Shown here: positions 1-64,000 of the stretch, piece by piece | Numbering within the stretch: the stretch's first letter is position 1 | Layout of the letters: each line of letters opens with the position of its first letter | Origin: Massilia sp. Root133 | GTDB taxonomy: Bacteria > Pseudomonadota > Gammaproteobacteria > Burkholderiales > Burkholderiaceae_D | Reading direction: 5' to 3' | DNA: 64,000 nucleotides | Assembly (NCBI RefSeq): GCF_001426525.1 | Contig: NZ_LMEW01000009.1 | Location: 1 to 64,000, forward strand | The notes under the pieces: model-generated | Told to the model about the DNA's origin: nothing | The model's input: only the letters and a program-made list of their open reading frames with translations | The model's database searches: none | Made by a program: the position numbers and the translations under genes

Positions 1-103
1 CAAGCTGATCGCTCCGATCGCGATGGAAGAAGGTCTGCGCTTCGCAATCCGCGAAGGCGGCCGTACCGTCGGCGCCGGCGTGGTTGCCAAGATCATCGCT
101 TAA
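1..103 (+). CDS. tuf: Elongation factor Tu, C-terminal end (partial)
   Basis: Only the last 33 codons are in the window. They encode the end of EF-Tu domain 3 ([20 protein letters not shown], then [13 protein letters not shown] and stop TAA at 101-103). EF-Tu carries aminoacyl-tRNA to the ribosome as a GTP complex. The GTP-binding domain lies upstream, outside the window. Its position just before rpsJ matches the usual fusA-tuf-rpsJ order of the str/S10 region. A hairpin follows 32 bases after the stop codon. The C-terminal motif is nearly invariant, so the identification is secure although the gene is truncated by the window edge. Confidence 0.95.
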
Positions 104-134
104 TTTAGCGATCATCCAAGTAGTCGCAATACGA

Positions 135-168
135 CAGAAGGGGCAGGACGAAAGTTCTGTCCCTTCTG
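135..168 (+). terminator. Hairpin after tuf, probable terminator
   Basis: Bases 135-149 pair with 154-168, with two G-T pairs, around a GAAA tetraloop (150-153). The T-run after it is short (TTTGAG), so it may end only part of the tuf transcript or just protect its 3' end. It lies directly before the rpsJ promoter. Confidence 0.6.
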
Positions 169-192
169 TTTGAGCAGTAAGGGATAAAACGG

Positions 193-201
193 TGTTATAC
201 T
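193..201 (+). promoter_or_regulatory. rpsJ promoter (extended -10)
   Basis: TGT-TATACT at 193-201 is an extended -10 element (TGn plus TATACT). No good -35 sits at 17 bp; TTGAGC at 170-175 is 20 bp away. A CCGGC/GCCGG hairpin (244-259) followed by a T-rich run (264-272) lies in the leader before the AAGGAA ribosome binding site and could act as an attenuator. Confidence 0.5.
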
Positions 202-283
202 GCCGTCCCCTCCGCAGTACACGCAGTACCTGACACATGATTGCCGGCCCGTGTGCCGGTTCGTTCTTTTTTAAGGAAATAGC

Positions 284-601
284 ATGTCCGCTCCGAATCA
301 GAAAATCCGTATCCGCCTGAAAGCGTTCGACTACAAGCTGATCGACCAGTCCGCTCTGGAAATCGTCGACACCGCCAAGCGCACCGGCGCAGTCGTCAAG
401 GGCCCGGTTCCGCTGCCGACCCGCATCCAGCGTTTCGACGTGCTGCGTTCCCCGCACGTCAACAAGACCTCGCGCGACCAGTTCGAAATCCGTACGCACC
501 AGCGTCTGATGGACATCGTGGACCCGACCGACAAGACCGTCGACGCGCTGATGAAGCTGGACCTGCCGGCTGGCGTTGACGTCGAAATCAAGCTGCAGTA
601 A
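284..601 (+). CDS. rpsJ: 30S ribosomal protein S10
   Basis: A 105-residue protein, the normal length for S10, with the family sequence throughout ([18 protein letters not shown] near the N-terminus, [19 protein letters not shown] in the middle). S10 is in the head of the 30S subunit and, as NusE, also takes part in antitermination with NusB. The start has the ribosome binding site AAGGAAAT. Normally S10 is the first gene of the S10 operon and is followed at once by rplC. Here it is followed by a strong terminator and a repeat, and rplC lies about 8.5 kb away, so S10 is transcribed apart from its usual partners. Identification is certain. Confidence 0.98.
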
Positions 602-642
602 TCGTATCAAGCGCCACGGCGGCCCTGCCGCCGGCGCATGCA

Positions 643-678
643 AAACGGCCCATCTACTTCGCGGTAGATGGGCCGTTT
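643..678 (+). terminator. Rho-independent terminator of rpsJ
   Basis: A perfect 15-bp stem (643-657 with 664-678), loop TTCGCG, ending in TTT and followed by GCTTTTGC. It shows that the rpsJ transcript is meant to end here and does not run towards rplC. Confidence 0.9.
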
Positions 679-687
679 GCTTTTGCA

Positions 688-812
688 CGTCATCCCCGCG
701 AAAGCGGGGACCCATGCTGAAGATACGAAGTCGAAATTGAAGCGCATTGCGGCGTTTCCGCCATACTGAATTCTGCCGCTCTGCATGGTTTCCCGCTTTC
801 GCGGGAACGACG
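688..812 (+). repeat. Paired REP-like palindromic repeat
   Basis: Two inverted copies of a palindromic unit: 688-717 (core CCCCGCGAAAGCGGGG) and 783-812 (core CCCGCTTTCGCGGG). The flanks (CGTC outside, CCATGC inside) also mirror each other. It fills the space between the converging rpsJ and 8-oxoguanine deaminase genes. Related units occur at 21774-21852, 25464-25541, 32819-32912 and 42219-42244. Confidence 0.8.
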
Positions 813-813
813 A

Positions 814-2169
814 CTAGGCCAGCGCCAACTCCTCCGCCAGCCGGTTATGCCGCTCCAGCACGACCGGCAGGTCGACCGTCCTCAACACCCCATCCTTCAC
901 GACAACCTTGCCGTTGATGACGCTGTGATTGACGTTGGCCGGCGTGCAGAACACGAGCGCCGCCACCGGGTCGTGCAGCGCGCCCGCGAAGCCCACGCCA
1001 TCCAGCTTGAACATGACGATATCCGCCGACATGCCCGGCGCGATGCTGCCGATGTCGTCGCGGTTCAGCACTTTCGCGCCGCCCAGCGTGGCGAGTTCCA
1101 GCGCCTGGCGCGCGGTCATCGCATCCGGACCGAAGCCCACGCGCTGCAGCAGCATCGCCTGGCGCACTTCGCCCAGCATGTGGGCGCCGTCGTTCGACGC
1201 GCTGCCGTCCACGCCGAGGCCCACGGGCACGCCGGCGTCGACCATCTTGCGCACGGGCGCGATGCCGGACGCGAGGCGCATGTTCGAGCACGGGCAGTGC
1301 GCGACGCCGGTGCCGGTCCGCGCGAACAGGCCGATGCCCGCATCGTCCAGCTGCACGCAGTGCGCGTGCCACACGTCGTGGCCGACCCACCCGCAGTCTT
1401 CCGCATATTCGGCCGGCGTCATCGCGAACTTCTCGCGGCTGTACGCGATGTCGTTGACGTTTTCCGCGAGGTGCGTGTGCAGCGACACGCCGTGGCTGCG
1501 CGCCAGCAGCGCCGCTTCCTTCATCAGGTCGCGCGACACGGAGAACGGCGAGCAGGGCGCCACGACGATCCGCTGCATCGCGTGGCGCGACGCGTCGTGG
1601 TACGTTTCGATCAGCCGCTGCGTGTCCTTCAGGATCGCCGCTTCGTCTTCCACGACGCTGTCCGGCGGCAGGCCGCCTTTCGAGCGGCCCACGCTCATCG
1701 CGCCGCGCGCCGCGTGGAAGCGCATGCCGATGGTGTGCGCCGCTTCGATGCTGTCGTCGAGGCGGCAATCGTTCGGGTAGATGTACAGGTGGTCGCTGCT
1801 CGTCGTGCAGCCCGACAGGATCAGTTCCGCCATCGCGGTGAGCGTCGACACGTGGACCATCTCGCCCGTCAGGTTCGCCCACACGGGGTACAGGTTCGTC
1901 AGCCAGTTGAAGAGTTCGCCGTCCTGCGCGGCCGGGATGACGCGCGTGAGACTCTGGTACATATGATGGTGCGTGTTGACGAGGCCGGGGATGACGACGT
2001 GGCCGGCCGCGTCGATCACCTCGTCGGCGTCCTGGGGGAGTGCGTCCGTCGTGCCCACGCTGACGATCACGTTGTCGCGGATGAAGACGGCACCGTCTTC
2101 GATTTCGCGGCGTTGCGCGTCCATCGTGACGAGGACGCGCGCATTCTTGATCAGGAGAGTTTTGCTCAT
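814..2169 (-). CDS. 8-oxoguanine deaminase (amidohydrolase family)
   Basis: A 451-residue cytosolic metal-dependent hydrolase of the amidohydrolase superfamily. It shows NTHHHM with the H67-x-H69 metal pair, HTHLAE (H231, H233, E236), HAHC (H268, H270), VAHCPCSN (H291) and GLGVDGSASND (D321), all expected for the deaminase branch. The sequence closely follows the characterised 8-oxoguanine deaminase group (Pseudomonas PA0142 type), including VIPGLVNTHHHMYQSLTR and TSSDHLYIYPN. The enzyme converts 8-oxoguanine to uric acid and ammonia. It lies 77 bp downstream of a purine permease on the same strand, which suggests uptake and salvage of oxidised or other purine bases. The start is the ATG at 2169, giving an N-terminus typical of the family. 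Guanine deaminase or a triazine-type aminohydrolase is the alternative. Confidence 0.85.
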   Translation of the reverse strand: MSKTLLIKNARVLVTMDAQRREIEDGAVFIRDNVIVSVGTTDALPQDADEVIDAAGHVVIPGLVNTHHHMYQSLTRVIPAAQDGELFNWLTNLYPVWANLTGEMVHVSTLTAMAELILSGCTTSSDHLYIYPNDCRLDDSIEAAHTIGMRFHAARGAMSVGRSKGGLPPDSVVEDEAAILKDTQRLIETYHDASRHAMQRIVVAPCSPFSVSRDLMKEAALLARSHGVSLHTHLAENVNDIAYSREKFAMTPAEYAEDCGWVGHDVWHAHCVQLDDAGIGLFARTGTGVAHCPCSNMRLASGIAPVRKMVDAGVPVGLGVDGSASNDGAHMLGEVRQAMLLQRVGFGPDAMTARQALELATLGGAKVLNRDDIGSIAPGMSADIVMFKLDGVGFAGALHDPVAALVFCTPANVNHSVINGKVVVKDGVLRTVDLPVVLERHNRLAEELALA

Positions 2170-2193
2170 AAGTTCCACTTTTTTAGATTTCAA

Positions 2194-2231
2194 CACTGCG
2201 GAAACAATGCGCGGGCACTGCGGAAACAATG
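2194..2231. repeat. Two 16-bp direct repeats between permease and deaminase genes
   Basis: CACTGCGGAAACAATG occurs at 2194-2209 and again, unchanged, at 2216-2231, with a 22-bp period. It lies in the 77-bp gap of the permease-deaminase operon, so it is transcribed. It may be a small tandem duplication or a pair of binding sites. Confidence 0.7.
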
Positions 2232-2246
2232 TCGGGAGTATCCCCG

Positions 2247-3599
2247 TCAGACCGCCTCCAGGTCTTTGACCAGCAGCGGCTGGGGGACGTCTTCTTCGTC
2301 GTCGTGGACTTCCACGGGACGGTTCGGCAGCACCAGGTTCAGCAGGACGGCCATGATGGCGCCCGTGCTGATGCCCGAGCCGAAGATTTCGTTCACGAAC
2401 GGCGGCAGCTTGGCCAGCAGTTCCGGACGCACGCTGACGGCGAGCCCGCAGCCGATCGAGACGGCGATGATGAGGCCCGTGCGCCTGTCGTGCTCGACCT
2501 TGCCCAGCATCTGCACGCCGGCGGTAAGAATCATCGCGAACATCATGAGGCCCGCGCCGCCCAGCACGGGCTGCGGGATCGTGACGACGACGGCGCCCAG
2601 CACCGGGAACAGGCCGGCCAGCGCCAGCATCACGCCGGTGAGGGCGACCACGTGGCGGCTCGCGACACCGGTCAGCGAGATGACGCCCACGTTCTGCGCG
2701 AACGTCGACATCGGCGGCGCGCCCAGCGTCGAGGCGAATGCGGAGCCGACGCCGTCGCACAGCACGCCGCGCTTGAGCAGCGTGCCGCGCATCTTCGTTT
2801 CGGTCGCGGCGCCCAGCGCCATGAAGGTGCCGGTCGTTTCGACCATCGTCACGACGTAGGCCAGGGCCATCGCGAAGATGCCGCTCGGCGGGAAGCTCAT
2901 GCCGAAGTGCAGCGGCTGCGGCAGCGCGAACACGGCGGCCTTCTGCACGCTCGAGAAGTCGACGAGGCCCAGGCCCAGGCAGACGGCGTAGCCGATCGCG
3001 ATGCCGATCACGATGGCGGAGGCGGAGATGATGCCTTTGCCGAACTGGACGAGCGCGACGACGATGGCCAGCACGAACAGTGCGATGCCCAGGTTCGCGG
3101 GCGCGCCGTAGTCCGCGCCCGGCGCCTTGCCACCGGCCGCCCAGTCGACGGCGACGGGGACGAGCGACAGGCCGATCATCGTGACGACGACGGCCGTCAC
3201 CTGGTGCGGGAACAGTTTGCGGATCTGCGGCATGAAGAAACTGCCGACGATCATGACGACGGAGCCTGCGAGCGACGAGCCGAGGATGCCCGCCACGCCA
3301 TGCTCGAAACCGATGCTGATGGCCGCGCCGACGAAGGCGAAGCTGGTGCCCATCACGCACGGCAGCCGGATGCCGACGGGGCCGATGCCCTTGCACTGGA
3401 CGATCGTGACGATGCCCGAGCCCAGCAGCGCCGCGTTGACGAGCGCGACGACCTGGTCCGCGGGCAATTTGAGGATGGCGCCGACGACGAGCGGCACGGC
3501 GATGATGCCGCCGAGGGCGGCCAGCATGTGCTGGGCGGCGAGGAGGGTCGTGGTGATGAGAGGGGGGCGGTCGTCGACCTTGTACAGCAGATTGTTCAT
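2247..3599 (-). CDS. Purine/xanthine permease, NCS2 family
   Basis: A 450-residue inner-membrane protein of the nucleobase:cation symporter-2 (NAT/NCS2) family. It has many hydrophobic segments and the NAT signature QNVGVISLTG, matching [QEP]-N-x-G-x4-T-[GR]. The N-terminus (LLAAQHMLAALGGIIAVPL) is typical of xanthine and uric acid permeases. It probably imports xanthine, urate or a related oxidised purine by proton symport. The gene is the first of an operon with the 8-oxoguanine deaminase. The start at 3599 is supported by GGAG seven bases upstream; a longer reading frame to 3722 would cover the structured leader and lacks such support. The exact substrate cannot be told from sequence. Confidence 0.85.
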   Translation of the reverse strand: MNNLLYKVDDRPPLITTTLLAAQHMLAALGGIIAVPLVVGAILKLPADQVVALVNAALLGSGIVTIVQCKGIGPVGIRLPCVMGTSFAFVGAAISIGFEHGVAGILGSSLAGSVVMIVGSFFMPQIRKLFPHQVTAVVVTMIGLSLVPVAVDWAAGGKAPGADYGAPANLGIALFVLAIVVALVQFGKGIISASAIVIGIAIGYAVCLGLGLVDFSSVQKAAVFALPQPLHFGMSFPPSGIFAMALAYVVTMVETTGTFMALGAATETKMRGTLLKRGVLCDGVGSAFASTLGAPPMSTFAQNVGVISLTGVASRHVVALTGVMLALAGLFPVLGAVVVTIPQPVLGGAGLMMFAMILTAGVQMLGKVEHDRRTGLIIAVSIGCGLAVSVRPELLAKLPPFVNEIFGSGISTGAIMAVLLNLVLPNRPVEVHDDEEDVPQPLLVKDLEAV

Positions 3600-3658
3600 A
3601 TGTGTCTCCGTCGAATGTTGTCCTGAACTGCGTCGGGTGGTTCGATGATTTCCGGACG

Positions 3659-3722
3659 GTGGAGACGGTGAACCACGGCAGGCAATCCGGGATCCGGATG
3701 CAACCGATTGCGACGTCTCCAC
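3659..3722 (-). promoter_or_regulatory. Structured 5' leader of the purine permease operon (candidate cis-RNA)
   Basis: On the minus strand a perfect 9-bp stem, GTGGAGACG (3714-3722) with CGTCTCCAC (3659-3667), closes a 46-base interior. Inside, GCAATC pairs with GATTGC, and a small GTG-GTT-CAC hairpin is possible, giving a three-way-junction shape. It lies between the predicted promoter (3761-3789) and the start codon. A ligand-binding RNA is possible but not shown; I do not recognise it as a known riboswitch class. Confidence 0.35.
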
Positions 3723-3760
3723 AATGCTTGGGCCACTCTGCGGCGGCTTGTTTTCAAATC

Positions 3761-3789
3761 ATGATGCCCCTGCATGCCGGCACTGTCAA
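3761..3789 (-). promoter_or_regulatory. Predicted promoter of the purine permease operon
   Basis: On the minus strand TTGACA (3784-3789) is followed after 17 bp by CATCAT (3761-3766). The -35 is perfect and the -10 has four of six consensus bases. A TGTATACA palindrome lies just upstream of the -35, so the promoter may need activation or be controlled from there. Confidence 0.5.
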
Positions 3790-3794
3790 CGAAT

Positions 3795-3882
3795 TTGTAT
3801 ACAGTTTCTATTGGCTAAGAAGTGGGTGATTCTGCTGTCTCACAGAGGGAAGGCGGGGATTTTTGGCGTCCTCTGTATACAA
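3795..3882. promoter_or_regulatory. Pair of TGTATACA operators in the divergent purine/LacI region
   Basis: TTGTATACAG (3795-3804) and its exact reverse complement CTGTATACAA (3873-3882) lie with their centres 78 bp apart. Each contains the 8-bp palindrome TGTATACA. They sit between the permease promoter and the LacI-type regulator gene. The motif lacks the central CG usual in LacI-family operators and looks more like a GntR-type site, so another regulator encoded elsewhere may bind here. Confidence 0.5.
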
Positions 3883-3991
3883 TTTTTCAAGACCGTTTTG
3901 CGTGGAAATATCAGATCGACTGGCCGGCCACAGCCCTCTTGATAAGCCGGATAGCGACCTGATCTTGAAGAATGAACCCCGGGAGTTGTAA

Positions 3992-4011
3992 TTACTGAAA
4001 CACATCGGTAA
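3992..4011. promoter_or_regulatory. Imperfect palindrome before the LacI-type gene
   Basis: TTACtGA-(6)-TCgGTAA, an inverted repeat with six matching pairs per arm, lies 24-43 bases before the start codon. It could be an autoregulatory operator of the LacI-type protein. Support is by position and symmetry only. Confidence 0.25.
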
Positions 4012-4034
4012 TAATCGCGCCTCAGGAGGAAGCG

Positions 4035-5036
4035 ATGGCGACCATGAAACAGGTAGCGGAGCGTGCCGGGGTGTCGATCTCCACGGTCTCGCACGTGATC
4101 AACAACACGCGCGTCGTCAGCAACGACGTGCGCCAGCGCGTGCTCGGCATCATCGACGAGATGCGCTACATCCCCAGCGCCGTCGCCCGCAGCCTCAAGA
4201 ACGACAAGACCCACACCATCGGCGTGCTCGTGCCGAACTCGTCCAATCCATACTTCGCCGAACTGATCCGCTGGATCGAGGACGCGGCGTTCGAGCTCGG
4301 CTACAACATCATCCTCTGCAACGCGCACGGCGGCGCACGGAAGCAGGCCGCCTATCTGCGGCTGCTGATGGAAAAGCGCATCGACGGCATGGTCCTCGTC
4401 GCCAGCGGCGCCGACGACGAACAGGATCTGTTGCTGCGCCATCAAGCCGTCCCGATCGTCCAGCTGGAACGGGCGCTGCCCGGGCTCGATGCGGACCTCG
4501 TCCTGGCCGGTCAGGAAGAGGGGGGCTACCAGGCCACGCGCCACCTGGTCGAACTGGGGCACCGCGAGATCGCCTGCGTGTCCGGCCCGGCCGACCTGCC
4601 GCGCACGCGCGAACGCGTCGGCGGCTTCCTGCGTGCGATGGCGGAGGCGGGGCTGGCGGTGGCGCCGGACCGCATCGTGCACGAGGAATTCACGAGCGCG
4701 GGCGGCCACGCGGCCTTTACGCGCCTGCTGGGCCAGACGCAACGCCCGACCGCCGTGTTCGTCACGAGCGACCTGATGGCGCTGGGCGGCCTGTGCGCCG
4801 CCGGTGCGGCCGGGGTGCGCGTGCCGGCGCAGTTGTCCGTGGTCGGCTATGACGATATCGCCGGCGCGGGCTATGCGCTGCCGCCGCTGACGACGGTGGC
4901 GCCGCCCAAGCGCGACATGGCGAATCTTGCGATCGAGCTATTGATCGATCGCATACGCGGCCAGTACGCGCCGCCGCGCAGCACGGCGCTGGCCAGCACG
5001 CTCGTCGTGCGGGCATCGACCGCGCCGCCGCAATGA
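4035..5036 (+). CDS. LacI-family transcriptional regulator (PurR/RbsR-like)
   Basis: A 333-residue cytosolic repressor. Residues 4-23 form the helix-turn-helix (MKQVAERAGVSISTVSHVIN), followed by the hinge helix SAVARSLKN. The rest is the periplasmic-binding-protein-like effector domain (HTIGVLVPNSSNPYFAEL onward). The N-terminal domain is most like PurR and RbsR. It diverges from the purine permease-deaminase operon, so a purine or a pentose/nucleoside ligand is plausible, but no PurR-type operator is visible nearby. The start has a strong ribosome binding site (AGGAGGA, 4023-4029). The effector and targets are unknown. Confidence 0.85.
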   Translation: MATMKQVAERAGVSISTVSHVINNTRVVSNDVRQRVLGIIDEMRYIPSAVARSLKNDKTHTIGVLVPNSSNPYFAELIRWIEDAAFELGYNIILCNAHGGARKQAAYLRLLMEKRIDGMVLVASGADDEQDLLLRHQAVPIVQLERALPGLDADLVLAGQEEGGYQATRHLVELGHREIACVSGPADLPRTRERVGGFLRAMAEAGLAVAPDRIVHEEFTSAGGHAAFTRLLGQTQRPTAVFVTSDLMALGGLCAAGAAGVRVPAQLSVVGYDDIAGAGYALPPLTTVAPPKRDMANLAIELLIDRIRGQYAPPRSTALASTLVVRASTAPPQ

Positions 5037-5040
5037 TCCG

Positions 5041-6096
5041 TCAGGTGGTCGCCGGCTCGCGCGCATCGTGCAGATGCAGCCGCTGCGTCGGAAACGCGAA
5101 CTCGATCTCCAGCGCGGCGAAACGGTCCATCAGCTGCAGATAGATCTCCTGCTGGATGTCCATGTAGCGGACGTAATCCGCCGACTCCACCCAGTACACG
5201 ACGTCGAAGTTCAGCGAGGGCGCCACCATGCCGGCGAAATGGGCGCGGTCGAACGTCACGCCTTCCTGCGCCTTGACGAGTTCCGTCAGCAGCGGCGGAA
5301 TCAGGCGCAGCTTGTCCGTCGGCGTCTCGTACGCGACGGCGACCGTGAACACGACGCGGCGCCGGCTCATGCGCGTCATGTTCTGCAGCCGGCTCTTGAG
5401 CAGGTCCGCGTTCGAGAACACGAGCTGCTCGCCGCCCAGGCTGCGCAGCCGGGTCGTCTTCAGGCCCACGTATTCCACGGTGCCCAGGTATTTGTCGACG
5501 ATGATGAAGTCGCCGACCACGAAGGGCTTGTCGAGCACGATGGACAGCGATGCGAACAGGTCGCCCAGGATGTTCTGGACGGCCAGTGCCACCGCGATGC
5601 CGCCGATCCCCAGCGAGGCGACGAGCGTCGTGATGTTGACGCCCAGATTGTCCAGCACCATCAGCATCAGCACGGTCCACAGCACGGTCTGCGCGATGAA
5701 GCCGACGGCCGCCGCCGACGTGGCGCGGGCCGGGTCGTCGGCGCGATTCTGGTAATAGTCCGTCAGCCAGGCGCGCAGGGCGCGGTGGCCCCAGACGGCG
5801 GCCTGGATCAGGCCCGTGACGATGGCGGCCCGCGCCGCGAACAGATGTACCTCGGGCGGCAGTACGAGGAACTTGCTGCCCGCGAACAGGCCCATGATGA
5901 CGATGGCCAGCAGCCGCGTGCCGTCGAGCGCTTCGACGGCAATGTCGTCCAGCCGCGTCTCCGTGCGCTCGGCCAGCTTGCGCAAGTGGTGCACGCCCAG
6001 CTTCTTGGCGACGTACAGGGCCAGCGCGACGCCGGCCGCGATGCCGAGGGCCGTGAGCCAGGCCAGCGTCGTGTTATCGAAAAACACTACATTCAT
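5041..6096 (-). CDS. MscS-family mechanosensitive channel
   Basis: A 351-residue inner-membrane protein with several N-terminal membrane segments. It has the MscS pore helix signature ASLGIGGIAVALAVQNILGD at about residues 160-180, then the beta domain (LDKPFVVGDFIIVDKYLG) and an alpha/beta C-terminal domain. MscS-type channels open on hypo-osmotic shock to release solutes. It follows the glucosylglycerol synthesis gene by 35 bp on the same strand, so it is probably co-transcribed. That pairing suits a cell that makes a compatible solute and must release it when osmolarity falls. AAGGA eight bases before the ATG supports the start. Confidence 0.88.
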   Translation of the reverse strand: MNVVFFDNTTLAWLTALGIAAGVALALYVAKKLGVHHLRKLAERTETRLDDIAVEALDGTRLLAIVIMGLFAGSKFLVLPPEVHLFAARAAIVTGLIQAAVWGHRALRAWLTDYYQNRADDPARATSAAAVGFIAQTVLWTVLMLMVLDNLGVNITTLVASLGIGGIAVALAVQNILGDLFASLSIVLDKPFVVGDFIIVDKYLGTVEYVGLKTTRLRSLGGEQLVFSNADLLKSRLQNMTRMSRRRVVFTVAVAYETPTDKLRLIPPLLTELVKAQEGVTFDRAHFAGMVAPSLNFDVVYWVESADYVRYMDIQQEIYLQLMDRFAALEIEFAFPTQRLHLHDAREPATT

Positions 6097-6131
6097 CCGA
6101 TCATCCTTTCCGGTGGTTGCGGTGGGATTGC

Positions 6132-8438
6132 TCAGGCGGCTTCGGGCAATGCCTCGGTGCCGGCTGCCGCGTCGGCGACGGCGGCGAGGAACTCCCCGCC
6201 CCAGCGCGCGACGTCATGGTCGGCGACGATGGCGGCCATGCGCTCCGCGCGGTAGGCGGCCTCGTCGGGCCCCATTGTAATGGCGCGGTACAGCCTGTCC
6301 GTCATCGAATGCGCGTCGTAGGGATTCGTCAGCAGGGCGCCGTGCAGTTCGACCGCGGCGCCGGCGAATTCCGACAGGATCAATACGCCCGGCTTGCCGA
6401 CCGCGTGGCGTGCCGCGATGTATTCCTTCGCGACGAGGTTCAGGCCGTCGCGCAGCGGCGTGATCCACGCGATGTCGCAGGCCGCGTAATGGGCCAGCAC
6501 GGCCTCGAACGGCAGCGAGCGATAAAAATAGCGTACCGGCACCCAGTCCAGCGTCGAGAAACGCCCGTTGATCCGGCCCACCGTGCGGTCCAGTTCTTCG
6601 CGCAGCGTGTCGTAGATCTCCATGCCGGGCGCGGCGGGCGTGATGATGTTCAGCAGCGTGACCTTGCCCGCCAGCGCCGGATGCTGCTCCAGCAGGCGCT
6701 CGAACGCCTGCAGCTTTTCCAGCGACCCTTTTACGTAGTCCAGGCGCTCGATCGAGACGATGCCGGTGCGGCCGGCCAGGTAACCGTCGATCTCGGCGAG
6801 ATCCGCCGCGACCTGCGGCGTCCGCATCAAGCGCCCGATCAGCGCGACGTCCGTGCCGACCGGATGGGCACCCAGCGCGACGCGGCGGCCGCCGGCCTCG
6901 ATCGCCGTCGTCGTCGTGTCGACGCCCAGCGCGCAGCCATAGGTGAGGAAGCGGGGCGCGCACGGGGCGCTGGCGACGACCTCGACCGGCGCGCAGGAGC
7001 GGGCCGCATCGACGAAGTTCTCGACGTAGCGGGGGATGTGGAAGCCCACGTAGTCGCATTGCAGCAGGCTGGCGACGATGTCGCGGCGCCACGGCAGGAT
7101 GTTGAAGACGTCGCTGGACGGGAAGGCGGTGTGGTGGAAGAACGCGATCTTCAGGTCCGGACGCAGCGGGCGCAGGAATGCGGGCACCATCCACAGGTTG
7201 TAGTCGTGCACCCAGACGGTGGCGCCTTCCGCCGCCTCGCGCGCGGCCTGCTCGGCGAACAGGCGGTTCACGTCGAGGTAGCGTTCCCAATGGTCCTGGC
7301 GGAATTCGGCGCGGTCCGGGAACGAGAAGATGATCGGCCAGAACGCCTCTTTCGAAAACTTTTTATAGAACAGGTCGATGTCCTCTTCGGTCAGCGCGAT
7401 GCGCGCCGCCTGCAGGTTCGGATACTGCTCCGGATCGACGGCGACGTGGCTCGCAAAACCGTCCGGATCGCGCGAGTCCTGCTGCGACCACGCGACCCAG
7501 GACCCCGTGCGGCCGCCCGAAAACAGGCTCAGCAGGGTCGGCATGATGCCGTTCGGGCTTTTCGGGCGGCGCCGCACGGCCACGCCATCCTCGACCGCCT
7601 CGTCGAACGGCAGCCGGTGGTAGACCATCACGAGTTCGGCCTTGCCGGGCAGGTGCGCGACCTCCGCCGTGCCCGCGTGATGCGCGCGCAGGCCGTGGTG
7701 GGCGAGGCCGTCGAGGATGCCGCCGCAGCCGGCGTTTTCCGCGATGAACACGCTGGGCATGCGGCGCACGCGCGCGACGAGCGCGGGCTCCGCGCCGCCC
7801 ACGACCACGCCGCGCAAGCCCGTCTCGAACAGCGACAGGTCGTTCAGGGTGTCGCCCGCGACGACGACGTGGGCCGGGTCGAAGCCGGCCGCATCGATCA
7901 GCCGGCGCAGCGCGGGACCCTTGCCGACGCCGCGCGGCAGCACGTCCAGGTAGCGCCCGGCGGAGAACAGCAGCTCGCAGCCGAGCGCCTGCACCGTGCT
8001 GCGCAGCGCCGGCGTGACGGCACCCTCGGGCGCGATGAACGAGCAGCGCCGCTCTTGCGGCACGCTCTGGCGTTCCAGCTGCGGAAAGCCGGCCAGCGCC
8101 TTCAGCACGGCCTGGCTGCCGGGCCAGCGCGCCGCGATCTCATGGTGCAGCGGTTCGACGGGACGCAGGTTGCCGTGCACGATAGTGGCGCCCACGTCGG
8201 CGATGATGTAGTCGGGCGTGGGAATGGTCGGATCGGCCAGCAGGGGCATCACGGATTCCAGTCCGCGGCCCGTGACGAACACGAGCGTGGCACCTTCCAG
8301 GCCGCCGCCGAACAGCTCGCGCACTCTCCGGCGCGCTTCCTGCGGGCCGGCCAGCAGGGTGCCGTCGAGGTCGGTGGCGAGCACGAGCTTGCGCGGATCG
8401 AGGTGAGGGGTACGGGAACGGAAAGGCAATGCGGTCAT
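6132..8438 (-). CDS. ggpS: Bifunctional glucosylglycerol-phosphate phosphatase/synthase
   Basis: A 768-residue two-domain enzyme. Residues about 18-250 are a HAD phosphatase (DLDGT with D23 and D25, VTGR, and GDTLNDLSLF near 195). Residues about 268-755 are a GT20 glycosyltransferase. The GT20 part has SPNGIMPTLLS, GSWVAWSQQD and HDYNLWMVPAFLRPL, which match glucosylglycerol-phosphate synthase better than trehalose-phosphate synthase. The predicted path is ADP-glucose plus glycerol 3-phosphate to glucosylglycerol phosphate, then to the compatible solute glucosylglycerol. The phosphatase is N-terminal, opposite to bifunctional trehalose enzymes. I chose the ATG at 8438, which has AAGGA five bases upstream; an ATG at 8444 is too close to it. 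Downstream is an MscS channel. Trehalose synthesis is the alternative reading. Confidence 0.82.
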   Translation of the reverse strand: MTALPFRSRTPHLDPRKLVLATDLDGTLLAGPQEARRRVRELFGGGLEGATLVFVTGRGLESVMPLLADPTIPTPDYIIADVGATIVHGNLRPVEPLHHEIAARWPGSQAVLKALAGFPQLERQSVPQERRCSFIAPEGAVTPALRSTVQALGCELLFSAGRYLDVLPRGVGKGPALRRLIDAAGFDPAHVVVAGDTLNDLSLFETGLRGVVVGGAEPALVARVRRMPSVFIAENAGCGGILDGLAHHGLRAHHAGTAEVAHLPGKAELVMVYHRLPFDEAVEDGVAVRRRPKSPNGIMPTLLSLFSGGRTGSWVAWSQQDSRDPDGFASHVAVDPEQYPNLQAARIALTEEDIDLFYKKFSKEAFWPIIFSFPDRAEFRQDHWERYLDVNRLFAEQAAREAAEGATVWVHDYNLWMVPAFLRPLRPDLKIAFFHHTAFPSSDVFNILPWRRDIVASLLQCDYVGFHIPRYVENFVDAARSCAPVEVVASAPCAPRFLTYGCALGVDTTTTAIEAGGRRVALGAHPVGTDVALIGRLMRTPQVAADLAEIDGYLAGRTGIVSIERLDYVKGSLEKLQAFERLLEQHPALAGKVTLLNIITPAAPGMEIYDTLREELDRTVGRINGRFSTLDWVPVRYFYRSLPFEAVLAHYAACDIAWITPLRDGLNLVAKEYIAARHAVGKPGVLILSEFAGAAVELHGALLTNPYDAHSMTDRLYRAITMGPDEAAYRAERMAAIVADHDVARWGGEFLAAVADAAAGTEALPEAA

Positions 8439-8744
8439 GGTCATCCTTGTCGAGCGATGTCCGCCACGCGGCCCGCTCGAGCGCGGACGTGGCAGGGAGT
8501 GAGGCGTGCAGGGCCGCGGCCGGTGGCCGGGTGCGCGCGCAGGAAAGCGGATGCGGCTTGGCATCCACGCGACGGGGACGGACGGTGAGCTTGAAACGGG
8601 GCGCCAGCGTGAGGATTGTATTTATGGTGTGAGACGGCGCTCGTCCCCGGTGGAACCCGTCAAGGATAACATTGCAAAATAACATCGACAACCCGTGAGA
8701 CGTTTGCACCGAATCACGGAATGACGAGTTTTTTGGATTGGGTA
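8439..8744. other. Intergenic stretch between ggpS and tRNA-Val
   Basis: About 300 bases separate the divergently transcribed ggpS and tRNA-Val. It must hold the ggpS promoter. I see no convincing sigma70 pair for it; candidate elements on the minus strand around 8630-8680 (TTGACG, TTGTCG) lack a matching -10. An osmotic-stress sigma factor could be involved. No gene is supported here. Confidence 0.4.
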
Positions 8745-8774
8745 TTGCGCTTTGCTAAAACATCCTCGTATAAT
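8745..8774 (+). promoter_or_regulatory. Promoter of tRNA-Val
   Basis: TTGCGC (8745-8750), an 18-bp spacer and a perfect TATAAT (8769-8774). A GC-rich discriminator (GCGGCTCCCC) follows, as expected for a stringently controlled stable-RNA promoter. Confidence 0.75.
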
Positions 8775-8784
8775 GCGGCTCCCC

Positions 8785-8861
8785 GGGCGGTTAGTTCAGC
8801 TGGTTAGAATACTTGGTCGACATCCAAGGGGTCGCAGGTTCGAATCCTGCACCGCCCACCA
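8785..8861 (+). tRNA. tRNA-Val (anticodon GAC)
   Basis: A 77-nt tRNA with CCA encoded (8859-8861). Acceptor stem GGGCGGT/ACCGCCC, D-arm GTTC/GAAT, anticodon stem CTTGG/CCAAG, seven-base loop TCGACAT, T-arm GCAGG-TTCGAAT-CCTGC. The anticodon at positions 34-36 is GAC (Val). Position 33, nearly always U, is C here. The D-arm and variable region resemble tRNA-Asp more than a typical tRNA-Val. The gene stands alone with its own promoter, just before the rplC promoter. Confidence 0.9.
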
Positions 8862-9005
8862 GAATTCCTCCATATCGCAGGCCTCGAGCCTGTAGAGAAA
8901 AGATGCCAAGGTGTCTTTTCTGTGCCGTTCAGCTTGAACGGATTCTCTGATCTCCACGACTCTAGCGTAAAGCGCAACAGGCCGCGTCAGCTTCGCATTT
9001 TCCTG

Positions 9006-9034
9006 TTGCGTCCATCCGTTGCGCGCGCTATACT
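9006..9034 (+). promoter_or_regulatory. Promoter of the rplC-rpsQ (S10) operon
   Basis: TTGCGT (9006-9011), a 17-bp spacer and TATACT (9029-9034) give a strong sigma70 promoter with a GC-rich discriminator. It replaces the usual promoter upstream of rpsJ, which is located elsewhere here. The spc promoter at 14027-14055 has the same -35 and spacing. Confidence 0.75.
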
Positions 9035-9047
9035 AGCCGGCTTCGGT

Positions 9048-9103
9048 GTGGGCCTATCTTTTTTTGGCCCACGCGTTTAAGAGGAAGTTTTTTTAAAACT
9101 TCC
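9048..9103 (+). promoter_or_regulatory. rplC leader with two hairpins (candidate ribosomal autoregulatory leader)
   Basis: GTGGGCC (9048-9054) pairs with GGCCCAC (9066-9072) around an 11-base pyrimidine-rich loop. Then GGAAGTTTT pairs with AAAACTTCC (9083-9103) around TTT. In enterobacteria L4 represses its operon through an rpsJ leader; with rpsJ elsewhere, this leader is the likely place for such control. Binding is inferred, not seen. Confidence 0.4.
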
Positions 9104-9149
9104 GATAGTCAACTAGCCCCGCCCAATCGTAGGTGGGAATGGAGAAAAA

Positions 9150-9806
9150 ATGAGCCTGGGCCTTCTCGGTCGCAAGGTTGGCATGATGCGCATCTTCACG
9201 GACGACGGCGATTCGATTCCCGTCACCGTGCTGGACGTGTCGAACAACCGTGTTGCGCAAATCAAAACTCCTGAAACTGATGGTTATGCCGCAGTTCAGG
9301 TCGTCTTCGGTCAACGTCGCGCTTCCCGCGTGAACAAGGCCGCTGCCGGTCACTACGCCAAAGCTGGCGTCGAAGCTGGCACGATGCTGAAGGAATTCCG
9401 CGTCGAAGCCGCTCAAGCCGCTGGTTTCAAAGCTGGCGACGCAGTCAACGTCTCGCTGTTCGAAGTGGGCCAGAAGATCGACGTGCAAGGCACCTCGATC
9501 GGTAAAGGCTACGCCGGTACCATCAAGCGTTACAACTTCTCGTCGGGCCGCGCCACCCACGGTAACTCGCGTTCGCACAACGTGCCGGGTTCCATCGGTA
9601 TGGCACAGGATCCGGGCCGTGTGTTCCCGGGTAAGCGCATGACCGGTCACATGGGTGATGTCACTGTCACCACCCAGAACCTGGAAATCGCCCGTATCGA
9701 CGCCGAGCGTCAACTGCTGCTGGTTAAGGGTGCCGTTCCTGGCGCCAAGAACGGTCAAGTGATCGTCAAGCCGGCAGTCAAAGTCAAAGCCAAGAAAGGA
9801 GCGTAA
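9150..9806 (+). CDS. rplC: 50S ribosomal protein L3
   Basis: A 218-residue L3, an early assembly protein of the 50S subunit reaching the peptidyl transferase centre. It begins [20 protein letters not shown] and has the conserved region [16 protein letters not shown], including the glutamine-bearing segment ([20 protein letters not shown]) that PrmB methylates in other bacteria. GGAG lies before the start. It is the first gene of the operon here, because rpsJ is separated from it. rplD follows after 3 bp. Confidence 0.97.
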
Positions 9807-9809
9807 GAG

Positions 9810-10430
9810 ATGGAACTGAAGCTCCTGAATGAGCAAGGTCAAGCTGGCGCCGCAGTCAACGCCGCCGACACCGTGTTCGGCCGTGACTACAACGAAGCCC
9901 TGATCCACCAGATCGTGGTCGCCTACGCCGCCAACGCGCGCTCGGGCAACCGCAAGCAGAAGGATCGTGAAGAAGTCTCCCACACGACCAAGAAGCCGTG
10001 GCGTCAAAAAGGTACGGGCCGTGCTCGTGCCGGTATGTCGTCGTCGCCGCTGTGGCGCGGTGGTGGTCGTATCTTCCCGAACTCGCCGGACGAGAACTTC
10101 TCGCACAAGGTCAACAAGAAGATGCATCGCGCAGGTATCTGCTCGATCTTCTCGCAGCTGGCCCGCGAAGACCGCCTGAGCGTCATCGAGAACCTGACCG
10201 TCGAAGCACCGAAGACCAAGCTGCTGTCGCAAAAGCTGCAGGGCATGGGTCTGGACTCGGTCCTGGTGATCACCGACACCATCGATGAAAACCTGCTGCT
10301 GGCATCGCGCAACCTGCCGAACGTGCTGGTTGTCGAGCCGAAGCACGCCGACCCGATGTCGCTGGTGTTCTACAAGAAAGTCCTGGTCACCAAAGCTGCT
10401 CTGGCCAAGATCGAGGAGATGTACGCATGA
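9810..10430 (+). CDS. rplD: 50S ribosomal protein L4
   Basis: A 206-residue L4, with the basic internal loop ([20 protein letters not shown]) that lines the exit tunnel. In E. coli L4 also represses the S10 operon at transcription and translation through the operon leader. The ribosome binding site (GGAG) is inside the end of rplC, and the stop overlaps the rplW start by 4 bp, so translation is probably coupled. Confidence 0.97.
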
Positions 10431-10744
10431 GCGCCGCAATCAAATTCAGCGAAGAGCGCCTGATGAAGGTGCTGCTGGCTCCGGTCATTTCCGAAAAGGC
10501 GACCTTCGTCGCGGAAAAGAACGAACAGATCGTGTTCAAGGTCCTGCCGGACGCGACCAAGCCGGAAATCAAAGCCGCCGTCGAGCTGCTGTTCAAAGTC
10601 GAAGTGGAATCGGTGCAGACCGTGAACCGCGAAGGCAAGCAGAAGCGTTCGGGCCGTTTCACCGGTCGCCGCAACCACACCAAGCGCGCTTTCGTGGCCC
10701 TGAAGCCGGGCCAGGAAATCAATTTTGTCGAGGAGGCTAAATAA
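10427..10744 (+). CDS. rplW: 50S ribosomal protein L23
   Basis: A 105-residue L23, which sits at the tunnel exit and helps dock trigger factor and SRP. It has the family pattern ([32 protein letters not shown]). It overlaps rplD by ATGA, with GAGGAG inside rplD as ribosome binding site. Its stop overlaps the rplB start by one base (TAATG). Confidence 0.97.
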
Positions 10745-11571
10745 TGGCACTCGTTAAGATGAAGCCAACCTCCCCAGGCCGCCGCGGCATGGTGAAGGTT
10801 GTGAACGCCGACCTGTACAAGGGTCGTCCGTTTGCAGCCCTGGTTGAGAAGAAATCGAAGACCGCTGGCCGTAACAACAACGGTCACATCACCACCCGCC
10901 ACATCGGCGGTGGCCACAAGCACCACTACCGCGTGGTCGACTTCAAGCGCAACAAGGACGGTATCCCGGCCAAGGTCGAGCGCATTGAATACGACCCGAA
11001 CCGCAGCGCGCACATCGCTCTGGTGTGCTACGCCGACGGTTTCCGCGCGTACATCATCGCCACCAAAGGCATGGCCGTGGGCGATACCGTCATGAACGGC
11101 TCGGAAGCGCCGATCAAGTCGGGTAACTGCCTGCCGATCCGTAACATCCCGGTCGGCACCACCATGCACTGCGTCGAAATGCTGCCGGGTAAGGGTGCCC
11201 AGATGGCCCGTACCGCAGGCGCCGGCGTCGTGCTGATGGCTCGCGAAGGTACCTACGCTCAGGTTCGCCTGCGTTCGGGTGAAGTGCGCCGCGTGCACAT
11301 CGAGTGCCGCGCAACGGTTGGCGAAGTCGGCAACGGCGAGCACAACCTGCGCAAGATCGGTAAAGCCGGTGCAATGCGCTGGCGCGGTGTCCGCCCGACC
11401 GTTCGCGGTGTGGTGATGAACCCGATCGACCACCCGCACGGTGGTGGTGAAGGTCGTACGGCTGCCGGTCGTCATCCGGTGTCGCCATGGGGCCAGCAGA
11501 CGAAGGGCAAGAAGACGCGTTCGAACAAGCGCACGTCGTCGATGATCGTCTCGCGCCGCGGCAAGAAATAA
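10744..11571 (+). CDS. rplB: 50S ribosomal protein L2
   Basis: A 275-residue L2, the large conserved protein near the peptidyl transferase centre needed for subunit joining. It shows [22 protein letters not shown] and the near-universal [14 protein letters not shown] segment, which carries the important histidine. GAGGAGG lies just before the ATG. rpsS follows after 9 bp. Confidence 0.98.
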
Positions 11572-11580
11572 GGATAAGAC

Positions 11581-11856
11581 ATGACTCGTTCATTGAAAAA
11601 AGGGCCGTTCATTGACGCCCACCTGGTGAAAAAAGTCGAAGCCGCGCAAGCGAACAAAGACAAAAAGCCGGTCAAAACCTGGTCGCGCCGCTCGACGATC
11701 ACCCCGGACTTCATCGGTCTGACGATCGCCGTCCACAACGGTAAAGTGCACGTGCCGGTGTACGTGTCCGAGAACATGGTGGGTCACAAGCTGGGCGAAT
11801 TCGCCCTGACCCGCACGTTCAAGGGCCACGCCGCTGACAAGAAGGCGAAGAAATAA
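11581..11856 (+). CDS. rpsS: 30S ribosomal protein S19
   Basis: A 91-residue S19 of the 30S head ([41 protein letters not shown]). It contacts S13 and the A-site finger bridge. It has AAGGA before the ATG, and its stop shares a base with the rplV start (TAATG). No unusual features. Confidence 0.97.
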
Positions 11857-12185
11857 TGGAAACTAAAGCTATCCTCAAAGGCGTCCGCCTGTCGGAACAG
11901 AAAGGCCGCCTCGTCGCCGATCTGATCCGCGGCAAGAAAGTCGACGCCGCGCTGAACATCCTGCAGTTCAGCCCGAAAAAAGGCGCGACCATCATCAAGA
12001 AAGTGCTGGAGTCCGCAATCGCGAACGCCGAGCACAACGATGGTGCCGACATCGACGAACTGAAGGTCGTTCAGATCTATGTCGAAAAGGGCCCGATCCT
12101 CAAGCGCTTTACGGCACGTGCCAAAGGCCGCGGTGATCGCATTTCGAAACAATCCTGTCACATCTTCGTGACTGTCGGTAACTAA
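11856..12185 (+). CDS. rplV: 50S ribosomal protein L22
   Basis: A 109-residue L22 that contributes, with L4, to the exit-tunnel constriction through its extended hairpin ([21 protein letters not shown]). Its start overlaps the rpsS stop codon by one base, consistent with coupled translation. rpsC follows after 11 bp with an AAGGAG site. Confidence 0.97.
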
Positions 12186-12196
12186 GGAGTCACACG

Positions 12197-12991
12197 ATGG
12201 GTCAGAAAATCCACCCAACCGGCTTCCGCCTGGCGGTCACCCGTAACTGGGCATCGCGCTGGTACGCTGGCAACGGCAACTTCGCCGACATGCTGAAGGA
12301 AGACCTGGAAGCCCGCGCTTTCCTGAAGAAGAAACTGAAGAACGCCTCCGTCGGCCGCATCGTCATCGAGCGTCCGGCCAAGAATGCGCGCTTCACGATC
12401 TACTCGTCGCGTCCGGGCGTCGTCATCGGCAAGAAGGGCGAAGACATCGAAGTCCTGAAGTCGTCGCTGACGAAGATCATGGGCGTGCCGGTGCACGTCA
12501 ATATCGAAGAGATCCGCAAGCCGGAAATCGACTCGCAGCTGATCGCCGATTCGATCGCCCAGCAGCTCGAAAAGCGCATCATGTTCCGCCGCGCGATGAA
12601 GCGCGCCATGCAGAACGCCATGCGTCTGGGCGCCGTCGGCATCAAGATCATGTCGTCGGGCCGCCTGAACGGCATCGAGATCGCGCGTACCGAATGGTAC
12701 CGCGAAGGCCGTGTGCCCCTGCACACCCTGCGCGCCGACATCGACTACGGCACCAGCGAAGCCTCGACCACGTACGGCATCATCGGCGTGAAAGTCTGGG
12801 TCTACAAGGGTGACCGTTCGCCGACCGGCGAAGCACCGGTGATCGACGTTCCGGCCGACGAGAAAAAGCCGCGCGGTCCGCGTCGTGACGATGGCAAACC
12901 GGCTGGCCGTGGCCGCCCGGGCGCCAAGCCAGGTACCGCACCCGCAGGCCGCCGTGCTGCCAAGCCGGCCGCTGAGAAAGCAGGAGAATAA
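12197..12991 (+). CDS. rpsC: 30S ribosomal protein S3
   Basis: A 264-residue S3, longer than the 233 residues of E. coli. It has an N-terminal KH domain ([18 protein letters not shown]) and forms part of the mRNA entry helicase site. The extra length is a basic, proline- and alanine-rich C-terminal tail from about residue 225 ([20 protein letters not shown] onward), which is probably disordered and is common in high-GC betaproteobacteria. AAGGAG precedes the start; rplP follows after 2 bp. Confidence 0.97.
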
Positions 12992-12993
12992 GC

Positions 12994-13413
12994 ATGCTGC
13001 AGCCATCCCGCAGAAAGTATCGTAAAGAGCAGAAAGGCCGCAACACCGGCATTTCGCACACCCGCGGCACCGCGGTCTCGTTCGGCGAATTCGGTCTGAA
13101 GGCAGTTGCCCGCGGCCGTATCACCGCACGCCAGATCGAAGCTGCACGTCGTGCCATGACCCGTCACATCAAGCGTGGCGGCCGTATCTGGATCCGTATC
13201 TTCCCGGACAAGCCGATCTCGAACAAGCCGGCTGAAGTCCGTATGGGTAACGGTAAAGGTAATCCGGAGTACTACGTGGCCGAGATCCAGCCGGGCAAGG
13301 TCCTGTACGAAATGGACGGCGTCGCTGAAGAACTGGCGCGCGAAGCCTTCCGTCTGGCTGCCGCCAAACTGCCGCTGGCGACGACGTTCGTCGTGCGTCA
13401 AGTCGGTCAATAA
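12994..13413 (+). CDS. rplP: 50S ribosomal protein L16
   Basis: A 139-residue L16, near the A site of the peptidyl transferase centre. It begins [19 protein letters not shown] and has the region around [10 protein letters not shown] at the C-terminus. The arginine in the [18 protein letters not shown] region lies where YcfD hydroxylates L16 in E. coli. Ribosome binding site AGGAG lies in the end of rpsC. Confidence 0.97.
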
Positions 13414-13425
13414 CAGGAGTTAAGA

Positions 13426-13617
13426 ATGAAAGCAACGGAACTCCGCGGCAAGGACCAGGCAGCTCTGCAACAAGAGCTGAATGAGCTGCTGAAGGCACAG
13501 TTCGGCCTGCGCATGCAAATCGCTACGCAGCAACTGACGAACACCGCCCAGCTCAAGAAGGTGCGCCGCGATATCGCGCGTGTCAAGACTGTGATGAACC
13601 AGAAGGAAGCCAAATGA
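13426..13617 (+). CDS. rpmC: 50S ribosomal protein L29
   Basis: A 63-residue L29, a short helical-hairpin protein at the tunnel exit beside L23 ([20 protein letters not shown], then [23 protein letters not shown] C-terminal helix). AGGAG precedes the ATG. Its TGA overlaps the rpsQ start (ATGA). Confidence 0.96.
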
Positions 13618-13886
13618 ACGACACCACTAAAACGGCGCTGAAGCGTACGCTGGTCGGCAAAGTCGTGTCCGACAAGATGGACAAGACGGTGACCGTGCTG
13701 ATCGAACGTCACGTCAAGCACCCGCTGTACGGCAAGATCATCGTGCGTTCGAACAAGTATCACGCGCACGACGAGACCAACCAGGCGAAAATCGGCGACA
13801 CCGTCGAGATCGCGGAAGGTCGCCCGATCTCGAAGACGAAGGCTTGGACCCTGACCAAAGTTCTGCAGGTCGCTCCGGTTCTCTGA
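13614..13886 (+). CDS. rpsQ: 30S ribosomal protein S17
   Basis: A 90-residue S17, an OB-fold primary 16S rRNA-binding protein ([42 protein letters not shown]). It is the last gene of this S10 segment. After it comes a 354-bp gap that holds a palindromic repeat and a new promoter before rplN, although in many bacteria rpsQ and rplN are only tens of bases apart. Confidence 0.97.
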
Positions 13887-13903
13887 TCCAAAACCGGGGC
13901 CTT

Positions 13904-14005
13904 GTAAAACCGTAGCGAGCGGAAGCAGTGTTGGTCGAGAAGCGCAGCCGTACGGACGTACGGTGAGCATCGCAGACCGACAATGCGACGCGCAGTAGGT
14001 TTTAC
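13904..14005 (-). repeat. Dispersed palindromic element, copy A (rpsQ-rplN gap)
   Basis: A roughly 102-bp element with inverted ends GTAAAACC/GGTTTTAC and, further out, CCGGGG (13894-13899) with CCCCGG (14011-14016). The centre is a hairpin CCGTAC-GGAC-GTACGG (13948-13963). Read on the minus strand it aligns with copy B at 40238-40353 over almost its full length (shared GCGATGCTCAC, GCTGCGCTTCTCGACCAA, GCTCG-GACGGTTTT). Confidence 0.8.
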
Positions 14006-14026
14006 AACGCCCCCGGAAAATTTGTC

Positions 14027-14055
14027 TTGCGTGGCCCGCTGGTATGTGGAATACT
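14027..14055 (+). promoter_or_regulatory. spc operon promoter
   Basis: TTGCGT (14027-14032), 17-bp spacer, AATACT (14050-14055). The -35 and spacing equal those of the rplC promoter. It lies just downstream of the palindromic element and should drive rplN onward. Confidence 0.65.
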
Positions 14056-14076
14056 AGCGGGCTTCGTTCATGTGTT

Positions 14077-14105
14077 GCCGCAGTTTGTCCTTCGGTAACT
14101 GCGGC
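14077..14105 (+). promoter_or_regulatory. Hairpin in the rplN leader
   Basis: GCCGCAGTT (14077-14085) pairs with AACTGCGGC (14097-14105) around an 11-base loop. It lies in the roughly 180-base untranslated leader from the spc promoter to rplN. A regulatory role is possible by position only. Confidence 0.4.
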
Positions 14106-14240
14106 CTGCAACGAACATTGGAAAGTCCAATCACCCAAACGTACGCGCTTGCAATGAGTGCGGACGGCGGGACCAAGACTGACCGCAGGCCTACGGTTTT
14201 CCGTGGGGTTTCTTCGGCTTAAGTTGGGAAAGAAAATATC

Positions 14241-14609
14241 ATGATTCAAACCGAAAGCCGGCTCGAAGTGGCCGACAATACCGGTGCAAAAGAAGTTCTG
14301 TGCATCAAGGTATTGGGCGGCTCCAAGCGCCGTTACGCCAGCATTGGCGACGTGATCAAGGTCACCGTGAAGCAAGCTGCTCCGCGCGGCCGCGTCAAGA
14401 AAGGTGAAATCTACAACGCCGTGGTCGTGCGTACCGCTAAAGGTGTGCGCCGCCAGGACGGCTCCCTGGTGAAGTTCGACGGCAATGCCGCCGTCCTGCT
14501 GAACAGCAAGCTGGAGCCGATCGGTACCCGCATCTTCGGACCGGTGACGCGCGAACTGCGTACCGAGAAGTTCATGAAGATCGTGTCCCTGGCACCTGAA
14601 GTTCTGTAA
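14241..14609 (+). CDS. rplN: 50S ribosomal protein L14
   Basis: A 122-residue L14, an intersubunit-bridge protein and the RsfS binding partner ([38 protein letters not shown]). It is the first gene of the spc operon, with its own promoter at 14027-14055 and a long leader. The ribosome binding site is GGGAAAG. Confidence 0.97.
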
Positions 14610-14619
14610 GGGAGCAGCA

Positions 14620-14934
14620 ATGGATAAGATTCGTAAAAACGACGAAGTCATCGTTCTGGCCGGTAAAGACAAAGGCAAGCGCGGTGTCGTTCAGCAGCGT
14701 GTAGATGCTGAGCACGTCATCGTCGAAGGCGTGAACGTGGCCAAGAAGGCCGTCAAGCCGAACCCGATGACCGGCGTAACTGGTGGTATCGTCGACAAGA
14801 CCATGCCGATTCACGTGTCGAACGTCGCGCTGTTCAATGCAGCGACCGGCAAGGCTGATCGCGTTGGCTTCAAAGAAGTGGATGGCAAAAAAGTCCGCGT
14901 CTTCAAGTCGAACGGCGAAGTAGTGAAAGGGTAA
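14620..14934 (+). CDS. rplX: 50S ribosomal protein L24
   Basis: A 104-residue L24, an assembly initiator that binds the 5' end of 23S rRNA. The KOW motif ([17 protein letters not shown]) is at residues about 10-26. GGGAG precedes the ATG, and rplE follows after 6 bp. Confidence 0.97.
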
Positions 14935-14940
14935 TGAGAA

Positions 14941-15480
14941 ATGGCCCGTCTCCAACAAGTTTATAAAGACAAAGTCGTTGCCGAACTGACCGAAAAATTC
15001 GGTTACAAGTCGGTGATGGAAGTGCCGCGCCTGACCAAGATCACCCTGAATATGGGTCTGTCGGAAGCTGTCGCCGACAAGAAGATCATCGAGCACGCAA
15101 CCGGCGACCTGACGAAGATCGCTGGCCAGAAGCCGGTCGTGACCAAGGCTCGCAAGGCAATCGCAGGTTTCAAGATCCGCGAAGGCTACCCGATCGGCAC
15201 GATGGTGACCCTGCGTGGCGCCCGCATGTACGAATTCCTGGACCGTTTCATCACCGTGGCCCTGCCGCGCGTGCGTGACTTCCGTGGCGTCAGCGGCAAA
15301 TCGTTCGATGGTCGCGGCAACTACAACATCGGCGTCAAAGAGCAGATCATCTTCCCGGAAATCGATTACGACAAGATCGATGCGCTGCGTGGCATGAACA
15401 TCTCGATCACCACGACCGCTAAGACCGACGAAGAAGCCAAAGCGCTGCTCGCCGCATTCAAATTCCCGTTCCGGAACTAA
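14941..15480 (+). CDS. rplE: 50S ribosomal protein L5
   Basis: A 179-residue L5, which binds 5S rRNA and the P-site tRNA. It has the expected [19 protein letters not shown] and [20 protein letters not shown] segments. It is in a tight cluster with rplX and rpsN. In E. coli this region is where S8 represses spc translation; I did not identify the matching RNA fold here. Confidence 0.97.
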
Positions 15481-15484
15481 GAAC

Positions 15485-15790
15485 ATGGCAAAACTTGCAC
15501 TGATTAACCGCGAACAGAAGCGTGCAGACCTGGTGGAGAAATTCGCCGCAAAGCGTGCCGCTCTGAAAGCAATCATCGACGACCAGTCGAAGACCGAAGA
15601 AGAGCGTTACGAAGCACGCCTGAAGCTGCAGGCCCTGCCGCGTAACTCGGCCCCGACCCGCCAGCGTAACCGCTGCGCCATGACCGGCCGTCCTCGTGGC
15701 ACTTTCCGTAAATTCGGTCTGGCCCGTATTAAACTCCGCGAATTCGCCATGAAAGGCGAAATCCCGGGTATGACCAAAGCTAGCTGGTAA
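15485..15790 (+). CDS. rpsN: 30S ribosomal protein S14 (long, zinc-free form)
   Basis: A 101-residue S14. It is the long form without the two CxxC zinc motifs: the region after [13 protein letters not shown] has a single cysteine. It ends [12 protein letters not shown] as usual. S14 binds late in the 30S head. The gene lies 4 bp after rplE. Confidence 0.97.
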
Positions 15791-15804
15791 TAGGAGAATA
15801 AGCA

Positions 15805-16200
15805 ATGAGTATGAGCGATCCTATCGCCGATATGCTGACCCGTATTCGCAACGCGCAAGGCGTGCAGAAGACCACCGTCGAAATGCCGTCGTCCAAGCTG
15901 AAAGTTGCGATTGCCAACGTCCTGAAGGATGAGGGTTACATCGAAGATTACGCCGTGTCCACCGAAGGTGGCAAGGCTGAACTGAAAATCGGTTTGAAAT
16001 ACTACGTCGGCCGTCCGGTTATCGAGCGCATCGAGCGCGTCTCCCGTCCTGGCCTGCGCATCTACAAGGGCAAAGACGAGATCCCTCAGGTCATGAACGG
16101 CCTGGGCGTGGCAATCGTCTCGACCCCGAAGGGTGTGATGACCGACCGCAAAGCACGTGCTACCGGTGTCGGTGGCGAAGTGATTTGCTACGTGGCTTAA
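15805..16200 (+). CDS. rpsH: 30S ribosomal protein S8
   Basis: A 131-residue S8, a primary 16S rRNA-binding protein and in E. coli the translational repressor of the spc operon. It begins [18 protein letters not shown]; two in-frame ATGs (15805 and 15811) both give S8-like starts, and AGGAG at 15793-15797 favours the first. The C-terminal RNA-binding region ([20 protein letters not shown]) is intact. Confidence 0.97.
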
Positions 16201-16210
16201 GGAGTAGACG

Positions 16211-16744
16211 ATGTCTCGAGTAGCTAAGATGCCAATCGCCGTCCCGGCCGGTACCGATGTCGCGATCAACGCGTCGTCGATCACCGTCAAGGGCCCGCTG
16301 GGCACCCTGACCCAGCCGCTGAACGGCCTGGTCAAAGTGGAAAACAACAATGGCACGCTGACCTTTGACGTGATCGACGATTCGCGCGAATCGAACGCCA
16401 TGTCGGGCACCCTGCGTGCACTGGTGAACAACATGGTGACCGGTGTCACCAAAGGTTTCGAAAAGCGCCTGACCCTGGTCGGCGTGGGTTACAAGGCCGC
16501 CGTCCAAGGCAACGCCCTGAACCTGTCGCTGGGCTTCTCGCACCCTGTGCTGCACGCGATGCCGGAAGGCGTCACCGCAGCGACCCCGACCCCGACCGAG
16601 ATCCTGATCAAGGGTATCAACCGTCAACAGGTCGGCCAGGTTGCCGCAGAAGTGCGTGCTTACCGCTCGCCTGAGCCGTACAAAGGCAAGGGTGTCCGTT
16701 ATGCGGACGAAGTGGTGAAGCTTAAAGAAACCAAGAAGAAATAA
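16211..16744 (+). CDS. rplF: 50S ribosomal protein L6
   Basis: A 177-residue L6 near the factor-binding site, made of two similar domains ([14 protein letters not shown], then [19 protein letters not shown] and the C-terminal [17 protein letters not shown]). AAGGAG precedes the start. rplR follows after 12 bp. No unusual features. Confidence 0.97.
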
Positions 16745-16756
16745 TCGGAGCTGACG

Positions 16757-17119
16757 ATGGACAAGAAAGAATCGCGTCTGCGTCGCGGACGCCAAACCCG
16801 CATCAAGATCGCGCAGTTGGGCGTGAACCGCCTGTCGGTGCACCGCACCAACCTGCACATCTATGCGAACCTGATCAGCCCGGATGCGAAGGTCCTGGTT
16901 TCGGCTTCGACGCTGGAAGCAGAAGTGCGCGCCGAGCTGGGCGGCAAGTCGGGTGCGGGCGGCAACGCCGCTGCAGCCGCACTGGTTGGCAAGCGCGTCG
17001 CAGAAAAAGCACTGAAAGCAGGGATCACCGAAGTCGCATTCGACCGTTCGGGTTTCCGTTACCACGGCCGTGTGAAGGCGCTGGCAGAAGCCGCGCGCGA
17101 AGCTGGTCTGAAGTTCTAA
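16757..17119 (+). CDS. rplR: 50S ribosomal protein L18
   Basis: A 120-residue L18, which binds 5S rRNA with L5. It has a basic N-terminus ([20 protein letters not shown]) and the family C-terminus ([20 protein letters not shown]). It lies between rplF and rpsE with short spacers. Confidence 0.97.
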
Positions 17120-17131
17120 GGAAGAATCGTC

Positions 17132-17650
17132 ATGGCAAAAATGCAAGCGAAAATGGCAAGCGACAAGCCGGATGATGGCATGCGCGAGAAAATGATCGCG
17201 ATCAACCGCGTGACCAAAGTGGTCAAGGGTGGTCGTATCATGGGTTTTGCAGCGCTGACCGTTGTCGGTGACGGCGATGGCCGCATCGGCATGGGCAAAG
17301 GCAAGTCGAAGGAAGTTCCGGTCGGCGTGCAGAAAGCGATGGAAGAAGCCCGCCGCAACCTGATCAAGGTGCCCCTCAAGAACGGCACGCTGCAGCACAG
17401 CGTCACCGGCCGCCACGGCGCGTCGTACGTGATGATGTCGCCGGCCAAGCCGGGTACCGGCGTGATCGCAGGCGGCGCAATGCGCGCAATCTTCGAAGTC
17501 ATGGGCGTGACCGACGTCGTCGCCAAGTCGACCGGTTCGTCGAACCCGTACAACCTGGTTCGCGCGACCCTCGACGGTCTGGCAAAAATGAGCACTCCGG
17601 CCGACATCGCTGCCAAGCGCGGCAAGTCGGTGGAAGAGATCCTGGGTTAA
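17132..17650 (+). CDS. rpsE: 30S ribosomal protein S5
   Basis: A 172-residue S5, involved in decoding fidelity and mRNA helicase activity with S3 and S4. It has the double-stranded-RNA-binding-like N-terminal domain ([20 protein letters not shown]) and the [18 protein letters not shown] loop. rpmD follows after 11 bp with a GGGGAA site. Confidence 0.97.
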
Positions 17651-17661
17651 GGGGAATAACT

Positions 17662-17841
17662 ATGGCAAACACCATCAAAGTCAAGCTGGTCAAAGGCCTG
17701 ATCGGTACCCGCCAGGATCACCGCGCCACCGTGCGCGGTCTGGGTCTGCGTCGTGTCAACTCGGTTTCCGAGCTGCAGGACACCCCGGCGATCCGCGGCA
17801 TGATCAACAAGGTCAACTACCTCGTGAAAATTGTCGACTAA
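17662..17841 (+). CDS. rpmD: 50S ribosomal protein L30
   Basis: A 59-residue L30 ([40 protein letters not shown], ending KIVD). It is in the usual place between rpsE and rplO. Length and sequence are normal for the short bacterial form. GGGGAA lies upstream of the ATG. Confidence 0.97.
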
Positions 17842-17868
17842 GCTGCGGCTTGGTCAACGGAGAAAATA

Positions 17869-18300
17869 ATGCAACTCAATACCATCCAACCCGCTGAAGG
17901 CGCGAAACACGCCAAGCGCCGCGTCGGTCGCGGTATCGGCTCGGGCCTGGGCAAGACCGCCGGCCGCGGTCACAAGGGTCAGAAGTCGCGTTCGGGCGGC
18001 TTCCACAAGGTCGGCTTCGAAGGCGGTCAAATGCCGCTGCAGCGCCGTCTGCCGAAGCGTGGCTTCAAGTCGCTGAACGCTACGTTCAAGGCTGAAGTGC
18101 GTCTGTCGGACCTGAACAACCTGGCCGTCGCCGACGTCGACGTCCTGGTGCTCAAGCAAGCCGGCGTGCTGCCGGTCGTCGCTCGCGACGTGCGCGTGAT
18201 CCTGTCGGGCGAAATCACCAAAGCGGTGAACCTGAAAGGCATCAAGGCAACCGCTGGCGCGAAAGCAGCAATCGAAGCAGCTGGCGGCTCGGTCGCCTAA
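17869..18300 (+). CDS. rplO: 50S ribosomal protein L15
   Basis: A 143-residue L15 with the glycine- and basic-rich N-terminal extension ([20 protein letters not shown]) that threads into 23S rRNA, and the C-terminal globular domain. It precedes secY in the spc operon, as usual. Confidence 0.97.
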
Positions 18301-18329
18301 ACGCGACCGCTGCCTGATCGGAGCAAAAA

Positions 18330-19664
18330 TTGGCGACTAATTCACAACTTGGTAAAAGTGCTGCATCCGGTTTCCCCTGGGGCCGGTTGTGGTTCTTGCT
18401 TGGCGCATTGGTCGTGTACCGTATCGGAGCTCATATCCCGGTCCCCGGGATTGACCCGATCGCCATGGCCCAGCTGTTCAAGCAGAACGAGGGCGGCATT
18501 CTCGGCATGTTCAACATGTTCTCGGGCGGTGCCTTGTCTCGTTTTGCCGTGTTCGCACTTGGCATCACGCCGTACATTTCGGCTTCGATCATCATGCAGC
18601 TGGTGTCGATCGTCTCGCCGCAGATGGAGGCACTGAAGAAAGAGGGCGAGGCCGGCCGCCGCAAGATCACCCAGTACACCCGTTACTTCACGGTCGTGCT
18701 GGCTCTGTTCCAGGCGTTCGGTATCGCCGTCGCGCTCGAGGCGCAGCAAGGCCTCGTGATCGATCCGGGCATGGGCTTCCGCCTCGTGACCGTCGTGACC
18801 CTGCTGACCGGCACCATGTTCCTCATGTGGCTGGGCGAGCAGATCACCGAGCGCGGTCTTGGCAACGGTATCTCGATCATCATTTTTGCCGGTATCGCAG
18901 CAGGTCTGCCGGGCGCACTGAGTGGCTTGTTCACCCTGGTGTCGAACGGTTCGATCGGTAGCTTCTCCGCGATCATCATCGTGATTCTGGTAGCCCTGGT
19001 GACTTACGCTGTCGTGTTCGTCGAACGCGGCCAGCGCAAGATCCTGGTGAATTACGCGAAACGCCAGGTCGGTAACAAGATCTATGGTGGCCAAACCAGC
19101 CACCTGCCGCTGAAGCTGAACATGGCTGGGGTGATCCCGCCGATCTTCGCTTCGTCGATCATCCTGTTCCCGGCCACGATCGTCGACTGGTTCACGCGCG
19201 GCAAAGATGTCAACAGCCCCGTCGTCGGGTTCCTGAAAGACCTCGCTGCCTCGCTGAGCCCGGGCGAACCGATCCACGCGTTGCTGTATGCGGTGGCCAT
19301 CGTGTTCTTCTGCTTCTTCTACACGGCGCTGGTATTCAACAGCAAGGAAACGGCGGACAACTTGAAGAAGAGCGGCGCGTTTGTACCGGGCATCCGTCCG
19401 GGCGAGCAGACCGCACGCTACATCGACAAGATCCTGATGCGCCTGACCCTGGCCGGTGCGGTCTATATCACGCTGGTGTGCCTGGTGCCGGAGTTCTTCC
19501 AGAGCCAGTGGAAAGTACCTTTCTACTTTGGCGGAACCTCGCTCCTGATCATCGTGGTCGTCACGATGGATTTCATGGCGCAGGTGCAGAACTACGTCAT
19601 GTCGCAGCAATATGAATCGCTGCTGCGCAAGGCTAATTTCAAGGGCGGTATCCCGTCGCGTTGA
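18330..19664 (+). CDS. secY: Protein translocase subunit SecY
   Basis: A 444-residue inner-membrane protein with ten predicted membrane segments, the channel of the Sec translocon with SecE and SecG. It has [24 protein letters not shown] first helix context, the [14 protein letters not shown] segment of helix 2 and the basic cytoplasmic loops that bind SecA and ribosomes ([19 protein letters not shown]). The start is a TTG at 18330 with GGAG eight bases upstream; no nearby ATG gives the expected N-terminus. The rare start codon may limit SecY synthesis relative to the ribosomal proteins before it. Confidence 0.96.
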
Positions 19665-19696
19665 GCGGCCGGCGCCCCCAGGAGTGAATAGACCGA

Positions 19697-19915
19697 ATGG
19701 CAAAAGACGACGTCATCCAAATGCAAGGGGAGATTCTGGAGAACCTCCCGAACGCGACCTTTCGCGTGAAGCTGGAAAACGGGCACGTGGTGCTTGGACA
19801 TATCTCGGGTAAAATGCGGATGAATTACATCCGCATTCTTCCGGGTGACAAGGTAACGGTGGAGCTGACCCCTTACGACTTGTCCCGGGCCCGCATCGTG
19901 TTCCGCACCAAGTAA
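19697..19915 (+). CDS. infA: Translation initiation factor IF-1
   Basis: A 72-residue S1/OB-fold protein that binds the 30S A site during initiation. The sequence is the standard one ([40 protein letters not shown], ending RIVFRTK). Its place between secY and rpmJ is usual for betaproteobacteria. AGGAG lies upstream. Confidence 0.98.
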
Positions 19916-19952
19916 AACTAATCAAGTTATCGAATCTGGAAGAGAGTGCAAA

Positions 19953-20066
19953 ATGAAAGTTAACGCTTCAGTCAAGCGGATCTGCCGCAACTGCAAGATC
20001 ATCAAGCGCAAGGGCGTGGTCCGTGTGATCTGCGTCGAGCCGCGTCACAAGCAGCGTCAAGGTTAA
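19953..20066 (+). CDS. rpmJ: 50S ribosomal protein L36 (zinc form)
   Basis: A 37-residue L36 (starts [20 protein letters not shown]). It keeps the zinc ligands C11, C14, C27 and H32, so it is the zinc-binding form. It lies 37 bp after infA and 15 bp before rpsM, with AGAGAG upstream of the ATG. Confidence 0.97.
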
Positions 20067-20081
20067 TACGAGGAATATCGA

Positions 20082-20447
20082 ATGGCACGTATTGCAGGGG
20101 TCAACGTCCCCAATCACCAGCACACCGTCATCGGCCTGACGGCGATCTATGGTATCGGCCGTACCCGCTCGAAGCAGATCTGCGAATCGACCGGCGTTGC
20201 GACCAACAAGAAGGTCAAGGACCTGGACGACAACGAGCTGGAAAAGCTGCGTGATGCAGTCGGCAAGTTCGTAGTCGAGGGCGACCTGCGCCGTGAGCTG
20301 TCCATGAGCATCAAGCGTCTGATGGACCTGGGCTGCTACCGCGGCATGCGTCACCGCAAAGGCCTGCCGGTCCGCGGTCAACGCACCCGTACCAATGCAC
20401 GTACCCGCAAGGGCCCGCGCAAAGCAGCTCAATCGCTCAAGAAATAA
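20082..20447 (+). CDS. rpsM: 30S ribosomal protein S13
   Basis: A 121-residue S13 of the 30S head, contacting P-site tRNA through its basic tail ([20 protein letters not shown]). It starts [20 protein letters not shown]. First gene of the alpha group; rpsK follows after 14 bp. Confidence 0.97.
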
Positions 20448-20461
20448 TCTAGGAACTGACC

Positions 20462-20866
20462 ATGGCTAAGCAACAAAGCTCGGCGGCTGCAGCCCGCATC
20501 CGCAAGAAAGTCAAGAAGAACGTCGCCGAAGGCATCGCACACGTCCACGCATCGTTCAACAACACCATCATCACGATCACCGATCGTCAGGGCAATGCCC
20601 TGTCGTGGGCGACGTCCGGCGGCGCAGGCTTCAAGGGTTCGCGTAAATCGACCCCGTTCGCGGCTCAGGTCGCAGCCGAAGCAGCTGGCAAGGTTGCTCA
20701 GGAATACGGCGTGAAGAACCTGGAAGTCCGCATCAAGGGTCCGGGCCCGGGCCGTGAGTCGGCTGTGCGCGCGCTGAACAACCTGGGTATCAAGATCACC
20801 GAGATCCAGGACGTGACGCCGGTTCCGCACAACGGCTGCCGTCCGCCGAAGCGTCGTCGTATCTAA
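20462..20866 (+). CDS. rpsK: 30S ribosomal protein S11
   Basis: A 134-residue S11 of the 30S platform, lining the E site and the Shine-Dalgarno helix ([20 protein letters not shown], ending [10 protein letters not shown]). After it comes a 251-bp gap with a GC-rich UUCG hairpin and a promoter-like sequence before rpsD, so rpsM-rpsK and rpsD may be separately controlled. Confidence 0.97.
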
Positions 20867-20873
20867 TGTTGCC

Positions 20874-20891
20874 CGGGCGGTTCGCCGCCCG
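20874..20891 (+). terminator. Short GC-rich hairpin after rpsK
   Basis: CGGGCGG (20874-20880) pairs with CCGCCCG (20885-20891) around a TTCG tetraloop, 7 bases after the rpsK stop codon. There is no T-run, so it may stabilise or process the mRNA 3' end instead of terminating. Confidence 0.4.
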
Positions 20892-20958
20892 TCGCAGCAT
20901 TGATGCGCTACACGCCGTGGTGTAAAGAATCGCCGGTGCAGTTAACCCAGAAATGGGT

Positions 20959-20964
20959 TATACT
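20959..20964 (+). promoter_or_regulatory. Possible promoter ahead of rpsD
   Basis: TATACT at 20959-20964 sits in GGGTTATACTGCCCGG, very like the rpsJ promoter (GTGTTATACTGCCG). In both, GCAGT lies about 20 bases upstream and mirrors the ACTGC. No good -35 is present. A leader of about 150 bases would precede rpsD. Confidence 0.35.
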
Positions 20965-21117
20965 GCCCGGCTATTGTCGCCTCGGGCCGTCCTGGCCATG
21001 AGGTTTTTGTAAGCCACGTCCGGTCTCATCGAAGAACTGGACTAGCGCCTGTTGTGGAAGAAGTACTGAACTTCGGCCGCATCCGGGGCGTGATCATTCA
21101 AACAAAGGAAGTTTAAC

Positions 21118-21741
21118 GTGGCACGTTATATCGGACCTAAAGCAAAACTGTCGCGCCGTGAAGGCACCGACCTGTTCCTGAAGAGCGCACGCCGCTCGCT
21201 CGATTCGAAGTGCAAACTGGACGTCAAGCCGGGCCAGCACGGCGTCAAGTCGGGCCAGCGTACGTCGGACTACGGCAACCAGCTGCGCGAAAAGCAGAAG
21301 GTCAAGCGTATCTACGGCGTGCTGGAGCGTCAGTTCCGCCGCTACTTCGCCGAAGCGTCGCGCCGCAAGGGCAACACCGGTGAGACCCTGCTGAAGCTGC
21401 TGGAATCGCGTCTGGACAACGTCGTCTACCGCATGGGCTTCGGCTCGACCCGCGCCGAAGCACGTCAGCTGGTCAGCCACAAGGCCCTGACCGTGAACGG
21501 CAACGTCGTGAACATCGCTTCGTACCAGGTCAAGACCGGCGACGTCGTCGCCGTCCGCGAAAAGGCCAAGAAGCAGACCCGTATCCTCGAAGCCCTGTCG
21601 CTGGCCGAGCAGGTTGGCTTCCCGAGCTGGGTGTCGGTCGACGCCAAGAAAATGGAAGCGACCTTCCGTTCGTATCCGGAGCGTAACGAGATCGCTGCCG
21701 ACGTCAACGAAGCGCTGATCGTCGAACTGTACTCGCGTTAA
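21118..21741 (+). CDS. rpsD: 30S ribosomal protein S4
   Basis: A 207-residue S4, a primary 16S rRNA-binding protein and in E. coli the repressor of the alpha operon. It begins [20 protein letters not shown] and contains an S4 RNA-binding domain ([20 protein letters not shown]). The zinc cysteines found in some S4 proteins are absent. Translation starts at GTG (21118) after AAAGGAAG. A promoter-like sequence lies upstream, and a REP-like repeat and a hairpin separate it from rpoA. Confidence 0.97.
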
Positions 21742-21773
21742 TCGACTTTGGCGCGGTCATCCCGCGCCGAAGT

Positions 21774-21852
21774 CGTCCCCGCGAAAGCGGGGATCCATAC
21801 TGAGCTGGCGAAAGCCCGCTGTGTATGGGTTCCCGCTTCCGCGGGAACGACG
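21774..21852. repeat. Paired REP-like repeat between rpsD and rpoA
   Basis: Inverted units: 21774-21800 (CCCCGCGAAAGCGGGG then ATCCATAC) and 21823-21852 (GTATGG then TTCCCGCTTCCGCGGGAA and CGACG). The whole can fold as a long hairpin. It lies inside the alpha operon, an unusual place for such a repeat. Confidence 0.8.
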
Positions 21853-21888
21853 GAACATCCGTTTCCGTCTGCACCGAATTCGCTTTAC

Positions 21889-21913
21889 CGCCTGCTCCCA
21901 GAAGCAGGCGTTT
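21889..21913 (+). terminator. Hairpin with T-rich tail before rpoA (possible attenuator)
   Basis: CGCCTGCT (21889-21896) pairs with AGCAGGCG (21903-21910), followed by TTTCT. It could reduce read-through from rpsD into rpoA, or be part of the repeat region. No obvious rpoA promoter is seen after it. Confidence 0.4.
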
Positions 21914-21974
21914 CTACTACTGATGCCATCAGCCTTATCGGTGTAACGAGCCGAGGGTATTGAAGAGGACACTC

Positions 21975-22952
21975 ATGCAAAATAGTTTGTTGAAGCCACG
22001 TATTATCGATGTCGAAACGCTCGGCGCCGGCCACGCGAAAGTCGTGATGGAACCGTTCGAACGTGGTTATGGCCACACGCTGGGTAACGCGCTGCGCCGC
22101 GTGCTGCTGTCGTCGATGATCGGCTACGCGCCGACCGAAGTGACGATCGCCGGCGTCGTGCACGAGTACTCGTCGCTGGATGGTGTGCAGGAAGACGTCG
22201 TTGACCTGCTGCTGAACCTGAAAGGCGTCGTGTTCAAGGTGCACAACCGCGACTCCGTGACGCTGACCCTGAAGAAGGAAGGCGAAGGCCCGGTCCTGGC
22301 TTCGGACATCGACCTGCCGCATGACGTGGAACTGATCAACCCGGAACACGTGATCGCCCATCTGACCGCCGGCGGCAAGCTGGACATGCAGATCAAGGTC
22401 GAAAAAGGCCGCGGCTATGTGCCGGGTAACGTGCGCCGCCTGTCGGAAGACACGAACAAGACCATCGGCCGCATCATCCTGGATGCATCGTTCTCGCCGG
22501 TCCGCCGCGTGTCGTACGCCGTGGAATCGGCCCGTGTCGAACAGCGTACCGACCTCGACAAGCTGATCATCAACATCGAGACCAACGGCGTCATCACGCC
22601 GGAAGAAGCGATCCGCCAGTCGGCCCGCGTCCTCGTCGACCAGCTGAACGTGTTCGCCGCCCTGGAAGGCACGGAAGCCGCCGCGGAAGCACCGTCGCGT
22701 GCGCCGCTGGTCGATCCGATCCTGCTGCGTCCGGTGGACGACCTGGAACTGACCGTCCGTTCGGCAAACTGCCTGAAGGCCGAGAACATCTATTACATCG
22801 GCGACCTGATCCAGCGTTCGGAAAACGAACTGCTGAAGACGCCGAACCTGGGCCGCAAGTCGCTGAACGAGATCAAGGAAGTCCTGGCTTCCCGTGGTCT
22901 GACCCTGGGCATGAAGCTCGAGAACTGGCCGCCCGCAGGTCTGGAAAAGTAA
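21975..22952 (+). CDS. rpoA: RNA polymerase subunit alpha
   Basis: A 325-residue alpha subunit. The N-terminal dimerisation domain ([20 protein letters not shown] at about 26-45) is followed by a linker and a C-terminal domain for UP elements and activators ([40 protein letters not shown]). I chose the ATG at 21975, preceded by AGAGGA; an upstream in-frame TTG at 21960 has no support. It lies between rpsD and rplQ as in the standard alpha operon, though a repeat and hairpin intervene. Confidence 0.98.
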
Positions 22953-23066
22953 TTTGCAGCACCCGCCCGGGGCAGGTGTCCCGGGCGTTCAACGCCAACC
23001 GGCCCGCGTCGCGCATAAGCGGCGATCGAAGAGCTCGGATTTAAACTTAACTCGAAAGGAAATACC

Positions 23067-23462
23067 ATGCGTCACCGTCACGGCCTTCGCAAGCTGAACC
23101 GTACCTCGTCCCACCGCCTCGCCATGCTGCGCAACATGACCGTTTCGCTGCTGCGTCACGAAGCGATCAAGACCACCCTGCCGAAAGCCAAGGAACTGCG
23201 CAAAGTCGTCGAGCCGATCATCACCCTGGGCAAGAGCGACACCCTGGCCAACAAGCGCCTGGCATTCGCCCGCCTGCGTGACCGCGAAATCGTCCAGAAG
23301 CTGTTCGCCGAAATCGGCCCGCGCTACAACGCGCGTCCGGGCGGCTACATCCGCATCCTGAAGATGGGCTTCCGCGTTGGCGACAACGCCCCGATGGCCT
23401 TCGTCGAGCTGGTCGATCGTCCGGAAGTCACCTCGGCTGACGACGCGCCGACCGCCGAGTAA
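23067..23462 (+). CDS. rplQ: 50S ribosomal protein L17
   Basis: A 131-residue L17 at the tunnel exit region ([40 protein letters not shown]). It is the last gene of the alpha operon and is followed by a strong terminator. GAAAGGAAA precedes the ATG. Confidence 0.97.
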
Positions 23463-23481
23463 TCGCGGTTCAAGCAACATG

Positions 23482-23510
23482 AAAAACCAGGCTCCGGCCT
23501 GGTTTTTTTT
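23482..23510 (+). terminator. Terminator of the alpha operon
   Basis: AAAAACCAGGC (23482-23492) pairs with GCCTGGTTTTT (23497-23507), loop TCCG, with a run of eight T (23503-23510). It ends the rplQ transcript before dsbD; the A-rich 5' side may also work on the other strand. Confidence 0.92.
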
Positions 23511-23573
23511 CGTCTGCAGCGCACTAAACGCACCCGGTGTACCATGCTGATGCGTTGAACCAATATTCCGACC

Positions 23574-25442
23574 ATGTCCCGATCTTTTTCCCTGTCGATA
23601 ACGCGACTGCTGGCCGCATGGCTGCTGGCCTGCCTCGCCTTCGTCTCGCCCGCCCACGCCGACGACGACTTCCTGCCGCCTGAGCAGGCATTCAAGTTCT
23701 CCGCGCAGATGGCGGACGCACACACGATCGTCGTCAATTACGCAATCGCGGACGGCTACTACATGTACCGCGAGCGCTTCCATTTCGCGGCAAGCGGCGC
23801 GAAGCTCGGCGAGGCCGTCATCCCGCCCGGCAAGATCAAGTACGACGACACGTTCCAGAAGAACGTCGAGACCTATCACAACGGGGTCGAGATCCGCATC
23901 CCGGTCGAAGCCGCCGGACCGTTCACGCTGACCGCCACCGGCCAGGGCTGCGCCGACAAGGGCCTGTGCTATCCGCCGCAGGATGCGTCGGTCCAGCTCA
24001 CGCCCGGTGCCGGCGGCAGCGCGCCGCAGATGAGCGTTGCGCCGGGGCAGGGCGGCGGGTTCAACTTCCCGGGACAACCCGCGCCACAGGTCGATACGCC
24101 GCCCGCGCCCGCGTCCGCACCCGCACCCGCACTCGCACTCGCACAGGCGCCCGTCGCGCCCGTGACACCGGCGGCGCCGTCCGAACTCTCCGGCATCGCC
24201 TCGCTGCTGCAGGGTGGCCGCCTGCTGGCGATCGTCCCCGCGTTCATCCTGCTGGGCCTGGGCCTCGCGTTCACGCCGTGCGTGCTGCCGATGGTGCCGA
24301 TCCTGTCGTCGATCATCGTGGGTGAAGGAAAACAGGTGCACCGCACGCGCGGCTTCGTGCTGTCGCTCGCGTACTCGTTCGGGATGGCGATCGTCTACAC
24401 GTCGCTGGGCGTGGCGGCCGGCCTGCTCGGCGAAGGACTGGCGGCCGCGCTGCAGAATCCCTGGGTGCTGGGCGGCTTCGCGCTGCTGATCGTCGTGATG
24501 GCGTTGTCGATGTTCGACGTCTACCAGTTGCAGGTCCCCGCCGCGTTGCAGACCCGGCTGTCCAGCGCCTCCGGCCGCCAGTCGTCCGGCAAGCTGGCCG
24601 GCGTGTTCGTGATGGGGGCGATCTCCGCACTGATCGTCGGCCCGTGCGTGGCCGCGCCGCTCGCGGGTGCGCTCGTGTACATCAGCCAGACGCGCGACGT
24701 CGTCATCGGCGGCGCCGCCCTGTTCGCGATGGCGGTCGGGATGAGCATTCCACTGCTGCTCGTAGGCGTCTCCGCGGGCTCCCTGCTGCCGCGCGCGGGC
24801 CTGTGGATGGAATCCGTGAAGCGCTTCTTTGGCGTCCTGATGCTGGCGATGGCCTTGTGGATGGCCGCGCCCGTATTGCCGGGCATCGTGCAGATGGTCC
24901 TGTGGGCCGCGCTGCTGCTGGGCTATGGTTTCTACCTGCTGCGCGGCCTGCGCGGGCATTGGGCCGGTCTCGCCCTGGGCGCCGCCAGCGTCGTGCTGGG
25001 CGCGACGCAGCTCGTCGGCGTGGCCAGCGGTGCGCGCGACCCGCTCGCGCCGCTGGCCCGCTTCACGGGCGGCGCGCCGGCGCAGCCGCTCGCGTTCACG
25101 CGCATCAAGACCGTCGGCCAGCTCGACGCCGCGCTGGCCGCCACCGGTGGCCGCACCGCGATGCTGGATTTTTACGCCGACTGGTGCGTGTCGTGTAAGG
25201 AGATGGAAAAGCTGACCTTCGTCGATCCGGCCGTCAAGGCGCGGCTGGCAAATACCGTGCTGCTGCAGGTAAACGTGACGGCCAACGATGCGGATGACCG
25301 GGCGATGCTCAAGCGCTTTGGGCTGTTCGGGCCGCCGGGCATCATCCTGTTCGACAAGCAGGGGAAAGAGATTCCCGATAGCCGGGTGATCGGCTACCAG
25401 GATGCGAACAAGTTCCTGGGTTCGCTGGGCAAGCTGCAGTAA
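23574..25442 (+). CDS. dsbD: Thiol:disulfide interchange protein DsbD
   Basis: A 622-residue inner-membrane electron carrier that brings reducing power from cytosolic thioredoxin to the periplasm for DsbC, DsbG and cytochrome c maturation proteins. Domains: signal peptide (1-29, ending SPAHA), periplasmic N-domain with the cysteine pair in GCADKGLCYPP, a proline/alanine-rich linker (about 170-205), a membrane domain with active cysteines in FTPCVLPM and GPCVAAPL, and a C-terminal thioredoxin domain with WCVSC. All three pairs are intact. It begins after the rplQ terminator, so it has its own promoter. It serves the cytochrome c assembly genes further along. Confidence 0.95.
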   Translation: MSRSFSLSITRLLAAWLLACLAFVSPAHADDDFLPPEQAFKFSAQMADAHTIVVNYAIADGYYMYRERFHFAASGAKLGEAVIPPGKIKYDDTFQKNVETYHNGVEIRIPVEAAGPFTLTATGQGCADKGLCYPPQDASVQLTPGAGGSAPQMSVAPGQGGGFNFPGQPAPQVDTPPAPASAPAPALALAQAPVAPVTPAAPSELSGIASLLQGGRLLAIVPAFILLGLGLAFTPCVLPMVPILSSIIVGEGKQVHRTRGFVLSLAYSFGMAIVYTSLGVAAGLLGEGLAAALQNPWVLGGFALLIVVMALSMFDVYQLQVPAALQTRLSSASGRQSSGKLAGVFVMGAISALIVGPCVAAPLAGALVYISQTRDVVIGGAALFAMAVGMSIPLLLVGVSAGSLLPRAGLWMESVKRFFGVLMLAMALWMAAPVLPGIVQMVLWAALLLGYGFYLLRGLRGHWAGLALGAASVVLGATQLVGVASGARDPLAPLARFTGGAPAQPLAFTRIKTVGQLDAALAATGGRTAMLDFYADWCVSCKEMEKLTFVDPAVKARLANTVLLQVNVTANDADDRAMLKRFGLFGPPGIILFDKQGKEIPDSRVIGYQDANKFLGSLGKLQ

Positions 25443-25463
25443 TCCTCACGCTGTACAAAACAA

Positions 25464-25541
25464 CGTCGCCCCTGCGACGGCAGGGCCCCAAGTTCGTGGC
25501 CAAGCCGAGGAACTTGGGCTCCCGCCTGCGCGGGAGCGACG
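25464..25541. repeat. Paired REP-like repeat after dsbD
   Basis: CGTCGCCCCTGCGACGGCAG to about 25495 and its inverted partner 25510-25541 (GAACTTGGGCTCCCG then CCTGCGCGGGAGCGACG). The inner flanks CCAAGTTC and GAACTTGG are exact complements. It fills the space between converging dsbD and the spy-like gene and may serve as transcription end. Confidence 0.75.
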
Positions 25542-25549
25542 GTGGATAT

Positions 25550-26050
25550 TCAACCTTGCGCGGTATGGCCGCGCTGCTGCCAGCCGCGATGCCCGCCGTG
25601 GCCGTGGCCGAAGCGCGCCGCCTTCTCGTCGAACGTCTTCTTCTGGTCCGCGCTCAGGACCGAGTAGAAGGTGCTCAGCGACGCCTGGCGTTGCTCGAGG
25701 GCGGCCGTACGCAGCTTTTGCCGCTCGATCATCTTCGCCATGCGTTCCGGTGCCGTCAGGTTGGCCCAGGCGGCGCGGTCGTGCGGCTGGCGTGCAGGCG
25801 GCTGCATCGACGTCACGAACGCATTCCAGGCGTTTTCCTGGGCCGGCGTGATCTTCAGCTGGTCGTGCAGCTTCGCGATCCGCTTGGCGCGGAATTGCGC
25901 GCGCTGTTCCGGCGTCAGCTTCTGGTGCTGCATGCCGTGGCGGGCCTGCGGTGCGGCCTGGTCCGTCGTCTGTGCATGGGCGCCCAGTGCGGCAGCGCCG
26001 AGGGTCAGCGCAGACAGGGCGGCGAGGAGGTGTTTGCGATAGGTTTTCAT
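25550..26050 (-). CDS. Spy/CpxP-like periplasmic protein
   Basis: A 166-residue secreted protein. A signal peptide (MKTYRKHLLAALSALTLGAA, cleaved after AHA) is followed by a helical body with LTxxQ-type motifs (LTPEQ, ITPAQ, LSADQ) as in Spy and CpxP, and a histidine-rich tail (HGHGGHRGW) that could bind metal. Spy is an ATP-independent periplasmic chaperone induced by envelope stress. It is divergent from an OmpR-like regulator that leads into a two-component/RND cluster, reminiscent of the BaeSR-Spy-MdtABC network of enterobacteria. The start at 26050 is chosen for the signal peptide; a longer frame reading back through the shared promoter is not real. Confidence 0.8.
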   Translation of the reverse strand: MKTYRKHLLAALSALTLGAAALGAHAQTTDQAAPQARHGMQHQKLTPEQRAQFRAKRIAKLHDQLKITPAQENAWNAFVTSMQPPARQPHDRAAWANLTAPERMAKMIERQKLRTAALEQRQASLSTFYSVLSADQKKTFDEKAARFGHGHGGHRGWQQRGHTAQG

Positions 26051-26190
26051 CTCAGGTTTCCTAGTGGGGTTAAAGTTGGCAAACCGCCAAACGTTGTCTT
26101 CATGCTCCGATCTGCGTGCATCGCGTCGTCTTCGCACGGTTCCCATCATGGGCCGAAGATGTAAGCGCAGCGTTTCCCGTCTCTCGTTCT

Positions 26191-26238
26191 TTGTATCAAT
26201 TTGTTTCCCTGGAAGATCCATATACAAGCCGATACAAA
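26191..26238. promoter_or_regulatory. Putative response-regulator boxes in the spy/RR divergent region
   Basis: TTTGTATCAATTTGTTTC (26191-26208) and, on the other strand, TTTGTATCGGCTTGTATA (26221-26238) are two similar boxes facing each other. Each holds two TTTGT/CTTGT-type half-sites 10-11 bp apart, the spacing OmpR-family regulators use. They lie 41-88 bp before the regulator gene and 141-188 bp before the spy-like gene. Confidence 0.5.
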
Positions 26239-26278
26239 GTGACTGTTCAGGGTTCGAACAACTCGCGATAATGGCGTT

Positions 26279-27007
26279 ATGGACAATCCATCTACCATCC
26301 TGATCGTCGACGACGACCGCGATATCCGCTCGCTGCTGGCCGATTACCTGGAAGCGAACGGCTACCGCGCGCTTGCCGCGGCCGACGGCACCGCCATGTG
26401 GAAACTCCTGGACGAGTCGCGTCCGGACCTGATCGTGCTCGACCTGAACCTGCCGGGCGACGACGGGCTCACGCTGTGCCGCAAGCTGCGCGCGCATTCG
26501 ACCATGCCCGTCATCATGCTCACTGCCCGCAGCGAGCCGCTGGACCGCATCCTCGGCCTCGAAATGGGCGCGGACGACTACCTGCCGAAGCCGTTCGAGC
26601 CGCGCGAACTGCTGGCGCGCATCCGCAGCGTGCTGCGCCGCAGCCACGCGATGCCGCCGACCTCGCAGGCCGAGAACGTGCAGCAGATGAAATTCTCGGG
26701 CTGGACGCTCGACCTCACCGCGCGCCACCTCGTCAATCCGCAGGGCGTCATCATCATGCTGTCGGGCGCCGAGTTCCGCCTGCTGCGCGTCTTCCTGGAG
26801 CACCCGAACCGCGTGCTGAACCGCGACCAGCTGCTGAACCTCACGCAGGGCCGCGACGCCGATCCGTTCGACCGCTCGATCGACATCCAGATCAGCCGCC
26901 TGCGCCAGAAGCTGGGCGAGGATGCGCGCATGCCCCAGATCATCAAGACCGTCCGCAACGGCGGCTACGTGCTGGCCGGCCAGGTCACGGTGGAGCCGAG
27001 CGCGTGA
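26279..27007 (+). CDS. OmpR-family response regulator
   Basis: A 242-residue two-domain regulator. The receiver has the acidic pair near D11-D12, the phosphorylation site D55 (VLDLNLPG), T82 and K104. The C-terminal winged helix has RSIDIQISRLRQKLGED, which places it in the OmpR group. It overlaps the sensor kinase gene by 4 bp (GTGA). Likely targets are the divergent spy-like gene, its own operon and the RND genes, through the boxes at 26191-26238. Only the OmpR group, not the exact orthologue, can be assigned. Confidence 0.9.
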   Translation: MDNPSTILIVDDDRDIRSLLADYLEANGYRALAAADGTAMWKLLDESRPDLIVLDLNLPGDDGLTLCRKLRAHSTMPVIMLTARSEPLDRILGLEMGADDYLPKPFEPRELLARIRSVLRRSHAMPPTSQAENVQQMKFSGWTLDLTARHLVNPQGVIIMLSGAEFRLLRVFLEHPNRVLNRDQLLNLTQGRDADPFDRSIDIQISRLRQKLGEDARMPQIIKTVRNGGYVLAGQVTVEPSA

Positions 27008-28371
27008 GAGCTTTCCTCGGCTCGATGACGGGCCGCGTGTTTGCTACCCTGCTGCTGGGCATCCTGCTCACGGCCGCGCTGACCCAGCTGCTGGCCGACG
27101 CCGAGCGCGCGCGCGTCATCGACGAGTTCCGCGACCTGCACAACCTCGACCGGGCCGAACAGCTCATCATGGCCACCGAGATCGTCCCCGAGTCCGCGCG
27201 CAAGGCCTACCTCGACGTGGCCAACCGTCCCGGCATGCAGCTCGCCGACGTCGACACCCATCCGGCGGCGCTTGCCCCGACCAACTCCGAATTCACCCAG
27301 GCGCTCGCCGCCCGCATGGGCAAAGGGTATCTGATGCGGTCGCTGGCCGCGCGTCCCGTCGCGTGCTCGACGGCGCGCGAACAGCCCGTCGTGTTCGGCC
27401 TGCTGCGCATGAAGTGGCGCGGTACGTGCGAGAGCATCGCCGTGCGCCTGCGCGACGGCGACGACCTCGTGCTGTCCGTGCTGCCGCCGCGCTCGGCCAC
27501 GTCGCCGCAGCGCACCGACTACACGTGGACGATCTCGATCTTCCTCGTCAGCGTCGCTTTCCTCGCCTACCTCGTGGCGCGCATGACGACGCGTCCGCTG
27601 AAGCAGCTGGCGCAGGCCGCGAAAGATCTCGGCAACGACATCAACCACCCGCCGCTCGACCTCACGGGCGCCGACGAGATCCGCCAGGCGAGCGCCGCCT
27701 TCAACGCGATGCAGGCGCGCATCCGCCAGTACATCTTCCAGCGCACGCAGATGCTGGCCGCCATCACGCACGACCTGCAGACGCCGCTCACGCGCATGCG
27801 CCTGCGCCTGGAAAAGGTCAACGAACCGGAATTGCAGGAGCGCCTGATCGGCGACCTGTCCGCGATGCAGGCGATGGTGCGCGAAGGCCTCGATCTGGCG
27901 CGCAGCATGGACACGAACGAAGCCATGCAGATGCTGGACCTCGACTCGCTGCTGGACTCCGTCGTCGCCGACGCGGCCGAGAGCTGCCAGCGCGTGACCT
28001 TGACGGGGCACGCCGGCATGGCGCTGCTGGGCCGGCCGATGGACCTGCGCCGCTGCCTGGTGAACCTGATCGACAACGCCGTCAAGTACGGCCACGCGGC
28101 CAGGGTCAGCGTCGACCGCATCAACGGCGCGGCGCGCATCCGCATCCGCGACGCCGGCCCCGGCATTCCGGGCGCCGAGCTGGCGCGCGTGTTCGACCCG
28201 TTCTACCGGGTGGAGACGTCGCGCTCGCGCGAATCGGGCGGCACGGGCCTCGGGCTCACCATCGCCCGCAACATCGCCGAGCAGCACGGCGGCAGCATCA
28301 ACCTCGCCAATCATCCGGAAGGCGGGCTCGAAGCGACCCTGATGTTGCCGGAATTTTATCCCGGCAAATAA
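27004..28371 (+). CDS. Sensor histidine kinase (EnvZ-like)
   Basis: A 455-residue inner-membrane kinase. Two membrane segments (about 10-30 and 177-197) flank a periplasmic sensor region of about 145 residues that I do not recognise. Then come HAMP, the dimerisation helix with the phospho-histidine in ITHDLQTPLTRMRLRLEK, and the ATPase domain with LIDNAVKYG (N box), DAGPGIP (G1) and GGTGLGLTIAR (G2). The GTG start at 27004 overlaps the regulator stop codon; an ATG at 27025 is the alternative. It is the cognate kinase of the preceding regulator and is followed 148 bp later by RND efflux genes. Confidence 0.9.
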   Translation: MRAFLGSMTGRVFATLLLGILLTAALTQLLADAERARVIDEFRDLHNLDRAEQLIMATEIVPESARKAYLDVANRPGMQLADVDTHPAALAPTNSEFTQALAARMGKGYLMRSLAARPVACSTAREQPVVFGLLRMKWRGTCESIAVRLRDGDDLVLSVLPPRSATSPQRTDYTWTISIFLVSVAFLAYLVARMTTRPLKQLAQAAKDLGNDINHPPLDLTGADEIRQASAAFNAMQARIRQYIFQRTQMLAAITHDLQTPLTRMRLRLEKVNEPELQERLIGDLSAMQAMVREGLDLARSMDTNEAMQMLDLDSLLDSVVADAAESCQRVTLTGHAGMALLGRPMDLRRCLVNLIDNAVKYGHAARVSVDRINGAARIRIRDAGPGIPGAELARVFDPFYRVETSRSRESGGTGLGLTIARNIAEQHGGSINLANHPEGGLEATLMLPEFYPGK

Positions 28372-28519
28372 GCACGCTGAAAAATCGCACGGGCAGAAAC
28401 ATTACTGTTACACCCGTGTGGGACAATCTCCGCCGGAGCCCCGGTCTTGCGGCCGGCGTCACCCTCATCGCATAAATACACAAAGAGAAAGACCGCGGAC
28501 AGGCGGCACAGGGAGTGGA

Positions 28520-29695
28520 ATGAAGACCAAGAATATCGCGATTGTCGCCGGCATCGTCGTTGCCGTCGGCGCCGCCACGTGGGCCATGAAGGACGGGTCC
28601 GAATCGCATGCCGACGGGGCCGCCGCCCCGGGCGGCAAGGGTAACGGGGCGCAGCCGCCGGCCGTCGTCAACGTCGTGGCGCCGCAACGCCAGGACGTGG
28701 CCGTCGTGCAGCAGGCCAACGGCACCGTGACGCCGATCCGCACCGTCGACCTGCACCCGCAGACGACCGCCACCATCCGGCAAGTCCACATCAAGGAAGG
28801 CCAGTTCGTCAAACAGGGCGAGCTGATGTTCTCGCTCGACGACCGCGAAGACCGCGCCAACCTCGACAAGGCCCAGGCCCAGGTCGCACGCGACCGCGCA
28901 TCGCTGGCCGACCTCGAGCGCCAGCTCAAGCGCAGCCAGGACTTGTTCGCGCAGCACTTCATCGCCCAGAGCGCCGTCGACACGCTGCGCGCCCAGGTCG
29001 ACCAGGCCCGCGCCACCCTGCAGGCCGACGCCGCCGCCGCGCGCGCGAGCGGCGTCACGACCAGCTACACCGCGATCCGCGCGCCGATGTCCGGCCGCGT
29101 GGGCGGCATCAACGTCTATCCGGGCAGCCTCGTGCAGCCGGCGACGTCGCTCACGACGATCACCCAGCTCGACCCGATCACCGTCGCGTTCACGTTGCCG
29201 GAATCCAGCCTGCCGTCGCTGCTGGCGGCGCAGAAGCGCGGCAAGGTCGAGGTCGAGGCGTTGCCGGGCGCCGACCTGGCGCCGGTGAAGGGCCTGCTGA
29301 GCTTCGTCGACAACACGGTCGACCCGCAAGCCGGCACGATCAAGGTGAAGGCCGAGTTCGACAACCGCGAGACCACGCTGTGGCCCGGCCAGTACGTGAA
29401 CACGAAGGTCATCGTGCAGACGCTGAAGGATGCCGTCGTGATCCCGCAGAACGCCATCATCACCAATGCCCAGGGCACGTTCGTCTACGTGCTCGAGAAG
29501 GACCACTCGGCCCGCCTCGTGCCGGTGCGCCGCGTGTACGGCGCGGGCGTGGATGCGGCCGTCAGCGGTCTCGCCGGCAGCGAGCAGGTCATTACCGACG
29601 GCAAGCAGAACGTGCGCCCGGGCGCCAAGGTCCGCCTGGCGTCCGACATGGGCAAAGGCAAGGGCAAAGACGTCCACGTCGCCGACAAGGGCTGA
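28520..29695 (+). CDS. RND efflux periplasmic adaptor (MdtA-like)
   Basis: A 391-residue membrane-fusion protein anchored by one N-terminal segment (IAIVAGIVVAVGAATWAM); no lipobox cysteine. It has the split lipoyl domain (IRQVHIKEGQFVKQGELMFS ... TAIRAPMSGRVGGINVYPGS), a helical hairpin (about 115-165) and beta-barrel and membrane-proximal domains. It links the RND pump to an outer-membrane channel. GGGAG precedes the ATG. The pump gene follows after 5 bp. No outer-membrane factor gene is nearby, so a TolC-type channel must come from elsewhere. Confidence 0.92.
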   Translation: MKTKNIAIVAGIVVAVGAATWAMKDGSESHADGAAAPGGKGNGAQPPAVVNVVAPQRQDVAVVQQANGTVTPIRTVDLHPQTTATIRQVHIKEGQFVKQGELMFSLDDREDRANLDKAQAQVARDRASLADLERQLKRSQDLFAQHFIAQSAVDTLRAQVDQARATLQADAAAARASGVTTSYTAIRAPMSGRVGGINVYPGSLVQPATSLTTITQLDPITVAFTLPESSLPSLLAAQKRGKVEVEALPGADLAPVKGLLSFVDNTVDPQAGTIKVKAEFDNRETTLWPGQYVNTKVIVQTLKDAVVIPQNAIITNAQGTFVYVLEKDHSARLVPVRRVYGAGVDAAVSGLAGSEQVITDGKQNVRPGAKVRLASDMGKGKGKDVHVADKG

Positions 29696-29700
29696 ACACG

Positions 29701-32700
29701 ATGAACCTGTCCGAACTGTGCATCCGCCGGCCCGTGATGGTCGTGCTGCTGTCGATCAGCCTGATCCTCGTGGGCATCCTGGCGTATTCGCACATCCCCG
29801 TCGCGGCGCTGCCCAGCTATAACACGCCCGTCATCAACGTCAACGCCAACCTGGACGGCGCCAGCCCCGAGACGATGGCCTCGTCCGTCGCGCTGCCGCT
29901 CGAAAAGCAGTTCTCGACCATCGCCGGCATCAACCTGATCACGTCGACGAGCACGCAGGGCAGCACGTCGCTCACGCTGGAATTCGACCCGTCGATCGAC
30001 GTCAACGCGGCCGCGGTCGACGTCCAGGCCGCACTCCTTGCAGCCCAGCGCCAGCTGCCGCAGGAAATGACGACGCTGCCGTCGTACCGCAAGGTCAATC
30101 CGGCCGATGCGCCCGTGCTGTTCATGACGATGACGTCGCCGTCGATGAACTTGTCCGAGCTGAACGATTACGCGGAAAACCTCGTGTCGCCCGCGATCTC
30201 GACGTTGCCGGGCGTGGCGCAGGTGTCCGTCAACGGCGGCAAGCGCTTCGCCGTGCGCGTGCGCGCGAAGACCGACCTCATGAATGCCCGCAACCTCACG
30301 ATGGACGAGCTGGCGACGGCGCTGCGCTCGGCCAACTCGAATTCGGCGCTGGGCATCCTCGACGGTCCGCAGCAGACCCTGACCATCCAGGGGCCCGCCC
30401 AGATGATGAAGGCGGCCGACTTCGAAAACCTGATCGTCGCCACGCGCGACGGCCTGCCGGTGCGCCTGCGCGACGTGGCCACCGTCGAGGACAGCTACCA
30501 GTCCACCCGGGCCTTCGGCGCCTACAACGGCGAGCGCGCCATCGTGCTGCTGGTGCAGCGCCAGCCGAACGCGAACACGGTCGAAGTGGTCGACGGCGTG
30601 CGCCGCCTGCTGCCGCGCTTCCAGTCGCAGCTGCCCGCTTCCATCAAGATCAATCTCGTCAACGACCGTTCCCGATCGATCCGCGAGGCGATCCATGACG
30701 TGAACTTCACGCTGGCGCTGACGGTGGGCCTCGTCGTGCTCGTGATCTTCCTGTTCCTGCACCGCGCGTCGGCCACGTTCATCCCCGCGATCACGATGCC
30801 GATCTCGCTGCTGGGCGCGCTGGCGCTGCTGTTCTGGCTCGGCTACAGCCTCGACAACATTTCTCTGCTGGGCATCACGCTGGCCGTCGGCCTGGTCGTC
30901 GACGATGCGATCGTCGTGCTGGAAAACATCGTGCGCCACATCGAGATGGGCAAGAAGCCGCTGCGCGCCGCGCTCGACGGCTCGCGCGAGATGGGTTTTA
31001 CCATTGTCTCGATTTCGGTGTCGCTGATTGCCGTGTTCATTCCGATCTTCTTCATGCCGGGCGTGATCGGTTTGCTGTTCCACGAATTCGCCGTCATCGT
31101 CGGCCTCGCGATCCTCGTGTCGGCCGCCGTGTCGCTGACCCTCGTGCCAATGCTGGCGTCGCGCCTGCTCCCGGCACATGGCCACGACCACACGGAAGAG
31201 AAAAGCTTCATCGGCCGTCATTTCGAGCGCGGCTTCACGGCGCTGCGCAACGCCTACGAGAAGACGCTCGACGTGGCGCTGAAGCACCGCTTCATCGTAT
31301 TGATCGTCGCGTTCGGCACGTTCGCGCTGACCGTCGTGCTGTACACGACCATCCCGAAAGGCTTCTTCCCCGAGGAAGACATCGGCCAGCTGCGCGTGAC
31401 GACCGAAGCGGCCGAGGACATTTCGTCGTCGGCGCTCGTCGTGCTGCAGACGAAGGTGGCGGAAGTGATCCAGGCCGATCCGGCCGTGCAGGACGTCACC
31501 TCGTTCACCGGCGGCGGCAACAATGGCCGCATGTTCATCGTGCTGAAACCGCGCACCCAGCGCGACAAGATGCCGCAAGTCGTCGACCGCCTGCGCAAGT
31601 CGCTGCGCGGGATTGCCGGCGTCAATGTCTACATGGCGCCCGTGCAGAACCTGCAGCTGGGCGGCCGCCCGAGCAAGAGCCGCTACCAGTACACGCTGCA
31701 GAGCGTGTCCGGCGCCGACATCGGCCAGTGGGCCAACCAGTACATGGAGCGCATGCGCAACAACCCGCTGTTCCGCGACGTGACGAGCGATACGCAGGAC
31801 AAGGGCTTGCAGGCCAAGCTCGACATCGACCGCGACAAGGCGAACCTGCTGGGCGTGCAGGTGGGCGACATCCGCACGGCGCTGTACGCGGCGTTCGGCG
31901 AGCGCCAGGTGTCGACGATTTATTCCAGCGCGGCCAGCTATTACGTGATCCTGGAAACGGCCAACGAGGACCGCCAGTTCGAGGACGCGCTGTCGCGCCT
32001 GTCGGTGCGCAGCAAGACGGGCCAGCTGGTGCAGCTCTCCAGCGTGGCGACGGTGAAACGCACGGTCGGCCCCATCGCCGTCAACCACCAGGGACAGCTG
32101 CAGGCGATCACGCTGTCGTTCAACCTCGCGCCGGACGCGCCGCTGGGCGACGCCACGGCCGCCATCGAGCAGATGGGCCGCGACATGAAGCTGCCCGCGT
32201 CGATTATCACGAAATACGGCGGCGACGCGGCCGTGTTCCAGGATTCCCAGTCGAGCCAACTGATCCTGATCGTCGCCGCGGTCGGCGTCATCTACGTGCT
32301 GCTGGGCGTGCTGTACGAGAGTTTCATTCACCCGATCACGATCCTGGCCGGCCTGCCGTCCGCCGCGGTGGGCGCGCTGCTCACGCTGCGCCTGTTCAAC
32401 CTGGACCTGACGATGATCGCCATCATCGGCATCCTGATGCTGATCGGCATCGTGAAAAAGAACGCGATCATGATGATCGACTTCGCCCTCGACGCCCAGC
32501 GCAACCGGGGCATGGCGCCGGAGCAGGCGATCCGCCAGGCGTGCATCCTGCGTTTCCGCCCGATCATGATGACGACGCTGGCCGCGCTGATGGGCGCGCT
32601 GCCGATCGCCCTGGGCCTCGGTGCCGGCGCCGAGCTGCGCCAGCCGCTGGGTCTCGCGGTGTGCGGCGGCCTGATCTTCTCGCAGGTCATCACGCTGTAC

Positions 32701-32817
32701 ATCACCCCGGTGATTTATTTGTACCTCGACAAGTACAGCGGCAGCGGTCCGATGACGGATACGCAACTCGCGGACGCGGAGCAGGGGCGGAAGCCGGTAT
32801 TGACGAAGGTCGCTTAA
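29701..32817 (+). CDS. RND multidrug efflux pump (MdtB/MdtC-like)
   Basis: A 1038-residue proton-driven pump of the hydrophobe/amphiphile efflux-1 family. It starts MNLSELCIRRPVMVVLLSIS and has 12 predicted membrane helices with two large periplasmic loops. The proton-relay aspartates are in GLVVDDAIVVLENI and the lysine in LIGIVKKNAIMMIDF. Both are intact, so the pump should be active. Similarity and the missing outer-membrane partner point to the MdtBC/MuxBC branch, but only one pump subunit is present, unlike the mdtBC pair. It is probably regulated by the adjacent two-component system. Confidence 0.9.
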   Translation: MNLSELCIRRPVMVVLLSISLILVGILAYSHIPVAALPSYNTPVINVNANLDGASPETMASSVALPLEKQFSTIAGINLITSTSTQGSTSLTLEFDPSIDVNAAAVDVQAALLAAQRQLPQEMTTLPSYRKVNPADAPVLFMTMTSPSMNLSELNDYAENLVSPAISTLPGVAQVSVNGGKRFAVRVRAKTDLMNARNLTMDELATALRSANSNSALGILDGPQQTLTIQGPAQMMKAADFENLIVATRDGLPVRLRDVATVEDSYQSTRAFGAYNGERAIVLLVQRQPNANTVEVVDGVRRLLPRFQSQLPASIKINLVNDRSRSIREAIHDVNFTLALTVGLVVLVIFLFLHRASATFIPAITMPISLLGALALLFWLGYSLDNISLLGITLAVGLVVDDAIVVLENIVRHIEMGKKPLRAALDGSREMGFTIVSISVSLIAVFIPIFFMPGVIGLLFHEFAVIVGLAILVSAAVSLTLVPMLASRLLPAHGHDHTEEKSFIGRHFERGFTALRNAYEKTLDVALKHRFIVLIVAFGTFALTVVLYTTIPKGFFPEEDIGQLRVTTEAAEDISSSALVVLQTKVAEVIQADPAVQDVTSFTGGGNNGRMFIVLKPRTQRDKMPQVVDRLRKSLRGIAGVNVYMAPVQNLQLGGRPSKSRYQYTLQSVSGADIGQWANQYMERMRNNPLFRDVTSDTQDKGLQAKLDIDRDKANLLGVQVGDIRTALYAAFGERQVSTIYSSAASYYVILETANEDRQFEDALSRLSVRSKTGQLVQLSSVATVKRTVGPIAVNHQGQLQAITLSFNLAPDAPLGDATAAIEQMGRDMKLPASIITKYGGDAAVFQDSQSSQLILIVAAVGVIYVLLGVLYESFIHPITILAGLPSAAVGALLTLRLFNLDLTMIAIIGILMLIGIVKKNAIMMIDFALDAQRNRGMAPEQAIRQACILRFRPIMMTTLAALMGALPIALGLGAGAELRQPLGLAVCGGLIFSQVITLYITPVIYLYLDKYSGSGPMTDTQLADAEQGRKPVLTKVA

Positions 32818-32818
32818 C

Positions 32819-32912
32819 CGTCGCCCCTGCGAAGGCGGGGGGCAAATTTTGCTTCCGTAGCCGTTCAAACTCGGGTCCCGCCAAGGCGGACGGCCAGTCC
32901 GGGAACGACGGG
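32819..32912. repeat. Degenerate REP-like repeat after the RND pump gene
   Basis: CGTCGCCCCTGCGAAGGCGG (from 32819) and an inverted unit ending GTCCGGGAACGACGGGG (to about 32912), with a diverged centre. It belongs to the same family as the repeats at 688-812 and 25464-25541. Confidence 0.6.
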
Positions 32913-33083
32913 GATAAGTAATTCCGAAGGGCAAGGTTGATACACACTGTAACAACCATTAAGCTACCCAGCTTGTACTCTCATTACAGATCCTTAACAG
33001 CGCGTGCGCGGCTAATCCAAACGGGTTAGACTGCGCCTCGTCAATATCATTTATTTGTCCTCCAACCGGAGGCGTTCATTATC

Positions 33084-33980
33084 TTGCGTGACCATTCCCA
33101 TATCCCGCTGGAAGACAGCGATGTCTGCGCACATTGCGGCCAGCCGCTGCCCGGACGGAAAGTGGTCATCTACGGGCAGAAGGGCCCGAACCGGACCGGC
33201 ATCGCGATCACGATCGGGCTGCACCTGCTGCTCGTGGCCGTCTGGCTGTTCCAGCCGAAAATCGAAAAGCACGCGCCGCCGAAAGCCGGCGAAGCCGTCG
33301 TCTGGCTGCCGCCGCTGAAGCAGAACAAGCCGGCCGCCAAGCCGGCCGAGCAGGCACCGAAGCACACCGCCAAGGCAGCGGCCGCGCCGAAGTTCACGCC
33401 GCCGCGCATCACGATGCCGCGCCTGCCGAACACGATTACCGTGCCGGAGATCAAAACGGTGGAGGAAAAGCCGCAGCCGCCGAAGGAAGAGACGAAGGCG
33501 CCGCCGCAGGAAGTCGACATGCAGGCCTATATCGAGGCCCAGCGCAAGCGCCGCGGCGCCCCGGCGCAGACGGACCAGGCCGAGGAAAGCGAAGCCGCGC
33601 GCGGCACGCGCAACGCGCTCGCGAACATCGCCGCCATCAACGGCCGCGGCGGCCAGGATCCGAACGAGACGGGCGGCGTGTTCAGCATCTCCAACAAGAC
33701 GTTCAGCCGGGCCGACCTGAAATTCCGCGGCTGGAACCCGAACTTCAAGCGCCGCTGGCTGACGGCCGTGACGGTCGAGCGCGGCAGCGACCCGGACATC
33801 GAGACGGCCATCGTCAAGAAGATGATCGAGCTGATTCGCAAGGAAAAGACCGGCGACTTCGAGTGGGATTCGCACCGCCTGAACCGCGTCGTCACGCTGT
33901 CGGCCCGGCCGCAGGATACGCAGGAACTGATGGCCTTCCTGTACAAGGAAATGTTCCCGGAATACAAACCGCCGCGCTGA
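33084..33980 (+). CDS. Zinc-ribbon-like, single-pass membrane protein of unknown function (TonB-like layout)
   Basis: A 298-residue protein I do not recognise. A short cytosolic head has one CxxC (C15AHC18), then a single membrane helix (about 38-57), a lysine/proline/alanine-rich stretch (about 60-165, many KP and PP), and a C-terminal globular region (about 200-298) ending MFPEYKPPR. The layout resembles TonB-type energy transducers, but no TonB C-terminal signature is clear and the CxxC head is unusual. The start is taken as TTG at 33084, with GGAGG 11 bases upstream; no ATG fits. It converges on hemB. Function is unknown. Confidence 0.7.
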   Translation: MRDHSHIPLEDSDVCAHCGQPLPGRKVVIYGQKGPNRTGIAITIGLHLLLVAVWLFQPKIEKHAPPKAGEAVVWLPPLKQNKPAAKPAEQAPKHTAKAAAAPKFTPPRITMPRLPNTITVPEIKTVEEKPQPPKEETKAPPQEVDMQAYIEAQRKRRGAPAQTDQAEESEAARGTRNALANIAAINGRGGQDPNETGGVFSISNKTFSRADLKFRGWNPNFKRRWLTAVTVERGSDPDIETAIVKKMIELIRKEKTGDFEWDSHRLNRVVTLSARPQDTQELMAFLYKEMFPEYKPPR

Positions 33981-34098
33981 TCGCGTCGTGGGAAACCGAG
34001 AGGCTTCTTCGATTTCCCATTGCTACACCAGCTCCTACGGACGGCCCGCCGCTATCGAAATGTCACACATGAACGATGTGTAACGTTTCAGACGTGTT

Positions 34099-35833
<1,735 letters not shown>

Positions 35834-36008
35834 GAGGGAAGTGGAGCGAAAAAGACAACGAAGGTGAGGGCAGGAAACAAAGGCTATTGTACAATAGGGA
35901 GTTACCTGCCGCCGGCGAGCCTGAAGGCGCCATTGCCGACGCGGGGGCACGAGCATGACCGCTGCACTGCAACTGCAAGTTTATCTTTGACTTTTTCAGG
36001 GTGCTTGA

Positions 36009-36692
36009 ATGAATCGTGTGTTCCAACCGGCCGCGTGTGCGGCGATCGTGAAGTCCTTGCTGGCCAGTTTCCTCATCGTGGGCAGCGCTCTTGCAGCGGA
36101 CGCGGCCCACGCGCCCCCGGCCGCCGCCAAGGCCGATCCGGCGAAGGGCGGTTCCCTCTACGACACCGGCGACAATGCCCGCGGCCTGCCGGCCTGCGCG
36201 TCGTGCCATGGCGCCGGCGGCAATTCGACCATCAACACGAACCCCAAGCTGGCAGGACAGATCGACAATTACCTGCACAAGCAACTCGTCGACTTCACGA
36301 CGCCGGCCCGCAACCAGCCCGTGATGACGACGTACGCCAAGATGCTGAGCGAGGACGAAAAGAAGAACATCGCCGCCTACCTCGCCACGCAGCAGCCGAA
36401 GCAGGGCGCCGCGCGCAACAAGGACACGCTGGAACTGGGCCGCAAGATCTATCGCGGCGGTATCGCAGACCGCGGCGTGGCTGCCTGTGCCAGCTGCCAC
36501 GGCGCCACCGGTTCCGGCATCCCGGCCCAGTATCCGCGCGTGGCAGGGCAGCACCAGGATTACACTGTCGCCCAGCTGCAAGCGTTCAAGGCGGGCGGGC
36601 GCAGCAACAGCCCGCAGATGGCCGCGCTGGCCAAGCGCTTGTCGGACGATGAAATGAAGGCAGTGGCGGACTATATCGCCGGCCTGAAGTGA
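36009..36692 (+). CDS. Dihaem cytochrome c4
   Basis: A 227-residue periplasmic electron carrier with a signal peptide (cleavage near ALAADA, residue 29) and two class I cytochrome domains. Haem sites CASCH are at C63-H67 and C160-H164, each followed by a methionine ligand region (PVMTTYAKML, SPQMAALAKRL). Cytochrome c4 feeds terminal oxidases, often cbb3. It is followed by a terminator and then by the ResB/ResC cytochrome c assembly genes that attach its haems. Confidence 0.93.
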   Translation: MNRVFQPAACAAIVKSLLASFLIVGSALAADAAHAPPAAAKADPAKGGSLYDTGDNARGLPACASCHGAGGNSTINTNPKLAGQIDNYLHKQLVDFTTPARNQPVMTTYAKMLSEDEKKNIAAYLATQQPKQGAARNKDTLELGRKIYRGGIADRGVAACASCHGATGSGIPAQYPRVAGQHQDYTVAQLQAFKAGGRSNSPQMAALAKRLSDDEMKAVADYIAGLK

Positions 36693-36765
36693 TACCCGGT
36701 ATCAGCCGGTCAGAGTGAATAGAGCCGAATAATCGGCCTACAATAAAAAAAGCAGGACAACAGGG

Positions 36766-36796
36766 AAGGGCGGCCGCGCAAGCGGTGCGCCCTTTT
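36766..36796 (+). terminator. Terminator after cytochrome c4
   Basis: AAGGGCG (36766-36772) pairs with CGCCCTT (36788-36794); the inner GCCGC/GCGG extends the stem. TTTTGTTGT follows. It separates the cytochrome gene from the assembly genes. Confidence 0.75.
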
Positions 36797-36836
36797 GTTG
36801 TATCCTCGATGAATGTTGTGTCTAGAGTGAAAGTCG

Positions 36837-38930
36837 ATGAGTACCACCGGAATTGAACTGAAGACGCGCCGGCGCGGCGTAGCGGAAACGGTCGAACTGC
36901 TGTCCTCGATGCGTTTCGCAATCACCCTGCTGGTCATGATCGCGATCGCCGCCATCATCGGCACCATCATGCAACAGGACCGGGCGATGCCGGACTACGT
37001 GAACCAGTTCGGACCGTTCTGGTTCGAAGTGTTCCGCAAGCTCAGCCTGTACACGGTCTATTCGGCCTGGTGGTTCCTGCTGATCCTCGCGTTCCTGATC
37101 GTGTCCACGAGCCTGTGCATCGCGCGCAATGCGCCCAAGTTCATCCGCGATATGCGGAGCTGGCGCGATTCCGTGCGCGAAGAGTCGCTGCGCAATTTCC
37201 ACCACCGGAGCGAATGGACGGCGCCGCTGGACATGGTCCCGCTCGCGCAGCAGACGGCGTCCCGCCTCGTCGACGCCGGCTATAAAACGAAGATGGTCGA
37301 CAAGGCGGGCGGCGTGCTCGTCGCCGCGAAAAAGGGCGCCGGCAACAAGTTCGGCTACATCTTCGCGCACACGGCCATCATCGTCATCCTGCTGGGCGGC
37401 CTGCTCGATTCGAACCTGCCTATCCGCTTCCAGCAATGGTTCATGGGCAAGACGCCATATGCCGGCACGGGCCTCATCTCCGCCATCCCGCCGCAGCACC
37501 GGCTGGGCCTCGGCAACCCGACCTTCCGCGGCAACACGATGATTCCGGAAGGCCAGGCCAGCGACACGGCACTGCTCCAGCAGGCCGACGGCGTGCTCGT
37601 GCAGGATCTGCCGTTCACGATCGAGCTGCGCAAATTCATTATCGACTTCTACTCGACGGGCATGCCGAAGCTGTTCGCCAGCGAAGTCGTGATCCGCGAC
37701 CATGAGACGGGCAAGGCCTTCCCCGCCACCATCAAGGTCAACGAGCCGCTGATCTACCGCGGCATCGCCGTCTACCAGTCAAGCTTCGAGGATGGCGGCA
37801 GCAAGCTCAAGCTGACCGGCTGGCCCATGACGGGCACGAGCGACAAATCGTTCTCGTTCGAAGGCGAAGTCGGCAATGCGACCGAGTTGAAGCAGGGCGC
37901 CGACGTGTATTCGGTCGAATGGTCGGGCTTCCGTCCGTTCAACGTCGAGAACACGAGCCAGAACAACGATGCGCGCGCCGTCACCAAGGGCAAGAGCCTT
38001 GAGGAACAGTTCGCCCAGACCTTGTCCCAGCACTCAGGCTCGGCCGCGAAGAACGTGGGCAACAAGGACTTGAAGAACGTCGGTCCCAGCGTGCAATACA
38101 AGCTGCGCGACAAGACGGGCCAGGCGCGCGAATACCTGAACTACATGCAGCCCGTGACGCTGGAAGGCCATCAAGTGTTCCTGGCCGGCGTGCGCAACAA
38201 TCCGTCCGACCAATTCAGCTTCCTGCGCATCCCGGCCGACGACGACCACGGCCTGCGCGAATGGATGCGCCTGCGCGCCGCGCTCGCGGACCCGTCGCTG
38301 CGGGAAGAAGCGGCCCGCCGCTACGCCGCGCGCGCGCTGCCGCCGGGCGACGCGAGCGGCGCGCTGTCCACGCAATTGCAGGAATCGGCCGCCAAGACGC
38401 TGGCCATCTTCGCGGGCGACGGCAACCAGGGCGGCTATCTGGCCGTGTCAAAATTCCTCGAGCGCATCCCCGCCGCGGAGCAGGAAAAGGCGGCGACCGT
38501 GTTCATGAAGATGCTCAACGGCGCCATGTGGGAGCTGTGGCAGGCTGCGCGTGCGCGCGCCGGCGAGCAACCCGCCACGCCCACCGAGGCCCACGGCCGC
38601 TTCCTGCAGCAGGCGACGAACGCCTTGTCCGACAGCTTTTTCTACGGCGCCCCCGTGTTCCTCGCGCTGGACGATTTCAAGGAAGTGAAGGCGTCGGTGC
38701 TGCAGGTGACGCGCTCGCCCGGCAAGAAAGTGGTTTATGTGGGCTGCCTGTTGCTGGTGCTGGGCATCTTCTCGATGTTCTACATCCGCGAGCGTCGCGT
38801 CTGGGTCTGGGTGAAACCGGCGCCGGACGGCGGCACGCATGCGCTGATGGCGATGAGCACGCAGCGCAAGACGCTCGATTTCGAGCGCGAATTCGAAGAC
38901 TTGAAGACCAAATTGCCGCAATCGGCGTAA
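36837..38930 (+). CDS. Cytochrome c biogenesis protein ResB/Ccs1
   Basis: A 697-residue inner-membrane protein of the system II (Ccs) cytochrome c maturation pathway. Membrane helices lie near residues 27-45, 75-93, 180-197 and 630-650, with a large periplasmic domain between the third and fourth. It begins with the conserved ELLSSMRFAITLLVMIAIAA. With the CcsA-type partner 30 bp downstream it exports haem and joins it to apocytochrome CxxCH motifs. The substrate cytochrome c4 is immediately upstream. The middle (about 400-560) is long and alanine-rich, as in other betaproteobacteria. Confidence 0.92.
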   Translation: MSTTGIELKTRRRGVAETVELLSSMRFAITLLVMIAIAAIIGTIMQQDRAMPDYVNQFGPFWFEVFRKLSLYTVYSAWWFLLILAFLIVSTSLCIARNAPKFIRDMRSWRDSVREESLRNFHHRSEWTAPLDMVPLAQQTASRLVDAGYKTKMVDKAGGVLVAAKKGAGNKFGYIFAHTAIIVILLGGLLDSNLPIRFQQWFMGKTPYAGTGLISAIPPQHRLGLGNPTFRGNTMIPEGQASDTALLQQADGVLVQDLPFTIELRKFIIDFYSTGMPKLFASEVVIRDHETGKAFPATIKVNEPLIYRGIAVYQSSFEDGGSKLKLTGWPMTGTSDKSFSFEGEVGNATELKQGADVYSVEWSGFRPFNVENTSQNNDARAVTKGKSLEEQFAQTLSQHSGSAAKNVGNKDLKNVGPSVQYKLRDKTGQAREYLNYMQPVTLEGHQVFLAGVRNNPSDQFSFLRIPADDDHGLREWMRLRAALADPSLREEAARRYAARALPPGDASGALSTQLQESAAKTLAIFAGDGNQGGYLAVSKFLERIPAAEQEKAATVFMKMLNGAMWELWQAARARAGEQPATPTEAHGRFLQQATNALSDSFFYGAPVFLALDDFKEVKASVLQVTRSPGKKVVYVGCLLLVLGIFSMFYIRERRVWVWVKPAPDGGTHALMAMSTQRKTLDFEREFEDLKTKLPQSA

Positions 38931-38960
38931 GCTAGCAGAGCAAGGAAACAGGAGACATCC

Positions 38961-40127
38961 ATGGACATTTCATCCGCATCGCAAGCGCAAGGCGCGGCGT
39001 ACATCCGCCCGCCGGGCTTCTTCAAGCGCCTCACGGCCATCGACTGGCTGTTCGGCGCCGGCCTCCTGGCCGCCGCGCTGTACGCGCTGAGCCGTTTCGG
39101 CGCCTACATGGACATCTACGAGCGGGCGATCCTGGTGCTGGCCGCGCCGACCTTCGCCTTCGTCGGCTGGACCTTCAAGCCGGTACGCTGGCTGATGCCG
39201 CTCGTCGCGCTGCTGGCGCTGTGGGCCGTGCAATTGTATGGCGGCTCGCTCGATGCCGCGAACCAGAAATTTTTCCTGAAATACATGCTGTCGAGCCAGT
39301 CCGCGATCCTGTGGATGAGCGCGCTGTTCGTGTTCTCGACCGTGTTCTACTGGCTCGGTTTGCTCACCCGTTCGCCGTTCGGCGGCAGCGTCGGCTCCAA
39401 GCTGTGCTGGGCCGCCGTCGTGCTCGGCTTCACGGGCATGATGGTGCGCTGGTACGAGTCCTACCTGATCGGTACCGACGTCGGCCACATCCCCGTGTCG
39501 AACCTGTACGAAGTGTTCATCCTGTTCTCGATGATCACGGCGATGTTCTACCTGTACTACGAACAGCGTTACCAGACGCGCCAGCTGGGCCCGTTCGTGC
39601 TGCTCGTGATCTCGGCCGCCGTCGGCTTCCTGCTGTGGTACACGGTCGCGCGCGACGCCGCCGAGATCCAGCCGCTCGTGCCCGCGCTGCAGAGCTGGTG
39701 GATGAAGATCCACGTGCCGGCGAACTTCATCGGCTACGGCACGTTCGCGCTCGCGGCGATGGTCGGCTCGGCCTACCTGCTGAAGTCGCACGGCATCCTG
39801 GCCGACCGCCTGCCGTCCCTGGAGGTGCTGGACGACGTGATGTACAAGGCGATCTCCGTCGGCTTCGCGTTCTTCACCGTCGCCACGATCCTGGGCGCGC
39901 TGTGGGCCGCCGAGGCCTGGGGCGGCTACTGGTCGTGGGACCCGAAAGAGACGTGGGCGCTGATCGTCTGGCTGAACTACGCGGCGTGGCTGCACATGCG
40001 CCTGATGTCCGGCCTGCGCGGCCGCGCGGCGGCGTGGTGGGCCCTCATCGGCCTCGTCGTGACGACGTTCGCCTTCCTCGGGGTGAACATGTTCCTGTCG
40101 GGCCTGCATTCTTACGGCAAGCTGTAA
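38961..40127 (+). CDS. Cytochrome c biogenesis protein ResC/CcsA
   Basis: A 388-residue inner-membrane haem handling protein with about eight helices. The tryptophan-rich WWD motif is WGGYWSWDPKETWAL near residues 316-330, with conserved histidines in the flanking loops (HVPANF, HMRLMSGL). It forms the haem export and ligation complex with the ResB protein before it. A sequence gap of about 250 bp with a palindromic repeat separates it from msrP. Confidence 0.93.
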   Translation: MDISSASQAQGAAYIRPPGFFKRLTAIDWLFGAGLLAAALYALSRFGAYMDIYERAILVLAAPTFAFVGWTFKPVRWLMPLVALLALWAVQLYGGSLDAANQKFFLKYMLSSQSAILWMSALFVFSTVFYWLGLLTRSPFGGSVGSKLCWAAVVLGFTGMMVRWYESYLIGTDVGHIPVSNLYEVFILFSMITAMFYLYYEQRYQTRQLGPFVLLVISAAVGFLLWYTVARDAAEIQPLVPALQSWWMKIHVPANFIGYGTFALAAMVGSAYLLKSHGILADRLPSLEVLDDVMYKAISVGFAFFTVATILGALWAAEAWGGYWSWDPKETWALIVWLNYAAWLHMRLMSGLRGRAAAWWALIGLVVTTFAFLGVNMFLSGLHSYGKL

Positions 40128-40237
40128 TGTGTTCGTTTATGTCCGTTGGCGGGATTTGGTAACAAATCGGCGTCCGGACGACCCTGCGGCGGCAGATGGT
40201 GTAACGTTTATATGTCGCGAGAAACATCGGGCACGTT

Positions 40238-40353
40238 GAAAAACCTGCTGCGCGTTGCATATTGGTGGGGGCGCCCAGCCCTGCGATGCTCACTGTACTG
40301 TTCGTACAGCTGCGCTTCTCGACCAAATCTGCTGCCGCTCGCGACGGTTTTTC
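40238..40353 (+). repeat. Dispersed palindromic element, copy B (upstream of msrP)
   Basis: Inverted ends GAAAAACC (40238-40245) and GGTTTTTC (40346-40353), with GGGCAC (40229-40234) and GTGCCC (40357-40362) further out. The central hairpin is CTGTAC-TGTTC-GTACAG (40293-40308 region). It matches copy A (13904-14005, opposite strand) with an extra stretch of about 13 bp near 40266-40280. It ends 30 bp before the msrP start codon. Confidence 0.8.
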
Positions 40354-40382
40354 GAGGTGCCCTTTTTACAGCCGGAGCCGCC

Positions 40383-41360
40383 ATGTTGATCAGAAAAAAT
40401 CCGAACGGCATCGATTTGCCGTTCCCGTCCGAAATCACGCCGCGCGAGGTCTACGAAGGCCGGCGCGCGTTCCTTGCCAAGGTTGCGGCCTCGGCCGTCG
40501 TCGGCTCGTCGCTGTGGGAAATGGCCACGCGCGAAGCCTTCGCACAAGGTACGGTGCAAAAACTGCCGGCCACGCGCAACCCGGCGTTCTCGACGAACGA
40601 GAAGCAGACCTCGTTCGACGACGCGACCCACTACAACAATTTCTACGAATTCGGCACGGACAAGGCCGACCCGGCCGCCAACGCGCACACCCTGCGCACG
40701 CGGCCGTGGACCGTGCAGATCGAGGGCGAAGTCAAGAAACCGCAAACGATCGACCTCGACCGCCTGGTCAAACTGGCGCCGCTGGAAGAGCGGATCTACC
40801 GCCTGCGCTGCGTCGAGGGCTGGTCGATGGTGATTCCGTGGGTCGGTTATTCGCTCTCGAGCCTGATTCGCCAGGTCGAACCGACGAGCAACGCGAAATA
40901 CATCGAATTCACGAGCCTCGCCGACCGCAGCCAGATGCCGGGCGTAAAAAGCCGCGTGCTGGAATGGCCGTACGTGGAAGGCTTGCGCATGGATGAAGCC
41001 ATGCACCCGCTCACCCTGCTGACCGTCGGCATGTACGGCCAGGTGCTGCCCAACCAGAACGGCGCGCCCGTGCGCATCGTCGTGCCGTGGAAATACGGCT
41101 TCAAGTCGGCCAAATCCATCGTCAAGATCCGCTTCCTGCGCGACCAGCCGCGCACGGCGTGGAACGGCATCGCACCCGACGAGTACGGCTTCTATTCGAA
41201 CGTGAACCCGAACGTCGACCACCCGCGCTGGTCGCAGGGGACGGAGCGGCGCATCGGCGAGGGCGGCCTGTTCACGCCCAAGCGCAAGACGCTGCTGTTC
41301 AACGGCTATAACGAGGTCGCCTCGCTGTACACGGGCATGGATCTCAAGAAGTTTTATTGA
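40383..41360 (+). CDS. msrP: Methionine sulfoxide reductase catalytic subunit MsrP (YedY)
   Basis: A 325-residue periplasmic molybdoenzyme that reduces methionine sulfoxide in oxidised envelope proteins. The Tat signal has twin arginines at 27-28 ([12 protein letters not shown]). The molybdenum ligand is C143 in [11 protein letters not shown]. The ATG at 40383 is preceded by GGAG; the same frame is open back to 40146 through the palindromic element, but that part lacks a ribosome binding site. msrQ, its membrane partner, follows 12 bp later. Confidence 0.95.
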
Positions 41361-41372
41361 GCGGGGGCTGTG

Positions 41373-42014
41373 ATGGCGTTCAATCCGTCCCCGAGGCAGT
41401 TCAAGGCCCTGAAGGCCGCGCTGTTCGTGCTGGCGCTGCTGCCGTTCCTGCGCATGGCGTGGCTGACGGCGGCCGGGGTGCCCGTCGACCCGGTCGAATT
41501 CCTCACGCACGGCAGCGGCGACTGGGCCCTGTACCTGCTGTGCGCGACGCTCGCCATCACGCCGCTGCGGCGCCTGACGGGCTGGAACTGGGTCGTACGA
41601 CTGCGGCGCATGGCGGGCCTGTTCACGTTCTTCTACGCGTTCATGCACTTCATGACGTTCCTGTGGTTCGACCATTTCTTCGACGTGGCCGCCATGTGGA
41701 AGGACGTGCTCAAGCGCCCGTTCATCACGGTGGGTTTCGCCGCCTTTGTGCTGCTGATTCCGCTGGCCGTGACGAGCACCAATGCGATGATCAGGCGGCT
41801 CGGCCGCAACTGGGCCCTGCTGCACAAGGCGATCTACGTGATCGCGCCGCTGGCGATCCTGCACTATTGGTGGATGAAGGCGGGCAAGCACAACTTCGAG
41901 CAGCCCATCGTGTGGGGCAGCGTCGTCGGCGTGCTGCTGCTGTTGCGCGTGTGGTGGAGCCTCAGCCGCACGCGTGCCGAAAAACGTATTACACCGGCTT
42001 CCGTGCGATCATGA
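41373..42014 (+). CDS. msrQ: Haem-binding membrane subunit MsrQ (YedZ)
   Basis: A 213-residue inner-membrane cytochrome b-type protein with about six helices, which passes electrons from the quinone pool to MsrP. Conserved histidines are in FFYAFMHFMTFLWFDHFF and LLHKAIYVIAPLAILHYW. I chose the ATG at 41373 after GGGGG; a GTG directly before it (41370) is also in frame. It forms an operon with msrP. Confidence 0.92.
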   Translation: MAFNPSPRQFKALKAALFVLALLPFLRMAWLTAAGVPVDPVEFLTHGSGDWALYLLCATLAITPLRRLTGWNWVVRLRRMAGLFTFFYAFMHFMTFLWFDHFFDVAAMWKDVLKRPFITVGFAAFVLLIPLAVTSTNAMIRRLGRNWALLHKAIYVIAPLAILHYWWMKAGKHNFEQPIVWGSVVGVLLLLRVWWSLSRTRAEKRITPASVRS

Positions 42015-42018
42015 CGAC

Positions 42019-42201
42019 ATGAAGTGGCCCCTCGCGCTGGTGATCGTCGTCGTATTGGCCCTCGTGCTCGTGTTCGGCATGGGGCGGCCGCGCTATGGCC
42101 TGCTCGAACGCTGTCTCGACCTGGGCGGTCGCTGGAACGAGCAGGCTGCCGCGTGCGCGGCGCAGATGTGGCCGGATGACCGGTCACGGGGGCGGGAGTA
42201 G
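42019..42201 (+). CDS. Small membrane-anchored protein, CLDLGGRW-type
   Basis: A 60-residue protein: one N-terminal helix (PLALVIVVVLALVLVFGM, about 4-21) followed by a short soluble tail with ERCLDLGGRWNEQAAAC. The C-x3-GGRW-x6-C pattern occurs in other small uncharacterised proteobacterial proteins and suggests a disulfide in the periplasm. It starts 4 bp after msrQ and may be co-expressed with msrPQ. Function unknown; the start codon is chosen to give the membrane helix directly. Confidence 0.6.
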   Translation: MKWPLALVIVVVLALVLVFGMGRPRYGLLERCLDLGGRWNEQAAACAAQMWPDDRSRGRE

Positions 42202-42218
42202 GTGCTGCGCGAGAAATT

Positions 42219-42244
42219 GGCCCCCGCCTGCGCGGGGGCGACGG
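42219..42244. repeat. Single REP-like unit
   Basis: GGCCCCCGCCTGCGCGGGGG followed by CGACGG is one half of the paired repeats seen elsewhere (best match 25510-25541). It sits between the small membrane protein gene and lysA, which converge. Confidence 0.65.
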
Positions 42245-42247
42245 TTT

Positions 42248-43525
42248 TCAGGCCTTCACAATCGTCTCGAGCGCGAACAGGTCTGCCGGATTCTCGCGCT
42301 TGCGGATCATATGCACCTGGTCTCCGTCGACGAGCACCTCGGCCGCGCGGCCGCGCGTGTTGTAGTTCGACGCCATCGTGAAGCCATAGGCACCGGCCGC
42401 CATCATGGCCAGCACGTCGCCCGGCTCGACGGCCAGCGCGCGGTCGCGGGCGAGCCAGTCGCCCGATTCGCACACGGGGCCGACGAGGTCGTAGGTCACC
42501 GCGCTACTATCGCGCTGCACGACCGGCTTGACGTCCATCCAGGCCTGGTACAGGGTCGGACGGGCCATGTCGTTCATGGCGGCGTCGACGACGCAGAAGT
42601 TCTTTTCCTCGCCCGGCTTCAGGAATTCGACGGACATCAGCAGCACGCCCGTGTTGCCCACGATGGAGCGGCCAGGTTCGAAGATCACCTTGATCGGCTG
42701 GCCGCCGTGCTTCTCGGCGCGCCATGCGTCCACGCGCGCGAACACGCGCTCGACGTAATGCGAGATCGGTACCGGCGAATCCTCGCCCGTGCCGTAGTCG
42801 ATGCCCAGGCCGCCGCCCACGTCCACGTGGTGCAGGTGGATGCCCTCGGCCGCCAGCGCGTCGATCAGTTCGATCAGCTTGTCCAGCGCTTCCAGCAGCG
42901 GCGCGTCGTCCAGCAACTGCGAGCCGATGTGGCAATCGATGCCGACGACGTCCAGGTGCGGCAGTTCGGCGGCGGTGCGGTAGGTGTCCAGCGCGTCCGA
43001 GAACGCGACGCCGAATTTACTCGCCTTCAGGCCGGTGGCGATGTACGGGTGGGTCTTCGGGTCGACGTTCGGGTTCACGCGCAGCGAGATGGGCGCGCGC
43101 TTGCCCATGCGGCCGGCGACTTCGTTGATGCGGTGCAGTTCGGGAATCGACTCGACGTTGAAGCACAGGATGCCCTTTTCCAGCGCCAGCGCGATTTCGG
43201 CCGCCGTCTTGCCGACGCCCGAGAAGATGACCTTGCCCGGGTCGCCGCCGGCCGCGATCACGCGCAGCAGTTCGCCGCCCGACACGATGTCGAAGCCGGC
43301 GCCCTGGCGCGCGAGCAGGTCGAGGATGGCCAGGTTGGAGTTTGCCTTCATCGCATAGCAGACCAGCGCGTCGCGGCCCGCGCATGGGCGCGCGTAGCCG
43401 GCGAAGTTTTCCAGCAGCTGGGCTTTCGAGTAGACGTAGGTCGGGGTGCCGTGTTCGGTGGCGATCCTGGACAGGGGAACGCGTTCGGCGTGCAGGACGC
43501 CGTCTTGATAAGTGAAGTGAGACAT
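42248..43525 (-). CDS. lysA: Diaminopimelate decarboxylase
   Basis: A 425-residue PLP enzyme, the last step of lysine synthesis (meso-diaminopimelate to lysine and CO2). Fold-type III alanine racemase-like barrel with the PLP lysine K60 (VCYAMKANSN), HIGSQ, and the phosphate loop GGGLGIDYG; the C-terminal domain carries the substrate motif CESGD and AYGFTMASNYN. It is downstream of the lptM lipoprotein gene on the same strand, 11 bp apart, a conserved pairing. Confidence 0.96.
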   Translation of the reverse strand: MSHFTYQDGVLHAERVPLSRIATEHGTPTYVYSKAQLLENFAGYARPCAGRDALVCYAMKANSNLAILDLLARQGAGFDIVSGGELLRVIAAGGDPGKVIFSGVGKTAAEIALALEKGILCFNVESIPELHRINEVAGRMGKRAPISLRVNPNVDPKTHPYIATGLKASKFGVAFSDALDTYRTAAELPHLDVVGIDCHIGSQLLDDAPLLEALDKLIELIDALAAEGIHLHHVDVGGGLGIDYGTGEDSPVPISHYVERVFARVDAWRAEKHGGQPIKVIFEPGRSIVGNTGVLLMSVEFLKPGEEKNFCVVDAAMNDMARPTLYQAWMDVKPVVQRDSSAVTYDLVGPVCESGDWLARDRALAVEPGDVLAMMAAGAYGFTMASNYNTRGRAAEVLVDGDQVHMIRKRENPADLFALETIVKA

Positions 43526-43536
43526 GAAATCGGTGC

Positions 43537-43812
43537 TTACTGTTGGGTGGCCGGCGGCGTCTGGTTGTTCGCTTCGGTATTGTTCGCATTCGAACCGGCG
43601 GCGGGGACGGTCACGCCGGCAGCGGGTGCCGGCGGGGAGATCTGGACCGCCGGAGTGGCCGTGTTCGTGGTGGTGCCGGCCGGGGCGGCGCTGGTAGGCG
43701 CGGCACCGGGACGGGCGGGGGGCTTGGGCATGTAGAGCGGACCGGTCTGGCCGCAGGCCGACAGCGCCATCAGGGTCGCCAGGCTTGTCAGGAGCGCAAA
43801 TGGGGACTTCAC
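43537..43812 (-). CDS. lptM: LptM-like small lipoprotein (LPS translocon maturation)
   Basis: A roughly 91-residue lipoprotein: signal peptide ending in the lipobox LSAC (C20), then GQTGPLYMPKPP, the family hallmark, and a low-complexity proline/alanine/threonine tail. LptM helps LptD form its disulfides in E. coli. The GTG at 43812 gives a normal signal peptide; a second GTG at 43824 is possible and neither has a clear ribosome binding site. Its place before a diaminopimelate gene (lysA here, dapF in E. coli) supports the assignment. Confidence 0.75.
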   Translation of the reverse strand: MKSPFALLTSLATLMALSACGQTGPLYMPKPPARPGAAPTSAAPAGTTTNTATPAVQISPPAPAAGVTVPAAGSNANNTEANNQTPPATQQ

Positions 43813-43853
43813 GATTAGAATCACGGTTTGATTAGCAGACCTTGGAGTGTAGC

Positions 43854-44183
43854 ATGACCGAATCCGAATTTTTGGCCCTGGCCGAGTCCACCCTGAACGA
43901 CATCGAGCAGGCATTCGACCGCCTGTTCGAGCAGGATATCGTCGACGTCGAGTGCAAGCGCAGCGGCAACGTGCTCGAGATCGAGTTCGTCGACAACGGC
44001 TCGAAGATCATCGTCAACAGCCAGGCGCCGTTGCAGGAAATGTGGATCGCCGCCCGCGCCGGCGGCTTCCACTACAAGCGCGTGGGCGACGAGTGGCGCA
44101 ACACGCGCGACGACACGGAGTTCTTCACGTCGCTGTCCGACTTCGCCACCCAGCAGGGCGGCGCGCCGGTCAAGCTGCGCTGA
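43854..44183 (+). CDS. cyaY: Frataxin-like iron donor CyaY
   Basis: A 109-residue frataxin. Acidic N-terminal helix (MTESEFLALAESTLNDIEQA), then beta-sheet region with NGSKIIVNSQAPLQEMWIAA, the frataxin core motif. It binds iron and modulates Fe-S assembly at IscS. The ATG at 43854 follows GGAG. It is divergent from lptM-lysA. Confidence 0.95.
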   Translation: MTESEFLALAESTLNDIEQAFDRLFEQDIVDVECKRSGNVLEIEFVDNGSKIIVNSQAPLQEMWIAARAGGFHYKRVGDEWRNTRDDTEFFTSLSDFATQQGGAPVKLR

Positions 44184-44186
44184 CGG

Positions 44187-44214
44187 CGAAAAAAAAGCCG
44201 GCGGGCGCCGGCTT
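44187..44214 (-). terminator. Terminator of the PEP-CTERM gene
   Basis: AAGCCGGC (44195-44202) pairs with GCCGGCTT (44207-44214). Read on the minus strand the stem is followed by a run of eight T. It ends the minus-strand gene that stops at 44220; the plus-strand side has no T-run. Confidence 0.8.
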
Positions 44215-44219
44215 CCAGG

Positions 44220-44813
44220 TCAGGCCAGCGTGGCCTGCTTGCCGCGCTGGCGGCGCCGCTGCGCGAAGCCCAGCGCACCGATGGCCATCAGTGCGATCGA
44301 CGCCGGTTCCGGCACGGCCGCGGTGTCGATGAACTGCGTGTTGTTCTGCTGGGAGACGAACATGTTCAGCAGCTGGACAGGACCGTTCGCGCTGACGATC
44401 GTCGCCGTGAAGGTCAGGGTATCCCAGGTCAGCGGGGGCAGGCTGTAGATGGGCAGGCGCACGTCGGAGCAGCATGCCGCCGCGTTGTTCACGGTTCCGG
44501 ACAGGACGCTGAGTCCGCCCAGCGAGAAGTCGTAGGTGGCGTCCTCGGTGAGCTGGCTGCTGCCACTCCACATCTGGTAATTGAAAATGAATCCCCCGGT
44601 GGTCTTGAACGCCTTGTTGGCGGGGGCGTTGACCGTCACCGTCAACGAATCGCCCACATCGAGCGTCGCGCCGACGTCGCCCGTGCCGGACAGGAGCGAG
44701 AAACTGGGCGCCGTCGCGGTGTAGGCCACCGAATACACGGTCGCGTTGGCGGACTGTACCGAAAAGACGCTGGAAAGAAGAGCGAAAGCGATTGCAGGTA
44801 TTTTTTTGAACAT
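44220..44813 (-). CDS. PEP-CTERM sorting-domain protein
   Basis: A 197-residue exported protein. Signal peptide (MFKKIPAIAFALLSSVFSVQ, cleaved near NATV), a beta-rich, threonine/serine-rich body with a CC pair (AACCSDVR), and a C-terminal sorting signal: VPEPAS, a hydrophobic helix (IALMAIGALGFA) and a basic tail (QRRRQRGK). PEP-CTERM proteins are processed by exosortase and often accompany exopolysaccharide. No exosortase gene is in the window, so processing depends on one elsewhere. The gene sits in an otherwise conserved cyaY-mrcA region and looks like a local insertion. Confidence 0.85.
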   Translation of the reverse strand: MFKKIPAIAFALLSSVFSVQSANATVYSVAYTATAPSFSLLSGTGDVGATLDVGDSLTVTVNAPANKAFKTTGGFIFNYQMWSGSSQLTEDATYDFSLGGLSVLSGTVNNAAACCSDVRLPIYSLPPLTWDTLTFTATIVSANGPVQLLNMFVSQQNNTQFIDTAAVPEPASIALMAIGALGFAQRRRQRGKQATLA

Positions 44814-44971
44814 GTTATTGGCTCACCAGGAAAAGACAGTGTTGGACGTCGGCTTCCTGCTGAGCAATCTTCATGCCATTTTGCAACGCAAACGCTTTAC
44901 CTTTTAAAAACAACAACTTGACCGAACAGTGTTCCAGGCGAGCAATTCAGTTGTAAAGACCTCCGACAGTT

Positions 44972-47323
44972 TCAGAACAACTCGTTTCGCACGGCGTCGC
45001 GCGACTTCTGCTCGGCCGCAGGGGCCACCGGCCCCACGTCCAGCGACTGCACGCCCGTGCCCGGCGGATTCTCGGCGTAATAGTACTCGTCGCCGTACTG
45101 CACGAGCCCCGGCGGCACCGGACGCTCGACCACCGGCTCGGACTTGAGCGCCTTCTGCATGAAGCCGATCCAGATCGGCAGCGCCAGGCCGCCGCCCGTT
45201 TCCCTGTTGCCCAGGTTGCGCGGCTGGTCGTAGCCGATCCACGCGATGCCCACCAGGTGCGGCTGGTAGCCGGCGAACCAGGCGTCGATCGAATCGTTCG
45301 TCGTGCCCGTCTTGCCCGCGATGTCCGTGCGCTTCAGCACCTGCGACGCCTTGGCGGCCGTGCCGTAGCGGGCCACGTCCTTCAGCATGCTGTCCATCAG
45401 CCACGCGTTGCGCTCGTCGATGACGCGGTTGGCGTCGACGCCGGCGCGGTCCGGACGCGCTTCCGACAACACCTTGCCGTCGGCATCCGTCACCTTCGAG
45501 ATGATGTAGGGGCTGATGCGGTAGCCGCCGTTGGCGAACACCGAATACGCGCCGGCCATCTGCAGCGGCGTCGTCGCGCCGGCGCCCAGCGCGAGCGTCA
45601 GGTACGGCGGGTTCTTGTCCGGATCGAAGCCGAAGCGCGTCGCGTATTCCTGGCCGTAGCGGGCGCCGATCTTGTTCAGGATGCGGATCGAGATCATGTT
45701 CTTCGACTTGGTCAGGCCGCGCCGCATCGTCATCGGGCCTTCGTACTTGTTGTCGTAGTTCTTCGGTTCCCACGCCTGGCCGCCCGTCGCACCCGCGTCG
45801 AACGAGATCGGCGCGTCGTTGATCAGGGTGGCCGGCGAGAAGCCGCGTTCCAGCGACGCCGAATAGATGAACGGCTTGAACGACGATCCCGGCTGGCGCC
45901 ACGCCTGCGTCACGTGGTTGAACTTGCTGCGGTTGAAGTCGAAGCCGCCCACCAGCGCGCGGATCGCGCCGTCGTCCGGGCTCACCGCGATGAACGCGGA
46001 TTCCACTTCCGGCATCTGCGTGATGCGCCATGACGAATCGTCATCCTGCATGACGCGCACGACGGCGCCGCGGCGCAAGCGCCGGGTCTCGGCCGCCTTC
46101 GGCGACAGCCAGTCCTTGGCGAACGCCAGGCCGGCGCCCGTCATCGTGATGTCCTCGCCGGACGCCAGCACGGCCTTCACCTGCGTGGGCGACGCCGACA
46201 TCACGACTGCCGCGACGATGCCGTCCGAGTCCGGATGCTCGGCCAGTTCCGCCTCGATGGCTTCGTCGGCCTCGCCCTTGGCGGACGGGATCTCGATGTA
46301 TTTTTCCGGGCCGCGGTACGGGTGGCGGCGCTCGTAGTCCATCACGCCGCGGCGCAGCGCGAGGTAGGCGGCGTCCTGGTCGGCCTTGGTGATGGTCGTG
46401 AACACGTTCAGGCCGCGCGTATAGGTGTCTTCCTTGAACTGCTCGTACACGAGCTGGCGCGCCATCTCGGCCACGTATTCCGCATGCACGCCGAACGCCG
46501 TGCTGTCCATCTTGATCTTGAGTTCCTCGTTCTTCGCCTGTTCGTACTGGGCGTCGGTGATGTAGCGCAGGTCGTGCATGCGCTGCAGGATGTACTGCTG
46601 GCGCACGCGTGCGCGCTTCGGATTGACGACCGGGTTGTACGCGGACGGCGCCTTGGGCAGGCCGGCCAGCATCGCCGCTTCCGCGACCGAGATGTCTTTC
46701 AAGTCCTTGCCGAAGTAGATCTGCGCGGCCGACGAGAAGCCGAACGCGCGCTGGCCCAGGTAGATCTGGTTCATGTAGACCTCGAGGATCTGGTCCTTGG
46801 AGAGGTTCTTTTCGATCTTGTACGCGAGCAGGGCCTCGTACGCCTTGCGCTTGAGGGTCTGTTCGGACGACAGGAAGAAGTTGCGGGCCACCTGCTGCGT
46901 GATGGTCGATGCGCCCTGGCGCGCGCCGCCGGTCGCGTTGTGCACGGCCGCGCGCAGGATGCCCCAGTAGTCCACGCCGCCGTGCTCGTAGAAGCGGTCG
47001 TCCTCGATGGACAGCACGGCCTTCTTCATCACGTCCGGAATGTCCTTGAAGTGGACGAGGGTGCGGCGCTCCTCGCCGAATTCGCCGATCAGGACGTTAT
47101 CGGCCGTGAAGATCCGCAGCGGCATCTTGGGCCGGTAATCGGTCAGGGTGTCGAGGGCGGGCAGGTTCGGGTACGCCATCGCCAGCGCGAACACGACCAC
47201 GAGTACCCCGCAGACGGCCAGACCGGCCAGCGTGGCGAGGATGGTCAGGAGGATGCGCTTGGGTGTGTGCTTCGGCGTAGGAGACTGCGGCGCGGGGCTG
47301 GCCCCGTTTTGGGATGCTTTCAT
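44972..47323 (-). CDS. mrcA: Penicillin-binding protein 1A (class A)
   Basis: A 783-residue bifunctional peptidoglycan synthase anchored by one N-terminal helix (about 22-50). Glycosyltransferase domain GT51 with EDDRFYEHGGVD and GASTITQQVARNFFL; an OB-like insert (about 330-420); transpeptidase with the active serine in GSSFKPFIY (SxxK), SKN and KTGTTND. It polymerises and cross-links glycan strands. Position next to pilMNOPQ, divergent, is conserved. A perfect -10 and an inverted repeat lie just upstream (47356-47392). Confidence 0.95.
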   Translation of the reverse strand: MKASQNGASPAPQSPTPKHTPKRILLTILATLAGLAVCGVLVVVFALAMAYPNLPALDTLTDYRPKMPLRIFTADNVLIGEFGEERRTLVHFKDIPDVMKKAVLSIEDDRFYEHGGVDYWGILRAAVHNATGGARQGASTITQQVARNFFLSSEQTLKRKAYEALLAYKIEKNLSKDQILEVYMNQIYLGQRAFGFSSAAQIYFGKDLKDISVAEAAMLAGLPKAPSAYNPVVNPKRARVRQQYILQRMHDLRYITDAQYEQAKNEELKIKMDSTAFGVHAEYVAEMARQLVYEQFKEDTYTRGLNVFTTITKADQDAAYLALRRGVMDYERRHPYRGPEKYIEIPSAKGEADEAIEAELAEHPDSDGIVAAVVMSASPTQVKAVLASGEDITMTGAGLAFAKDWLSPKAAETRRLRRGAVVRVMQDDDSSWRITQMPEVESAFIAVSPDDGAIRALVGGFDFNRSKFNHVTQAWRQPGSSFKPFIYSASLERGFSPATLINDAPISFDAGATGGQAWEPKNYDNKYEGPMTMRRGLTKSKNMISIRILNKIGARYGQEYATRFGFDPDKNPPYLTLALGAGATTPLQMAGAYSVFANGGYRISPYIISKVTDADGKVLSEARPDRAGVDANRVIDERNAWLMDSMLKDVARYGTAAKASQVLKRTDIAGKTGTTNDSIDAWFAGYQPHLVGIAWIGYDQPRNLGNRETGGGLALPIWIGFMQKALKSEPVVERPVPPGLVQYGDEYYYAENPPGTGVQSLDVGPVAPAAEQKSRDAVRNELF

Positions 47324-47355
47324 GCGTAATGTTGGTCGCTTTATTGATCCATTTC

Positions 47356-47392
47356 ATTATAAGTCACGCTTGTATCTGAGGCACGGCGTGAC
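47356..47392 (-). promoter_or_regulatory. mrcA promoter region with inverted repeat
   Basis: On the minus strand TATAAT (47356-47361) lies 33 bases before the mrcA start. Directly upstream GTCACGC (47363-47369) and GCGTGAC (47386-47392) form a 7-bp inverted repeat over the spacer and -35 area, where no clear -35 is visible. A regulator could bind there. Confidence 0.4.
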
Positions 47393-47621
47393 AAGCGGAC
47401 AATAGGTGTGAAAACAGAGGCAAGATTGATTGATATCAGAGTGAAAGGAGTGTCGTTTTCATGCTGCGCACTATTATGTTCCCGTGTAGAAATTTCTTGT
47501 CCTCAAACATCAGTATTGCTACGATTCAATACGGTGCCTGATATATATGCACTGTATTTCTACCATTTCAACAGTTCCCCAAGCGGGCGTTCAAAGAAGC
47601 AGCAGATAGGGGAGTGCGCTC

Positions 47622-48695
47622 GTGATCAGTCTAGGTTCCTTGTTCGGACAAAAGAGCCCGCCGCTCGTCGGGCTCGACATCAGTACGTCCGGCGTGCGCC
47701 TGGTCGAGTTGTCCGACGGCGGCAAGGGTGAGTTGCGGCTGGAGCGCCATGCGGCGGAACCGCTGCCGCGCGGCGCCGTCGTCGACGGCAACATCGAGAA
47801 CATCGACGCGGTGTCGGACGCCGTGCGCCGCGTCGTGCAGAAGAGCGGCACCCGCATCAAGCACGTGGCGCTCGGCATGCCGCCGGCCGCCGTCATCACC
47901 AAGAAGATCATCCTCCCGGCCGGCCTGCCGGAAGACCAGCTCGAAGTGCAGGTCGAGTCCGAGGCCAGCCAGTACATCCCGTTCGCGCTGGACGAGGTCA
48001 GCCTCGACTTCGACGTGATCGGCCCCGTCGCCAGTTCGCCCGAGGACATGGAAGTGATGCTGGCCGCGGCGCGCCGCGAAAAGGTCGAGGACCGCGTGGC
48101 CATCGCCGAAGCGGCCGGCCTCACGGCCACCGTGATGGACATCGAATCGTACGCCGCCCGCGCCGCGCTGCAGCGCCTCCTCGACAACGACAACGGCCCG
48201 CGCGACCGCATCGTCGCGCTGTTCCAGATCGGCGCCAACGCGACCCACGTCTCCGTGCTGCAGAACGGCGAGACCGTCTACGAGCGCGAGCAGCCGTTCG
48301 GCGGCGTGCAGCTCACGCAGGACGTCGTGCGCGCCTACGGCCTCTCGTTCGAGGAAGCGGAAACGCGCAAGAAGACGGGCGACCTGCCGGACAACTACCG
48401 CGCCGACCTGCTGGCGCCCTGGCTCGAAAACGCCGCGCTGGAAGTCACGCGCGCGATCCAGTTCTTCTACACGTCGACGCCGTACACGCGCATCGACCAG
48501 ATCGTCCTCGCCGGCGGCAGCGCCCAGCTGCCCGGCCTGCCCGACATCATCGCGGGCCGCACGCGCATCGCGACCTCCGTCGTGGCGCCGTTCTTCGGCA
48601 TGCAGCTGGCCCCCGCCGTGCGCGAGCAGCAGCTGCGCACGGACGGTCCCGGCTATCTCGTCGCCTGCGGCCTCGCACTGCGGAGGTTCGGCTGA
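47622..48695 (+). CDS. pilM: Type IV pilus assembly protein PilM
   Basis: A 357-residue cytosolic actin-like ATPase. It has the ATP-binding motifs of the FtsA/PilM fold (VGLDISTSGVRLVELS near 17-32, and VLAGGSAQLPGL near 297-308). PilM binds the N-terminal tail of PilN and forms the inner ring of the pilus alignment complex. The start is GTG at 47622 with AGGGGAG 7 bases upstream. It is first in the pilMNOPQ operon, whose genes overlap or touch. Confidence 0.94.
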   Translation: MISLGSLFGQKSPPLVGLDISTSGVRLVELSDGGKGELRLERHAAEPLPRGAVVDGNIENIDAVSDAVRRVVQKSGTRIKHVALGMPPAAVITKKIILPAGLPEDQLEVQVESEASQYIPFALDEVSLDFDVIGPVASSPEDMEVMLAAARREKVEDRVAIAEAAGLTATVMDIESYAARAALQRLLDNDNGPRDRIVALFQIGANATHVSVLQNGETVYEREQPFGGVQLTQDVVRAYGLSFEEAETRKKTGDLPDNYRADLLAPWLENAALEVTRAIQFFYTSTPYTRIDQIVLAGGSAQLPGLPDIIAGRTRIATSVVAPFFGMQLAPAVREQQLRTDGPGYLVACGLALRRFG

Positions 48696-49312
48696 TGATC
48701 CGCATTAACCTGCTCCCGCACCGGGAAGCGAAGCGCAAGCAGAAACAGGCCGCGTTCATCGCGCTGATGGCGCTGGGCGGCCTGGTCGGCGTCGCGCTCG
48801 TGCTGCTGGTGGGCGCGTACAACGCCAGCCGCATCGCCACGCAGAACGAACGCAACCTGGTCCTCAAGAACGCCAACGCGGAACTGGACAAGAAGATCAG
48901 CAAGATCGCCAGCCTGAAGGCCGAGATCGAGGCGCTGAAGGCGCGCCAGCAGGCCGTCGAGGACTTGCAGGGCGACCGCAACCAGCCCGTCTACCTGCTC
49001 GACGAACTGGTGCGCCAGACGCCGGACGGCGTGTACCTGAAGAGCTTCAAGCAGGAGGGCCAGCGCGTGCTGCTGAACGGCTATGCGCAGTCGCAGGAGC
49101 GCGTGGCGGAGCTGCTGCGCAACCTGTCCGGCAGCTCGCCGTGGCTGGAGCGCCCGGACCTGACCGAGGTGCGCGCGGCCACGCTTGCGCAGAGCAAGAC
49201 CGGCCGCAAGGTCGTCGAATTCACGTTGAACGTCGCGATCAAGCGCGCCCGCGTCGAGGACGACGACAAGGATGCCAAGCCGTCCACGAAACAAGCGGGC
49301 ACCAAGTCATGA
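48695..49312 (+). CDS. pilN: Type IV pilus assembly protein PilN
   Basis: A 205-residue single-pass inner-membrane protein. The N-terminus MIRINLLPHREAKR is the PilM-binding peptide (INLLP). The membrane helix is at about 25-45, then a coiled-coil (about 55-95) and a ferredoxin-like periplasmic domain. It pairs with PilO. Its start overlaps the pilM stop by one base, and pilO starts in its stop (ATGA). Confidence 0.94.
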   Translation: MIRINLLPHREAKRKQKQAAFIALMALGGLVGVALVLLVGAYNASRIATQNERNLVLKNANAELDKKISKIASLKAEIEALKARQQAVEDLQGDRNQPVYLLDELVRQTPDGVYLKSFKQEGQRVLLNGYAQSQERVAELLRNLSGSSPWLERPDLTEVRAATLAQSKTGRKVVEFTLNVAIKRARVEDDDKDAKPSTKQAGTKS

Positions 49313-49977
49313 ACATCGATCTGAAACAGTCTTTCGCCGACCTGGCGGCCCAGTTCGAGGGCCTGCAGGGACGCCATCCCGGCCTGTGGCCGCTGGCGCC
49401 GCGCCTGTTGTGCGCGGCCGGCGTGATGGCGGCCGTCCTCGGCCTCGGCTACTTCTTTTACTGGAGCAGCCAGTTCGAGGAACAGGACGCGCTGGCCGCG
49501 CAGGAACTCAAGCTGCGCGACGACTACAAGGTCAAGATGGCGCAGGCGATCAACCTGGACGCGCTGGAAGCCCAGCAGCAGCAGGTGAACCGCTACGTCG
49601 AACGTCTCGAGAAGCAGTTGCCGAGCAAGGCCGAGATGGCCGCGCTGCTGTCCGACATCAATCAGGCCGGCATCGGCCGCGGCCTGCAGTTCGAACTGTT
49701 CAAGCCGGGCCAGGTCGTCGTCAAGGATTACTACGCCGAGCTGCCGATCGACATCAAGGTCACGGGCCACTACCACGACATCGGCGAATTCGCGGCCGAC
49801 ATGGCCAGGATGCCCCGCATCGTCACCCTGAACAACCTGGCGCTCACCGCCGGCAAGGACGGCACGCTGTCGCTCGACGCCATCGCCAAGACGTTCCGCT
49901 ACCTCGACCAGGACGAACTGGATGCGCAGGCCAAGGCCCGCAAGGCGAAGAAGACCGCCAAGAAGGGGAAGGCATGA
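49309..49977 (+). CDS. pilO: Type IV pilus assembly protein PilO
   Basis: A 222-residue single-pass inner-membrane protein with a helix at about 32-55, a coiled-coil (about 60-110) and a periplasmic domain. It ends in a lysine-rich tail (KARKAKKTAKKGKA). It forms heterodimers with PilN and holds PilP. The ATG at 49309 overlaps pilN; a longer reading frame inside pilN is not needed. Confidence 0.93.
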   Translation: MNIDLKQSFADLAAQFEGLQGRHPGLWPLAPRLLCAAGVMAAVLGLGYFFYWSSQFEEQDALAAQELKLRDDYKVKMAQAINLDALEAQQQQVNRYVERLEKQLPSKAEMAALLSDINQAGIGRGLQFELFKPGQVVVKDYYAELPIDIKVTGHYHDIGEFAADMARMPRIVTLNNLALTAGKDGTLSLDAIAKTFRYLDQDELDAQAKARKAKKTAKKGKA

Positions 49978-50513
49978 GCCCGCGCATCGCGATCGGCGCC
50001 CTGATGGCGACCCTGCTGCTGGCCGGCTGCGGCGATTCCGACGTGCGCGAAGTGCGCGGCTGGATGGAACAGGTCAAGCGCGACACGCGCCCCGCCGTGA
50101 AGCCGCTGCCCGAGCCGAAGGATTTCCTGCCTTACGCGTACGGCGCGAAGGATGCCGTCGACCCGTTCGATGCGAACAAGCTGCTGGGCGAACTGGCCCG
50201 CGCGGCCGCGACGTCGAACAATCCGAACCAGCCGGACCTGCAGCGCCCGCGCGAGCAGCTGGAGACCTTCCCGCTCGACACCATGCAGATGGTCGGCACG
50301 ATGGAAAAGGGCGGCACGCGCTTCGCGCTGCTGCAGATCGAACGCGCGCTGTACCAGGTGAAGGCCGGCCAGCGCATCGGCCAGAACTTCGGCGTCGTGA
50401 CGCACGTGGGCGAGGACGCCGTCGACATCCGCGAAACAGTGCAGGACGCCGCGGGAGAATGGACCGGACGCATGACGAAGCTGGAGCTGCAAACCAAGGA
50501 GAACCGTAAATGA
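49974..50513 (+). CDS. pilP: Type IV pilus lipoprotein PilP
   Basis: A 179-residue lipoprotein (lipobox LLAGC, C19) that connects the PilNO inner-membrane complex to the PilQ secretin. The C-terminal beta-sandwich domain (MQMVGTMEKGGTRFALLQIE onward) is typical. It overlaps both neighbours by ATGA junctions, supporting coupled translation. Confidence 0.93.
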   Translation: MSPRIAIGALMATLLLAGCGDSDVREVRGWMEQVKRDTRPAVKPLPEPKDFLPYAYGAKDAVDPFDANKLLGELARAAATSNNPNQPDLQRPREQLETFPLDTMQMVGTMEKGGTRFALLQIERALYQVKAGQRIGQNFGVVTHVGEDAVDIRETVQDAAGEWTGRMTKLELQTKENRK

Positions 50514-52663
50514 CCCGATTCCTTTCCGCCGCGGGCGGCATGCTGCTGGCGCTCGCCACGGTCTGCGCCTGGGCCCAGGACAACGCGATCGAGTCGATCA
50601 GCGCCAACCAGCAGGGCGGCAACGTCGTCATCCGCGTGGGCATGAAGGCACCCCCGAAGCAGCCGCCGATCGGCTTCTCGATCACCAACCCGGCCCGCAT
50701 CGCGCTCGATTTCGGCGCCACCGCCAACGCCACCGGCAAGAACGTCCAGGACATCAACCTGGGCGACGTGCGCGGCGTGAACGTCGTGCAGGCGGGCGAA
50801 CGCACGCGCCTCGTGCTGAACCTCAAGCGCGTACTGAACTACGCGACCGCCGTCGACGGCAAGGACGTCATCGTCACCGTCGAAGGCTCGGGCGCGCCCG
50901 CGCGCGCTATCGACGCCGCCGGCGAGCCGGCCCGCGCGGCAAGCGCCGTCCCGGCCAGCCTGCCGCTGCTGCGCGACCTCGATTTCCGCCGCGGCACCAA
51001 TGGCGAAGGCCGCATCGTCGTCGACCTGCCGAACGGCCAGGTCGCCGTCGACGTGCGCCAGGTCGGCTCGCAGATCCTCGTCGATTTCCTGAAAACCGGC
51101 GTGCCGCCGACCTTGCGCCGGCGCCTGGACGTGACCGACTTCGGCACGCCCGTGTCGCGCATCACGACGACGCCGCGGGGCGAGAACACGCACATGGTCG
51201 TCGAAGCGCACGGCAACTGGGAGCAGAGCGTCTACCAGAGCGACACGCAGCTCGTCATCGACGTCAAGCCCGTCAAGGAAGATCCGAACCGGCCGGCCGG
51301 CGGCGCGGGCGGCGCGGGCTACCGGGGCGAGAAGCTGTCGTTCAACTTCCAGAACGTCGAGGTGCGCCAGGCGCTGCAGGCGATCGCCGACATCTCGGGC
51401 CTGAACATCATCACGAGCGATTCCGTCACCGGCAACCTCACGCTGCGCCTGAAGGACGTGCCGTGGGACCAGGCGCTGGACGTCGTCCTGCAGGCCAAGG
51501 GCCTCGACATGCGCAAGAACGGCAACGTGCTGTGGATCGCGCCGAAGGAAGAACTGCTGACCAAGGAAAAACTGGAGCTCGAGCAGCGGGCCCAGATCTC
51601 CGACCTGGAGCCGCTGCGCTCCGAGATCTTCCAGCTGAACTACCAGAAGGCGGAAGCGTTCCGTACCGTGTTCGGCCTCGACCAGAACGGCGGCGCCAGC
51701 GGCGACGGCGGCGGCAAGAACCGCGTGCTGTCCAAGCGCGGCAGCGCCATCATCGACCCGCGCACGAACCAGCTGTTCATCACGGACATCGCATCGAAGA
51801 TCGAAGACATCCGCAAGCTGATCCAGAAGACCGACATCGCCACCAAGCAGGTGCTCGTCGAGGCGCGCCTGGTGGAAGCGAACGACGGTTTCTCGCGCAA
51901 CCTCGGCGCCAAGCTCGGTTTCGCCGACCTGCGCACCTTGCGCGGCGGCGACACGGGTTACCAGGTCAGCGGCAACCAGCGCGTGGCCATCGGCGGCAAC
52001 CTGACGGGCGTGGGCCAGGTCACGGGCCAGACGCCGGACAAGGGCGACGGCTACACCAACACCACGCTCGTGAACCTGCCGGCGGCCGGCATCAACGGCA
52101 CGAATGCGCCGTCGATCGCATTCTCGCTGTTCTCGTCGGCGGCGAACCGCTTCCTCAACCTGGAACTGTCCGCGCTGGAAGCGGATGGCAAAGGCAAGAT
52201 CATCTCCAGCCCGCGCGTGGTCACCGAGGACAACGTCCCGGCCATCATCGAGCAGGGCGTCGAGCTGCCGTACCAGCAGGCCACGAGCAGCGGCGCCACG
52301 TCGGTCACGTTCAAGAAGGCGAACCTGAAGCTGGAAGTCACGCCGCAGATCACCCCGGACGGCAACGTCGTGCTGGACGTGGACGTGGCCAAGGATTCGA
52401 AGGGCGAGGCGACCGCGTCGGGCTTCGCCATCAACACGCAGCACGTGAAGACCAAGGTGATGGTCGAGAACGGCGGCACGGTGGTCCTGGGCGGCATCTA
52501 CCAGATGACCGAGACCCGCAACGACGACAAGGTGCCGCTGTTCGGCGACATCCCGGTCGTGGGCAATCTGTTCAAGTCGACGTCGCGCCAGAACAGCAAG
52601 ACCGAGCTGCTCGTCTTCATCACGCCCAAGATCGTGGCCGAGCGCCTGCAGAACGGCCATTGA
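50510..52663 (+). CDS. pilQ: Type IV pilus secretin PilQ
   Basis: A 717-residue outer-membrane secretin through which the pilus passes. Signal peptide (about 1-22), two AMIN domains that bind peptidoglycan (about 25-130 and 150-255), secretin N0/N1 domains (FNFQNVEVRQALQAIADISG), and the C-terminal secretin domain with VLVEARLVEANDGFSRNLGA and VPLFGDIPVVGNLFKS. It ends the pilMNOPQ run and is followed 26 bp later by an Ig-like lipoprotein gene. Confidence 0.95.
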   Translation: MTRFLSAAGGMLLALATVCAWAQDNAIESISANQQGGNVVIRVGMKAPPKQPPIGFSITNPARIALDFGATANATGKNVQDINLGDVRGVNVVQAGERTRLVLNLKRVLNYATAVDGKDVIVTVEGSGAPARAIDAAGEPARAASAVPASLPLLRDLDFRRGTNGEGRIVVDLPNGQVAVDVRQVGSQILVDFLKTGVPPTLRRRLDVTDFGTPVSRITTTPRGENTHMVVEAHGNWEQSVYQSDTQLVIDVKPVKEDPNRPAGGAGGAGYRGEKLSFNFQNVEVRQALQAIADISGLNIITSDSVTGNLTLRLKDVPWDQALDVVLQAKGLDMRKNGNVLWIAPKEELLTKEKLELEQRAQISDLEPLRSEIFQLNYQKAEAFRTVFGLDQNGGASGDGGGKNRVLSKRGSAIIDPRTNQLFITDIASKIEDIRKLIQKTDIATKQVLVEARLVEANDGFSRNLGAKLGFADLRTLRGGDTGYQVSGNQRVAIGGNLTGVGQVTGQTPDKGDGYTNTTLVNLPAAGINGTNAPSIAFSLFSSAANRFLNLELSALEADGKGKIISSPRVVTEDNVPAIIEQGVELPYQQATSSGATSVTFKKANLKLEVTPQITPDGNVVLDVDVAKDSKGEATASGFAINTQHVKTKVMVENGGTVVLGGIYQMTETRNDDKVPLFGDIPVVGNLFKSTSRQNSKTELLVFITPKIVAERLQNGH

Positions 52664-52689
52664 CGGAATCATCAACAAGACCCCCACAC

Positions 52690-54648
52690 ATGAACGACTT
52701 CAAGAACGACTTCACGGCGCGCCACGGCGTGCGCGTGGCCGGCCTGCTGATGGCCATGGTGCTGACCGCATGCGGCGGCGGCGGCGGCAATCCGGGCGCC
52801 GTGAGCGGCGGGACCGGCTCCGGTTCCGGCAGCACGGGGACCGGCGGCACCACCACCCCCGCGGCGCCCACCGTCTCCGTGGGCTTCACGAACGCGGCCG
52901 GCGCGTCGACCAATGCGCTCTCCGGCGCCACGCTGCTGACCGTCAATGCCACCGTGCTGGATGCGGACAAGAAGCCCGTGCCGAACGCGATCGTGACCTT
53001 CGCCACCGACAATACGCTGGCCGTGTTCTCGCCGACGGCCGCCACCGCGCTGACGGATGTCAACGGCGTCGCGAAGGTCAGCATGCGCGCCGCCAGCCTG
53101 GCCTCCGGCGGCGCGGGCACCGTGACCGCCACGTCGAGCGTCGCCGGCACGACCGTGAGCGGCACCGCGAACTATTCCGTCGGCACCACCACGCTGACGT
53201 TCGGCACCCTGTCCGCCAGCCCGGCCAGCATCCAGGCCTACGGCTCGACGGTGCTGTCGGTCGACGTGCTGAACGGTTCGAGCAAGTACACGGACCAGCA
53301 GGTCAACGTCAGCTTCAGCTCCGCGTGCGTCACGGCCGGCAAGGCGACGCTGGCCGCGACCGTGCCGACCAATAACGGCACCGTGCAGACGGTCTACCGC
53401 GACAAGGGCTGCGCCAACAACGACATCATCACCGTGACGGCCGCCGGCATCGCCAAGTCGGCGTCGGCCACGCTGGCGATCGCGCCGCCGGCCGCCGCGT
53501 CGGTGCAGTTCGTGGGCGCCACGCCGACCGCGCAATCGATCGTCGTGCGCGGCAACGGCGGCAACGGCCGCACCGAAACCGCGATCCTGACGTACAAGGT
53601 CGTCGACATCTTCGGCAATCCGCTGGCCGGCCAGCGCGTGGACTTCACGCCGGTGCCCGCGGGCGCCGACGTCGTCATCAACAAGGCCAGCGACACGACC
53701 GATGCCACCGGCAGCGTGGTCACGACGGTCAACTCGGGCGCGACCGCCATGTCGTTTCGCGTGCAGGCGACGCTCCGAGGTACCGGCACCAATGGTGGAT
53801 CGGACATCTCGACCCTGTCTGATTCGATCGTGGTGACGACTGGCCTGCCCGTGCAACGCGCGTTTTCGCTGAGCTCGGGCACGTTCAACGTCAATGGAGA
53901 TATTGATAGCCCGCAGGCGACCACCCTGCAGGTCATGCTGGCCGACGCTTTCAGTAATCCAGTCCCGGACGGCACGCCAGTGGTGTTCCAGACGAATATG
54001 GGCGCCGTTGGTACGTCAGACAAGGGCGGCTGCAATACGACCAACGGCCTCTGCACGGTCTTCCTTCGTACGCAAAATCCGCGCGTCGCTACGCCTGGCT
54101 TGCCGCTAAGCCCCTGCAACGCTGTCACCCCGGACGCGACCCGCCCCGGCTTGGCCACTATTTGCGCCAGCTCGACGGATGGTACCAATACTGTGTATGC
54201 CAGGACGGCTATCTTCTTCAGCGGCGGTTTCGTGAAGAACGTTTATATGGATGGCAGCGCGGTCCCGTTGGACCTGAGTAAAACCGTCGATCTTGGCTCG
54301 ATCAGCGGCAGCGCAACCAAGGTATTCTCGCTGCAGCTCAACGATGTGAACAACAACCCGATGCCTTTCGGCTCCCAAGTCGAAATAACGAGCATGCTTA
54401 ACGGCAACGCTGCACCGGTCGTACCTGCCACTGTACCAAATATTGCCCCTCACTCGACCACTAATGTCGATGATCCAACCGGCTTGACTGTTGGTAGCGG
54501 CCCGCAGGGTTATACGCATGTTTTCAGCATTTCGAGCACGAGCTCAACCAATTGCGCACCCGCTCAGGCCTCATTCAACGTCACCGTGACGTCGCCTTCT
54601 GGCTCCGTAACCAGTATTCCGTTTAAACTGTCGTTCACCTGCCCATAA
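52690..54648 (+). CDS. Ig-like (Big_1-type) repeat lipoprotein
   Basis: A 652-residue surface or periplasmic lipoprotein. Lipobox LTAC (C28) is followed by a glycine/serine/threonine linker and about five bacterial Ig-like domains with the pattern of invasin/intimin Big_1 repeats ([54 protein letters not shown]). It may act in adhesion or with the pilus secretin; function is inferred only from layout. It lies between pilQ and aroK, which are usually adjacent. From about 53750 the DNA is less GC-rich with more A/T third positions than the first part, suggesting that the end was exchanged. A terminator follows. Confidence 0.8.
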
Positions 54649-54680
54649 GTTTTCTTAAGGGATGCCCAATTGCAACAAAG

Positions 54681-54710
54681 CGGCCAGGGATGTCCTGGCC
54701 GTTTTTATTT
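54681..54710 (+). terminator. Terminator after the Ig-like lipoprotein gene
   Basis: CGGCCAGG (54681-54688) pairs with CCTGGCCG (54694-54701), loop GATGT, followed by TTTTTATTT. It ends the pil-lipoprotein transcript. An in-frame ATG for aroK at 54690 lies in the loop and is therefore an unlikely start. Confidence 0.88.
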
Positions 54711-54722
54711 GAACGCGTACAC

Positions 54723-56378
54723 GTGTCTGACTGTAAGAACAACAACATCTTCCTCGTCGGCCTGATGGGGGCCGGCAAGACCACCATCGGCCGCCTGCTG
54801 GCGCGGCGCCTGGACATGACCTTCATCGATTCCGACCACGAGATCGAGGCGCGTACGGGCGCCACGATTCCGTGGATCTTCGAGATCGAGGGCGAGGCCA
54901 GCTTCCGCCGCCGCGAAGCCGACGTGATCCGCGAACTCACTGCGCAGAACGGCATCGTGCTGGCGACCGGCGGCGGCGCCGTGCTGAACCCGGCCAGCCG
55001 CGCGCTGCTGGCGGAGCGGGGCACCGTGATCTACCTGCGCGCGAGCGTCTCCAGCATCCTGGCGCGCACGGCGCACGACAAGAACCGCCCGCTGCTGCAG
55101 ACGGCCGACCCGCGCAGGAAGCTGGAAGACCTGACCGCGCAGCGCGAGCCGCTGTACCGCGAGATCGCCGACATGGTCATCGACACGGGCCGACCTAACG
55201 TACAATCGATGGTTCAGACAATCCTGGACCAGCTCGAAGCGGACAACGCCGCACGCGAGCAGGCCAACGCAAAGACGACAATGAACGAACAGGCATGCAT
55301 CTCTCTTAACGTCGAGCTGGGCGACCGCAGCTATCCGATCGCGATCGGACGCGGCCTGCTGGACGATACTTCCCTTCTGAATCGCCACATCGGCGGCAGC
55401 GGCAAGGTGGCCATCGTCACCAACACCACCGTCGCCCCGCTGTACCTGGACAAGGTCGCCGGCCCGCTGCGGGCGGCCGGGCGCGAGGTCGTGCCCATCA
55501 TCCTGCGCGACGGCGAAGAGTTCAAGAACTGGGAGAGCCTGAACGAGGTGTTCGACGCGCTGCTGGCCAACAAGTGCGACCGCAAGACGACCCTGGTGGC
55601 GCTGGGCGGCGGCGTGATCGGCGACATGACCGGTTTCGCGGCCGCGACCTACATGCGCGGCGTGCCGTTCGTGCAGATCCCGACGACGCTGCTCGCGCAG
55701 GTCGACTCCTCGGTCGGCGGCAAGACGGGCATCAACCACCCGCTGGGCAAGAACATGATCGGCGCGTTCTATCAACCGCGCGCCGTGATCGCGGACACCG
55801 CCACGCTCGACACCTTGCCGGACCGCGAGCTGTCGGCCGGCCTGGCGGAAGTCATCAAGCACGGCGCCATCCTCGACGCCCCCTTCTTCGACTGGATCGA
55901 GGCGAACATCGGGAAACTGGTGGCGCGCGACCACGCGGCCCTCGCGCACGCGATCGCGCGCTCGTGCGAGATCAAGGCCGACGTCGTCGCCCGCGACGAG
56001 CGCGAAGGCGGCCTGCGCGCGGTGCTGAACTTCGGCCACACGTTCGGCCACGCCATCGAGGCGGGCCTGGGCTATGGCGCGTGGCTGCACGGCGAGGCCG
56101 TGGGCTGCGGCATGGTGATGGCGGCCGACCTGTCGCGCCGTTTGAACCTTATCGACGACGCCGCGGTCGACCGCGTGCGCGCGCTCGTGAAGGCGGCCGG
56201 GCTGCCGGTCATTGCGCCTGACCTCGGCGTCGAGCGCTGGATCGAGCTGATGGAAGTCGACAAGAAGAACGAGGGCGGCGCCATCAAGTTCATCCTCCTG
56301 AAACCGCTGGGCAGCCCGAGCATCACGAATGCGCCGCGCGAACTGCTCGACGCCACGCTGAAGGCCTGCATCTCATGA
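54723..56378 (+). CDS. aroKB: Fused shikimate kinase / 3-dehydroquinate synthase (AroK-AroB)
   Basis: One uninterrupted 551-residue frame holds two enzymes of aromatic amino acid synthesis. Residues 1-186 are shikimate kinase AroK (P-loop GLMGAGKT 13-20, GGGA near 83). Residues 187-551 are 3-dehydroquinate synthase AroB ([35 protein letters not shown], metal-ligand histidines in [11 protein letters not shown]). There is no stop between them. An internal ATG (55281) marks the AroB start but has no good ribosome binding site, so either a true fusion or an internal restart is possible. The start is taken as GTG 54723. The dgt gene overlaps its end by ATGA. Confidence 0.88.
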
Positions 56379-57514
56379 TCGATTTCGACGCCCACCTGGC
56401 TCCTTACGCGGCGCAGTCGTCGAAGAGCCGTGGGCGTCGTCATCCGGAACCGTCGCCCGGCTCGCGCAGCGAATTCCAGCGCGACCGCGACCGCATCATC
56501 CACTCGACCGCGTTCCGCCGGCTCGAGTATAAAACTCAGGTCTTCCTGAATCACGAGGGAGATTTATTCCGCACCCGCCTCACGCACTCGATTGAAGTCG
56601 CGCAGATCGGGCGCACGCTGGCGCGCAGCCTGCGCCTGAACGAAGACCTCGTCGAAGCGACCGCGCTCGCGCACGACCTCGGCCACACGCCGTTCGGCCA
56701 CGTCGGCCAGGACGTGCTGAACGACTGCATGAAGGACTACGGCGGCTTCGAGCACAACCTGCAAAGCCTGCGCGTCGTCGACCATCTCGAGGAACACTAC
56801 GGCGCCTTCGATGGCCTGAACCTCACGTTCGAGACGCGCGAAGGCATCCTGAAGCACTGCTCGCTGACGAACGCGCGCCAGCTGGGAGACCTGGGCCAGC
56901 GCTTCATCGACAGGACGCAACCGAGCCTGGAAGCGCAGCTGACGAACCTGGCCGACGAGATCGCGTACAACAACCACGACATCGACGACGGCCTGCGTTC
57001 GGGCCTGCTGACGATGAAGCAGATGGAAGAGGTGGATTTGTTCGCGCGCCTGCACCGCGAGGTCGTGCAGCAGTACCCGGGCCTGCAGGGCCGGCGCGAG
57101 CTGTACGAGACGATCCGTTTGATGATCACGGCGATGACGGCCGACCTTGCCGCGACGTCGGCCGAATTGCTGGCGGACGCCGCGCCGCAGGGCATCGACG
57201 ACGTGCGCAAGGGGCCGCCGCTGATCCGCTTCTCGGACGCGATGCGTGCCGAGACGACGGCGCTGAAGCGCTTCCTGCACGCGAACCTGTACCGCCACTA
57301 CCAGGTGAACCGCATGCGCGTGAAGGCGAGCCGCATCGTGCACGAATTGTTCGACGCCTTCATGACCGATCCCGTGCTGCTGCCGCCGGACTACCAGGTG
57401 GCGTCCGGCGACACCGTGAAACAGGCGCGCAAGATTGCGGATTACATCGCGGGGATGACGGATCGGTATGCGATCAAGGAACACCGGCGCATTTATTCGC
57501 TCGATACGTTCTGA
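56375..57514 (+). CDS. dgt: dGTPase-like deoxyguanosinetriphosphate triphosphohydrolase
   Basis: A 379-residue HD-domain phosphohydrolase that cleaves dNTPs to deoxynucleoside and triphosphate. Metal ligands: H71 ([13 protein letters not shown]), H100-D101 ([13 protein letters not shown]), and a later D in [17 protein letters not shown]. The N-terminus with [20 protein letters not shown] is typical of the dGTPase-like group. It is translationally coupled to aroB (ATGA). The nucleotide preference cannot be told from sequence. Confidence 0.92.
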
Positions 57515-57517
57515 TGT

Positions 57518-57886
57518 TCACTCGGTACGCGCGAACACGCGCAGGCGGTGGCCGTCCGGATCGGCCGCGGTGAACGTATAACCGAAATCCACCTTGGCCG
57601 GCGCCTGCAGGATGCGCAGTCCGGCCTCGCGCCACTTGCCGTGCAGCGCATCGACCTGTGCGTCGTCGGGCACGCGGAACGCGAGCTCGCTGCCGCTGCC
57701 GTGGAAGTCGGCGGCCGGCACCGCGTCGGACTTCGCCCACAGGCCCAGCATGCGGCCATTCTCCAGCGGGAACAGCACGAACGTGGGCGACGATTCGACG
57801 TGCTGCGCCTCCAGCAGCTTGCCATACAGGCGTGCGCTGGCCTGCGGATCGGCGACGTAGAGGATGGTGTAGGTCGGGGTCAGCAT
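57518..57886 (-). CDS. VOC-family (glyoxalase-like) protein
   Basis: A 122-residue vicinal-oxygen-chelate fold protein with two beta-alpha-beta-beta-beta modules (TYTILYVADPQASARLYGKL; GSELAFRVPDDAQVDALHGK; FTAADPDGHRLRVFAR). The first-strand histidine of metal-dependent glyoxalases is not seen, so it may bind a metal weakly or act without one, for example as a resistance or binding protein. AAGGAG precedes the start. Substrate unknown. Confidence 0.8.
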   Translation of the reverse strand: MLTPTYTILYVADPQASARLYGKLLEAQHVESSPTFVLFPLENGRMLGLWAKSDAVPAADFHGSGSELAFRVPDDAQVDALHGKWREAGLRILQAPAKVDFGYTFTAADPDGHRLRVFARTE

Positions 57887-57960
57887 GGTGTTCTCCTTCG
57901 TTGGTTGACAGTGCGGCCAGTCTAGGCCGGACCACTGTCAGTTCCTGTCAGGAGAGCAAA

Positions 57961-58014
57961 CCGGGGTCAGAGCCCGATTTTGGGCAATTGCCAAAAATCG
58001 GGCTCTGACCCCGG
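57961..58014. repeat. 54-bp near-perfect palindrome at the mutY end
   Basis: The two 27-base arms are complementary except at one pair. The outer sequence is CCGGGGTCAGAGCCCGATTT and the centre is GCAATTGC. It ends two bases before the mutY stop codon and lies 74 bases upstream of the VOC gene start, both on the minus strand. It differs from the CCCGCGAAAGCGGG repeats and may act as terminator for mutY or as a mobile REP-type sequence. Confidence 0.85.
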
Positions 58015-58016
58015 TG

Positions 58017-59126
58017 TTAGTTGAACAGCGATGGGGCCGCCAGTTGCCCCAGCAGCTTCTTGATCGGCGCCGGCAGCGGGGCGTCCGTGATGGTCGCCAG
58101 GTCCCACCATACGTGGCCCGGCGGCGTTTCGCCGCGCGCGGAGACTCCCATGCGGTACGGCTGGATGTGCAGGCGGTAGTGCGTGAAGCCGTGTACCAGC
58201 GGCAGCAGCGGTTCCACTTCGGCCACCGTGCCGAACTCGCCGGCGGCGCCGGCCAGCGTCGTCGGCGACACGTCGTCCGCCTCGTCCAGCGCCACGTGGC
58301 CATCGTATTCCGGCAGCGACAGCAGGCCGCCCCAGATGCCGGAATCCGGCCGCTGCTGCAGCAGCACCTGGCCGTTGTCGACGACGGCCAGCATCAGCGC
58401 GCGCCGCTCCGGCGTCGCCTTTTTCGGCTTCGGCACAGGCAGCACCGAGGTGCGGTTGGTCGCGAATGCCACGCAGCGGTCCCGCAGCGGACAGCGGTCG
58501 CAGTCCGGTTTGCCGCGTGTGCACAGCGTGGCGCCCAGGTCCATCAGGCCCTGCGTGTACGCCTCGATGCCGTCGCCTTCCGGCAGCAGCGCGTCGGCGC
58601 GGCGCCACAGCGCGTCTTCCACCGGCTTGATGCCCGGGTATGAATCGATGCCGAACACGCGCGCGAACACGCGCTTCACGTTGCCGTCCAGGATGGCGGC
58701 GCGCGCGCCGGCGGAAAACGCGGCGATGGCGGCAGCCGTCGAGCGGCCGATGCCGGGCAGGTCCGCCAGCAGCGCCGGGTCGCTCGGGAACACGCCGCCG
58801 TAGTCCGCGACGACGCGCTTGGCGCATGCGTGCAGGTTGCGCGCCCGCGTGTAGTAACCGAGGCCGCTCCAGTGCGCCATCACGTCTTCCGCCGGCGCCG
58901 CGGCGAGGTCGTGCACGGTCGGGAAGCGCTCGAGGAAGCGCGCGTAATAGCCCAGCACCGCCGTCACCTGCGTCTGCTGCAGCATGATTTCGGAGAGCCA
59001 GATGCGGTACGCGTCGCGCGTGTTCTGCCAGGGCAGGGCGTGGCGGCCGTGGGCGCGCTGCCAATCGATGACGGCGCGCGAGAAGCTGGGGTCGGACAGG
59101 ATTTCGGTGTCGGTGCTGCGTTTCAT
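58017..59126 (-). CDS. mutY: Adenine DNA glycosylase MutY
   Basis: A 369-residue base-excision repair enzyme that removes adenine opposite 8-oxoguanine. Catalytic E46 (LSEIMLQQTQVTAV) and D147 (ILDGNVKRVFARV), HhH motif LPGIGRSTAAAI, the [4Fe-4S] cluster C202-x6-C209-x2-C212-x5-C218, and a C-terminal NUDIX-like 8-oxoG recognition domain. It is 3 bp downstream of the dynamin-like gene, so translation is probably coupled. With mutM further upstream it forms the GO repair pair. Confidence 0.95.
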   Translation of the reverse strand: MKRSTDTEILSDPSFSRAVIDWQRAHGRHALPWQNTRDAYRIWLSEIMLQQTQVTAVLGYYARFLERFPTVHDLAAAPAEDVMAHWSGLGYYTRARNLHACAKRVVADYGGVFPSDPALLADLPGIGRSTAAAIAAFSAGARAAILDGNVKRVFARVFGIDSYPGIKPVEDALWRRADALLPEGDGIEAYTQGLMDLGATLCTRGKPDCDRCPLRDRCVAFATNRTSVLPVPKPKKATPERRALMLAVVDNGQVLLQQRPDSGIWGGLLSLPEYDGHVALDEADDVSPTTLAGAAGEFGTVAEVEPLLPLVHGFTHYRLHIQPYRMGVSARGETPPGHVWWDLATITDAPLPAPIKKLLGQLAAPSLFN

Positions 59127-59129
59127 CTA

Positions 59130-61064
59130 TCAGGCTGCTCGCAATTCGGGCAGGTCGGCGCGCAGCGTGTCGGCGACGGCGCCGGACAAGTTCGCGAGTC
59201 GCGCCTTGACCTGCTCCAGGTCGTGTTGGGCCGCCTCGAAGGCGGCGATTTTCTGTTCCAGGCTGTCGGTGGCTTCCAGGATGCGCTGGATCGATGCCTG
59301 GCGGTGGCGCAGCTGGTCGCGGTGCTGGCGGATTTGCGCTTCGAGCGGCGCATTGACCACCTTCAGCCACGCCTCGGCATCGCCGTTCGCTTCGCGGAAC
59401 GCGAATTTGATGCGCGACGCGATCGTGTCGAAGAAGCGTTCGAGCAGGGTGCCGCGGCTCGTGATGAGCAGGGTCGCCGTGCCGAACTGCTTCACGTAGA
59501 TCGCTTCGATGGCATCGATCTCGCGGCGGTAGCGTTCCAGAGACAGCGCGGCCGGCAGCGCCAGCGCAAGTCCGTGCTCGGCGGAGAAGCGCCGCACCAT
59601 CGTCTCCATCATCGCCGCGATCTCGGCGATTTTTGCTTCCGCCGCAGCCAGGCATGCGCGCGCCTGGTCGAAGAAGGTGCGCACCGGCGCGCGCATGCCC
59701 GTCGAAAAGCGCGCGGCTTCCATCGCGGCGCGCACGGCGTCGACATGGCCCTGCACGACGTCCATGCCGATGATGGAGTAGAGCGCCGTCGACAAGGTCG
59801 TGAACACGGCGCGTGTGCCCTGCAGCTTGAACAGGCTGGCGTCGAATTCCTTCTTTTCCATCTCGACGCGGCGCACCATGTGCGCGATCACGCCCTGGTT
59901 CTTGCCGCGCAGGCTTTGCAGTTCCTGCAGCTGCTCGACGAGGTCGCGCCCGCGCGCGGCCAGCAGCGCGGACTGGGCGCCCGTCAACGTCGCGAGGTCG
60001 TCCTGCAGCTGGCGGCGCAGGATGTCCTGGCGTGCCGGGATCAGCTCGTGGAACAGCGCCGATTCCAGCGCGCCCATGCGGCTCTTTTCGAACAGGGCGT
60101 AATCGCCCGTGATCTTGCCGACGAGGGCCTTTTGCGCGGACACCGGGAACACCTGCGCATCCGCGACGCCCAGCAGGCGCGCGGCGTCATGCTGCTGGCG
60201 CGCGATGGCGGCGTCGTTGTCCTGCGGCGTCCTCAGTTCATCCCACAAGGCATCGATCTTGTTCAGCACGACGATCCGGCCCGCATTGGACCCGGAATCG
60301 GCGTTGATATGCGTGCGCCAGACGTCGATGTCGCTCTTCGTGACGCCCGTCTCGGCGGCCAGGATGAACAGCACGGCGTGCGCGTTCGGGATCAGATTCA
60401 GCGTCAGCTCCGGCTCCGTGCCGATCGCATTCAGGCCCGGCGTGTCGAGGATCACGAGGCCCTGCTGGAGCAGCGGGTGCGGCACGTTGATCAGCGCATG
60501 GCGCCAGCGCGGGATCTCCACGAGGCCGTCCGCGCCCAGCGTCGCCGCGAGGTCGGGATCGTCGGGATCGTACAAGCCGTAGCGCTGCGCTTCGGCCGGC
60601 GCGACACGGCGCGTGAGGCTCACCTGCAGGAAGGTCTCGTGCATGCGCTCCGGCGCGGACAGGTCCAGCGGCAGCACGGTCCACGCATCCGGGACGTCGC
60701 GATAATCGCCCGTGGCGAGGCGTTCGGCGCGCGTCTCGATCGGGAGCAGGCGGATGCAGGGGACGAGCGCCGGCTCCCACGCGAATTCAGTCGGGCACAT
60801 CGTCGTGCGCCCGGGGCTCGACGGCACGATGCGCTGGCCGTAGTCGGCAAAGAAGATGGCGTTGATCAGTTCGGATTTACCGCGCGAGAATTCGGCCACG
60901 AACGCGACCGACAGGCGGTCGTCGCGCAGCCGTGCGAGCGCACGCGCGACGCGCTGTTCCGCCGCCCCGTCCAGCAGCTCGGCCCCCTGGGCCCAGCCGC
61001 GATACGCTTCCAGCGCCTGGGCGACCTGCGCGCGCCAGTGCGCGTACTGTTGCAAATCCTGCAT
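59130..61064 (-). CDS. Dynamin-like GTPase between mutM and mutY
   Basis: A 644-residue dynamin-superfamily GTPase. G1 is AEFSRGKS (57-64, first glycine replaced by alanine), G3 DTPG (207-210), G4 NKID (268-271). The rest is long helical stalk with coiled-coil (about 370-460 and 560-640) and a possible membrane-touching stretch (FTTLSTALYSIIGMDVV, about 425-440). Bacterial dynamin-like proteins remodel or protect membranes; no role in DNA repair is established. It lies 37 bp after mutM and 3 bp before mutY on one strand. The ATG at 61064 gives the family N-terminus. Confidence 0.8.
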   Translation of the reverse strand: MQDLQQYAHWRAQVAQALEAYRGWAQGAELLDGAAEQRVARALARLRDDRLSVAFVAEFSRGKSELINAIFFADYGQRIVPSSPGRTTMCPTEFAWEPALVPCIRLLPIETRAERLATGDYRDVPDAWTVLPLDLSAPERMHETFLQVSLTRRVAPAEAQRYGLYDPDDPDLAATLGADGLVEIPRWRHALINVPHPLLQQGLVILDTPGLNAIGTEPELTLNLIPNAHAVLFILAAETGVTKSDIDVWRTHINADSGSNAGRIVVLNKIDALWDELRTPQDNDAAIARQQHDAARLLGVADAQVFPVSAQKALVGKITGDYALFEKSRMGALESALFHELIPARQDILRRQLQDDLATLTGAQSALLAARGRDLVEQLQELQSLRGKNQGVIAHMVRRVEMEKKEFDASLFKLQGTRAVFTTLSTALYSIIGMDVVQGHVDAVRAAMEAARFSTGMRAPVRTFFDQARACLAAAEAKIAEIAAMMETMVRRFSAEHGLALALPAALSLERYRREIDAIEAIYVKQFGTATLLITSRGTLLERFFDTIASRIKFAFREANGDAEAWLKVVNAPLEAQIRQHRDQLRHRQASIQRILEATDSLEQKIAAFEAAQHDLEQVKARLANLSGAVADTLRADLPELRAA

Positions 61065-61101
61065 ATCGGTGTCCCGCGTGTCCCGTTCCTCGTCGATGGC
61101 C

Positions 61102-61935
61102 TTACCGCTGGCAGACCGCGCAGTAGAACGTGGACCGTTGGCCCTGCTTGATCTGGCGGACCGGCGTGCCACAGTTGCGGCAAGGAACTCCTGCACGATC
61201 ATAGACGAAATATGTCTGCTGGAAATAGCCTGACTGACCATTTACGGCAATAAAGTCACGCAGCGTGCTGCCGCCTTGCACGATCGCGGCGGCAAGGATG
61301 TCGCGGATCGCCTCGGCGAGCTTGTCGTAGCGGGCGCGGCTGATCTTGCCGGCGGCCGTCTTCGGGTTGATGCCGGCGCGGAACAGGCTCTCGCACGCAT
61401 AGATATTGCCGACGCCAACGACGATGTCGCCCGCGAGCAGCACCTGCTTGATCGGGGCGCTGCGGTTTCTCGTCGCCTGGTGGAGCAGGGCGCCGGAGAA
61501 CTTGTCTTCGAGCGGTTCCACGCCCAGGCCGCGCAGCAGCACGTGCTGCTCCAGCTCGCCGTCGTCGTGATCGTGCCAGAGGACGGCGCCGAAGCGGCGC
61601 GGGTCGTGCAGGCGCAGCACCCGCCTGCCTTCCGGGCCGCGCACGACGAGGTCGAAGTGGTCGTGTTTCTTCAGCTCGATCCCCTCCGGCAGCACGCGCA
61701 AATGACCGGACATGCCCAGGTGGACGATCAAGGTGCCATGTTCGAATGTCAGCAGCAGGTATTTGCCGCGCCGGCCGGTGCCGAGGATGCGGCGGCCCGC
61801 GAGCAGCTCGCGCAGATTCGGGGGAAACGGCCAGCGCAGGCCTTCGCGGCGCAATACGACGTCCTCGACGATGCGGTCTTCCAGATGGGGCGCGACACCC
61901 CGTCTGGTCACTTCGACTTCTGGTAATTCAGGCAT
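61102..61935 (-). CDS. mutM: Formamidopyrimidine-DNA glycosylase MutM (Fpg)
   Basis: A 277-residue repair enzyme that excises 8-oxoguanine and formamidopyrimidines, with AP-lyase activity. N-terminal PELPEVE holds catalytic P2 and E3; the helix-two-turn-helix and the C-terminal zinc finger (CRNC and CAVC in the last 26 residues) are present. It is the first gene of the mutM-dynamin-mutY run and is divergent from the TPR lipoprotein gene. Confidence 0.96.
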
Positions 61936-62039
61936 GTGAGATTAACAACGTGAGAGGAATGTAAATTCGTGTTGCAGCGGCGCACGCGGGGCGGGTGCAT
62001 GGCGTAGAATCGGACAATCTCGATGACGTGGGACTTGCC

Positions 62040-63827
62040 TTGAAAAACGCTTTCGCCATTGTAACCCTCTCCGCACTGCTGTCGGCCTGCGCTGTGGCTC
62101 CCAAGCAGCAGCAACCGGCCCCGGACCTGTCCGACCAGCCGCTCGCCGCCGCCGAAACCCGGGACCATCCCGACCAGGCCAAGGAAGGCGAACAGGCCGA
62201 AAAGCTCCCCAACGTCGAGATGACCCCGGCCATGATGAGCCAGCTCATGCAGGCCGAGATGGCCTACAAGAACGGGGACTGGCAGGGGCCTTACCTGACG
62301 ATGATGAGCCTGGCCCAGCAGACGAAGGACCCGCGCCTGGCCAAACGCGCCGCCGAGATGGCGCTGTCCGCCAAGCAGGCCGACGACGCGCTCGCCGCCG
62401 TGAAACTGTGGCGCCAGTACGCACCGGACTCCGAAGAGGCCAGCCAGTACTATCTGGGGTTGGTCATCCTCTCCGACAACCTCGGCGAGGCCGAAAATAT
62501 CTTGAAACAGCGTCTGGCGGACGCGACCCCGGGCGCGCGCGGCCTCGTCATGTTCCAGATGCAGCAATTGCTGCTGCGTGCCAAGGACAAGGAAGCGGCC
62601 AGCGCCATGCTCGAGCGCCTCGTCGCGCCGTACGGCAACCTGATGGAAACGCACGTCGTGCTGGCCCAGGCCGCGCTGGCGCGCAACGACAAGGCGGCCG
62701 CCAGGCGCGAGGCGCAGACGGCCCTGCAACTGAAACCCGATTCCGAGATCGCCGCGCTGACCGCGGCCCAGGTGAGCGAGGACGAAGGCGGCGCCATCAA
62801 GGTGCTGAAGGATTTCCTCGCGGCCCACCCGGAGGCGCGCGAAGTGCGCTCCGCGTACGCGCGCCTGCTCGTCAACGAAAAACAGTACGAGGCCGCGCGC
62901 CAGGAATTCCTCACGCTGGATAAAGCCCAGCCCGACAATCCGGGCACCTTGTACGCGCTCGGCATCCTGTCGATGCAGATGAACGACCGTACGGCCGCGG
63001 AAAAATATTTCAGCCGCTTCGTGGACCTGATGGACAAGGCGCCGGAAGACGAGCGCGACCCGACGAAGGCCGTGATGATCCTGTCGCAGATCGCCGAGGA
63101 ACGGGGCGATTACAAGGCCGCGGCCGACTGGCTCGACCGGCTCGACACCGAGGATCCGAAGGTCCAGTTCGGCGCCGAACTGCGTCGCGCCCAGCTGACC
63201 GCGAAGCAGGGCGACGTCGCCGGCGCGCGCAAGCTGCTGGGCACCCTGAAGACGGACGACAAGACGGAGCAGGCGCAGATCGTCCTCGTCGAAGCACAAA
63301 TCCTGCGCGACGCGGGCCAGGCCAAGGACGCGTTCAAGCTGATGGAACAGGGCGTCAAGCGCTTCCCGGACAATACGGACTTCCTGTACGACTATGCCCT
63401 GATGGCCGAAAAGATGGGCAAGACGGCCGTGATGGAAAAGGCGCTGCGGAAAGTGATCGCCAAGTCGCCGGACAATATGCAGGCTTATAACGCGCTCGGC
63501 TATTCGCTGGCCGACCGCAACATCCGCCTGAAGGAAGCCTATCAACTGATCTCCAAGGCCCTGAAAATGGCGCCGGGCGACCCGTTCATCCTCGATAGCA
63601 TGGGCTGGGTGAACTATCGCCTCGGCAAGCTGGACGAGGCCGAGACCCACCTGCGCAAGGCCTACACGCTGCGCAACGATCCGGAGATCGCCGTCCACCT
63701 GGGCGAAGTGCTGTGGAAGAAGGGCCAGGCGGAAGATGCCCGCAAGCTGTGGCGCGAAGCGCAAGCCAAGGATCCGAAGAATGACGCGTTGAAGAGCACA
63801 CTGGCGCGCCTGCACCAGACTCTGTGA
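62040..63827 (+). CDS. Tetratricopeptide-repeat lipoprotein
   Basis: A roughly 595-residue exported lipoprotein. Signal peptide KNAFAIVTLSALLSAC with lipobox cysteine, then a linker and many TPR-like helical pairs (AALTAAQVSEDEGGAIKVLK; AYNALGYSLADRNIRLKEAY; DPFILDSMGWVNYRLGKLDE). In betaproteobacteria this gene stands before lolB and ispE; its role is not known. The start is uncertain: TTG 62040 and GTG 62028 both give a good signal peptide. A hairpin separates it from lolB. Confidence 0.85.
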   Translation: MKNAFAIVTLSALLSACAVAPKQQQPAPDLSDQPLAAAETRDHPDQAKEGEQAEKLPNVEMTPAMMSQLMQAEMAYKNGDWQGPYLTMMSLAQQTKDPRLAKRAAEMALSAKQADDALAAVKLWRQYAPDSEEASQYYLGLVILSDNLGEAENILKQRLADATPGARGLVMFQMQQLLLRAKDKEAASAMLERLVAPYGNLMETHVVLAQAALARNDKAAARREAQTALQLKPDSEIAALTAAQVSEDEGGAIKVLKDFLAAHPEAREVRSAYARLLVNEKQYEAARQEFLTLDKAQPDNPGTLYALGILSMQMNDRTAAEKYFSRFVDLMDKAPEDERDPTKAVMILSQIAEERGDYKAAADWLDRLDTEDPKVQFGAELRRAQLTAKQGDVAGARKLLGTLKTDDKTEQAQIVLVEAQILRDAGQAKDAFKLMEQGVKRFPDNTDFLYDYALMAEKMGKTAVMEKALRKVIAKSPDNMQAYNALGYSLADRNIRLKEAYQLISKALKMAPGDPFILDSMGWVNYRLGKLDEAETHLRKAYTLRNDPEIAVHLGEVLWKKGQAEDARKLWREAQAKDPKNDALKSTLARLHQTL

Positions 63828-63840
63828 AATAATGACAATC

Positions 63841-63864
63841 GACGGACGCTGCGGCGTCCGTCGG
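63841..63864 (+). terminator. Hairpin between the TPR gene and lolB
   Basis: CGACGGACGC (63841-63850) pairs perfectly with GCGTCCGTCG (63855-63864), loop TGCG. No T-run follows, so it may be a weak terminator or a processing or stability element inside the operon. Confidence 0.5.
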
Positions 63865-63886
63865 TTCATTCGACTTGTTGACTTCA

Positions 63887-64000
63887 TGCCGATGCATTCA
63901 CTTTCCCGATTCGTTATCACCGCCGCCTGCGTCGCGTCCTTGGCCGGCTGCGCCACCACCGCCAACGTCCCGCTGGCCAACCCGACCGCCCAGGTGGGCG
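63887..64000 (+). CDS. lolB: Outer-membrane lipoprotein LolB, N-terminus (partial)
   Basis: Only 38 codons are in the window: a signal peptide (MPMHSLSRFVITAACVASLA) with lipobox AGC at about residues 21-22, then ATTANVPLANPT. The assignment to LolB, the outer-membrane receptor for lipoproteins, rests on its place after the TPR lipoprotein gene, which is conserved in betaproteobacteria; the LolB fold itself lies beyond the window. Two ATGs (63887 and 63893) are possible starts. Confidence 0.6.

Follow-up and report, generated by a model that had tools for sequence, protein, structure and literature searches.

In this study, we analysed a window of 64,000 nucleotides at the start of contig NZ_LMEW01000009.1 of Massilia sp. 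Root133, which holds two copies of a palindromic repeat (Table 1). Copy A lies, as initially annotated, in a gap between ribosomal genes, those of S17 and L14, and copy B between a cytochrome c assembly protein gene and a molybdopterin oxidoreductase gene. The repeat of about 100 bp described in the initial annotation is real; its length was understated, 13904-14005 being the inner part of a longer unit. The paired changes reported between the two copies are present at the ends (GTAAAACC/GGTTTTAC in copy A, plus strand, versus GAAAAACC/GGTTTTTC in copy B, minus strand) as well as at the centre (CCGTAC/GTACGG versus CTGTAC/GTACAG on the same respective strands). Among relatives the stretch behind rpsQ (13887-14020 of the window) is fast-changing, with the rplN side 97-99% identical.

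Table 1. Features of the two repeat copies and their neighbouring genes in the window
Feature	Position	Strand	Details
Copy A, whole hairpin unit with outer arms	13894..14015	+	122 nt; covariance model R1, E 1.1e-27
Copy B, whole unit	40228..40363	-	covariance model R1, E 1.6e-22
Copy A, 5' outer arm	13894..13911	+	pairs with 13998-14015; differs among copies; helix 1
Copy A, 3' outer arm	13998..14015	+	helix 1 of the covariation analysis
Copy A, apical stem-loop CCGTAC...GTACGG (copy B: CTGTAC...GTACAG)	13947..13962	+	helix 7
Ribosomal protein S17 gene, rpsQ	13614..13886	+	PF00366, ORF; stop codon 7 nt before copy A
Ribosomal protein L14 gene, rplN	14241..14609	+	PF00238
Cytochrome c assembly protein gene, left of copy B	38961..40127	+	PF01578
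Molybdopterin oxidoreductase gene, right of copy B	40383..41360	+	PF00174

The unit of ~122 nt is one long imperfect hairpin of 42 pairs. Read from the outside in on the plus strand of copy A, it consists of an outer arm of ~17 nt with two mismatch positions at regular places, a box CCGTAGC or CCGTCGC, three short helices (2, 3 and 3 pairs) with purine-rich loops between them, a longer helix of ~8 pairs that varies, two further fixed loops (GAGAAGC/GAGCATC) and, at the tip, the stem CYGTAC/GTACRG (helix 7), the last paired in 26 of 26 copies from the same genome. These 26 copies form alignment A1, which takes in 26 of 28 blastn places and leaves out one short and one truncated copy. Copy B has an extra stem of 13-14 nt in one internal loop, some form of which occurs in four other own copies of A1, five in all; one copy has a 15-nt extra stem elsewhere. 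Arm sequence varies from copy to copy, yet an arm consensus is common to many Massilia copies. Among the own copies, double changes were found at 22 of the 42 pairs. A wider set of 71 distinct copies, drawn from many genera and aligned to fit the structure, has them at 34 of the 42. It is the variable stems that hold these changes; the internal loops are near-invariant in both sets. Across the 26 own copies, 96.6% of 1092 cells were paired versus 85.9% (sd 0.6) in shuffles, 120 cells had changed on both sides versus 28.5, and none of five covariation measures was reached by any of 500 shuffles; because this alignment also yielded the structure, the figures are biased in its favour. Sliding the structure by 1-3 columns left only 29.1-43.2% paired.

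The structure belongs to one strand, which for copy A is the plus strand. On the copy strand, G·T and T·G pairs outnumber A·C and C·A pairs 102 to 19 in 49 Massilia-group copies and 120 to 21 in 57 other copies, 44 of the 120 coming from one conserved pair; these two sets make up 106 of the 150 rows of alignment A2, the 44 dropped rows being weaker opposite-strand or same-place readings. Twenty-seven gamma-class copies gave 47 to 6 (the gamma-class alignment A5 omits 3 of 27 copies, which have a long apical insert). The copy-strand fold was also more stable than its complement in 39/49 and 56/57 copies, and in 20/27 and 24/27 in sets of 27. It had been proposed that the fold is kept, and not the sequence alone, and our data agree: covariation, near-invariant internal loops and the one-strand excess of G·T over A·C support the view that the structure is kept by selection. 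The structured form may be RNA or single-stranded DNA.

The repeat is not confined to the window. Copy A finds 28 places, itself included, in its own 7.1-Mb genome by blastn, and a covariance model built from the 26 own copies (R1) finds 30 at E<1e-9, with paired substitutions; 27 of these score above 100 bits and one is a 67-nt fragment. Within the genus, 20 of 25 genomes carry the element, with 0 to 77 matches per genome, and in the family we found it in at least 58 of 116 genomes and 32 of 44 genera, counts that are lower bounds because 30 candidates were scored per genome. Hosts among the matches listed span many beta-proteobacterial genera, among them Massilia, Telluria, Ralstonia, Herbaspirillum, Collimonas, Zoogloea, Thauera, Aromatoleum, Rubrivivax and Pseudogulbenkiania, and also take in Solimonas. 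Sixteen genomes from other families of the order gave no match. A broader, beta-type model (R2), with 9 candidates scored per genome, found a form of ~145 nt elsewhere in the class: 17 of the 368 other genomes scanned have it, and they belong to ten further families. A third model (R3), built on the gamma-class elements, recovers copy A (67.2 bits, E 2.1e-17) and copy B (59.6 bits, E 3.4e-15), and R2 recovers every one of the 27 gamma-class loci (E<=1.1e-8), these loci having themselves been chosen with R2. Copy A matched nothing among plasmids and phages; three further elements gave a sole plasmid match of 44 nt, in a chromosome-sized Aeromonas record, and one further element searched against phages gave none. 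One copy in another genome of the genus (L067) is identical to a Massilia niastensis copy (L110) across the element and 300 nt on each side. In the own genome, C6:134951-135147 holds a full copy and, behind it, a piece of another, 67 nt long.

At orthologous sites, the unit is present or absent as one block, outer arms included. Among relatives with similar flanks, the whole unit of site B is absent in 8 of 9 and present in one. Absence was likewise seen in 6 of 7 relatives read for copy L010, 3 of 3 for L025 and 3 of 4 for L009, and by coordinates in 9 of 9 for L021, six of these being read as sequence. At the site of L024, two genomes (G009 and G160) lack the unit, two (G183 and G022) have other sequence in its place, and G179 has it by coordinates. 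Sites without the element hold no palindrome in four cases (B, L021, L024 and L025), which indicates that the arms travel with the unit, and the existence of relatives with similar flanks that lack the whole unit, outer arms included, argues that it is mobile. The suggestion of a mobile palindromic unit is therefore borne out, both by the spread of copy number in the genus and by relatives without the whole unit at several sites. We saw no constant target-site duplication at the sites compared with relatives.

With genes called by our own script, which is not a published gene finder, none of 133 copies lies inside a gene. The 3' end of the structured strand docks where a gene running into the unit from the other strand stops: it lies <=6 nt from that stop codon in 57 of 67 testable cases versus 12.2 expected, a value reached by none of 20000 simulations under a null of uniform placement that takes all positions in the gap as equally tolerated. 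This count leaves out 17 of the 133 copies, namely those flanked by no called gene and those that are secondary in a tandem. Without 13 same-site duplicates and 4 tandem copies (28 of 133 then out, same-site duplicates included), 49 of 58 are docked versus 11.3 expected. Recent own insertions are docked as well, after TGA in L025 and L009 and after TAA in L024. The 5' end shows no overall enrichment behind a same-strand stop (12/49 versus 8.8 expected), with a raised value in the own genome alone (8/14 versus 3.4 expected). Copy A is of this 5'-end kind, 7 nt after the S17 stop, and copy B is not docked. As a plain target motif the stop trinucleotide was rejected, being no commoner than chance in undocked copies when judged by eye.

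Taken together, the family reads best as a new ERIC-like family of mobile hairpins. We put at roughly 70% the probability that copies A and B are ERIC- or MITE-like, non-autonomous, non-coding mobile hairpins whose folded strand is recognised by a protein and which insert by preference behind stop codons. A putative trans-acting protein would use the internal loops to recognise the folded single strand, which it would insert at gene-free positions, most readily right behind a stop codon. Recognition of a folded single strand agrees with stems that drift around fixed loops, with the asymmetry between strands and with presence or absence as a block. Once inserted, the hairpin would open the 3' untranslated region of the gene and there, by analogy with ERIC, could act on mRNA ends through stability or processing. 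Later internal deletions would leave short arm-only palindromes. Against this reading, no transposase linked to the element and no constant target-site duplication were seen at the loci examined, the 5' end is not enriched behind same-strand stops overall, template switching at palindromes could couple arm changes without selection on RNA, and the docked message contains not the structured strand but its complement.

The same docking would be expected of an ordinary cis-acting element of mRNA 3' ends, a terminator or stabiliser inherited vertically, whose quick gain and loss mimics mobility. Such an element would account for the position on stop codons and for the recurrence of the same docked gene across genera or species: L7/L12 recurs (L118 and L133), as does a PilT-family ATPase (L131 and L142), and the docked gene of L100 has the same C-terminus as PstB of L121. 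FtsZ (L130) is a further docked neighbour in another genus. Nevertheless, a sequence-related unit of fixed length that is cleanly absent in near relatives points to copying, and so do tandem copies, which in other genera are spaced at ~110-126 nt (L152:5521-5892, L094:3043-3294, L092:657-903 and L150:4920-5156; the argument from copying was drawn for L152 and L094). By eye, the printed flanks show no U-tract directly after the stem, which speaks against an intrinsic terminator. The complementarity of docked message and structured strand counts against this explanation too. We regard it as unlikely.

Palindromes moved in trans are also known from the REP/REPIN system, with its RAYT (Y1) transposase. 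Like our element, these are palindromic and intergenic, with many behind stop codons, and a position of REPs behind genes is described in PMC3733652; the outer box CGTAG or CGTCG moreover resembles their GTAG and CGTC tags. Y1 transposase genes (PF01797) occur in 13 of 13 genomes examined, and four of these genomes are without the element, which weakens the association. The present unit, however, is 3-5 times longer and one asymmetric hairpin, with the tag-like letters inside a loop, and two mirrored REPs of 20-40 nt, as in a REPIN, were not found in it. Among 30 Y1 matches, none of the 10 loci read has an element within 1.5 kb. Orientation shows no bias relative to replication, at 33:34 in G022 (67 of 72 matches, the five weakest rows omitted) and 28:18 in G087 (46 of 46), with replichore ends estimated by sampling 20 stretches of 20 kb in each genome, noisily so in G022. 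Movement by a RAYT is therefore very unlikely. The neighbouring genes did not single out a mobility gene either, the largest protein cluster being common to 11 of 80 element loci, and neither the Y1 loci nor the shared neighbour proteins revealed a transposase linked to the element.

Site A adds a further kind of form. Of 61 genomes with this site, 30 were read, with the full unit in 2, a half-deleted one in 1, an arm-only palindrome in 8, other partial palindromes in 3 and nothing in 16; at the site of copy L016, 5 of 5 relatives read hold an arm-only palindrome. Between two orthologues of site A (G000 and G170), the arms show a paired change, GGGG/CCCC versus GGAG/CTCC. Arm-only forms fit internal deletion of a full unit; at sites A and L016 the order may also be the reverse, with insertion into an older short palindrome. 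Generalised, this would mean that a host palindrome already in place receives the element in its loop, and that the outer arms of the element are host DNA. The differing arm sequences among copies, and the arm-like short palindromes of relatives at these two sites, would agree with that. It is contradicted at the four palindrome-free empty sites listed above, for which a second mechanism would be needed, and the arm consensus of many Massilia copies also opposes it, so we consider it highly improbable. Template-switch correction of quasi-palindromes is a known mutational process that could couple arm changes with no selection on the fold, and the arm-only remnants of site A are indeed near-perfect palindromes differing among relatives, but it should have corrected the mismatched internal loops too. 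These are near-invariant, in the 26 own copies as in the 71 diverse ones, and G·T pairs exceed A·C pairs on one side only, making this account scarcely credible.

ERIC is described, in PMC2229807 and PMC2759123, as an imperfect intergenic palindrome of 127 bp that is mobile and transcribed; the first of these also attributes to it TA termini with target duplications and an orientation-dependent effect on the stability of upstream mRNA. The likeness to ERIC, IRU or RU-1 lies in size and in the intergenic palindrome, here a 122-nt hairpin with 0 of 133 copies in called genes, and the difference in the TA termini with target-site duplication, which were not seen in the present element. RUP, Correia/NEMIS, YPAL and other bacterial MITEs, given in PMC2229807 as mobile long stem-loops of 100-170 bp, resemble it in size, stem-loop and mobility, a comparison made by description only; by description they are also set apart, the present element showing no constant duplication at the sites compared. 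Core strings of the element appear in no bacterial-repeat paper among the matches listed.

The relation to ERIC can be taken further. The reverse complement of the ERIC consensus, compared with gamma-class elements, had a ten-best mean of 31.3 on the expected strand versus 17.7 on the other; palindrome-keeping shuffles averaged 21.0 (sd 1.98), and 0 of 300 reached 31.3. Against beta elements, the consensus scored 29.2 versus 24.1 (sd 3.23) for shuffles, 4 of 60 of which reached the score. Run over 58.9 kb of E. coli DNA, R3 had best matches that were mostly ERIC, at E 0.45-0.9 beside a non-ERIC match at 0.59; these weak matches covered two of four E. coli ERIC sites and missed two, and R2 matched none of the E. 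coli ERIC sites. Six distinct E. coli ERIC sites were read, and two of them show docking in the same orientation, lying behind the stops of ybhI (by 1 nt) and cusC (by 6 nt). On the strength of the shuffle test, the weak R3 matches and these two docked sites, common descent of ERIC and the present family appears likely, short of being shown.

The catalogue of small RNAs already contains part of the hairpin family, under the name sX9. Rfam sX9 (RF02228), a Xanthomonas sRNA, exceeds its gathering score of 44 in 4 of 15 gamma-class loci (L343 51.6, L340 49.9, L339 46.8 and L350 45.2), where it spans the apical loop to the outer arm on the opposite strand of the ~145-nt elements; R3, built on such elements, also matches both window copies. 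Rfam, by contrast, models 76 nt with small local stems and not a full hairpin, and files sX9 as an sRNA gene. An Rfam scan of the window and of the locus of copy A found nothing at the element, and sX9 was not above the Rfam cut-off in the window or in the 8 beta-type loci scanned. In published work, sX9 ranks with the 20 most prevalent sRNAs of bacterial genomes and has no assigned role (PMC9029176); it is also listed for two Herbaspirillum strains (PMC6337395), and in Xanthomonas several sX9 genes go up under copper (PMC10924375). sX9 shows that there is transcription of strands of this kind. Our data suggest that sX9 is so often counted because it is half of a mobile repeat; if it is, the reading of such annotations changes.

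A bolder extension, which we hold to be very doubtful, is that a single old superfamily of mobile hairpins, moving via folded RNA, has ERIC, sX9 and the beta-proteobacterial unit as its branches. Here the 3' end of an RNA would be placed at the stop codon and copied into DNA from the free 3' end of the coding strand, and such copying would produce the observed polarity of gene, stop codon and complement of the structured strand. If true, an RNA-copied unit of this kind would be a bacterial counterpart of SINE-type retroposition. The anatomy described here, with its stem drift, fixed internal loops, one structured strand and polar docking on stop codons, makes it testable how repeats of the ERIC kind move and what role they have.

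Two minor observations concern the edges of the element outside the window. In two genera (L128 and L168), the unit appears, as judged by eye, to lie directly behind a tRNA-like 3' end, and at L086:1621-1729 an Rfam anti-hemB match of 45 bits (cut-off 49.5) starts at the element edge.
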